Below the pieces are notes generated by a model. It was not told the DNA's origin. It searched no databases and saw only the letters and a program-made list of their open reading frames with translations. DNA of 37,300 nt from an uncultured Bacteroidales bacterium (lineage in GTDB: Bacteria; Bacteroidota; Bacteroidia; Bacteroidales; JAFGXI01), in assembly GCA_947311115.1 (NCBI GenBank), contig CAMZKE010000103.1, positions 1 to 37,300 of the forward strand, in the 5' to 3' direction. A program made the translations under genes and the position numbers. Position 1 is the stretch's first letter; each line of letters starts with the position of its first letter. This document shows, in pieces, positions 1-37,300 of the stretch.

Positions 1-3000
1 GTAAGTTCACAAAACGGATTATCAGCAGGAGCTGTAACAGTAACAATTACTGATGGAAATGGTTGCGTAATAGCAATACCTGGCGATACTACAATAACAA
101 TAATTGAACCTTCACCTATCACAATTACAATTGACGACCAAGTTGCACCAACATGTAACCAAGGCACAAACGGGTATATAAATATTACTGCTACCGGAGG
201 CACAGAAGCAGGTACTTATGATTACGCATGGGGGCAATCAAATGGCGGTTCAGGAATAGTTCCAACCGATGAAGACCAATCTGGTTTAACTGCGGGAGAT
301 TATACTGTTAGCGTTACTGATGATAACAATTGTACAGTTTCAACAACAATCAACTTAACTGACCCTAACGCAATATCATACTCCGAAACACATACCAACT
401 TAGCATGTAATGGAGATGCAAACGGAAGTATAACAATTACAATAACTCATTCCGATTGGCCTCCTGTAAATATTCATATTGACGGGCCTAATGGATATTC
501 TCACGACGAATCAACATCAACAAGTATTACAATTTCAAATTTAGAAGCAGGGCAATACGATATAACACTTACTGATAGCGGACCATGTACTACTACCGGT
601 AGTATTACGATTACAGAGCCTGCCCCAATAAATATTAACGGAACAGTTTCTGATTTAAATCAATGTTATGGTAGTTGTACAGCCGATATAACGCAAAACA
701 CAACTGGTGGTTACCCTCCATATACTTATACTTGGACAGGTGGTTTATCAGGTCAAAACCCTACCGATATTTGTGCAGGTACATATACTGTAACTGTTGA
801 TGATGGTAGCTGTACTAAAGACACAACTTATTATATAATTCAACCAGACTCAATATCTATTACAGAAACTCATGTAAACCCTCCTTGTAATGCAGACTTT
901 ACAGGAAGTATTGATATTACAGTTACCGGTGGTACTGAAGCTGGAACTTATGGTTATAGTTGGACAGGACCAAACGGTTACACATCAAACAACGAAGATA
1001 TAAATGGGTTAGAGGCTGGCAACTATACAGTTACAGTTACTGATGATAATAACTGTACAAACACTCTAACAATTATTTTAAACGATCCTGACGCTATACA
1101 TTTAAACACAACAATTACCGATGTTTCTTGTAATGGGTATAATGATGGGCAAGTAGTTTTAGATTTCACAGGAGGAACACCGTATTATGATTACGATTTA
1201 CTAAATCCTGATGCAACTCACACAATAGATTCAACATGGAACTCTGAAACCTTAACAGGATTATTAGCCGGTACTTATTCTATTACTATTACTGATCAAG
1301 GTCCTTGTACCGAAATTCAAAATTTCACAATAAACGAACCTGAACAAATTTATCTTAATGGTACTCAAACCCCTATAACTTGTTATAATGATTGTGATGC
1401 AATGATTATTCAAAATCCGCATGGTGGTAACGCACCTTACAATTACACTTATAGTTGGGATAACGGTTTAGCTTCAACACAAAATCAAGCTAATTTATGT
1501 GATGGTACATATAGCGTTACAATCAGTGATGGCACATGTACTAACGACACATCATACACTATAAACCAACCAGATAGTTTAGATGCACATTTTTACAATA
1601 TAACTCAAAATGTATGTGATGCAAGCTGTAATGGCTCAGCAACAATCTCTGTTACCGGTGGTACTACAACTTATTCTTATAATTGGAATCCAACTCCGGC
1701 TACTATTACTAACGATACAAGCTTAACTGATTTATGTCAAAATACTTATAATGTAACTGTTACCGATAATCATGGCTGTACCGATACATCATCATTAAAT
1801 ATAATAGAAATTATTCCTATTACAATTACAGAACAAAGCTTAACAGATTTAATTTGTAGAAATGTATGTACAGGCGATATTGATGTAAATATTACAGGAA
1901 ACAATCCTCCACTAACAATAAATTGGAGTAATGGCAATAATACTGACCATATATCAAGTTTATGTGCTGGTCAATATACAATATCGGTTACAGATATAAA
2001 TAACTGTTCAAAAGATACTACATTTACAATTACTCAACCTGACACAACTCAATACACATTTGAAATAGCTAATTTAACATGTAATGGCGATGGTGATGGG
2101 TCTGTAATCACTCATGTAACAGGCGGTACTCCTGCATATACATTTGATTATGGCACAGGATCAACAACCGACTCTGTTAACTCAGGTTTATCAGGTGGTA
2201 CATATCAAGTAACAATTTCAGATGCAAACGGATGCAGTAATCCTATCGGAAACTACACGATAATAGAACCTACAGAAATAACATCATCAATAAATATAGA
2301 CAATAATGTAAATTGTAATAGCAACTGTGACGGACAAGCTACAGTTACGGCAAACGGAGGAAGCGTTACTACTGATTATATTTATAATTGGAGCAACACA
2401 CAAACTGTTACTACAGCTACTAATTTATGTGCTCAACAATATTTTGTTACAATTACAGATGATAGTTTATGTACACATATTGATAGTGTTACAATAACAG
2501 AACCATTGCCTATAACTGCTACTTACGATACAACACATATTAGTTGTAGTGGGGCATGTACCGGACAAATTATTGCTCATATTTCAGGAGGAATAACTCC
2601 TTACACTTCAATAAATTGGTCGAATGGAAGTACAGATACAACATTAAACAACTTATGTGTGGGCGATTATATGCTAACTGTTGTTGATGCTAATAACTGT
2701 CAGTTTATTGATACAATAACAATAAGAGAAAACAACCCTATTATTGTTAGTTTCAGCAACATCTCTAATTTAACTTGTAATAATTCTAATGATGGTTCAG
2801 CTACAGCATCAGGTTCAGGAGGCTCAGGTAATTTTACTTATCAATGGAGTAATGGTGATGCAATAGCTACAGCAACAAATTTAACAGCAGGTTGGGCAGT
2901 TGTAACAGTTACCGATGATAGTGCTTGTTTTATTATCGATTCAGTTTTAATAACTCAACCTGACACAATAAATAATAATCTCGAAATTATAAATCCATTA

Positions 3001-5240
3001 TGTAATGGAGAAACTACCGGTATAATAACTTCTCATGTTACTGGAGGTACTCAACCTTATAGTTTTGATTGGGGAAGTGGTTCAACAATTAATGATTCTG
3101 TTTACTCAAATTTATCAGCAGGAACATATTATATTACAGTTACTGACTTTAACGGTTGTACAAAAATTGATACAGCTATTTTAATCGATTATCCAATACT
3201 AACAGCAAATATTACCGACTCAACATTGCTAAATTGCCATAACGAATGTATTGGCTCTGCAACAGTAACAGCTGGTGGTGGAACAGGAATTTACAATTAT
3301 AATTGGAGTAATTCAGAAACAACTCCTATAATAAATAACTTATGTACAGGAACATATATAATATCGGTAACCGATGAAAATAACTGTTTGGCTAAAGACA
3401 GTATTACCATTGTAAACCCTGATTCATTATATGTTACATCAACAAATATAACTTTACCATATTGCGGGCAAAATAATGGTTCTATTTCGGTAACAGGAAA
3501 CGGTGGTACATCAGGTTATACATATTTATGGGATGCAAATGGTAATAACGAAGCTGATTCTTCAATATCCGGTCTTGCAGTTAATACATATACTGTAACT
3601 GTAACCGATAACAATGGTTGTACCGTTGATTCAACATTTATATTGAACGACACTTCCGCTCTTACTTTAACTCTTGTTGATAGTATAACTACAACCTGTT
3701 CTTACACTTGCGATGGTGGATTAACCGTAGCCGGTGGTAATGGTATTTTACCTTACGACTACACTTGGGATACTACTCCATACATGGATTCTATTATAAC
3801 TAACTTATGTATTGGAAGTTATTTTGCCACAGTTACCGATGATGCAGGTTGTCAAGAAATTGGTCAATTTAATGTTATCGGACCAGATACTTTAATTGCA
3901 ACAGTCGATTCAATATACCCAATTGCTTGTAATGGCGATTGTAACGCAGAAATTGAAATTACTGTTTCTGGCGGAACACCTCAATACAATACATTGTGGT
4001 CTAATGGAAACACAACAACACATCCAACAAGCCTTTGTGCAGGAGCTTATACAGTAAGCATTTCTGATTCGCATGGATGTACAAACACTTTAGATGTAAA
4101 CATAATAGAACCTACAAGTTTAATTGCTTTTATAAACGACTCAACAAATGTACTTTGTTATGGCGATTTTACAGGAAGTGCTAATGTTCATGCAGAAGGC
4201 GGAACAATTCCATATAATTATATTTGGACAAACGGTTCAACCGACAGCACTGCAATAAATTTAGGTACAGGATTACAATATGTTACTATTACCGATTTAG
4301 GTGGCTGTTCCGTTATTGATAGTGTTACTATTACACAAGGCGATTCATTATATATGAGTGTAGGTATAACGCCTCCGGCTTGTAACCAAGCTAATGGAGA
4401 AATAGCAACTCAAGGTTTTGGGGGAACTCCCGGATTTAATTATCAATGGGGAGTAAATGCAGGAAACTCAACAGATTCTGTTATTACCGGATTAGTGGTT
4501 AATACATATTCAATAACTATTACCGATGCAGTTGGCTGTTCAATTGATAGCTCGATAGTACTTAACGACACATCAAATATTAATGTAATTGTTGTAGATA
4601 GCACTATGGCAAGTTGTTCATATAATTGCGATGGCGGTGTTACTATTGCCGCATCAAACGGAGTTTTACCATATACTTACGTATGGAATACAACTCCTAT
4701 TGATAACGATTCTACAATTACAGACCAATGCGTAGGCACATATCAGGTAACTGTAACCGATGCTCAACTATGTCAAGAAATTAGGCAAATTGATATTACA
4801 GGACCTGACTCATTTTTTGCCACAATAGATACTGTTATTGCTTCGCCATGTAGTGGCGATTGTGAAGCACAAATTATTACAACCGCTACCGGCGGAACTC
4901 CAAACTACAACTATTCGTGGAGTAATGGAGATACAACTGCAACAATTACAAGCCTTTGTGCAGGTAATTATCAATTAATACTTACCGATGCAAATAATTG
5001 TCAATTTGCCATTGATACTTTAATTCTTGCACCTAATCCTTTAGCTGTTTCGTTTACATATACAATTCCATTATGTAATATGGGTTCTGAAGATGGCGAT
5101 ATATATAGTCATGTAAGCGGTGGAACTCCCGGATATACATATTTATGGTCGAACGCAGCTACAACTCAAGACCTAAATTTAATCGATGGCGGTCAGTATA
5201 TATTAACAGTTACTGATACTGTTGGCTGTACTGTTTCTGA
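1..5240 (+). repeat. Tandem SprB-type protein repeats in two cysteine classes
   Basis: Twenty-three repeat ends of the form Y-x-V-T-V-T-D-x-x-x-C can be counted, from GAVTVTITDGNGC at the window start to GQYILTVTDTVGC near 5235. Eleven complete repeats carry four cysteines (C-x3-C at the front, one before the G-x-Y motif, one at the end). Eleven carry two (front and end only). No repeat is intermediate. The repeats are divergent at the DNA level and form an array of domains, not a microsatellite. Confidence 0.85.
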
Positions 5241-6030
5241 TACTGCATTTTTAGGGGCATCAATAACAATGGAGGCTTTTGCAGACTCTACTACAACTAT
5301 TTGTGGTGGTGATACTATTCAAATTTATGGAAACGGTATTTCATCTGACGGAGCAGGTTATACTTTTATTTGGACACCAAACGAATATTTAACCGACACA
5401 ACAATATCAAACCCATATGTTAGTGTTGAAGATAGCACTTGGTTCTATTTTGAAATAACTCACACAAACGGAGTTTGTAAAGCTGTTGATTCTGTATTAA
5501 TTGCAACTTATCCAAGTTATAATGTTGATGCAGGCGAAGACCAAATTATTCCATACGAACATTCTACAGAAATCACAGCAACAGGTGGTGGAGCTAATTC
5601 TGTATTTGAATGGAAGCCTATTGATTACTTAGAAAACCCTAACGATTCATCAACAGCAGTTGTAAGTATTATTGAAAATATGGTTTATTATATTATTGCA
5701 ACATCAGAATATGGTTGTGTAAGCACCGATTCGGTTAAAATAACAATATTGCCTGAACTTATTATACCTAATGGTATTACTCCTAATGGCGATGGAATAA
5801 ACGATACTTGGGAAATAGATTTAATTGAATTATATCCGAATGTTGAGGTCGAAGTATTTAACCGTTGGGGTGAAAAATTATTTTACTCAAAAGGATATCT
5901 ACCTTCTGAACGATGGGATGGAAATTACAAAGGAAGACCTTTACCTACCGGTACGTATTACTATATCATTAATTTAAATGATGAAGTACATAAAGAACCA
6001 TTTACAGGACCAATAACTTTAGTAAGATAA
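1..6030 (+). CDS. SprB-like cell-surface repeat adhesin with T9SS C-terminal domain (5' partial)
   Basis: The frame is open from base 1, so the gene starts before the window; the Met codon at 1402 lies inside a repeat and is not the start. The visible part is 2009 residues. It holds 22 complete and one partial SprB-type repeats of about 75-85 residues. Each has a GGTPxYxYxW-like core and ends in a G-x-Y-x-V-T-V-T-D-x-x-x-C motif. Two Ig/PKD-like segments follow, and the last 90 or so residues form a CHU_C/gliding-motility C-terminal domain (ITPNGDGIND, FNRWGEKLF, WDGNYKGRPLPTGTYYY). This domain is a signal for export by the type IX system. In Flavobacterium johnsoniae SprB is the mobile gliding adhesin; the role here is inferred from that family. 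The gene lies 11 bp before a SprF-type gene, as sprB does. Whether this species glides cannot be told from sequence. Confidence 0.9.
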   Translation, partial: VSSQNGLSAGAVTVTITDGNGCVIAIPGDTTITIIEPSPITITIDDQVAPTCNQGTNGYINITATGGTEAGTYDYAWGQSNGGSGIVPTDEDQSGLTAGDYTVSVTDDNNCTVSTTINLTDPNAISYSETHTNLACNGDANGSITITITHSDWPPVNIHIDGPNGYSHDESTSTSITISNLEAGQYDITLTDSGPCTTTGSITITEPAPININGTVSDLNQCYGSCTADITQNTTGGYPPYTYTWTGGLSGQNPTDICAGTYTVTVDDGSCTKDTTYYIIQPDSISITETHVNPPCNADFTGSIDITVTGGTEAGTYGYSWTGPNGYTSNNEDINGLEAGNYTVTVTDDNNCTNTLTIILNDPDAIHLNTTITDVSCNGYNDGQVVLDFTGGTPYYDYDLLNPDATHTIDSTWNSETLTGLLAGTYSITITDQGPCTEIQNFTINEPEQIYLNGTQTPITCYNDCDAMIIQNPHGGNAPYNYTYSWDNGLASTQNQANLCDGTYSVTISDGTCTNDTSYTINQPDSLDAHFYNITQNVCDASCNGSATISVTGGTTTYSYNWNPTPATITNDTSLTDLCQNTYNVTVTDNHGCTDTSSLNIIEIIPITITEQSLTDLICRNVCTGDIDVNITGNNPPLTINWSNGNNTDHISSLCAGQYTISVTDINNCSKDTTFTITQPDTTQYTFEIANLTCNGDGDGSVITHVTGGTPAYTFDYGTGSTTDSVNSGLSGGTYQVTISDANGCSNPIGNYTIIEPTEITSSINIDNNVNCNSNCDGQATVTANGGSVTTDYIYNWSNTQTVTTATNLCAQQYFVTITDDSLCTHIDSVTITEPLPITATYDTTHISCSGACTGQIIAHISGGITPYTSINWSNGSTDTTLNNLCVGDYMLTVVDANNCQFIDTITIRENNPIIVSFSNISNLTCNNSNDGSATASGSGGSGNFTYQWSNGDAIATATNLTAGWAVVTVTDDSACFIIDSVLITQPDTINNNLEIINPLCNGETTGIITSHVTGGTQPYSFDWGSGSTINDSVYSNLSAGTYYITVTDFNGCTKIDTAILIDYPILTANITDSTLLNCHNECIGSATVTAGGGTGIYNYNWSNSETTPIINNLCTGTYIISVTDENNCLAKDSITIVNPDSLYVTSTNITLPYCGQNNGSISVTGNGGTSGYTYLWDANGNNEADSSISGLAVNTYTVTVTDNNGCTVDSTFILNDTSALTLTLVDSITTTCSYTCDGGLTVAGGNGILPYDYTWDTTPYMDSIITNLCIGSYFATVTDDAGCQEIGQFNVIGPDTLIATVDSIYPIACNGDCNAEIEITVSGGTPQYNTLWSNGNTTTHPTSLCAGAYTVSISDSHGCTNTLDVNIIEPTSLIAFINDSTNVLCYGDFTGSANVHAEGGTIPYNYIWTNGSTDSTAINLGTGLQYVTITDLGGCSVIDSVTITQGDSLYMSVGITPPACNQANGEIATQGFGGTPGFNYQWGVNAGNSTDSVITGLVVNTYSITITDAVGCSIDSSIVLNDTSNINVIVVDSTMASCSYNCDGGVTIAASNGVLPYTYVWNTTPIDNDSTITDQCVGTYQVTVTDAQLCQEIRQIDITGPDSFFATIDTVIASPCSGDCEAQIITTATGGTPNYNYSWSNGDTTATITSLCAGNYQLILTDANNCQFAIDTLILAPNPLAVSFTYTIPLCNMGSEDGDIYSHVSGGTPGYTYLWSNAATTQDLNLIDGGQYILTVTDTVGCTVSDTAFLGASITMEAFADSTTTICGGDTIQIYGNGISSDGAGYTFIWTPNEYLTDTTISNPYVSVEDSTWFYFEITHTNGVCKAVDSVLIATYPSYNVDAGEDQIIPYEHSTEITATGGGANSVFEWKPIDYLENPNDSSTAVVSIIENMVYYIIATSEYGCVSTDSVKITILPELIIPNGITPNGDGINDTWEIDLIELYPNVEVEVFNRWGEKLFYSKGYLPSERWDGNYKGRPLPTGTYYYIINLNDEVHKEPFTGPITLVR

Positions 6031-6041
6031 TTAATTGAGTT

Positions 6042-6986
6042 ATGGAAATAAAATTAGAAAAAGTGAAAAACGGGAAAAAGAATATATTATTAATAATTGT
6101 AAGCTTATTTGCTCTTGTAAGTTTTGCACAACAAGAACAGCATTATACACAATTTCAATTTAATAAATATATGTATAATCCTGCTATTGCAGGAACTAAG
6201 CCTTATTTTATGGCAAAAACAAATTTTAGGTTTCAATGGCTTAAAATTGTTGATTCGCCACGAACATACACACTAAGTGTTTATGGCCCAAGCAGGACAA
6301 AGCCAATGGGATTTGGCGGATATATTTATAGCGATGTTACCGGTCCTACAAGTAAAATTAGTTTCAGATTATCTTATGCTTATAATCTTAAAGTTAACGA
6401 TGTTGCACGACTTTCAATGGGGCTTTCTCTTGGAGGAATGCAATATAAAATTGATGGTTCAAAAATTTTACTTCACGATGATTATGACCCTTCGTTAGGA
6501 AATGCAATTTACACAACATTTGTTCCTGATGCTAGTTTTGGTGCTTTTTATTATCATGAAAAATACAATTTTGGTATTTCTATAAATCAATTATTTGCAA
6601 GTAGAATTAACTATAAAGAGCTAAGCGAACTAAACGAAACTCGATTACGCCCACATATATATGCACATGGCGAATACACGTTTAAAATTGATGATGATTG
6701 GGATGTACAACCAGCAATGCTTATTAAATATGTTTGGCCTGCCCCTCCTCAAATGGATTTAAGTGTTAGAGGCGTTTGGAAAAAGCTAGTTTGGCTTGGT
6801 GTTTCGTGGCGTACTATGGACGCTATAGGTATATTTGCAGGATATAATTATCAAGAACAACTTTATTTTGGATATTCTTACGATTTTACTACTACAAATA
6901 TTTACAAATATTCATCAGGTACTCATGAGCTAATGATTACTTTCCGATTTAATAAAATTAAAAAGATTGGATTTAGTAAACTATAA
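6042..6986 (+). CDS. PorP/SprF family type IX secretion outer-membrane protein
   Basis: 314 residues. A signal peptide (basic start, hydrophobic stretch about 15-27) ends in SFA before Q30, so the mature protein would begin with Gln. The mature start (HYTQFQFNKYMYNPAIAGT) is the hallmark of the PorP/SprF family, and the rest reads as an outer-membrane beta-barrel with aromatic-rich strands. Family members attach to the periplasmic face of the gliding or secretion machinery, and SprF is needed for export of SprB. Placement 11 bp after the SprB-like gene suggests that it is the dedicated partner of that protein and shares its transcript. A strong terminator follows. The start chosen is the first ATG after the upstream stop; its long basic N-region is a little unusual but fits a signal peptide. 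Confidence 0.88.
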   Translation: MEIKLEKVKNGKKNILLIIVSLFALVSFAQQEQHYTQFQFNKYMYNPAIAGTKPYFMAKTNFRFQWLKIVDSPRTYTLSVYGPSRTKPMGFGGYIYSDVTGPTSKISFRLSYAYNLKVNDVARLSMGLSLGGMQYKIDGSKILLHDDYDPSLGNAIYTTFVPDASFGAFYYHEKYNFGISINQLFASRINYKELSELNETRLRPHIYAHGEYTFKIDDDWDVQPAMLIKYVWPAPPQMDLSVRGVWKKLVWLGVSWRTMDAIGIFAGYNYQEQLYFGYSYDFTTTNIYKYSSGTHELMITFRFNKIKKIGFSKL

Positions 6987-7000
6987 GATAAATAAATACA

Positions 7001-7037
7001 AAAAAAGACCTGAACAATTTGTTCAGGTCTTTTTTTT
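7001..7037. terminator. Bidirectional Rho-independent terminator between sprF-like gene and typA
   Basis: A perfect stem (AAAAAAGACCTGAAC / GTTCAGGTCTTTTTT) with a 5-nt loop at 7016-7020 has an A-run on one side and a T-run on the other. It can therefore stop transcription from the plus-strand secretion gene (stop at 6986) and from the minus-strand typA (stop at 7056). Confidence 0.9.
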
Positions 7038-7055
7038 ACATCTTATTTAGTAAAA

Positions 7056-8852
7056 CTATTTATTAGCTCTTTTACGTTCGTGCTCTTTAAGTAAAATTTT
7101 ACGCATTCTAATACTTTTAGGAGTAACTTCAACATATTCGTCTGCTTGAATATATTCCATACACTCTTCTAATGATTTAATTGTTGCCGGAGCAATCTTA
7201 ACTTTATTATCGGCTCCTGACGAACGCATATTACTCATTTTTTTTGTTTTTGTAATATTCAATGTTAAATCATCGGGGCGAGTATTTTCGCCAATTACTT
7301 GACCTTCATAAATTGCATCACCAGGAGGGATAAAAAAGATTCCTCTATCTTGTAATTTATCTAACGCAAAAGGAATAGCTTTTCCTGTTTCAATAGCAAT
7401 CAAAGCTCCTGCAATACGTCCCGGAATATCACCTTTCCAAGCTTCGTACCCTATAAACCTACTAGCGGCAACAGCTTCACCTGCAGTAAGATTCATTAAA
7501 TGTGTTCTATACCCCATTAAACCACGAGAAGGAATATTAAAAACTACACGAGTCATATCTCCTTTAGGCTCCATAGAAACCATTTCGCCTTTACGGTTAT
7601 TGAAGAACTCTATTACTTTTCCTGTTACATGTTCCGGAGCGTCAACAGTTAATTCCTCAATTGGTTCATTCTTTTTACCATCAATTTCTTTAGTAAGTAC
7701 AATTGGTTTTCCTACCTGAAACTCATAGCCTTCACGACGCATAGTTTCAATTAATATTGCCAAATGTAAAATTCCACGTCCATAAACAATAAATTTCTCA
7801 GCAGAATCTGTATCTTCAACACGCAAAGCCAAGTTACGTTCTGTTTCTTTATACAATCTTTCTCTAATTTTTTGAGACGTTACAAATTTACCTTCTTTTC
7901 CAAAAAACGGAGAGTCGTTAATAGTAAACAACATACTCATTGTTGGCTCATCAATAGGAATTGGAGGTAAACCTTCAGGGTTTTCTAAATCAGCAATTGT
8001 ATCAGAAATTTCAAAACCTTCAATACCAGCTATAGCACAAATCTCACCACAAGGTACTTCATCAACTTTTTTCTTGCCTAAGCCTTCAAAAATAAATAAC
8101 TCTTTAATTTTACCTTTAACTATAGACTCATCTCGTTTTACAAGCGAAACTTGTTGGTTAATTTTAATACTACCACGAGAAACTCTACCAATAGCAATAC
8201 GTCCTTTAAAAGACGAAAACTCCATTGATGTAATTTTCATTTGTGTTGTACCTTCCTCAATTGGAGGCTCAGGTATATGTTCTATTATTTGGTCTAAAAG
8301 ATAAGTAACATCTTTTGTTTCATTTTTCCAATCGTCGCTCATCCAACCATTTTTTGATGAACCATATACAGTAGGAAAATCTAACTGCTCTTCTGTTGCA
8401 CCAAGGTTAAACATAAGGTCGAAAACAGAATCTTGTACTTCGTCAGGTTTACAATTTTCTTTGTCAACTTTATTAATAACAACAATTGGTTTTAAACCCA
8501 TTTCAATAGCTTTTTGTAATACAAAACGAGTTTGTGGCATAGGTCCTTCAAAAGCATCAACAAGTAAAAGAACACCGTCAGCCATATTCAAAACACGCTC
8601 TACCTCACCGCCAAAATCGGAGTGGCCGGGAGTATCAATAATATTAATTTTTGTATCCTTATATACTACCGATATGTTTTTTGATAAAATTGTAATACCT
8701 CTTTCACGCTCTAAATCGTTAGAGTCTAAAAGTAAATCTTTCTTTTCCTGATTGTCTCTAAAGAGGTCAGATTGGTAAATAATTTTATCGGTAAGTGTTG
8801 TTTTACCGTGATCAACGTGTGCGATTATCGCAATATTTCTTAATTTATGCAT
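7056..8852 (-). CDS. typA: Ribosome-associated GTPase TypA/BipA
   Basis: 598 residues, close to the usual length of about 600. The N-terminus carries the translational GTPase signature: G1 loop AHVDHGKTT at residues 11-19, ERGITI switch I, DTPGHSDF G3 motif and NKVDK G4 motif. EF-G-like domains II and III follow, then the TypA-specific C-terminal region (EEPIEELTVDAPEHVTG, RNLALRVEDTDSAEKFIVYGRG, SRGLMGYR). The protein binds the 70S ribosome at the EF-G site and supports ribosome assembly and growth under stress or cold. The ATG start puts the G1 motif at the normal place. A good promoter match lies 27-57 bp upstream on the minus strand. The gene is a single unit closed by the 7001-7037 terminator. 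Confidence 0.97.
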   Translation of the reverse strand: MHKLRNIAIIAHVDHGKTTLTDKIIYQSDLFRDNQEKKDLLLDSNDLERERGITILSKNISVVYKDTKINIIDTPGHSDFGGEVERVLNMADGVLLLVDAFEGPMPQTRFVLQKAIEMGLKPIVVINKVDKENCKPDEVQDSVFDLMFNLGATEEQLDFPTVYGSSKNGWMSDDWKNETKDVTYLLDQIIEHIPEPPIEEGTTQMKITSMEFSSFKGRIAIGRVSRGSIKINQQVSLVKRDESIVKGKIKELFIFEGLGKKKVDEVPCGEICAIAGIEGFEISDTIADLENPEGLPPIPIDEPTMSMLFTINDSPFFGKEGKFVTSQKIRERLYKETERNLALRVEDTDSAEKFIVYGRGILHLAILIETMRREGYEFQVGKPIVLTKEIDGKKNEPIEELTVDAPEHVTGKVIEFFNNRKGEMVSMEPKGDMTRVVFNIPSRGLMGYRTHLMNLTAGEAVAASRFIGYEAWKGDIPGRIAGALIAIETGKAIPFALDKLQDRGIFFIPPGDAIYEGQVIGENTRPDDLTLNITKTKKMSNMRSSGADNKVKIAPATIKSLEECMEYIQADEYVEVTPKSIRMRKILLKEHERKRANK

Positions 8853-8878
8853 TGTGTAAGCTATTTGAAAAATGTCTG

Positions 8879-8909
8879 CAAAAGTATATACTTAATTAGT
8901 AATTAGCAA
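8879..8909 (-). promoter_or_regulatory. Candidate Bacteroidetes-type promoter of typA
   Basis: On the minus strand TTG (8909-8907) is followed after 20 nt by TACTTTTG (8886-8879), matching the Bacteroidetes -33 TTTG/TTG and -7 TAnnTTTG elements. Transcription would begin about 22 nt before the typA ATG. Confidence 0.55.
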
Positions 8910-8931
8910 TTATATATTGATAATTAATATT

Positions 8932-9840
8932 TTATATTCCTGCACCTCCTATAAACTCCTGTTCTTTTGCCCTGCGTTGCAATATTTTAGAATTTGGAGC
9001 TACATTATGTGTAACCCAAACATTACCTCCAATCATAGCTCCATTACCTATTAGCACCCTACCTAAAATAGTTGCACCTGAGTATATTACAACATTATCC
9101 TCAACAATTGGATGACGAGCAATTCCTTTTATTGGATTACCATCATCGTCAAGCGGAAAACTTTTAGCTCCTAATGTAACTCCTTGATAAATCTTCACAT
9201 TTTTACCAATTACACAAGTCTCACCAATTACAATTCCTGTACCATGGTCAATTGCAAAAAACTCATCAATTTTTGCTCCCGGGTGAATATCAATTCCTGT
9301 TTTTGAATGTGCCATTTCTGTAATAATTCTAGGAATTAATGGTACTTTAAGCAATAATAATTCATGTGCAATTCTATAGTTTGTTAATGCACTAATTCCC
9401 GGATAGCAATAAATTACCTCTCCCCTGTTTTTAGAAGCGGGGTCGCCTAAAAACGAAGCTTCAACATCGGTTTTTAGCAAATGTTTTATTTTAGGTAATC
9501 GGTTTATAAATTCAATAGTTTTTTCTTGAGCTTTATTATTACACAATTCACAATCTTTTTCTGAATCGTTACATTCAAAACAAAAACCTCGTTTAATTTG
9601 TTCGTACAGCAATTTTGATACCTTGTCTACATTTGCTCCAATATAAAACTGTAAGTTTTTTTTATTTAGTGCTGAATCGGTGAAATACCCCGGATATAGT
9701 ATTCCTGTTAATATTTCTACTATTTGTTGCAAAGCTACAGTTGAAGGCATTGCATTTTCAATAGTTGAATCTATAAAAGGAAGCTCAATCTCCTTATTTT
9801 CAGATAATTCTTTTATTGTATTTAATATATTATTGTGCAT
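8932..9840 (-). CDS. cysE: Serine O-acetyltransferase (EpsC/CysE type)
   Basis: 302 residues. Transfers acetyl from acetyl-CoA to serine, giving O-acetylserine, the substrate of CysK encoded just upstream. The C-terminal half is a left-handed beta-helix of hexapeptide repeats with the SAT signature (GIDIHPGAKI, AIDHGTGIVIGETCVIG, IYQGVTLGA, RHPIVEDNVVIYSGATILG); the His residues of DHGTG and RHP fit the catalytic positions. The long helical N-terminal region, absent from short SATs, is typical of the EpsC-like form. Within it lies C87-x2-C90-x6-C97-x2-C100, a possible metal site. The last residue is Ile (EFIGGAGI), the residue by which SATs dock into CysK. The ATG is 2 bp past the cysK stop, so the two are co-transcribed and probably translationally coupled. 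Confidence 0.93.
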   Translation of the reverse strand: MHNNILNTIKELSENKEIELPFIDSTIENAMPSTVALQQIVEILTGILYPGYFTDSALNKKNLQFYIGANVDKVSKLLYEQIKRGFCFECNDSEKDCELCNNKAQEKTIEFINRLPKIKHLLKTDVEASFLGDPASKNRGEVIYCYPGISALTNYRIAHELLLLKVPLIPRIITEMAHSKTGIDIHPGAKIDEFFAIDHGTGIVIGETCVIGKNVKIYQGVTLGAKSFPLDDDGNPIKGIARHPIVEDNVVIYSGATILGRVLIGNGAMIGGNVWVTHNVAPNSKILQRRAKEQEFIGGAGI

Positions 9841-9842
9841 AA

Positions 9843-10772
9843 TTATAAATTTGTATTAAACAGATTAGTACTCAAATAACGTTCTCCTGTATCAGGAATA
9901 ATTGTAACAATTTTTTTTCCTTTATTTTCGGGCAATTTAGCAATTTCTATTGCTGCATAAATATTTGCTCCTGCCGAAATGCCTGCTAAAATACCTTCTT
10001 CTTTTACAAGATTTCTACTATTATCGAAAGCTTGTTTATCTGTAACTGTAATTATTTCATCAATTAATGATGTATCAACCACCTCAGGAATAAAACCTGC
10101 ACCAATGCCCTGTATTTTATGAGCACCTGCATTTTTACCGGAAAGTACTGCTGATGTTATAGGCTCAACAGCAATACATTTAATATTTTTATTTAACTCT
10201 TTTAATTTTGATGAAACACCGGTAAATGTACCTCCTGTGCCCACTGCCGAAATAAATATATCAACTTTTCCTTCGGTTTGTTCCCATATTTCTATTGCTG
10301 TGGTATTTTTATGTATTTCGGCATTTGCTTTATTAGAGAACTGATAGGGTATAAATGAATTAGAATTTTCAGATGCTAATTCTTTTGCTTTATTAATAGC
10401 TCCAATCATACCCTTATCGGCTGGTGTTAATACTAAATTTGCACCATAAGCTTTAAGTAAATTACGGCGTTCCATACTCATACTTTCCGCCATTACAATT
10501 GTAAGTTTATAATTTCTTACAGCACAAATCATAGCTAAACCTACTCCTGTGTTTCCACTTGTTGGCTCTATTATTTCGGTATTTTCGTTTAATAGTCCAA
10601 GTTTCTCAGCATCGTTAATCATTGCCAAAGCTAATCTATCTTTTACCGAGCCGGCAGGATTATTACTTTCCAATTTAACTAAAATATCGGCATATAAACC
10701 TTCTGATATTTTATGTAATCTCACAATAGGCGTATTTCCAATTACACCCTCAATATTATTATGTATGTTCAT
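9843..10772 (-). CDS. cysK: Cysteine synthase A (O-acetylserine sulfhydrylase)
   Basis: 309 residues, normal for the family. A PLP enzyme of fold type II that makes cysteine from O-acetylserine and sulfide in the cytoplasm. Visible motifs are the PLP lysine in NPAGSVKDRLA, the substrate loop EPTSGNTGVGLA, the phosphate-binding loop GTGGTFTG, and the C-terminal IVTIIPDTGERYLST. It is the first structural gene of a cysK-cysE operon. The 5' leader (10773-10918) encodes a Cys-rich 20-residue peptide followed by a terminator hairpin, so expression is probably set by attenuation in response to cysteinyl-tRNA. CysM is the alternative name for related enzymes, but the sequence and pairing with cysE favour CysK. 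Confidence 0.95.
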   Translation of the reverse strand: MNIHNNIEGVIGNTPIVRLHKISEGLYADILVKLESNNPAGSVKDRLALAMINDAEKLGLLNENTEIIEPTSGNTGVGLAMICAVRNYKLTIVMAESMSMERRNLLKAYGANLVLTPADKGMIGAINKAKELASENSNSFIPYQFSNKANAEIHKNTTAIEIWEQTEGKVDIFISAVGTGGTFTGVSSKLKELNKNIKCIAVEPITSAVLSGKNAGAHKIQGIGAGFIPEVVDTSLIDEIITVTDKQAFDNSRNLVKEEGILAGISAGANIYAAIEIAKLPENKGKKIVTIIPDTGERYLSTNLFNTNL

Positions 10773-10801
10773 ATTATTTATTTTATATATTTCTTATTCA
10801 C

Positions 10802-10833
10802 AAAAAAAGCCCGAACTTTACTGCTCGGGCTTT
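10802..10833 (-). terminator. Rho-independent terminator in the cysK leader (attenuator)
   Basis: On the minus strand AAAGCCCGA (10833-10825), a 10-nt loop and TCGGGCTTT (10814-10806) form a 9-bp stem followed by four more T residues to 10802. It lies 22 nt after the stop of the Cys-rich leader ORF and 30 nt before the cysK ATG. A terminator between promoter and structural gene is the mark of attenuation. It could instead simply end transcription from the upstream ctpA gene; both could be true. Confidence 0.85.
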
Positions 10834-10855
10834 ATATTATATTTATTAATATACT

Positions 10856-10918
10856 TTATCGGCAGCAGACTTTAATTCTACTACAACAACAAGTATTATT
10901 TAATTTATTTATTTTCAT
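10856..10918 (-). CDS. Cys-rich leader peptide of the cysK-cysE operon
   Basis: A 20-codon ORF reading MKINKLNNTCCCSRIKVCCR then TAA. Five of twenty codons are Cys: TGT TGT TGT at 10891-10883 and TGC TGC at 10867-10862. Cys is rare in bacterial proteins, so this clustering just ahead of a terminator and the cysteine-synthesis genes is hard to explain by chance. The likely role is sensing: when charged tRNA-Cys is scarce, a ribosome would stall on the Cys codons and change the folding of the mRNA so that the downstream terminator does not form. The ATG sits 5 nt after a TATATTTG element, so the transcript would be leaderless or nearly so. The peptide is too short for gene finders and is not expected to act as a protein. 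Confidence 0.8.
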   Translation of the reverse strand: MKINKLNNTCCCSRIKVCCR

Positions 10919-10923
10919 TGATG

Positions 10924-10931
10924 CAAATATA
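10924..10931 (-). promoter_or_regulatory. Candidate -7 element of the cysK leader promoter
   Basis: TATATTTG on the minus strand matches the Bacteroidetes -7 consensus TAnnTTTG. It lies in the 18 bp between the ctpA stop and the leader ATG. I see no clear -33 TTG at the usual 19-23 nt spacing, so the promoter is supported by one element only. Confidence 0.45.
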
Positions 10932-10936
10932 TAAAA

Positions 10937-12526
10937 TTATTTCTTTTTAAAAATATTATTATACATTTTTGAATCATGCAATACTTCAATTGCTTTTTGA
11001 TATGCTTTACTTTCAGGATTTACTACTTGAAAATACTCAGACATATCCCACAAATCACGTGCAATTAATGCTTTAATCAGCTTTGAGTTATCTTTTAATG
11101 CATCTTCTTTATCTTTAAATGTAAACTCTATTTTAGCTTTTTCAGCACGTGCGTATAGCTCTGACAACATAGCTTCTGTTACTTCAAAACTTTTATTAAA
11201 TGTATTAAAATTAGGATATTTTTTCTTTAAAGCCGCTCTATTATCATCCATATAATTTAAAGTAAACTGATAAATTATACCTTTTCTAACCATTTTACCA
11301 TAAAAACTTGAAACTCTATTAGTATCTATTGGAATAAAGATATCAGGCATAATACCTCCACCTCCATATACAGTACGCTTATATTTTAGTGTTTGATGTT
11401 TTAAACTGTCAGGAAAGTGAATACTATCAGCATTTAAAAGCTCGCCATTATTATACCTGTGAATTAAGTCTTCTGCATAATCTTTTTCACCTTTTGCATA
11501 AGATTTTTGAATACACCTACCTGATGGATTATAATAATGAGCAACAGTTAAACGAATCATTGAATTATCTGGCAACATATAAGGACGTTGCACTAATCCC
11601 TTTCCAAAAGTTCTACGACCTATTATTACACCTCTATCTTGGTCTTGAATAGCTCCTGAAACAATTTCGCTAGCAGAAGCAGAACCTTCATCAACCAAAA
11701 CTACTAATTTACCTTCAAGAAACACACCGTTTTTTGTAGCATGCTCTTCGTAACGAGGATTATGCAATCCTTCGGTATATACAATCATTTTATTTTCGGT
11801 TAAAAATTGGTCGGCAAGATTAACTGCAGTACGTAAATAGCCTCCGCCATTCCCTCGTAAATCTAATATTAAGCTTTTAACACCTTGCTCTTTAAGTTTT
11901 GCAAAAGCTTTATAAAACTCACCCATACTTGTTGCAGCAAAACGGTTTAGTTTCATATAACCAATTTCATTGTCAATCATATAAGATGCATCTAAACTAT
12001 AAATAGGAATTTTATCACGAGTAATAGGAAATTCTAAGAGCTCTTTTAATCCATTTCGTTTAATTTTAACAGTTACAATCGTTCCTTTTTTACCTCTAAG
12101 TTTTTTTACAACATCAGAGTTCTTCAATCCAATTCCGGCAACAAGAGTATCATCAATAAAAATAATTCTATCACCTGCTCTTATTCCCAACTTCTCGGAA
12201 GGTCCTCCAGGTATTGGATTAACCACAAGCAAAGTATCGTCTAAAATATTAAACTGAATACCTACGCCATCAAAACTACCCTCTAAAGGTTCGTTCATTT
12301 TAGCAACTTCCTCTTTTGAGATATAAACTGAATGAGGGTCTAGCTCCTTTAACATTGCAACAATAGCTGTTTCAACTAATTTATCGGTATTAACCGAATC
12401 AACATAATAGCTATTTGCCAAACTTAGTACTCTACCAAATTTATATGTAGGCAAATCTAGTTGTGAAAAAACTATAGTAGGTATTAATAATACTACTGAA
12501 AATATTATACTTTTTATTTTTGTCAT
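10937..12526 (-). CDS. C-terminal processing protease, S41 family (CtpA/Prc type)
   Basis: 529 residues. A signal peptide ends at FS before Q22. An N-terminal helical segment is followed by a PDZ domain at about 60-160 (GVGIQFNILDDTLLVVNPIPGGPSEKLGIRAGDRI) and the S41 catalytic core. The core holds the oxyanion-region LDLRGNGGGYL, the nucleophile Ser in DEGSASASEIVSGA, and the general-base Lys in GRRTFGKGLVQ, forming a Ser-Lys dyad. The C-terminal third (about 400-529) is the longer helical extension common in Bacteroidetes members. It acts in the periplasm, trimming or degrading proteins from the C-terminus; the substrate is unknown. The ATG is 12 bp after the stop of the upstream lipoprotein gene, so they form an operon. 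The cysK leader begins 18 bp after its stop. Confidence 0.93.
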   Translation of the reverse strand: MTKIKSIIFSVVLLIPTIVFSQLDLPTYKFGRVLSLANSYYVDSVNTDKLVETAIVAMLKELDPHSVYISKEEVAKMNEPLEGSFDGVGIQFNILDDTLLVVNPIPGGPSEKLGIRAGDRIIFIDDTLVAGIGLKNSDVVKKLRGKKGTIVTVKIKRNGLKELLEFPITRDKIPIYSLDASYMIDNEIGYMKLNRFAATSMGEFYKAFAKLKEQGVKSLILDLRGNGGGYLRTAVNLADQFLTENKMIVYTEGLHNPRYEEHATKNGVFLEGKLVVLVDEGSASASEIVSGAIQDQDRGVIIGRRTFGKGLVQRPYMLPDNSMIRLTVAHYYNPSGRCIQKSYAKGEKDYAEDLIHRYNNGELLNADSIHFPDSLKHQTLKYKRTVYGGGGIMPDIFIPIDTNRVSSFYGKMVRKGIIYQFTLNYMDDNRAALKKKYPNFNTFNKSFEVTEAMLSELYARAEKAKIEFTFKDKEDALKDNSKLIKALIARDLWDMSEYFQVVNPESKAYQKAIEVLHDSKMYNNIFKKK

Positions 12527-12538
12527 TTTTCTATTGTG

Positions 12539-13615
12539 TTAATTTATGTAAAGACCTTCTATATCAAGCTCTCTGTTATTTGAATAGAAGTTACTTGTTT
12601 CTGTATATTTTTTAAATTTTAAATTTTCCACTTCACTTCCTGTTGATAAATAATTTAATGAAGATAAATCTAATTTTTTACGGGGTGAGAATGTTGATGT
12701 TCTACTGGAAAACAAGCCCCATCCATTAACAATATTAGTAAAAGCCGGTTTTTCTTGCACAATACCATAAGTAGGTTTTGTTAAATCAATATACATAGAT
12801 AAATCTTCTCCTGCCGATAAAAATTTATATCTTAGCGAATAAAAAATTCTATCTTCATTAGAAGGAGTTAGCTCTTCTGCTATAAAATTATAAAAAGTAT
12901 ATCCATTTAGCGTGAAGGCAAATGTTTGTCCTCCATCTAAACTTGTTGCATTTTTAGTTCCTTCGCTATGTGTTATTGTTTTTAGTTTATACTCTCCGTT
13001 TTCTTTTTCATAATAATCAACAACCAAAAAATACTCGAAATATTTAGCATTTATACCTGATTTAAAGCTATATTCAGGCGATAAATAATCGTTAGTATAT
13101 AGAGCTATTTCATTTTTCTGATATGGACTGTTATATCCTAATGGAGGTAGTACAGTAACATCAGAAACCAACTTTGTTTCTGAACTTAGCTTATCTACAC
13201 CAGAAATACTAATATCTAAAACAAATTTATAATCTGCAGAATTTTCTCCATCGGCTATTATACTGCCTTTATATATGTAAATAATATTATTATCGCTTGC
13301 AAAATATCCGGTATCCTTTATTATTGTATCTGTTTTAACAAATTCGTAAGTAGCAACAATATTATTATTTTTATATTTTACTATATGTACAATGGCATCA
13401 TCATAATATAATGAATCAGATACTTGAGCCATTTCGCTTACGCTTGTCTCACCTAAAAAAGCTTTATTAAGTTTAATATATTGAATTGTGTCATTTTTAT
13501 CTAAAAGAGAAAAAACAACAGGTATATTTTTATAATCTGCATTAACATTTAAGCTAGTATCACATGATATTAGAATAAAATTAACCAGTATTATATATAG
13601 TATATATCGTTTCAT
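12539..13615 (-). CDS. Uncharacterised Bacteroidetes lipoprotein
   Basis: 358 residues with a lipoprotein signal peptide (hydrophobic 4-16, lipobox LIS-C18). The mature part is beta-rich, opening with a short Ig-like segment (PVVFSLLDKNDTIQYIKLNKAFLG) and ending with FTNIVNGWGLFSSR. The general shape and the ending resemble DUF4249-type lipoproteins, but I cannot confirm this. Anchored on the periplasmic or outer side of a membrane. It heads an operon with the S41 protease, with 12 bp between them, which hints at related envelope work. The start is the only Met that gives a proper signal peptide, and a two-element promoter match lies about 65-96 bp upstream. Confidence 0.75.
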   Translation of the reverse strand: MKRYILYIILVNFILISCDTSLNVNADYKNIPVVFSLLDKNDTIQYIKLNKAFLGETSVSEMAQVSDSLYYDDAIVHIVKYKNNNIVATYEFVKTDTIIKDTGYFASDNNIIYIYKGSIIADGENSADYKFVLDISISGVDKLSSETKLVSDVTVLPPLGYNSPYQKNEIALYTNDYLSPEYSFKSGINAKYFEYFLVVDYYEKENGEYKLKTITHSEGTKNATSLDGGQTFAFTLNGYTFYNFIAEELTPSNEDRIFYSLRYKFLSAGEDLSMYIDLTKPTYGIVQEKPAFTNIVNGWGLFSSRTSTFSPRKKLDLSSLNYLSTGSEVENLKFKKYTETSNFYSNNRELDIEGLYIN

Positions 13616-13660
13616 AAATATTAATTTGTTAAAATATTTACATTATGTTCAGTAATTATT

Positions 13661-13668
13661 TACATTTG
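13661..13668 (+). promoter_or_regulatory. Candidate -7 element of panB
   Basis: TACATTTG matches TAnnTTTG and lies 28 bp before the panB ATG. No TTG at the proper distance upstream is seen, so support is weak. Confidence 0.35.
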
Positions 13669-13679
13669 CCCACAACTTA

Positions 13680-13711
13680 CAAAAGTACATTATTTTATGT
13701 CTGTTCACAAA
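13680..13711 (-). promoter_or_regulatory. Candidate promoter of the lipoprotein-ctpA operon
   Basis: On the minus strand TTTG (13711-13708), 20 nt, then TACTTTTG (13687-13680): a full Bacteroidetes -33/-7 pair. The -33 box lies inside the first codons of the divergent panB gene. The 5' untranslated region would be about 60 nt. Confidence 0.6.
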
Positions 13712-14512
13712 AAAATAAAAAAAATAACAACTCACGTTTTGAGTGAGATGAAACTAAAGAACGAAAAAATTGCAATGCTAACTGCTTACGATTTCTCGAT
13801 GGCAAGGCTTGTTGACCAAGCAGGCATTGACGTTATACTTGTTGGTGATTCGGCATCTAACGTTATGGCAGGTAACGACACTACTCTATCAATAACTCTT
13901 GACGAGATGATAAATTATGCTAGGCCTGTAGTTAGAGCAACAGAAAGAGCTCTTGTTGTTGTAGATATGCCTTTTGGTACATATCAAGGCAACTCAAAGG
14001 TGGCATTATCGTCAGCAATAAGAATAATGAAAGAAACTGGCGCACACGCTGTTAAACTTGAAGGTGGTGAAGAAATTAAAGAATCGATTGAGCGTATTTT
14101 AAGTGCAGGAATACCTGTTATGGGACATTTAGGCTTAACCCCACAATCAATTCATAAATTTGGAACATATATAGTTAGAGCAAAAGAAGAAGACGAGGCT
14201 AATAAATTAATAGAAGACGCTAATTTACTCGAAGAACTTGGCTGTTTTGCAATTGTATTAGAGAAAATACCTGCCGAACTTGCCGAAAAAGTCGCTTCTA
14301 CTGTAAAAATCCCTGTTATAGGTATAGGTGCAGGACCTATGGTTGACGGTCAAGTATTAGTTTTACACGATATGCTTGGATTAACTCAAGAGTTCTCTCC
14401 AAGATTTTTAAGACGATATCATAATCTATCATCTGAAATAATTGGTTCAGTAGAAAATTATATTGATGATGTTAAATCGCTTGATTTTCCTAATGAAAAA
14501 GAGCAGTATTAA
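13697..14512 (+). CDS. panB: 3-methyl-2-oxobutanoate hydroxymethyltransferase
   Basis: 271 residues, the typical length. Catalyses the first committed step of pantothenate (vitamin B5) synthesis: 5,10-methylene-THF plus ketoisovalerate gives ketopantoate. The family motifs are in order: [31 protein letters not shown] (substrate and metal Asp), [38 protein letters not shown] with the conserved catalytic Glu, and [18 protein letters not shown]. It forms an (alpha/beta)8 barrel, usually decameric. panC and panD are not adjacent. A response regulator gene starts 45 bp downstream on the same strand; a shared transcript is possible but a functional link is not evident. Confidence 0.97.
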
Positions 14513-14557
14513 TTAATAAATTATGTACTTTTAGCAACACAATAAACCAATATAAAT

Positions 14558-15283
14558 ATGGAAAATTTAACCCCTAACAATTACCGAATTTTATTAGTTG
14601 ATGATGACAACGATATTTTAGAGTTTTTATCGTATAATTTAAAAAAAGAAGGGTTTAACGTATTTACAGCATTAAATGGAAATGTTGCTATAGAAGAAGT
14701 TAAAAAAAACAAACCTCATTTAATTATTTTAGACATTATGATGCCCGAAAAAGATGGCATTGAAACATGTGAAACAATAAGGAACACTGACAATATTAAT
14801 AATCCTATAATAGTATTACTAACTGCTCGCGGCGAAGATTATTCGCAAATAGCAGGTTTTAACGCCGGAGCTGATGACTATATAACAAAACCTATAAAAC
14901 CAAAAGTTTTAATTAGTAGGATTTACGCATTATTGCGTAGAATAAATACCCAAACAAACAGTATAGACAAAAATATAAACATACTAAAATATAATAATTT
15001 AGAAATAAATAAGGAGAAATATATTGTTATTGTTAATGATGAAGAATTAATACTTCCAAGAAAAGAATTTGAACTCATTTTATTGTTAGCTTCAAAACCG
15101 GACAATGTTTTTACACGTGACGAAATATATGATAAAATTTGGGGTAATTCCGTTGTTGTTGGAGACAGAACTATAGATGTACATATTAGAAAATTACGTG
15201 AAAAAATTGGTGATAATTATATTAAAACTATAAAAGGGGTAGGGTATAAATTTACTGACAGTATTAACCCGCATTATTCATAG
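14558..15283 (+). CDS. OmpR/PhoB-family response regulator, orphan
   Basis: 241 residues. The receiver domain (about 10-125) has the acidic cluster D15-D17, the phospho-acceptor D59 in LIILDIMMPEKDG, the switch T89 in LLTARGED, and K111 in YITKPIKP. A winged-helix DNA-binding domain (about 140-235) shows LPRKEFELILLLASKPDNVFTRDEIYDKIWG, DRTIDVHIRKLREKIG and IKTIKGVGYKF, the OmpR/PhoB pattern. All key residues are present, so it should be a phosphorylation-controlled transcription factor. No histidine kinase gene lies in the window, whereas Bacteroidetes PhoB-like regulators are often paired with one. The convergent ruvB stop is 9 bp away, leaving no room for a dedicated terminator. Confidence 0.93.
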   Translation: MENLTPNNYRILLVDDDNDILEFLSYNLKKEGFNVFTALNGNVAIEEVKKNKPHLIILDIMMPEKDGIETCETIRNTDNINNPIIVLLTARGEDYSQIAGFNAGADDYITKPIKPKVLISRIYALLRRINTQTNSIDKNINILKYNNLEINKEKYIVIVNDEELILPRKEFELILLLASKPDNVFTRDEIYDKIWGNSVVVGDRTIDVHIRKLREKIGDNYIKTIKGVGYKFTDSINPHYS

Positions 15284-15292
15284 CAAAATAAT

Positions 15293-16321
15293 TTAAAATA
15301 ATGATGTTTGAGTGTTTTTACCAAGTATATCTTTACCAAGATGTTTATATGCTAATTCGGTAACTTCTCTGCCGCGAGGAGTACGTTTTATAAATCCTTC
15401 TTTAATAAGAAAAGGTTCGTAAACCTCCTCAACAGTACCGCCGTCTTCACCTATTGCTGTGGCTATTGTGGTAATACCAACAGGGCCGCCATTAAATTTA
15501 TCAATAATAGTGTTAAGAATTTTATTATCTACTTCATCTAATCCTTTTTTATCGATATTAAGAGCATTTAGGGCGTAATTTGAAATTTCGATATCAATTT
15601 TACCGCTACCTTTTACTTGGGCAAAATCTCTAACTCTGCGTAACAGTGAATTAGCAATACGTGGAGTTCCTCTACTACGACGTGCAATTTCGGTTGCCGC
15701 ATTTTCTTTTATAGGTACATTTAAAATACCAGACGAACGAGTTATTATACCGGCAAGTATTTCTTTATCGTAGTATTGTAGGTGTGAATTTATTCCAAAT
15801 CTTGCACGTAATGGGCTGGTTAATAGCCCTGAACGTGTTGTTGCACCAATTAATGTAAAAGGATTAAGCCCAATTTCTACCGACCTTGCGCTTGGTCCTT
15901 TATCAATCATTATATCAATTTTAAAATCTTCCATTGCTGAGTATAAATATTCCTCAACAATAGGGGATAGGCGGTGAATTTCATCAATAAAAAGAACATC
16001 ACCTTCTTCTAAACCGGTGAGTAAACCTGCTAAATCGCCGGGTTTGTCTAAAACAGGTCCTGATGTAACTTTAAAACCAACGTTAAGTTCGTTAGCAATA
16101 ATATTGGCAAGTGTAGTTTTTCCAAGACCGGGAGGCCCGTGCAACAATACATGGTCTAGCGAATCGCCACGCATTTTGGCAGCTTGCACAAAAACTTTTA
16201 AATTCTCGGTAATAGAATCTTGCCCTTTAAAATCTGAAAAACTTAAAGGACGTAGTTTATTCTCAATTTCTCTATCTGTTTCCGATACGTTTTCGTTGTG
16301 CATTTCAAAATCCTCGTCCAT
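15293..16321 (-). CDS. ruvB: Holliday junction branch-migration ATPase RuvB
   Basis: 342 residues, standard length. The hexameric AAA+ motor works with RuvA to move Holliday junctions. Visible are [13 protein letters not shown], Walker [10 protein letters not shown] (62-70), Walker [11 protein letters not shown], sensor 1 GATTRSG, the arginine-finger region SPLRARFG, and a C-terminal winged helix with [21 protein letters not shown]. The ATG start is supported by a TATTTTTG element ending only 4 nt upstream, implying a nearly leaderless mRNA. ruvA and ruvC are not adjacent. Confidence 0.97.
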
Positions 16322-16325
16322 AGTA

Positions 16326-16333
16326 CAAAAATA
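16326..16333 (-). promoter_or_regulatory. Candidate -7 element of ruvB
   Basis: TATTTTTG on the minus strand fits TAnnTTTG and ends 4 nt before the ruvB ATG, so the mRNA would begin at or next to the start codon. No clear -33 TTG is seen. The rest of the 147-bp gap to xseA (16334-16468) is plain AT-rich sequence in which I see no gene. Confidence 0.35.
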
Positions 16334-16468
16334 TTAAAAATTTATGGTTTTTCTTTTTTTGATGATGATAATTTATTTTGATACGTATTTTGTCTAATTT
16401 TTATAAAAGGTGAAGTTTATTCTTGAAATTGTTGTCGTAAATAAATTTGTAATAAAAAATATAAAAAT

Positions 16469-17854
16469 TTAATGTTTATCTAGTTTTGAAACTATACTGT
16501 TAACCTCACCATCTTTAAGCTTATTTGTTATTTTATCTCCTTTTTTAATTTTATCTATGCTTTTTATTATCTTATTGTTTATAGTAATATACGAATAACC
16601 TTTTTGTAATAGTTTGTCAGGGTTATTTGATTCTAGTTTTATTTCAGCAATATTTATTTCATTATTTTTTGCAATTAAATAATTATTTGAAATGTTTGTT
16701 ATTCGTCTGGTTAAGCGATTTAAATTATTTAATCTTGAAGAGTTAAATAGTTCTGAAATGTATTTAGTTTTAATGCCAATATTATTTAACTTATTGAGTT
16801 CTTTTTCTGAAATTAATGAAATTCCACTCTTAAAATTATTAGCAAGTTGTGTTATAAAATATTTATTTTCTGAAATTATATTTTCTGAAAGATTTATAAA
16901 TTTAGTTAATGTTTTTTCTATGTATATATTTTCGTTATCAATAATTTCTTCAGTATTATATTTTATGTTTTCGGCAAGTTCAAATAAATATTCTTTAAAA
17001 TTGTTATTATTATTAACAATAAATTCGGCAGCAGCAGTTGGTGTTTTTACGCTTGTATTGGCAACAATATCAGCAATAGAGTTGTCGCGTTCGTGTCCTA
17101 TACCGGTAATTACAGGGATTGGAAACTGGGTTATATAATATGCAATATTATAGCTGTCAAAAACTGTTAAGTCAGATTTTGCACCACCACCTCTTATTAA
17201 AATAAGCACATCGAAAAAGTCGGAATATTCAAAAATGCGATTAAATGCTTCAATAATAGAATCTTCAGCCTTGTTTCCTTGCATATATGCTTCAAACAAT
17301 TTATAATGAAATTTAAAATTGTAAGGGTTGTTTTCAAGCTGATTTATAAAATCTTCGTAACCGGCTGCGGTGTTTGACGATATTATCGCAATTTTTTTAA
17401 TAATTGGTTGAATTTCCAATTCTTTATTCATTTCAATAACGCCATCTTGTTCAAGAGTTTTTATAGTTTCTTGTTTTTGCCGTTCAATGTCGCCAAGAGT
17501 GTAGTTTGGGTCAATATCAATAATATTTATACTAAACCCAAAAACTTCGTGAAAGTTAACATCAGCTTTAAACAATATTTTTATTCCTTCCGAAAGAGGT
17601 TTACCTGTAACACTTTCGAAATATGGAGCTAACATTCGGTAGTTTGGAGCCCAAATTGTAGCACGGGTTTTAGCAAGTATTTTGTCAGAAAATTCATCTT
17701 TCTGAATAAGTTCTAAGTAACAATGTCCTGTTCGGTTTACAGTAATATTATTAATTTCGGCAGTAATGCTTATATAATCTACGAAATTATTTTTAATTGT
17801 TTCTTTTATCAGATTATTGAACTCTAAAAGCGAATATGTTGTATTTTTACTCAA
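16469..17854 (-). CDS. xseA: Exodeoxyribonuclease VII large subunit
   Basis: 461 residues, within the family range. Exonuclease VII degrades single-stranded DNA from both ends during repair. The N-terminal OB-fold (about 1-105) includes FVDYISITAEINNITVNRTGHCYLELIQ and ATIWAPNYRM. The catalytic core carries KKIAIISSNTAAGYEDF, VLILIRGGGAKSDLTVFDSYNIAYYI, PVITGIGHERDNSIADIVA, and KTPTAAAEFIV. A long helical C-terminal region and a closing GYSYITINNKIIKSIDKIKKGDKI segment follow. The start codon lies 6 bp after the msrA stop, so it is translated from the msrA transcript. The small subunit gene xseB is not found downstream, where only 147 bp separate it from ruvB. Confidence 0.95.
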   Translation of the reverse strand: MSKNTTYSLLEFNNLIKETIKNNFVDYISITAEINNITVNRTGHCYLELIQKDEFSDKILAKTRATIWAPNYRMLAPYFESVTGKPLSEGIKILFKADVNFHEVFGFSINIIDIDPNYTLGDIERQKQETIKTLEQDGVIEMNKELEIQPIIKKIAIISSNTAAGYEDFINQLENNPYNFKFHYKLFEAYMQGNKAEDSIIEAFNRIFEYSDFFDVLILIRGGGAKSDLTVFDSYNIAYYITQFPIPVITGIGHERDNSIADIVANTSVKTPTAAAEFIVNNNNNFKEYLFELAENIKYNTEEIIDNENIYIEKTLTKFINLSENIISENKYFITQLANNFKSGISLISEKELNKLNNIGIKTKYISELFNSSRLNNLNRLTRRITNISNNYLIAKNNEINIAEIKLESNNPDKLLQKGYSYITINNKIIKSIDKIKKGDKITNKLKDGEVNSIVSKLDKH

Positions 17855-17860
17855 GGTATA

Positions 17861-18346
17861 TTAGAATATTTTTTTATAAATATGACAATATGGGCTACCT
17901 CCGGTACGGTAGTAATAATTTTGATGAGTAGCATCTGCTTCCCAAAATTTTGAAGCCGGAGTTATTTTTGTTGACACTTTATAGCCTTTATTTGTAAGTT
18001 CTTTTATGAGTTTTTCTGCTATCTGTTTTTGCTCATCTGATGTGTAAAAAATTTCTGAACGATATTGATCTCCAATATCAGGTCCAACACCTCCAATTTG
18101 TGTGAAATCGTGAGTCTCAAAAAATAATTTTAATACATCTTCAAAATCACTTTTTTCGGTATTAAATTCAACTTTTACAATTTCGGCATGTCCTGTTGTT
18201 CCGGTGCATACTTGTTCGTAAGTTGGGTTCTCTTTATCTCCACCCATATAACCAACCTCTGTTTTTATACTTGCAGGGTGCTTCTTCATAAAATATTCTG
18301 TCCCCCAAAAACAACCTGATGCTAAATATGTGATTTCTATTTTCAT
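17861..18346 (-). CDS. msrA: Peptide methionine sulfoxide reductase A
   Basis: 161 residues. Reduces methionine-S-sulfoxide in proteins after oxidative damage. The catalytic Cys12 is in the GCFWG motif right at the N-terminus. GYMGGDKENPTYEQVCTGTTGHAE and GPDIGDQYRSEIFY are the other family signatures. The HDFTQIGGVGPD segment departs from the common HDPTT..NRQGPD form. No signal peptide, so it is cytoplasmic; no fused MsrB domain. It is the first gene of an msrA-xseA pair and has a two-element promoter match just upstream (18361-18391). Confidence 0.96.
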   Translation of the reverse strand: MKIEITYLASGCFWGTEYFMKKHPASIKTEVGYMGGDKENPTYEQVCTGTTGHAEIVKVEFNTEKSDFEDVLKLFFETHDFTQIGGVGPDIGDQYRSEIFYTSDEQKQIAEKLIKELTNKGYKVSTKITPASKFWEADATHQNYYYRTGGSPYCHIYKKIF

Positions 18347-18360
18347 TAAAATATTTTTTA

Positions 18361-18391
18361 CAAAAGTAGGTATTAATGGTGGTAAAACAAA
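18361..18391 (-). promoter_or_regulatory. Candidate promoter of msrA-xseA
   Basis: On the minus strand TTTG (18391-18388), 19 nt, then TACTTTTG (18368-18361), about 14 nt before the msrA ATG. The -33 box overlaps the foot of the terminator hairpin at 18389-18420. Confidence 0.55.
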
Positions 18392-18425
18392 AAGAGCCTT
18401 GGTTACCCAAAGCTCTTTTTGTTTT
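18388..18425. terminator. Strong bidirectional terminator hairpin in a divergent spacer
   Basis: AAAAAGAGC (18389-18397) pairs with GCTCTTTTT (18412-18420), and inside it TTGG pairs with CCAA around a TTAC loop. T-runs follow on either strand. It lies between divergent msrA and tyrS, where no gene is known to end, so it must serve a short transcript or a leader not otherwise annotated. Confidence 0.8.
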
Positions 18426-18479
18426 TAAAATTTACGTAATATTTGTTTTAGTATAAATATTCTGCATAATATTAAATTG

Positions 18480-18539
18480 CTATAACTTTTTTAATCTATT
18501 GTAAAAATTTGCATAAACTTTTTGTAACTCTGTCTTCAT
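18480..18539 (-). CDS. Possible short leader ORF upstream of the msrA-side terminator
   Basis: A 19-codon ORF (MKTELQKVYANFYNRLKKL) on the minus strand starts 10 nt after a TACATTTG element (18557-18550) and ends about 60 nt before the hairpin at 18389-18420. The promoter-like element, short ORF and terminator resemble an attenuator leader, but the codons are not rich in any one amino acid and the msrA promoter lies beyond the hairpin. It may be chance or part of a short non-coding RNA. Confidence 0.25.
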   Translation of the reverse strand: MKTELQKVYANFYNRLKKL

Positions 18540-18552
18540 AATCACAGTTCAA

Positions 18553-18645
18553 ATGTACAACACAAAAGCACTATATAAAAATGGGTTTTTACTGTTTGCT
18601 CTTATTGTACAATATTTGGTAGTTTATATTTTGTTTGACAATTAA
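18553..18645 (+). CDS. Possible 30-residue single-span membrane peptide
   Basis: ATG to TAA encodes a short basic start ([11 protein letters not shown]), a hydrophobic stretch of about 17 residues ([17 protein letters not shown]) and DN. This looks like a small membrane protein. Tyr occurs four times and tyrS follows 71 bp later, but there is no terminator between them, so attenuation is not supported. I do not recognise a family. Confidence 0.25.
18603..18614. repeat. 12-bp palindrome between msrA and tyrS
   Basis: TATTGTACAATA is a perfect palindrome in the msrA-tyrS spacer and could be a regulator site. In DNA this AT-rich, chance is quite possible. Confidence 0.3.
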
Positions 18646-18692
18646 GGCAAATTATTTCTAAAATCAGTTTTCTGTATTTATTAAAAGAAAAG

Positions 18693-18700
18693 TATCTTTG
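18693..18700 (+). promoter_or_regulatory. Candidate -7 element of tyrS
   Basis: TATCTTTG matches TAnnTTTG and ends 16 nt before the tyrS ATG. No good -33 TTG is seen at the normal spacing. Confidence 0.4.
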
Positions 18701-18716
18701 TAAAAAAATATATATA

Positions 18717-20009
18717 ATGAATTTTGTAGAAGAGCTAACATGGAGAGGTATGATACACGATATTATGCCGGGTACCGAAGAGTTAATGGAAAAAGAAATG
18801 ATAAGTGCTTATGTTGGAATTGACCCAACAGCCGACTCATTGCATATTGGTCATTTAGTTGGTGTAATGATGCTTAAACATTTGCAACTTTCCGGACATA
18901 GACCTCTTGCTCTTGTTGGGGGTGCTACAGGTATGATTGGAGATCCTTCTGGTAAATCAGCCGAACGTAATTTGCTCGATGAGGAAACTTTACGGCATAA
19001 TCAAAACGCTTTAAAAGCTCAACTTGCAAAATTTTTAGATTTTGAATCAGAAATCCCGAATAAAGCTGAAATTGTAAATAATTACGATTGGATGAGCAAT
19101 TTTTCTTTTTTAGATTTTATTCGTGATATAGGTAAGCATATTACAGTTAATTATATGATGAGTAAGGAATCGGTAAAAAAACGTATTGGAGCTGATTCTA
19201 AAACAGGTATGTCGTTTACCGAGTTTTCATATCAGTTAGTACAAGGTTACGATTTTTTACACTTATATAATGAGAAAAATTGTAAAGTGCAAATGGGTGG
19301 AGCCGACCAGTGGGGGAATATAACCACAGGTACTGAGCTTATTCGTAGAAAAGTGCAAGGCGAAGCATTTGCAATTACCTGTCCGTTAATAACTAAGGCT
19401 GATGGTGGTAAATTTGGCAAAACTGAAAGTGGAAATATTTGGTTAGACCCCGAAAGAACGACGCCTTATGCTTTTTATCAGTTTTGGTTAAATGTATCAG
19501 ATGAAGATGCAAAAAAATACATTAAAATATTTACACTTTTATCGAAAGATGAAATTGATAATATAATAGCAGAACATTTTAAAGAGCCTGGATTTAGATT
19601 ATTACAGAAAAAACTAGCCGAAGAAATTACTGTAATGGTTCATTCTCGCGATGAGTATGAAATGGCAGTAAAAGCAAGTAAAATACTTTTTGGCAAAGCA
19701 ACATCAGACGAATTATCAAAGTTAAATGAAGCCACATTTTTAGCTGTTTTTGATGGTGTTCCTGTTTTTGAAGTTAACAAATCTGAAGTTGAAGCAGGTA
19801 TTCATATAATGGAACTTTTGGCAGATAAAACAACAATATTTCCATCAAAAGGCGAGTTAAAAAGAACTATTAAAGGAAATGGTCTTAGTATTAATAAAGA
19901 GAAGTTTACCGATGAAAATGGTATTGTTGATAGCAAATATATAATTAACAAAAAATATATTTTAGCTCAAAAAGGCAAGAAAAATTATTTCTTAATTACT
20001 TTGGTATAA
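18717..20009 (+). CDS. tyrS: Tyrosyl-tRNA synthetase
   Basis: 430 residues, normal for the bacterial enzyme. Class I synthetase charging tRNA-Tyr. The HIGH motif is exact (HIGH, residues 43-46), [15 protein letters not shown] is the family signature, [14 protein letters not shown] binds tyrosine, and [13 protein letters not shown] stands in for KMSKS as is usual in TyrRS. The C-terminal S4-like RNA-binding domain is present ([20 protein letters not shown]...). It is monocistronic, with its own -7 element, and converges on a membrane-protein gene 93 bp away; I see no clear terminator in that gap. Confidence 0.97.
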
Positions 20010-20102
20010 AAATGAATCTCATAGCCACAAGCGGATGAGGTATCTTTTTTGTAATACTATTATTTTATACGTCTCAAGGGGCGGGGATTAAACCTAAACA
20101 GA

Positions 20103-20735
20103 TTAAATATCAGAATTTAAACCCCAATAAATAAAAGCTGCAAAAATAAAGAATCTAACAATTCTAAAAATAGCAAGTAGCATAAAGTTTTTAAAAGGGT
20201 AACGTAATATTCCTGCTATTAAAACTATAGGGGAGTACGGCAAAGGGAAGAGTGCTGCAAAAATTATAACTAAACCACCAAACTTCTTTACTTGTACAAA
20301 ATATTTTTGATATTTACGTTCAATAAGTCTGTTAACTTTGGGTATACGTCTAATATTAAACCCAATTTTGTAAGTGAAATAACTTGCTATATATGACGAC
20401 AATGCAAGGATTGTAACTCCCAACCATGGCGAAAAACAACTATGTGTCCATGCAATAAATAAATCGGGAGGTAAAAGACCTAAAAAAATTTCTGAAATAA
20501 AAAATACAATAAATATTAATGGTCTGTTTACATGGTTAAATAAATAATCGAATATTGCATTAAAATCAATTAAATATTTTTCGATAAGAATAAAAACACC
20601 TCCAATAACAATTAGCGAGATTACAAGTTTAATAAGATTTATACCTATAAACCTGTATATACCTGAACGCCTAAAATAATTATGATAAACATTTATGCGT
20701 TGCCTACTACGTTGTATTTTTTCTTTTGGAGCCAT
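20103..20735 (-). CDS. DedA/VTT-like inner-membrane protein
   Basis: 210 residues with about five hydrophobic segments after a basic cytoplasmic N-terminus (KEKIQRSRQRINVYHNYFRR). The middle has FFISEIFLGLLPPDLFIAWTH and a re-entrant-like LFPLPYSPIVLIAGILRYP, typical of the SNARE-associated/VTT (DedA, YqaA) family. Members of this family act in lipid carrier recycling and membrane homeostasis; which substrate applies here is unknown. It is transcribed alone; a TAATTTTG match on the minus strand (20768-20761), 25 nt before the ATG, could be its -7 element. Confidence 0.75.
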   Translation of the reverse strand: MAPKEKIQRSRQRINVYHNYFRRSGIYRFIGINLIKLVISLIVIGGVFILIEKYLIDFNAIFDYLFNHVNRPLIFIVFFISEIFLGLLPPDLFIAWTHSCFSPWLGVTILALSSYIASYFTYKIGFNIRRIPKVNRLIERKYQKYFVQVKKFGGLVIIFAALFPLPYSPIVLIAGILRYPFKNFMLLAIFRIVRFFIFAAFIYWGLNSDI

Positions 20736-20833
20736 TAATTTGTGCGTGTAATACTAAAAACAAAATTATTAATTATATATTTGATATTCATTTTATTTTA
20801 ACATCTTTTGATAAAGATTAATAAAACTTGTTT

Positions 20834-21820
20834 ATGAGGTTAAGAACTGAAATTAAAATTAAAACAATTTTCCCAAAAATAGATTATAATTCTAAAATAA
20901 TGTTTTTTGGTTCGTGCTTTGCCGAAAATGTAGGTGCAAAATTTAAAAATTCCGGTTTTAATATCAATTTAAATCCTTTTGGCGTGATATATAATCCTGC
21001 ATCAATACAAGAAAATATGCAGTTGTTAATTAACAAAAAATATTTAACTGAAAAAGATTTATATTTTTCAAACAATTTGTGGTTTAGTTATAATCATCAC
21101 GGAAAGTTTTCAAATATTGATAAAAATACTTGCCTAAGCATCATAAATACAAGTATGGAATACTCGGCTGAATATTTAAAAAATACTGATTATATTTTTT
21201 TTACATTTGGTACTGCTTGGGTTTATAAACTTATTTATGAAGATAAAATAGTTGCTAATTGCCATAAACAACCGGCTAAAATATTTGAGCGTTATAGATT
21301 GTCAATTACAGAAATAGTGAAATCATTTAAAAATTTAATAGATGAGATTAAGCTAATTAACAAAAATGTTAAATTTGTTTTTACAGTTAGTCCTGTTCGT
21401 CATTGGAAAGATGGAGCCAATGGAAATCAGTTAAGTAAATCAATTTTACTTTTAGCTATTGATGAAATTGTAAATAATGTTGATGATACTTTTTATTTTC
21501 CAGCATACGAGATAGTTAATGATGAGTTGAGGGATTATAGATTTTATGCTGATGATATGTTACATATTAGCAATGTTGCTGTAGAATATATCTGGGATAA
21601 GTTTAAACAATCGTTTTTTAGTGGTGATACTCAATTGTTAATTTTACAAATACAAAAACTATATAAAGCATCTAATCATAGATTATTAAACTCAAATTCA
21701 GAAGAATATAGAACTTTTATTGATAACAATATTTCTAAGATAGAGAGTATTGAAAAACAATATAAGATTTCATTAATCGAGCTTAAAAATAAATTTTACG
21801 CAATAAAAAAAGGAGAATAA
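20834..21820 (+). CDS. GSCFA-domain protein (SGNH-hydrolase-like)
   Basis: 328 residues from the ATG at 20834; a TTG two codons earlier (20828) could also be read but is less likely. The start MRLRTEIKI...FFGSCFAENVG carries the GSCFA signature that names the family, and NPFGVIYNPASI and FTFGTAWVY follow. Later VSPVRHWKDGANGNQLSK and YFPAYEIVNDELRDYRFYADDMLHIS fit the family, the last with a DxxH-type pair as in SGNH hydrolases. The biochemical role of GSCFA proteins is not established; an acyl-esterase activity is only suggested by the fold. No signal peptide. A terminator hairpin overlaps its stop codon. Confidence 0.85.
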   Translation: MRLRTEIKIKTIFPKIDYNSKIMFFGSCFAENVGAKFKNSGFNINLNPFGVIYNPASIQENMQLLINKKYLTEKDLYFSNNLWFSYNHHGKFSNIDKNTCLSIINTSMEYSAEYLKNTDYIFFTFGTAWVYKLIYEDKIVANCHKQPAKIFERYRLSITEIVKSFKNLIDEIKLINKNVKFVFTVSPVRHWKDGANGNQLSKSILLLAIDEIVNNVDDTFYFPAYEIVNDELRDYRFYADDMLHISNVAVEYIWDKFKQSFFSGDTQLLILQIQKLYKASNHRLLNSNSEEYRTFIDNNISKIESIEKQYKISLIELKNKFYAIKKGE

Positions 21821-21833
21821 ATTCTCCTTTTAA
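21805..21833. terminator. Terminator overlapping the stop of the GSCFA gene
   Basis: AAAAGGAGAA (21808-21817), loop TAAA, TTCTCCTTTT (21822-21831): a 10-bp stem with flanking A and T runs. The TAA stop codon (21818-21820) is in the loop. It can also end the convergent lipoprotein operon whose last stop is at 21855. Confidence 0.75.
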
Positions 21834-21854
21834 GTTTCTATCAAATGTAAACTG

Positions 21855-22280
21855 TTAATTTTGAAGAGTAGAGTATCTTAAATATACAGTTTCTTCATAA
21901 GTCTCATCTTCTTTAAGAATAATTGCACCTTCACCCCAAAGAGTATCGTTCTTTTTAGGTACTGTATAAGCATAAACTCTTAAAATAGCCTCATATTTAA
22001 AATCAAAACTTACTGTTCCGCCAGAGCCGGTAACACCTTTTGTGTATAATCCTTCATCGCTGTCAAGGTCAGGCCTAACGTGGCCAACATTACCATGCTC
22101 ATCATGTGTGTCAGGGTCAGCTTTTACAACGACTGTAGCTCCTGACTGATAAACTTCGTTGCCATCTTTATCGTTACCAATAACTGTAATTGTAGCTTTT
22201 GGGGCAGTAGGTTTTTTGCACGACGATGTTATAATCGCAGCAAATCCAATTATTACAAGTATATAAAATAATTTATTCAT
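21855..22280 (-). CDS. Small lipoprotein, tandem paralogue (distal copy)
   Basis: 141 residues. Lipoprotein signal peptide with lipobox TSS-C21. The mature part is a single beta-sandwich-like domain of the type seen in transthyretin or carboxypeptidase-regulatory folds: ITVIGNDKDGNEVYQSGATVVVKAD, then a DTHDEHGNVGH insert, SGGTVSFDFKYEAILRVYAY, and GEGAIILKEDETYEETVYL. The same order (xVTVI, VxVxxD, SGG-FxF, GxxxxxKED) occurs in the gene 11 bp upstream, so the pair arose by duplication. The function is unknown; the copy here has a longer acidic and His-containing loop that might bind metal. Confidence 0.8.
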   Translation of the reverse strand: MNKLFYILVIIGFAAIITSSCKKPTAPKATITVIGNDKDGNEVYQSGATVVVKADPDTHDEHGNVGHVRPDLDSDEGLYTKGVTGSGGTVSFDFKYEAILRVYAYTVPKKNDTLWGEGAIILKEDETYEETVYLRYSTLQN

Positions 22281-22291
22281 TTTGTATGTGT

Positions 22292-22684
22292 TTATTTTAT
22301 TATTATTGTTTTTGTAAACTCAGCGTCTTCTTTAAATACTAAAGTTGCTCCGCCTGTTTTTGTACTATCTAAATATTCTTTCTCAACTTTTGCTTCAAAA
22401 ACGCAATCCCTTTCAAATTCAAAAGTAGTAACACCACCTGAGTTTGTGTATTGAGTAACTTCTCGAGTCTTATCTTCATCAGCGTTGTTAACAACAGGGT
22501 CAACATATGTGTTGGCATAATCGCTATTAACGTAAACTGTAACTTTAGCGTTGCTAATTGTGTGTTCTGCTTCATCAATTACAGTTACTACAGCTGTTCG
22601 CATAACAACATCTTTTTTACACGAATTAAATGCGAAAAACGTAACTAGTATTAGCAACCAAATATTTTTATTTAAAATTTTCAT
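22292..22684 (-). CDS. Small lipoprotein, tandem paralogue (proximal copy)
   Basis: 130 residues from the ATG at 22684. The frame is open to an ATG at 22729, but only the inner start gives a normal lipoprotein signal peptide (MKILNKNIWLLILVTFFAFNS-C22). The mature domain has AVVTVIDEAEHTISNAKVTVYVNSD, SGGVTTFEFERDCVFEAKV and GGATLVFKEDAEFTKTIIIK, matching its neighbour in order and spacing. It heads the two-gene operon. The outer start would overlap the promoter region of the divergent cyclophilin gene. Function unknown. Confidence 0.78.
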   Translation of the reverse strand: MKILNKNIWLLILVTFFAFNSCKKDVVMRTAVVTVIDEAEHTISNAKVTVYVNSDYANTYVDPVVNNADEDKTREVTQYTNSGGVTTFEFERDCVFEAKVEKEYLDSTKTGGATLVFKEDAEFTKTIIIK

Positions 22685-22703
22685 ACTTAATATAAAATAT
22701 GTG

Positions 22704-22711
22704 TAATTTTG
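22704..22711 (+). promoter_or_regulatory. Candidate -7 element of the cyclophilin-algH operon
   Basis: TAATTTTG fits TAnnTTTG and lies 21 nt before the ATG at 22733. No -33 TTG is seen at the usual spacing. Confidence 0.35.
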
Positions 22712-22732
22712 TAACTCACAATAATACAAAAA

Positions 22733-23611
22733 ATGTTTAACTTATCAAAAAACAAATTTATGTTTCGTAATTATAAATTTATTATTATAGTATTATCGCT
22801 ACTTAGTTTAAATTCGTGTTTCTTAAAGTCAACGTCCGATAAGAAAGACGTAAAAGCTAAAGGAAGAGTTGCTTTAATATCTACAAAATATGGTGATATG
22901 GAGGTTTTGTTATATGATAAAACACCACAACATCGCGATAATTTTATAAAGTTAGCGAATCAAGGATTTTACGATAGTCTGCTTTTTCATAGAGTAATAA
23001 GTAATTTTATGATACAAGGTGGCGACCCTACATCGAAAAATGCAACAAAAGGACAAATGCTTGGTAATGGTGGTCCCGGATATACAATACCAGCTGAGTT
23101 TGATACATCGTTAATTCATAAAAAAGGAGCGTTAGCCGCTGCACGAGAGGGTGATAATGTAAACCCTGAGCAAAGAAGTTCAGGCTCTCAATTTTATATT
23201 GTGCAAGGGCAAACTTTTACAGATAGTCAGTTAGCCCAATTGGAACAGAGACGAAATTCGCAAGCAAAACAAAATTATATTAGGAAATTTATTTCTAAAA
23301 CACCTAGTATTAAACATAAATTAGATTCGTTACAAAAAAGTAGAGATAGAGAAGGTATAAGTAAACTTATATCAGAAATAGAAAAATCTAATAAAACAAA
23401 AATAGATTCTGTTTCAAATTTTAAATACTCAGCACAACAACGTAAAATATACAAAACTATTGGCGGTACACCACATTTAGATGGTGCTTACACTGTTTTC
23501 GGAGAAGTTATAAAGGGTGTTGATATTATTGACAGCATAGCAAATGTTAAAACAGGAAAAGCAAATAGACCTATTGATGATGTAGTTTTTAGTATAAAAA
23601 TGCTAAATTAA
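22733..23611 (+). CDS. Cyclophilin-type peptidyl-prolyl isomerase lipoprotein with helical insert
   Basis: 292 residues from 22733; a start at 22760 (MFRNYKF) gives a more usual lipoprotein signal peptide, with lipobox LNS-C in either case. The cyclophilin core shows VALISTKYGDMEVLLYDKTP, LLFHRVISNFMIQGGDP (catalytic Arg), SSGSQFYIVQGQ and HLDGAYTVFGEVIKG. Between SQFYIVQ and HLDG, where most cyclophilins have about 15 residues, there is an insert of some 80 charged, helix-prone residues (QLAQLEQRRNSQAKQNYIRK...). It probably assists folding of exported proteins in the periplasm. Its TAA overlaps the ATG of the next gene by one base. Confidence 0.88.
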   Translation: MFNLSKNKFMFRNYKFIIIVLSLLSLNSCFLKSTSDKKDVKAKGRVALISTKYGDMEVLLYDKTPQHRDNFIKLANQGFYDSLLFHRVISNFMIQGGDPTSKNATKGQMLGNGGPGYTIPAEFDTSLIHKKGALAAAREGDNVNPEQRSSGSQFYIVQGQTFTDSQLAQLEQRRNSQAKQNYIRKFISKTPSIKHKLDSLQKSRDREGISKLISEIEKSNKTKIDSVSNFKYSAQQRKIYKTIGGTPHLDGAYTVFGEVIKGVDIIDSIANVKTGKANRPIDDVVFSIKMLN

Positions 23612-24201
23612 TGAAAAATACTAAGTTTGATATATTTAAACCAGATAATAAAATTTCGTTAAAAAAAGGTAGATTGTTAATTTCTGAACCTCTTTCTAAC
23701 GATATATTTTTTAGTAGAACTGTTGTTTTGTTAACTGAATATTCCGAAAAAGAAACAATGGGTTTTGTATTAAATAAGTCATCGGAATATAAACTTTCAG
23801 ATGTTGTTAATGAGAGTTTTAAATTTAACCCGAAATTAAATTATGGTGGACCGGTTGGGGTTGATACGCTTCATTTTATTCATAAATTAGGTGGTAAAAT
23901 TCCTGGAACAGTTGAGGTTTTGCCGGATTTGTTTTGGGGTGGTGATTTCGATATTATAAAATTAATGTTGAAAGAAGGAACTATTACTGATAATGACATA
24001 AGATTTTTTATTGGGTATTCCGGTTGGTCTCCAAATCAGTTAGAAGACGAGGTGTCAAATGATTTTTGGCTTATTACTGAACATTCTGGAAATATTGCAA
24101 TGGAATTTAGAAATAAAAACGATTGGAGCGGGTTATTAAATAGTTTGGGTGATAAATACAAACACTGGTCTAATGTTCCTGAAAACCCGAGTTTGAATTA
24201 G
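23611..24201 (+). CDS. YqgE/AlgH family protein
   Basis: 196 residues. KGRLLISEPLSNDIFFSRTVVLLTEYSEKETMGFVLNKS at the N-terminus, NYGGPVGVDTLHFIHKLG, and the C-terminal DIRFFIGYSGWSPNQLEDEV are signatures of the UPF0301 (AlgH/YqgE) family. The molecular function of the family is not firmly known; it has been linked to transcriptional regulation of alginate in Pseudomonas. No signal peptide, so it is likely cytoplasmic. Translational coupling with the cyclophilin lipoprotein (one-base overlap TAATG) indicates one operon. Confidence 0.92.
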   Translation: MKNTKFDIFKPDNKISLKKGRLLISEPLSNDIFFSRTVVLLTEYSEKETMGFVLNKSSEYKLSDVVNESFKFNPKLNYGGPVGVDTLHFIHKLGGKIPGTVEVLPDLFWGGDFDIIKLMLKEGTITDNDIRFFIGYSGWSPNQLEDEVSNDFWLITEHSGNIAMEFRNKNDWSGLLNSLGDKYKHWSNVPENPSLN

Positions 24202-24281
24202 TGAAATTTGAGAAATTGCATGTAATCATGATTAATTTAATCATTAAAAAGAGCACAATAATACAATAAATAGAAATTAAA

Positions 24282-24312
24282 TTGTAATAACTCAATAATA
24301 TTTATATTTTTG
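24282..24312 (+). promoter_or_regulatory. Candidate promoter of the CHU_C protein and glycosyltransferase operon
   Basis: TTG (24282-24284), 20 nt, TATTTTTG (24305-24312): a full match to the Bacteroidetes promoter. The -7 element ends 5 nt before the ATG at 24318, so the mRNA would be leaderless or nearly so. Confidence 0.6.
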
Positions 24313-24317
24313 TGTAA

Positions 24318-25166
24318 ATGACAAATTTTATGAGCAGATTTATACTTGCTTTTTTATTGGTTTATAGTATTGCCGGATATTCGCAAATATCTATCGGGTT
24401 TACGGCAGATACAACACTTGGGTGCGATAATCTAACGGTTCAGTTTGCCGATACAACAAGCCAAACGGGAATAACTTCTCGATTGTGGGATTTTGGTGAT
24501 TCAACAACTGATACATCACTAAATGTTACGCATATTTATGATGTTGTTGGAGTTTTTACAGTTAAATTAACATTAACAACTTTAACTGATACAGCTATAA
24601 TATCTAAAACAATAACAATTAGGCAAAAGCCAAATGTCGATTTTGTTTCAAGTAAATATGCAAACTATACATTAACAGACACTTTGTATTTTTCATTTAG
24701 TAAAATCTATTATAAAAGTATTTCTGCAATTGATACTTTTAATTATATGTTTACTTGGGTTTTAGATACTGATACACTCGTTGATACGACTAATACAGTT
24801 GTTAAGCAATATAAACAAGAGGGGAAATATAAAACAACTTTAATAGTTTCTGCTTTTACAGGATGCAGCGATACTCTTACAAAAGAAATAGAAATAGTAA
24901 ACAAAAATTTCTTGCCAAATATTTTCACGCCTAATGGCGATGGTCAGAATGATATATTTTATGCCCAAACAGATGGCGTTACAGCTTACGAATTAAAGAT
25001 TTTTTCGCGCTACGGTACTATTATATATGTAAGTAAAGGTACAAAAGTTTGGTGGGATGGACGAACATCAGCAGGCGAAGAAGTTGTTCCCGGTACATAT
25101 TATTATGTGTTAAAAGCTCAAGAAAGTGATGAGTTGCAAAAAGGAACTGTGTTTTTAAGCCGCTAA
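24318..25166 (+). CDS. Secreted PKD-domain protein with T9SS CHU_C C-terminal domain
   Basis: 282 residues. A signal peptide ends AGYS before Q23. A PKD domain (about 25-105) holds TLGCDNLTVQFADTTS and SRLWDFGDSTTDTSLNVTHIYDVVGVFTVKLTL. A second Ig-like segment (about 108-190) ends FTGCSDTLTKEIEIVN. The last 85 or so residues form a gliding-motility C-terminal domain (FLPNIFTPNGDGQNDIF, LKIFSRYGTIIY, WWDGRTSAGEEVVPGTYYYVL), the signal for T9SS export. It is a small surface or secreted protein of unknown binding role. It heads an operon with two glycosyltransferases: 10 bp to the GT2 gene. A second in-frame ATG (residue 5) could be the true start, but the promoter position favours the first. 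Confidence 0.87.
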   Translation: MTNFMSRFILAFLLVYSIAGYSQISIGFTADTTLGCDNLTVQFADTTSQTGITSRLWDFGDSTTDTSLNVTHIYDVVGVFTVKLTLTTLTDTAIISKTITIRQKPNVDFVSSKYANYTLTDTLYFSFSKIYYKSISAIDTFNYMFTWVLDTDTLVDTTNTVVKQYKQEGKYKTTLIVSAFTGCSDTLTKEIEIVNKNFLPNIFTPNGDGQNDIFYAQTDGVTAYELKIFSRYGTIIYVSKGTKVWWDGRTSAGEEVVPGTYYYVLKAQESDELQKGTVFLSR

Positions 25167-25176
25167 CCTTATTCTA

Positions 25177-25941
25177 ATGTCAATAAAACTATCGGTTGTA
25201 ATAATTACATTTAACGAAGAAAAAAACATTGAAAGATGTTTAAAATCTGTTCAAGAAATTGCTGATGAAATAATTGTTTTAGATTCATTTTCAACCGATA
25301 AAACTGAAAGTATTTGCAGAAAATATAATGTAAAATATTTTCAACATAAATTTGACGGTCATATTCAACAAAAAAATAGAGTAATGAATATGGCTAATAA
25401 TGATTATGTTTTGTCCTTAGACGCAGATGAATGTTTAGATACAACATTGACCGATGAAATTAAAAAAATCAAAAAAGAATCTACACATAGAGCATACGAA
25501 TTTAACAGACTTACAAATTATTGTGGAAAATGGATAAAGCATTGCGGTTGGTATCCTGATGTTAAACTTCGTATTTGGGATAAAAATATTGCAAAATGGG
25601 GGGGCGTAAATCCACACGACAAAGTAATAACTAACGAAAATATTGAGGTTAAACATTTAAAGGGCGATTTGCTGCATTATTCGTATTACTCAATAAATCA
25701 ACATATTGCACAATTTAATAGTTTTACTGAAATTGGAGCTAAAGAGGCATTTAAAAAGGGTAAAAAGTCTAATTGGTTTATTGCAACATATAAAGCCATT
25801 TGGAAATTTATTCGCGATTACTTTTTTAAACTTGGCTTTTTAGATGGTTATTACGGTTATGTAATATGTGCCTTGTCATCGCAAGCAACATTTGCTAAAT
25901 ATTTAAAATTACGCGAACTTAATAAAAATGCAAAAAACTAA
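25177..25941 (+). CDS. Family 2 glycosyltransferase (WaaE/KdtX-like)
   Basis: 254 residues. The GT-A fold starts with LSVVIITFNEEKNIERCLKSV, then IVLDSFSTDKTESICRKY and the metal-binding LSLDADECLD. The central region (NYCGKWIKHCGWYPDVKLRIWDK) and the C-terminal membrane-associated end are as in WaaE/KdtX-type transferases that add sugars to the lipopolysaccharide core. The actual sugar is unknown. Its TAA overlaps the ATG of the GT9 gene by one base, so the two act together, most likely on LPS or another surface glycan. Confidence 0.88.
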   Translation: MSIKLSVVIITFNEEKNIERCLKSVQEIADEIIVLDSFSTDKTESICRKYNVKYFQHKFDGHIQQKNRVMNMANNDYVLSLDADECLDTTLTDEIKKIKKESTHRAYEFNRLTNYCGKWIKHCGWYPDVKLRIWDKNIAKWGGVNPHDKVITNENIEVKHLKGDLLHYSYYSINQHIAQFNSFTEIGAKEAFKKGKKSNWFIATYKAIWKFIRDYFFKLGFLDGYYGYVICALSSQATFAKYLKLRELNKNAKN

Positions 25942-26942
25942 TGGCGTTAAATAATAGCATATTAATAAGCCGTACCGATAGTTTGGGTGATGTAATTTTA
26001 ACTCTACCAATGCTTGGGATAATAAAAAAACAATTTCCTAAAATTAAAGTTTATTTTTTAGCAAAAAACTATGCCAAAGCAATTATTGATGCTAGTGAAA
26101 ATGTAGATGAGTTTGTAAGTTATGATGAACTTGTAAAATTATCGGAAAAAAAGCAAATAGAATTTTTTATAGATTTAAGACTCGATGCAATAATTCATGT
26201 TTTTCCTAATAAATTAGTAGCCCGTATAGCTAAAAAAGCAGGCGTGCAGGTGAGAATTGGTACAAGTCATAGGCTATTTCATTGGACAACCTGTAATGCA
26301 TTTGTAAAATTAGGTAGAAAAAACTCTAATTTACATGAGGCTCAATTAAATTTAGAATTATTGAATCCGTTAGATATAAATATAAATTACCCATTAGAAG
26401 ATTTGTATAAATTTTATGGGTTTACAAAAATTAAACCTTTGCCTGATGAATTTAATAACTTATTATCCAAATCTAAAAAAAATATAATATTACACCCTAA
26501 ATCAAAAGGAAGTGCAAGAGAGTGGGGGCTAGATAATTTTCAACGATTAATAAATATTTTACCTAAAAACGAATATAAAATATTTATTACAGGCACTCAA
26601 GGTGAGGGAAATTTAATGACAGATTTTTTACTGGAAAACAAGGGTAAAATAACTGATTTGACAGGAAGAATTTCGCTTGATGAGTTAGTTAGCTTTATAT
26701 CAAATTCCGATGCGTTAATAGCTGCAAGTACGGGACCGTTACATATTGCAGCTGCGGTAGGTATTAAAGCTATAGGCATTTTTGCACCTATGAGACCTAT
26801 TCACCCCGGAAGATGGATGCCATTAGGTAAAAATGCAACATATATTGTTAAAGAAGAATACTGTGATGATTGTAGAAAATCTAAAGTATGTAAATGTATT
26901 TTGGATATCACACCTCAGCAAGTTCTAGAGAAATTAAAATAG
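25941..26942 (+). CDS. Family 9 glycosyltransferase (heptosyltransferase-like)
   Basis: 333 residues. The N-terminus ILISRTDSLGDVILTLPMLGIIKKQFP is the GT9 signature; the C-terminal half has HPKSKGSAREWGLDNFQRLI, DLTGRISLDELVSFI and ASTGPLHIAAAVGIKAIGIFAP, the donor-binding motifs of ADP-heptose:LPS heptosyltransferases. A GT-B fold enzyme of the inner membrane face. The C-terminus carries a CDDCRKSKVCKC cluster, which is not needed for the core fold. Heptose as donor is inferred from the family only. The stop lies 2 bp from that of the convergent FKBP gene. Confidence 0.9.
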   Translation: MALNNSILISRTDSLGDVILTLPMLGIIKKQFPKIKVYFLAKNYAKAIIDASENVDEFVSYDELVKLSEKKQIEFFIDLRLDAIIHVFPNKLVARIAKKAGVQVRIGTSHRLFHWTTCNAFVKLGRKNSNLHEAQLNLELLNPLDININYPLEDLYKFYGFTKIKPLPDEFNNLLSKSKKNIILHPKSKGSAREWGLDNFQRLINILPKNEYKIFITGTQGEGNLMTDFLLENKGKITDLTGRISLDELVSFISNSDALIAASTGPLHIAAAVGIKAIGIFAPMRPIHPGRWMPLGKNATYIVKEEYCDDCRKSKVCKCILDITPQQVLEKLK

Positions 26943-26944
26943 TT

Positions 26945-27811
26945 TTATTCGCCAATTTTAATTAACTCTATATCAAAAATTAGGGTTGAATATGCAGGGA
27001 TAGGTCCTGTTTTTTTTTCGCCATAAGCTAAATGAGAAGGGATAATAAGTTTAGCTTTTTCGCCCTCGCTCATATAAGAAACGCCCTCTTCCCAACCGGC
27101 AATAAAACCTTTATCTCCAAAATTGTAAATTAGAGGTTTGGCTCTTTTTAATGATGAGTCGAATATTTCACCATTAATAAATTTGCCTGTATAATGAATA
27201 ATTAATTTATCTCCTTTTTTAGGTTTCTTTCCGTTACCTTTAGTTTCTACTATATAATACAACCCTGACGCTGTTGGCTTTATTGTTATGTTTTCTTTTT
27301 GTATAAAATCTTTTAACATATCCTCTTCAAGCTTTTGTTTATCGATGGCTAATTCTTTTTTTTCTTTTTGTACTTGTAAATTATCAGCTATTCCTAGTAT
27401 TTTCACATAAAAAATAAGTTTTCCTCCAAATTTAACTTCTTCAGGAAGAGTTTTGTAACCTCTACTTAGTGTGTAAAAATCTGTAGCATCAACTTTAAAA
27501 ATTGCACTGTCGCCTATATGCATCATAGAAATTGCTTCGTCTATACTTCCAATATAATTTGGCTTTTTTAATACCATTTTGTAATTTTTCCCTAATTCTC
27601 TTGAGTCAAAAATAACATCACCTTTCTCATTAGTGTATATTAATTTTAAAATAAGTATATCGTCAACTTTTACTTTTGTTGAATCAGCATTTTTTATGAT
27701 AAATTCATAGTAAATATCATTATCGGTTCGTGTGAATTCGTTTGTATTGCACGAAAATATTATTGCAATAAAAAGTATCGATATTAGTAAATATATTTTT
27801 GGTGTGTTCAT
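26945..27811 (-). CDS. FKBP-type peptidyl-prolyl isomerase lipoprotein with two FKBP folds
   Basis: 288 residues. Lipobox IFS-C21. The second half (about 180-288) is a full FKBP domain: KKGDKLIIHYTGKFINGEIFDSS, GFIAGWEEGVSYMSEGEKAKLIIPSHLAYGEKKTGPIPAYSTLIFDIELI, with the active-site aromatics in place. The first half (about 45-150) is a weaker FKBP-like fold (VDDILILKLIYTNEKGDVIFDS, AISMMHIGDSAIFKVDATDFY) that lacks several active-site residues and may bind clients. Linked by a charged coiled segment. Works as a folding helper in the periplasm. A TAATTTTG match on the minus strand (27835-27828) lies 16 nt before the ATG. The stop is only 2 bp from the GT9 stop. Confidence 0.9.
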   Translation of the reverse strand: MNTPKIYLLISILFIAIIFSCNTNEFTRTDNDIYYEFIIKNADSTKVKVDDILILKLIYTNEKGDVIFDSRELGKNYKMVLKKPNYIGSIDEAISMMHIGDSAIFKVDATDFYTLSRGYKTLPEEVKFGGKLIFYVKILGIADNLQVQKEKKELAIDKQKLEEDMLKDFIQKENITIKPTASGLYYIVETKGNGKKPKKGDKLIIHYTGKFINGEIFDSSLKRAKPLIYNFGDKGFIAGWEEGVSYMSEGEKAKLIIPSHLAYGEKKTGPIPAYSTLIFDIELIKIGE

Positions 27812-27926
27812 AATGTAAAGTTTATCCCAAAATTAATAAATTATAAGAATATTTATATTTTAAGATTTGTTAAAAAATGTGTTTATACAAAAGTTTTTTG
27901 TGATTATTAGCTGTGCGACACAGCAT

Positions 27927-30635
27927 CTAATTATAATTCTTCCTATAAAAGCGTAAATATTTCTCAATATCTTTATCGTCTCTAAGTTTTTCGAAATTTT
28001 CCTTAGATATAATAAATTGTTGGTAATCCATTGGACGGAGGCTTGTGAAAACATCGCTACGTTTAGTAATTATTTTAAAATATTTACTTGCTTGTCTGCG
28101 ATTTTTGAGAGTTTTAACAATAACAAACTGAATATTCTTATTAAAAGGAATTTTCTTAGCTTCAAAATCGAACATTAAAAAATTCTCAACATTATAACTT
28201 GTTATATCAAATTTAATTCTATTAATATCAATATCGTTATTCTCAATAGCTACAACATAGTAATGTTTTGCATCTTTGTTATACTTATAAAATTCTTGAG
28301 CAATAATTTCGTCAGGCGTAGTTGTTGTTGCACTATCAATAGGTGTATTTGCATTGTCAGTAACGTAACTGCTTGTTTGCCCTTGAGGAATAAAATTAGT
28401 GTAGTTTTCTGCTGTTACTCTTGATAAAATGTAGTCTGCTGTTGCTTTTTCATCGCTGTTAGGATAATCATTAACAATAGAAGTAAGTTCTGCTTTTAGC
28501 TCGTCAACATTACCTGTACCTCCTATTGAAAGTGCTTTTAGCAACTTGAATTTTGAAACTAATGGGTTTTCTGTAAATACTGAATCAGCGTAATTTGCAA
28601 ACTCAATTGTTTTCGAATAATTTCTTCTCCTAAACTCTTGGTAAGCCCTATCGTAAAGATTATAAATTTTGTGATTCTCAGCTTCTAATTCAGCCAGGTA
28701 ATCGGGATTTGTTAATATTTTTGCAAAATTACTATTTGGATATTCAGAAACTATTAAATTCTTATAATGTTCTTTTTTGGGGTCATCTTTATTTAGCATT
28801 GCCGCTTGATACGAATAGTACCAAGCCTCTAATTCATTCTCGTTTTTAGGGTAACGTCTGTTAAGTTCTTCAAAGCTTTCTATTGCTTTCGGAAAGTCGT
28901 TTAGTTTATCTTTATAAACTTTACCTGCATTAAAAAGCCCTGCTTTTATTTTATTATGCGACACTTCTAAAAGAGAGTCTGTTAGTGGTAGGTCGTGCAT
29001 ATAGTACTCCCTACTTTTAGGGTCAAAAGTATTTATTGTTGATGAGTCAATCTCTGTTTGGTCATCTTCTGCAATTTCTTCAAACGACACACTAGTTTTA
29101 TCTTTTCTACGCCAATTATCTTCTAATTTTCTATTTCCCCACTTACGTATGAATTCTGATTTTCCCATACTTAACGATGTTGTATTATAAAAATACCATT
29201 TTCCTGCTTGCGATTGGTTGTTTATATTTCCTCCATTATTTTGCCCAAACATCATATTATCCATAATACGCTGTTGTTCTTCGGCGCGTTTTCGAGCTTC
29301 TTCTTCTTTTAATTTTTGAATAATTCCATCAATAAGTTTATTCCTTTCTTTAGGACTCATTGCGGCTACTTTCTGTAAGCTATCTTGTTTACTTACTTCG
29401 TTTAGGTTGGTTATAAGTTCATTTAAAATTATTGTTTTTGCTGATAATTCCTCATAACCGGGGTAGTCTTTTGGTAAAAATGACATACAACTATCATAAT
29501 AAGCTTGCGAGTTTGGGTAATCAGGTCTCTCAAAATATAAACGACCTAAATTTAAAAAAGATATGGCTTTTTGTGCATTATTACTTACGCTAGTCTCTGC
29601 CGATAATTTAAAATTCTTTATTGCTTCGGGTTTGTTACCGTCTTTAAGTGCAATATTACCAATTGCAAAATATATTTGGTCTTGATAATCAATGTTTTTA
29701 TCGTCTTTAAGCATTTTCTGAAGTTGCTTAGTAATTTCTTTTCCTCTGCCTGAATTGTTATCATACGATGTTGCACGATTAATTTTTGCATTAAATGCCA
29801 TTTCGTAGGGAGGGTTCATTTTAATTACTTGCCTATACATTTCAGAAGCTTTTTTAAAGTCGTTCTCGTGTTGATATACTTGCGCTAAAATGTATTTGTA
29901 CCTAACTCTATACTTTTTCTTTTTTTCGGTATTAATAGAATTTATTAACCAAGGAACAGCATCTTTATATTTTTCTTTTTTTATGTAATAATCTGCATAA
30001 GTTGTTGCTAAATCTTCCTCAAGTTTTTTAGGTAGGTTTTTTTCACCATCTAATCGTTCAAGGTTTTCAATTGCATTTTTGTATTTTTTTTCCAGTAAAT
30101 CTAATCTGGTAATCCATATTAGTGCTTCATATTTAATAGGATTGTTAGGAAACTGTGATACAATAAAATTGAAATTTGTTCTGGCAGAAGCATAATCTTT
30201 TTTATATACATAAGCTTTTCCCATCATTAAATAGCTGTCGTCAACCCAGTTATTAAATTCTTTTTTAGCGTAAAATTCTTTTTCGCTTTCGGTTAATTTA
30301 CCTTTTTTTCTTTTTGGCTTTGCTGTTATAGAGTGTTTTTTTATTACTTTCGATGCCTTTTCAATAGCTCTATCCATTTTACCTGAAATACTACCTAAAT
30401 TGCTGTTATTCTCATAAATAAATAGTGGTAACATTTTAGTAAAATCATCTTTTTGCGATTTGTCAAGTGTCCGCATGCCATCTTTAAATGCTTCTCTACC
30501 GTTAAAAAATGCATTGTAATGTGCTGTAATATTATGGTACGTTCTTCGTAAAGCAGTGTTCTTTTTTGTTGAACAAGCATTAATCAAAATAATACTAATT
30601 AATAAAAAAACTATGTATAAATATCCTTTATTCAA
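27927..30635 (-). CDS. PorW/SprE-like TPR lipoprotein of the type IX secretion system
   Basis: 902 residues. Lipobox INA-C21, then STKKNTALRRTYHNITAHYNAFFNGREAFKDG, the N-terminal block that I associate with SprE/PorW proteins. Multiple tetratricopeptide repeats run from about 120 to 450 (DSYLMMGKAYVYKKDYASARTNF, LAQVYQHENDFKKASEMYRQV), followed by a coiled-coil linker (EEEARKRAEEQQRIM), a low-complexity NNGGNINNQS stretch and more TPR (NDFPKAIESFEELNRRYPKNENEL). A C-terminal domain binding SYNVENFLMFDFEAKK...DYQQFIISKENFEKLRDD completes it. SprE/PorW is an outer-membrane-linked lipoprotein needed for T9SS function. I call the family with good but not full certainty. Confidence 0.8.
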   Translation of the reverse strand: MNKGYLYIVFLLISIILINACSTKKNTALRRTYHNITAHYNAFFNGREAFKDGMRTLDKSQKDDFTKMLPLFIYENNSNLGSISGKMDRAIEKASKVIKKHSITAKPKRKKGKLTESEKEFYAKKEFNNWVDDSYLMMGKAYVYKKDYASARTNFNFIVSQFPNNPIKYEALIWITRLDLLEKKYKNAIENLERLDGEKNLPKKLEEDLATTYADYYIKKEKYKDAVPWLINSINTEKKKKYRVRYKYILAQVYQHENDFKKASEMYRQVIKMNPPYEMAFNAKINRATSYDNNSGRGKEITKQLQKMLKDDKNIDYQDQIYFAIGNIALKDGNKPEAIKNFKLSAETSVSNNAQKAISFLNLGRLYFERPDYPNSQAYYDSCMSFLPKDYPGYEELSAKTIILNELITNLNEVSKQDSLQKVAAMSPKERNKLIDGIIQKLKEEEARKRAEEQQRIMDNMMFGQNNGGNINNQSQAGKWYFYNTTSLSMGKSEFIRKWGNRKLEDNWRRKDKTSVSFEEIAEDDQTEIDSSTINTFDPKSREYYMHDLPLTDSLLEVSHNKIKAGLFNAGKVYKDKLNDFPKAIESFEELNRRYPKNENELEAWYYSYQAAMLNKDDPKKEHYKNLIVSEYPNSNFAKILTNPDYLAELEAENHKIYNLYDRAYQEFRRRNYSKTIEFANYADSVFTENPLVSKFKLLKALSIGGTGNVDELKAELTSIVNDYPNSDEKATADYILSRVTAENYTNFIPQGQTSSYVTDNANTPIDSATTTTPDEIIAQEFYKYNKDAKHYYVVAIENNDIDINRIKFDITSYNVENFLMFDFEAKKIPFNKNIQFVIVKTLKNRRQASKYFKIITKRSDVFTSLRPMDYQQFIISKENFEKLRDDKDIEKYLRFYRKNYN

Positions 30636-30918
30636 ATCTTGTAATGATTACTTTCTGATAACTTACAAAAATCACTTTTATTATTGATATATAAAAATAT
30701 TTTTTTGTAATTATTCTTTGAGTTTGCAGTTTTGTTGAAAACAATGATGTGTAGATTCGTCATTTTACCGTAAAGTGTTAATATTGAGTATTATAATTTA
30801 AAGTAACAAGTATTTATACATGTTGATAACACTTTAAATTTTAATGTCTGTAAATTTAATATTTTACTGTTATTTAGTTATTTTTGGAAGTTGCGTATAT
30901 AATTATAAAAATAACAAA
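30636..30918. other. Divergent spacer with a 10-bp inverted repeat
   Basis: A 283-bp spacer between the PorW/SprE-like gene and the MORN-like gene. TAAAGTGTTA (30771-30780) and TAACACTTTA (30827-30836) form an exact inverted repeat 46 bp apart. A TATTTTTG -7 match lies at 30879-30886. No other gene is evident; the in-frame extension of the downstream gene to 30844 is judged not coding. Confidence 0.5.
30879..30886 (+). promoter_or_regulatory. Candidate -7 element of the MORN-like gene
   Basis: TATTTTTG matches TAnnTTTG and lies 32 nt before the ATG at 30919. A promoter here would start transcription inside the longer reading frame and so supports the inner start. No TTG at the normal distance. 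Confidence 0.35.
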
Positions 30919-31716
30919 ATGTTTTACAAAGTAATATTTATTGTTTTATTAGTTTTTTCGTTTAATTTTAGTTATTCTCAGTCAGATACAATCAATAGAA
31001 AATCTGATGTTGGAGCTAAAATAGGTTATTGGATAGTTAAATTTGATAATGGAAAAATTAAAGAGGAAGGTACTTATATTGATGGTAAAAAAGAAGGTTT
31101 ATGGAAATCTTATTACGAAAATGGAAATAAACAAAACGAAATTGTTTACAAAAAAAATAGACCTAACGGATATGCTAAATTTTATTACGAAAATGGAAAT
31201 TTATCGGAAGAAGGCTTATGGAAAATAAACAAATGGGTAGGCGAATACAAAATGTATCATCAAAACGGTAACCTATCGTACGATTGGAAATATAGCGAAA
31301 AAGGAAAACGTACCGGCGAACAGAAATATTATCATTCAAATGGTAAAATAATGATAGAAGGAAAGTGGAATGAAGGTAAAGAAGATGGCGTTATAAAGCA
31401 GTATGATGAAACAGGTAAGCTGGTTTCAGAACGTACTTTCGTTGATGGTAAACAAGATCCAAGCTCAATAAAATATTACGACACAAATAATAAAACATCA
31501 GAGGAAGATACTGTAAAAGCAAAACCAAAAGAAGAAAAAAGTAAATGGCCAAAAGGCTATCAGCGAAAGCGACTAAATGGAGTATTACAGGAGGATGGTT
31601 TTTACGAAAAAAATAAACTTAAAGATGGTAAAAAATATTACTATGATGAGGATGGAAATCTTGAGAAAACAGTAATATATAAGGATTTTAAAATATCAGA
31701 TATTCAATATAACTAA
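30919..31716 (+). CDS. Secreted MORN/YwqK-like repeat protein
   Basis: 265 residues from the ATG at 30919, chosen because it gives a clean signal peptide (MFYKVIFIVLLVFSFNFSYS, then Q21); an earlier ATG at 30844 adds 25 residues with no signal character. The mature protein is built of about eight MORN_2 units of roughly 23 residues, such as GYWIVKFDNGKIKEEGTYIDGKKEGLWKSYYENG and related copies. Similar proteins are annotated as the YwqK antitoxin family, but a lone exported repeat protein is unlikely to be an antitoxin. The role is unknown; MORN repeats are thought to bind membranes or proteins. It ends 6 bp before cysS, so the two share a transcript. Confidence 0.82.
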   Translation: MFYKVIFIVLLVFSFNFSYSQSDTINRKSDVGAKIGYWIVKFDNGKIKEEGTYIDGKKEGLWKSYYENGNKQNEIVYKKNRPNGYAKFYYENGNLSEEGLWKINKWVGEYKMYHQNGNLSYDWKYSEKGKRTGEQKYYHSNGKIMIEGKWNEGKEDGVIKQYDETGKLVSERTFVDGKQDPSSIKYYDTNNKTSEEDTVKAKPKEEKSKWPKGYQRKRLNGVLQEDGFYEKNKLKDGKKYYYDEDGNLEKTVIYKDFKISDIQYN

Positions 31717-31722
31717 TAAAAA

Positions 31723-33198
31723 ATGACAGAAAATAAATTCTATATATACAATTCGTTATCTCGAAAAAAAGAAGAGTTTAAACCAATTATTGAAGGGCAT
31801 GTTGGAATGTATGTATGCGGACCTACCGTTTATGGTGATCCACATTTAGGGCACGCTCGCCCTGCAATAACTTTCGATATTTTATTTCGATATTTAAAAT
31901 ATTTAGGAAATAAAGTTCGCTATGTTAGAAATATTACCGATGTAGGGCATTTAGAAAATGATGCAGACTCAGGTGAGGATAAGATTGCAAAAAAAGCACG
32001 TTTAGAAGAGCTTGAACCAATGGAGGTTGTGCAGTATTATACCGACAGGTATCATTTGTTTACCGATGCTTTGAATGTACAACATCCAAGCATTGAACCA
32101 CGTGCTTCGGGGCATATAATAGAGCAAATGGAAATGATTGAACAAATCGATAAAAATGGCTTTGCTTACGAGGTAAACGGCTCGGTATATTTTGATGTTA
32201 AGAAATATAACCAAGCACATAATTACGGAAAGCTTTCGGGTAGAAAAATTGAAGATATGCTCGAAAATACTCGTACTTTAGATGGACAGGACGATAAGCA
32301 TTCAAGCATAGATTTTGCACTTTGGAAAAAAGCAAAACCAGAACATATTATGCGATGGAAATCGAAATGGAGTGATGGTTTTCCGGGTTGGCATTTAGAG
32401 TGTTCTGCAATGAGTACTAAGTATTTAGGGCAGCAGTTCGATATTCACGGAGGCGGTTTAGATTTGCAATTCCCACACCACGAATGTGAAATAGCACAAA
32501 GTACTGCAGCAAATGGTAAAGAATCTGTAAAATATTGGATGCACAATAATATGATTACTATTAATGGTCAGAAAATGGGAAAATCATTAGGTAATTTTAT
32601 TACTTTAGAAGAGCTCTTTACAGGTAGTCATAAATTGTTAGAGCAAGCATATTCGCCAATGACAATTCGCTTTTTTATTATGCAAGCTCATTATCGTAGT
32701 ACAGTAGATTTTTCTAATGAAGCCCTGCAAGCTGCACAAAAAGGTATGGAGAAATTAGTGAAATCTATCGAAGTTCTTGGTAAAATTAAGCCGGCAGATA
32801 AATCTACCGTTGAAATACAAACAGTTATTGATGCAACTTTTACCGCAATAAATGATGATTTGAATACTCCAATTGCAATATCAAAACTTTTTGATGGTGT
32901 AAAAATTATAAATTCGCTTAACGATGGCAAAGAAACTATATCTAAGCAGGATTTAGAAGTGTTTATAAAGTTTTATAATGATGTTGTTTTTGAAATTTTA
33001 GGTCTTAAAAAGGAAGAAGCAAATAGTTCTGATAATACCGTATTCAATAATGTGGTTGATTTATTACTTCAACTTCGTTTAGATGCAAAAGCAAATAAAG
33101 ATTACGAAACATCTGACAAAATTAGAAACAAATTAGCCGAGCTTGGCTTTGAAATAAAAGATAAAAAAGACGGTTTTGAGTGGCAGTTTAAAGGGTAG
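31723..33198 (+). CDS. cysS: Cysteinyl-tRNA synthetase
   Basis: 491 residues, normal length. Class I synthetase charging tRNA-Cys. C32 in [19 protein letters not shown] binds zinc beside the HIGH-type motif HLGH (41-44). The other zinc ligands appear in [10 protein letters not shown] and [19 protein letters not shown] is the KMSKS loop. An anticodon-binding helical domain and the C-terminal [30 protein letters not shown] complete it. It is 6 bp after the MORN-like gene and 25 bp before a glutaminyl cyclase gene. It is functionally linked to the cysteine operon at 8932-10918, whose leader would sense charged tRNA-Cys, but it lies over 20 kb away. Confidence 0.97.
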
Positions 33199-33223
33199 TT
33201 ATATATCGACCAAATAAAATAAA

Positions 33224-34303
33224 ATGAACAAATTAATATACGGTTTTTTGTTTTTACTGATATTACATTCATGTGGTACAGACAAAGAAGAAAAAATAAA
33301 CAATCAGCAAAAAGTTAAATCAACAAAGACATTCAAACCAAAACATATAACATCGCCATATAATGGTTCTGAGTTTACTATTGGCGATACAATTACAGTT
33401 ATAACTGAAGGTGGCGACAATAAAATTGATTCAATAATTGTTGATATTGATGGTTTTGAATCTGCAAAATATTTAGTTTCTGATAATAAGTTTGTAATTT
33501 TAACTAATCAATTACCTGTGGGTAAACATTATATAAATGTACAATCGTTTAAAAATGGAGAACGAAAGCAAGATAATATTGCAGTGTTTTTTAAATCGGA
33601 TATTAAACCAAAACAGATAAAAGCTATAGTAATAAAAAAATATCCACATAATACAAAATCATATACTCAGGGGTTAACTTTCGACGAAGGCAATTTATAT
33701 GAAGGAACGGGGCAGTGGGGAGAATCTGCACTTAAAAAAATTGATTTAGAAACAGGGAAAGCTCTTGAAATATACAGTTTGCCAAGCGAAATTTTTGGCG
33801 AAGGAATAGTTGTATATAAAGATGAAATAATACAGCTTACATGGCAGGCTCAAAAAGCATTTGTTTTCGATAAAAAAACATTTGAACTTAAAAAAACATT
33901 TACCTACGATACTCAAGGTTGGGGAATAAGCAATTATGGCAATAATTTAATAATGAGTGATGGTTCAAATATTCTGTACGTACTTGAACCAAACACATTT
34001 ACTGTGATAAAGCAAATTGAAGTTTATGATAATGTGCGAGCTGTTACAAATTTAAATGAGTTAGAATATATTGACGGTAAAATATATGCAAACGTATATT
34101 TAACAAACTTAATTGTGGTAATAAATCCTGAAACCGGAAAAGTAGACGGGAAAATTGATTTATCACAAATAACACCACAAAAATACAGGGAAGAACACGA
34201 TTTGGTTTTAAACGGAATAGCCTATAATACACAAAATAATAAATTGTATATAACAGGAAAACGTTGGGATGTACTTTTTGAAATTAAACTAAATAATCAA
34301 TAA
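33224..34303 (+). CDS. Glutaminyl-peptide cyclotransferase (QC) lipoprotein
   Basis: 359 residues. Lipobox LHS-C17. Residues of about 40-125 look like an Ig-type domain (ITSPYNGSEFTIGDTITVITEGGD). The rest is the five-bladed beta-propeller of the glutamine cyclotransferase family: YPHNTKSYTQGLTFDEGNLYEGTGQWGES, EGIVVYKDEIIQLTWQ, TYDTQGWGISNYGNNLIMSDGS and NELEYIDGKIYANVYLTN. The reaction converts N-terminal Gln of proteins to pyroglutamate. In Bacteroidetes most signal peptidase I substrates begin with Gln after cleavage and are cyclised by such an enzyme, and the exported proteins in this window fit that rule. It starts 25 bp after cysS and ends 5 bp before the next lipoprotein gene. Confidence 0.88.
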   Translation: MNKLIYGFLFLLILHSCGTDKEEKINNQQKVKSTKTFKPKHITSPYNGSEFTIGDTITVITEGGDNKIDSIIVDIDGFESAKYLVSDNKFVILTNQLPVGKHYINVQSFKNGERKQDNIAVFFKSDIKPKQIKAIVIKKYPHNTKSYTQGLTFDEGNLYEGTGQWGESALKKIDLETGKALEIYSLPSEIFGEGIVVYKDEIIQLTWQAQKAFVFDKKTFELKKTFTYDTQGWGISNYGNNLIMSDGSNILYVLEPNTFTVIKQIEVYDNVRAVTNLNELEYIDGKIYANVYLTNLIVVINPETGKVDGKIDLSQITPQKYREEHDLVLNGIAYNTQNNKLYITGKRWDVLFEIKLNNQ

Positions 34304-34308
34304 TAAAG

Positions 34309-37035
34309 ATGAGGAAAATACTATTTATATTATTTATTTCAATATTAGTAATAAGTTCTTGTACAAAAGAAAAAGAACTATCGTCTATAATGAATGCTGT
34401 ACCTATTGATGCAAGTATAATAGTGGAGATTCCTAAATACAACGATTTTGCAGGTAAATTGCAAACAAACTCTGATTATTGGGTTGAATTAAAAACATTT
34501 CCTGAATTTAAAAAACTAGATGAAAGTATTATTAATTTTGACTCACTCATCAGGAAAAATATAGATTTTAAAACAGCTTTTTTTAATAAAAAAGTTTTGG
34601 TTTCGGCTCACAGTATAGGTAAAGATGATGTTGCTTTTTTATATGTTATACCTAACAATGCTACAGTTGATTATAACAAAATTATTAATATTATTAATAT
34701 AAAAGATGCTGATGTTATTAAAAATATATACGATGAGGTTAATATTTATACAGTAAAAAAAGAAAAAACAAAACATAGTTTTTCATTTATAAGCGGAGTT
34801 ATTTTATTTTCAGAATCGCAGTTGTTAATCGAAAAATCTATACGCCAAATAAAAGCAGGGGCATCACTTTTAAATAAAAACTCGTTTAGTAAAATTGCAT
34901 TAACAGCAGGAGCAAATGTCGATGCAAACATATATATAAACCCCAATATTATAACCCAAATACTTAAAAAGATTTTAAATGCAAAAACAATAAATTATTT
35001 AAACAATAACAGCCCTTTTATAGGTCAAACCGAGTTAGATTTTAACATAAAAAAGAATGAAATTTTACTAAATGGGTTCTCAAATATTTCCGATTCGTTA
35101 AATCATTATTCAAACATATTTGCACACCAAAAATCTATAAATTTTGAAGTAGAAGAAGTACTTCCTGCAAATACTTCAATGTTTTTAATGTATGGAATAT
35201 CCGATAAGTTACATTTTAAATCAGATTATAAATCTTATTTAGAAACAAGTAATAAACTTTTGATTTATAATAAAACCCTATCTAAAATTAAGAACAAATA
35301 TAATTACGATTTAGAAAAAGAATTTTATTCGTTTTTAGAAGAAGAATTTACTTTAGCTTATACCGATATTAACAAATTAAATATTTATCAAAATGCCTTT
35401 GCTATATTTAAAACCTCGAGCAAAAGTATGGCAAAAGATAGATTGTCTGTATTATTAAATGCATACGCAGGAATAAAGGGTATTGAAACAACTGAACTAA
35501 TTACAAATTATAATATCGATGATGAAACATCGTACGAAATATATAATTTACCATTAAATATACCGCAAACATTATTTGGAAATTTATTTTCACGAGTTAC
35601 AGGCGAGTATTACACTTTTGTTGATAATTATATAGTTTTTGGAAATTCAATAAAATCATTATCAGAATTAATACACGACAATGTTTTGCATAAAACTTTA
35701 GAAAATAATATTGCTTACAATAAAGTTAAAGATAGAGTTTCCTCTGATGCAAATATTAATTTATACGTTAATTTGCCTGTTTTTTACGATGTTATTGATA
35801 CATATTTAACCGATAATTTACGAAATAAATTAGATAATAATTCTGAGTTAATGAATAAATTTCAAGCATTAATATATCAATCTAGCAAAGAAAAGGAGTT
35901 GATGTACAATACAATATATTTAAAATACAACCCGGTTTTTAAAGATAAACCCCGAACAATTTGGGAAAGTAAATTAGACACAACAATAAATTTTAAGCCA
36001 AGAATTTTTATTAATCATAGAACCAAGAAAAAAGAAATTTTTGTACAAGACTTAAAAAATACAATTTATTTGATAAATAGTTCAGGTAGAGTCCTTTGGA
36101 AAAAAAATATTCAAGAAAAAATAATTGGTAAAGTTTATCAGATTGACTTATATAAAAACGAAAAACTTCAATATTTATTTAATACCGCCAGCAAAATTCA
36201 TTTAATAGACCGAAATGGTAATTATGTTGAGCGATATCCTGTGTTACTGCCATATAAAGCAACTTGCGGACTTGGATTATTCGATTACGATAAATCGCGT
36301 GATTATCGTATATTAATAGCTGATGAAGATAAAAATGTAAGCTTATATAATGGCGAGGGCAATATCTTGGAAGGTTGGGAATTTGGAAAAACAGATACTT
36401 ATGTAAAAACAAAACCTCAGCATTATAGAATCGACGATAAAGATTATATAATTTTTGCTGATAGTTTAAAAACATACATCCTTGACCGTAAAGGGCATTC
36501 TCGTGTTGATGTAAAATCGTTTTTTGCAAAAGCTAAAAATAGCCGTTTCTATTTAAACTTAAAAACAGAAACTCATGGCGACCGTCTTATAACTACCGAT
36601 ATTAATGGGCAAATTAAGTTTATATATTTCGATGGAACCGTAAAAACTTTTAAATTCGATAATTTTTCTCACTCACATTATTTTTTGTATAAAGATATTG
36701 ATGGTGATTTTAAGTACGATTATATTTTTGCTGATGGAAATAAAATTATTGCATACAATTACAAAAAAGAAGAAATATTGTCATATGCTTTTGATGGTGT
36801 AATATCAACAAAACCATCGTATTATCAATTCCCTAATAATGTAAAAAAACTTGGAATTACAGTTAAAGATTTAAATCAGATTTATCTATTAAATAATGAT
36901 GGCGAATTACACAAAGGTTTTCCTTTAAAAGGAAGTACATCGTTTAGTATAGCAAGATTCAAAAATATAGATTCAGAATTTAATCTTATCGTTGGTTCTG
37001 ATAATGAGTTTTTATTTAATTATAAAGTTAATTAA
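34309..37035 (+). CDS. Large uncharacterised lipoprotein with C-terminal propeller-like repeats
   Basis: 908 residues. Lipobox ISS-C18. The N-terminal part (about 30-560) begins MNAVPIDASIIVEIPKYNDF, which recalls DUF3352-type proteins, and is mixed alpha/beta with no catalytic motif that I recognise. The C-terminal third (about 570-908) is made of blade-like units with a hydrophobic strand, then LINSSGRVLWKKNI, HLIDRNGNYVERYP, SLYNGEGNILEGW, YILDRKGHSRVD and YLLNNDGELHKGFP, each close to a quinoprotein-like beta-propeller blade. Together these suggest a periplasmic or surface scaffold. It follows the QC gene by 5 bp and is the last gene of the cysS-QC run. Function unknown. Confidence 0.8.
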   Translation: MRKILFILFISILVISSCTKEKELSSIMNAVPIDASIIVEIPKYNDFAGKLQTNSDYWVELKTFPEFKKLDESIINFDSLIRKNIDFKTAFFNKKVLVSAHSIGKDDVAFLYVIPNNATVDYNKIINIINIKDADVIKNIYDEVNIYTVKKEKTKHSFSFISGVILFSESQLLIEKSIRQIKAGASLLNKNSFSKIALTAGANVDANIYINPNIITQILKKILNAKTINYLNNNSPFIGQTELDFNIKKNEILLNGFSNISDSLNHYSNIFAHQKSINFEVEEVLPANTSMFLMYGISDKLHFKSDYKSYLETSNKLLIYNKTLSKIKNKYNYDLEKEFYSFLEEEFTLAYTDINKLNIYQNAFAIFKTSSKSMAKDRLSVLLNAYAGIKGIETTELITNYNIDDETSYEIYNLPLNIPQTLFGNLFSRVTGEYYTFVDNYIVFGNSIKSLSELIHDNVLHKTLENNIAYNKVKDRVSSDANINLYVNLPVFYDVIDTYLTDNLRNKLDNNSELMNKFQALIYQSSKEKELMYNTIYLKYNPVFKDKPRTIWESKLDTTINFKPRIFINHRTKKKEIFVQDLKNTIYLINSSGRVLWKKNIQEKIIGKVYQIDLYKNEKLQYLFNTASKIHLIDRNGNYVERYPVLLPYKATCGLGLFDYDKSRDYRILIADEDKNVSLYNGEGNILEGWEFGKTDTYVKTKPQHYRIDDKDYIIFADSLKTYILDRKGHSRVDVKSFFAKAKNSRFYLNLKTETHGDRLITTDINGQIKFIYFDGTVKTFKFDNFSHSHYFLYKDIDGDFKYDYIFADGNKIIAYNYKKEEILSYAFDGVISTKPSYYQFPNNVKKLGITVKDLNQIYLLNNDGELHKGFPLKGSTSFSIARFKNIDSEFNLIVGSDNEFLFNYKVN

Positions 37036-37300
37036 TATTTATTTGATGTTAATTTTGATAATAGATTTTTATTTGATTGGACAGAAATAAATGAATAATA
37101 AAAATATTAATTTGACCCGTAACGGGTCAGCCTTATATAGTTTGTTAATATTATAAATATATAATCCCTACTCTCAAATATATATTCATATTTGGTTGAC
37201 ATTGTAAGGAAGGACTATGGATTATAATTTGAATGTTTTAAAATACAAAAATGTAATAAAAATGATTTTGTAAACTTTATATAAAATATTTTACAACTAA
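37036..37300. other. Intergenic end of the window with a GC-rich inverted repeat
   Basis: 265 bp, very AT-rich. TGACCCGTAACGGGTCA (37113-37129) is a perfect inverted repeat with 8-nt arms around one base and stands out for its GC content. No T-run follows it, so it is not a standard terminator. A GGAAGGAC sequence lies 3 bp before an ATG at 37217, but the frame closes after 18 codons. I see no gene. Confidence 0.55.

Follow-up and report, generated by a model that had tools for sequence, protein, structure and literature searches.

The minus strand of a 37,300-nt stretch of contig CAMZKE010000103.1 from an uncultured Bacteroidales bacterium (hereafter the window) encodes cysK, the gene for cysteine synthase A (10772-9843; TIGR01139, 444 bits, above the cut-off). 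It is followed after 2 nt by a cysE-like serine O-acetyltransferase gene (9840-8932) with hexapeptide repeats, for which TIGR01172 was still the best match despite a score (159 bits) below the cut-off of 210.65. Upstream of cysK lies ctpA, whose stop codon (10939-10937) is directly 5' of a -7 element, TATATTTG (10931-10924), that matches the Bacteroidetes motif TAnnTTTG. The ATG of a 20-codon leader ORF, MKINKLNNTCCCSRIKVCCR (10918-10856; ATG at 10918, TAA at 10858-10856), begins 5 nt further on. This ORF, recognized from its reading frame and from its counterparts in relatives, contains a run of 3 Cys codons (TGT TGT TGT, 10891-10883) and a second Cys-Cys pair (10867-10862). An intrinsic terminator, AAAGCCCGAGC-AGTAAA-GTTCGGGCTTT (10833-10806), with a run of 7 T residues (10808-10802), is located ~100 nt past the ctpA stop and ~30 nt 5' of the cysK start, and does not overlap the start codon. 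A preliminary description of this DNA had named a -7 element, a 20-codon ORF with Cys-Cys-Cys and Cys-Cys, a terminator and cysK, in that order on the minus strand, and every one of these parts was found. The terminator and its T-run were likewise present, but the stem, given as 9 bp in that description, folds as 11 pairs with a 6-nt loop (-17.9 kcal/mol). Elsewhere in the window, a 358-aa ORF upstream of ctpA (12539-13615, minus strand) gave no Pfam match, and the plus strand (1402-6986) encodes an SprB-repeat protein carrying a C-terminal signal for the T9SS and, after it, a PorP/SprF protein, which together represent a gliding or secretion pair. The T9SS-type genes, along with the kind of promoter, agree with the placement of the order in Bacteroidota.

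We compared upstream regions of cysK or cysE in 166 genomes of the order, and identified the leader in 25 of them, spanning 18 families: the window genome, the same-genus genome G001 and 23 others. The preliminary description had named the absence of such conservation as grounds for abandoning the attenuator; instead, Cys runs, terminator and covarying antiterminator (see below) were retained in all 25. The leader precedes cysK in 5 genomes and cysE in 20, the latter being those in which cysE comes first or stands alone, and 15 of the 25 were obtained from a search with a second type of cysE. The layout recurs before cysE in genomes whose upstream genes are other than that of the window, and each of the 25 leaders is followed by a hairpin with a T run (-11.8 to -27.9 kcal/mol). 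In G001, the one further member of the genus that was compared (cysK 73% identical), MKNKIQNIYCCCSN precedes cysK, with TATCTTTG 6 nt before the ATG and the terminator CCTGAGCAGTACTGTTCAGG followed by 9 T residues. The remaining cysK leaders are MITKLIYSACCCTTL (G170), MMLNYLTYKICCCCENIKFLHR (G151) and MKISAYISINCCWCCENTSKCKQFVNM (G133). A short ORF with Cys-Cys was absent from 20 further upstream regions, indicating that the background is low. Relatives G004, G038 and G313 lacked the element at cysK/cysE, and none of the 80 loci that were added through cysK (from Prevotella, Clostridia and others) had a leader with a terminator. The family provides a clean case of rapid turnover, in which layout, codon identity and pairing are retained and nearly all of the sequence is replaced. 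Outside the order, a class-wide cysE search returned 2 weaker candidates close to cysE genes that belong to different orders of that class (L348 1369-1417 in G661 and L367 1139-1205 in G632), each with a Cys leader, a terminator and an antiterminator (p = 0.04 and 0.01, respectively).

Cys runs in the 25 leaders take the forms CCC, CCCC, CCCCC, CCWCC, CCICC, CCACC and similar, at differing positions. TGT and TGC are mixed both within and between leaders, and the remainder of the peptide is variable; this combination indicates that selection acts on the encoded amino acid, cysteine. Of the short ORFs in the loci examined, 38 had a Cys run, and a terminator lay behind 23 of these (61%), compared to 20 of 762 ORFs with runs of the other 19 residues (2.6%; Fisher p = 6e-23), a difference that demonstrates residue specificity rather than a genome-wide rate, since the control DNA was by design enriched for cys operons. 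On the basis of this control, a chance Cys ORF was rejected. In 4 of the leader peptides (L302, L331, L337 and L342), a P-Q-G, P-H-G-G or P-T-G-G motif comes after the Cys run. The reason is apparently that the leader frame continues through the antiterminator strand (CAAGGG, GGAGGG), so that the likeness of these peptides appears to be an RNA constraint showing through.

Folding of the leader RNA yielded both of the forms expected of an attenuator, terminator and antiterminator. The preliminary description had placed CTGCT at 10868-10864 and AGCAG at 10825-10821, exactly where they occur, and had regarded their 5-bp pairing as the weakest part of the model. The antiterminator is in fact more extensive: region 2, UGCUGCCG (10867-10860), pairs as UGCUGC-CG with CG-A-GCAGUA in region 3, the 5' arm of the terminator (10827-10819), to give 8 pairs with one bulge, enclosing a nested A+T hairpin (10853-10833). 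An equivalent hairpin is present in G001, where CUGCU is kept and the antiterminator has 7 bp (UACUGCU/AGCAGUA). When a ribosome was placed in silico at the first or the third codon of the Cys triplet, the 2:3 pairing formed (-11.7 kcal/mol), consistent with the earlier proposal that stalling on this triplet would free CTGCT. With a ribosome at the stop codon, the terminator alone was predicted. When no ribosome was included, the fold preceding synthesis of the 3' arm of the terminator was a 1:2 hairpin (-15.3 kcal/mol), after which the terminator formed. The full 1:2 hairpin spans 10904-10845, with a core at 10884-10858 (GUAGUAG.. with ..CUGCUGC); of the 2 loci folded, it was strong in the window, but in G001 it was weaker and took another form. 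When the RNA was folded at full length, the terminator was more stable than the antiterminator in every case; like that of other attenuators, the switch must therefore be a kinetic one.

Pairing between regions 2 and 3 varies in sequence but is constant in place, as illustrated by CUGUCCGG with CCGGACAG (G170), UUGCAUCG with CGGUGCAA (G151) and GAAGGGU with ACCCUUC (G246). For the first 10 loci, duplexes between each leader and its own terminator arm were compared to those of dinucleotide shuffles of the leader, giving a combined Fisher p of 2.5e-9. Swapping terminator arms between loci failed to reach the true pairing in any of 100,000 trials, for the 10 loci as well as for the 9 without the sister genome, and the same was true of 200,000 permutations over all 25 loci (z = -8.2). 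Ranks of individual loci differ because many cysE terminators have a CCCTTCC-like arm in common, and the G133 antiterminator was weak (p = 0.17 versus shuffles). Pairing sets in 17-39 nt past the first Cys codon in the 25 leaders, a spacing that fits a stalled ribosome.

We also considered the second Cys-Cys pair as the sensor. The G001 leader ORF stops before this pair, yet CUGCU is kept beyond its stop codon, and a ribosome on the pair in the window would cover region 2, thereby favoring termination. The second pair was rejected as the sensor on these grounds; together they indicate that the triplet, whose Cys run is kept across the 25 leaders, is the sensor, and that the second pair is part of the antiterminator strand. 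The preliminary description is accordingly refined on 2 points: its second Cys-Cys arises incidentally from the sequence of the antiterminator strand, and the antiterminator can no longer be called the weak element of the model.

Given the conserved parts, the covariation of regions 2 and 3 and the specificity for cysteine, the earlier reading of the locus was upheld, and we consider it very probable that this leader controls the cysK-cysE operon as a cysteine-sensing, ribosome-mediated transcription attenuator that acts via the supply of Cys-tRNA. In the mechanism that these sequences suggest, the transcript would begin at the leader ATG or shortly before it, and a ribosome trailing RNA polymerase would translate the leader. 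If Cys-tRNA were plentiful, the ribosome would pass the Cys triplet, reach the stop codon and cover region 2, leaving region 3 free to form the terminator, and the transcript would end near 10802. If Cys-tRNA were scarce, the ribosome would instead stall at TGT TGT TGT, hiding region 1 and leaving region 2 open; the 2:3 pairing would then form before the 3' arm of the terminator was made, and polymerase would continue into cysK-cysE. In the event of zero translation, the 1:2 hairpin is predicted to form and the terminator to prevail.

Two other accounts of the leader and its hairpin were weighed against this one. In mycobacteria, polycysteine leader ORFs near the 5' end of the RNA reportedly exert their effect on translation (Canestrari 2020, as described in PMC13236596), and a similar translational attenuator here would control access to the cysK start, with the hairpin as a side feature. 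We find this highly improbable, as the T-tailed hairpin trails all 25 leaders, lies clear of the start codon in the window, and has a 5' arm with which the leader pairs; the actinobacterial leaders, by comparison, are without terminators (PMC1262725). That the hairpin is simply the terminator of ctpA, accompanied by a Cys-rich ORF that arose by chance, would agree with its distance from the ctpA stop and with the many short ORFs of A+T-rich DNA. It would leave unexplained why the layout is repeated before cysE where the upstream genes differ, why Cys runs are the ones enriched and why the covariation between terminator and leader is strong, and we judge this account to be barely credible.

A third possibility concerns only the signal. 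Cys-tRNA could also run short when cysteine or CysS is attacked, for example by oxidants or metals, and the attenuator would then respond to a trigger other than cysteine supply; the mechanism would be identical, and sequence cannot tell the 2 triggers apart. End-product control would suit the downstream genes, which encode the last 2 steps of cysteine synthesis, and a different trigger therefore strikes us as very unlikely.

The promoter spacing bears on where the transcript might begin. TAnnTTTG, the -7 consensus of Bacteroidetes according to PMC7366714, is found in the 60 nt that precede the ATG in 12 of the 25 leaders; its distance to the ATG is 4-7 nt in 8 of these 12, the window among them, and 18-22 nt in the other 4. 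A -33 TTTG box was not evident at the window locus. If the spacing between the -7 box and the start is the usual one, then these 8 leaders would be nearly leaderless. In B. thetaiotaomicron, only ~3.7% of 5' UTRs are shorter than 10 nt (PMC7366714). We tentatively suggest, as a possibility somewhat less probable than its converse, that the leaders represent a widespread Bacteroidota attenuator family in which the leader ORF begins a few nt from the RNA 5' end and coupled translation takes place on (near-)leaderless RNA. If so, Bacteroidota ribosomes would trail RNA polymerase closely enough to control termination. The 25 leaders make it testable whether transcription-translation coupling in this phylum lets ribosome stalling control termination.

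A search of the window genome and the sister genome with the pattern promoter-ATG-TGYTGYTGY returned mostly out-of-frame matches, and 2 further matches were set aside because they look like parts of coding sequences. One in-frame match, on contig 2 of the window genome, G000 (~14696-14780; L114 1500-1600), has a second TATCTTTG followed by an ATG, an MSFNCCC ORF and a T-tailed hairpin. Its own strand is gene-free for 1.5 kb, and a gene for a Cys/Met-metabolism PLP lyase-like protein lies nearby on the opposite strand; the ORF could belong to a small RNA or be a relic.

Cysteine regulation in Bacteroidota has been little described so far. Ribosome-mediated attenuation is a known mechanism, and its use for cysteine biosynthesis is new as far as can be searched: the searchable literature, which leaves out most subscription papers and so makes absence a weak argument, held no report, for any phylum, of a terminator-type Cys attenuator that acts on biosynthetic genes. 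A cysteine attenuator is probably also new for the phylum Bacteroidota, for which the same literature held no report of a Cys leader, an absence that is again weak given that subscription surveys fall outside it. Leader-peptide candidates in Flavobacterium psychrophilum (PMC9723704) and sORFs in long 5' UTRs of B. thetaiotaomicron (PMC7366714), as presented in passages of these 2 papers, suggest that leader-peptide attenuation exists in Bacteroidetes; those passages do not name a cysteine leader. With respect to RNA families, riboswitches and T-boxes gave no Rfam match at the gathering threshold, and the Trp, His, Thr and Leu leader families (RF00513, RF00514, RF00506 and RF00512, respectively) gave only sub-threshold scores (21-26 bits versus thresholds of 41-55).

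Among known systems, the closest is uORFC-8-2 of Rhodobacterales, a predicted Cys attenuator that acts on cysS (PMC8632094); it resembles the Bacteroidales leaders in having a short ORF with tandem Cys codons, an intrinsic terminator and predicted ribosome-mediated attenuation. It differs in that it regulates a cysteinyl-tRNA synthetase gene, belongs to Alphaproteobacteria, and has 2 Cys codons and one alignable motif. The Bacteroidales leaders precede cysK/cysE rather than cysS, and their Cys positions vary, as opposed to codons ~14-15 in uORFC-8-2; they therefore stand outside that family, and among themselves they have the layout in common but little sequence. Leaders with Cys runs and without terminators are predicted for cys operons of Actinobacteria (PMC1262725), and like ours they are ORFs ahead of cysteine-synthesis genes. 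The mycobacterial representatives, for which the account in PMC13236596 gives translational attenuation, are leaderless, as some of the Bacteroidales leaders may nearly be, judging from promoter spacing; with terminators in 25 of 25 cases, the latter do not conform to a terminator-less translational attenuator. A further parallel is with the trp, his, thr and leu attenuators of enterobacteria, which likewise combine alternative 1:2, 2:3 and 3:4 hairpins with repeated codons for the end product, and which differ in amino acid, organisms and promoter type. Among the features that define an attenuator, an end-product codon run, a terminator between the leader and the first gene, and a covarying antiterminator are present in the 25 Bacteroidales genomes.
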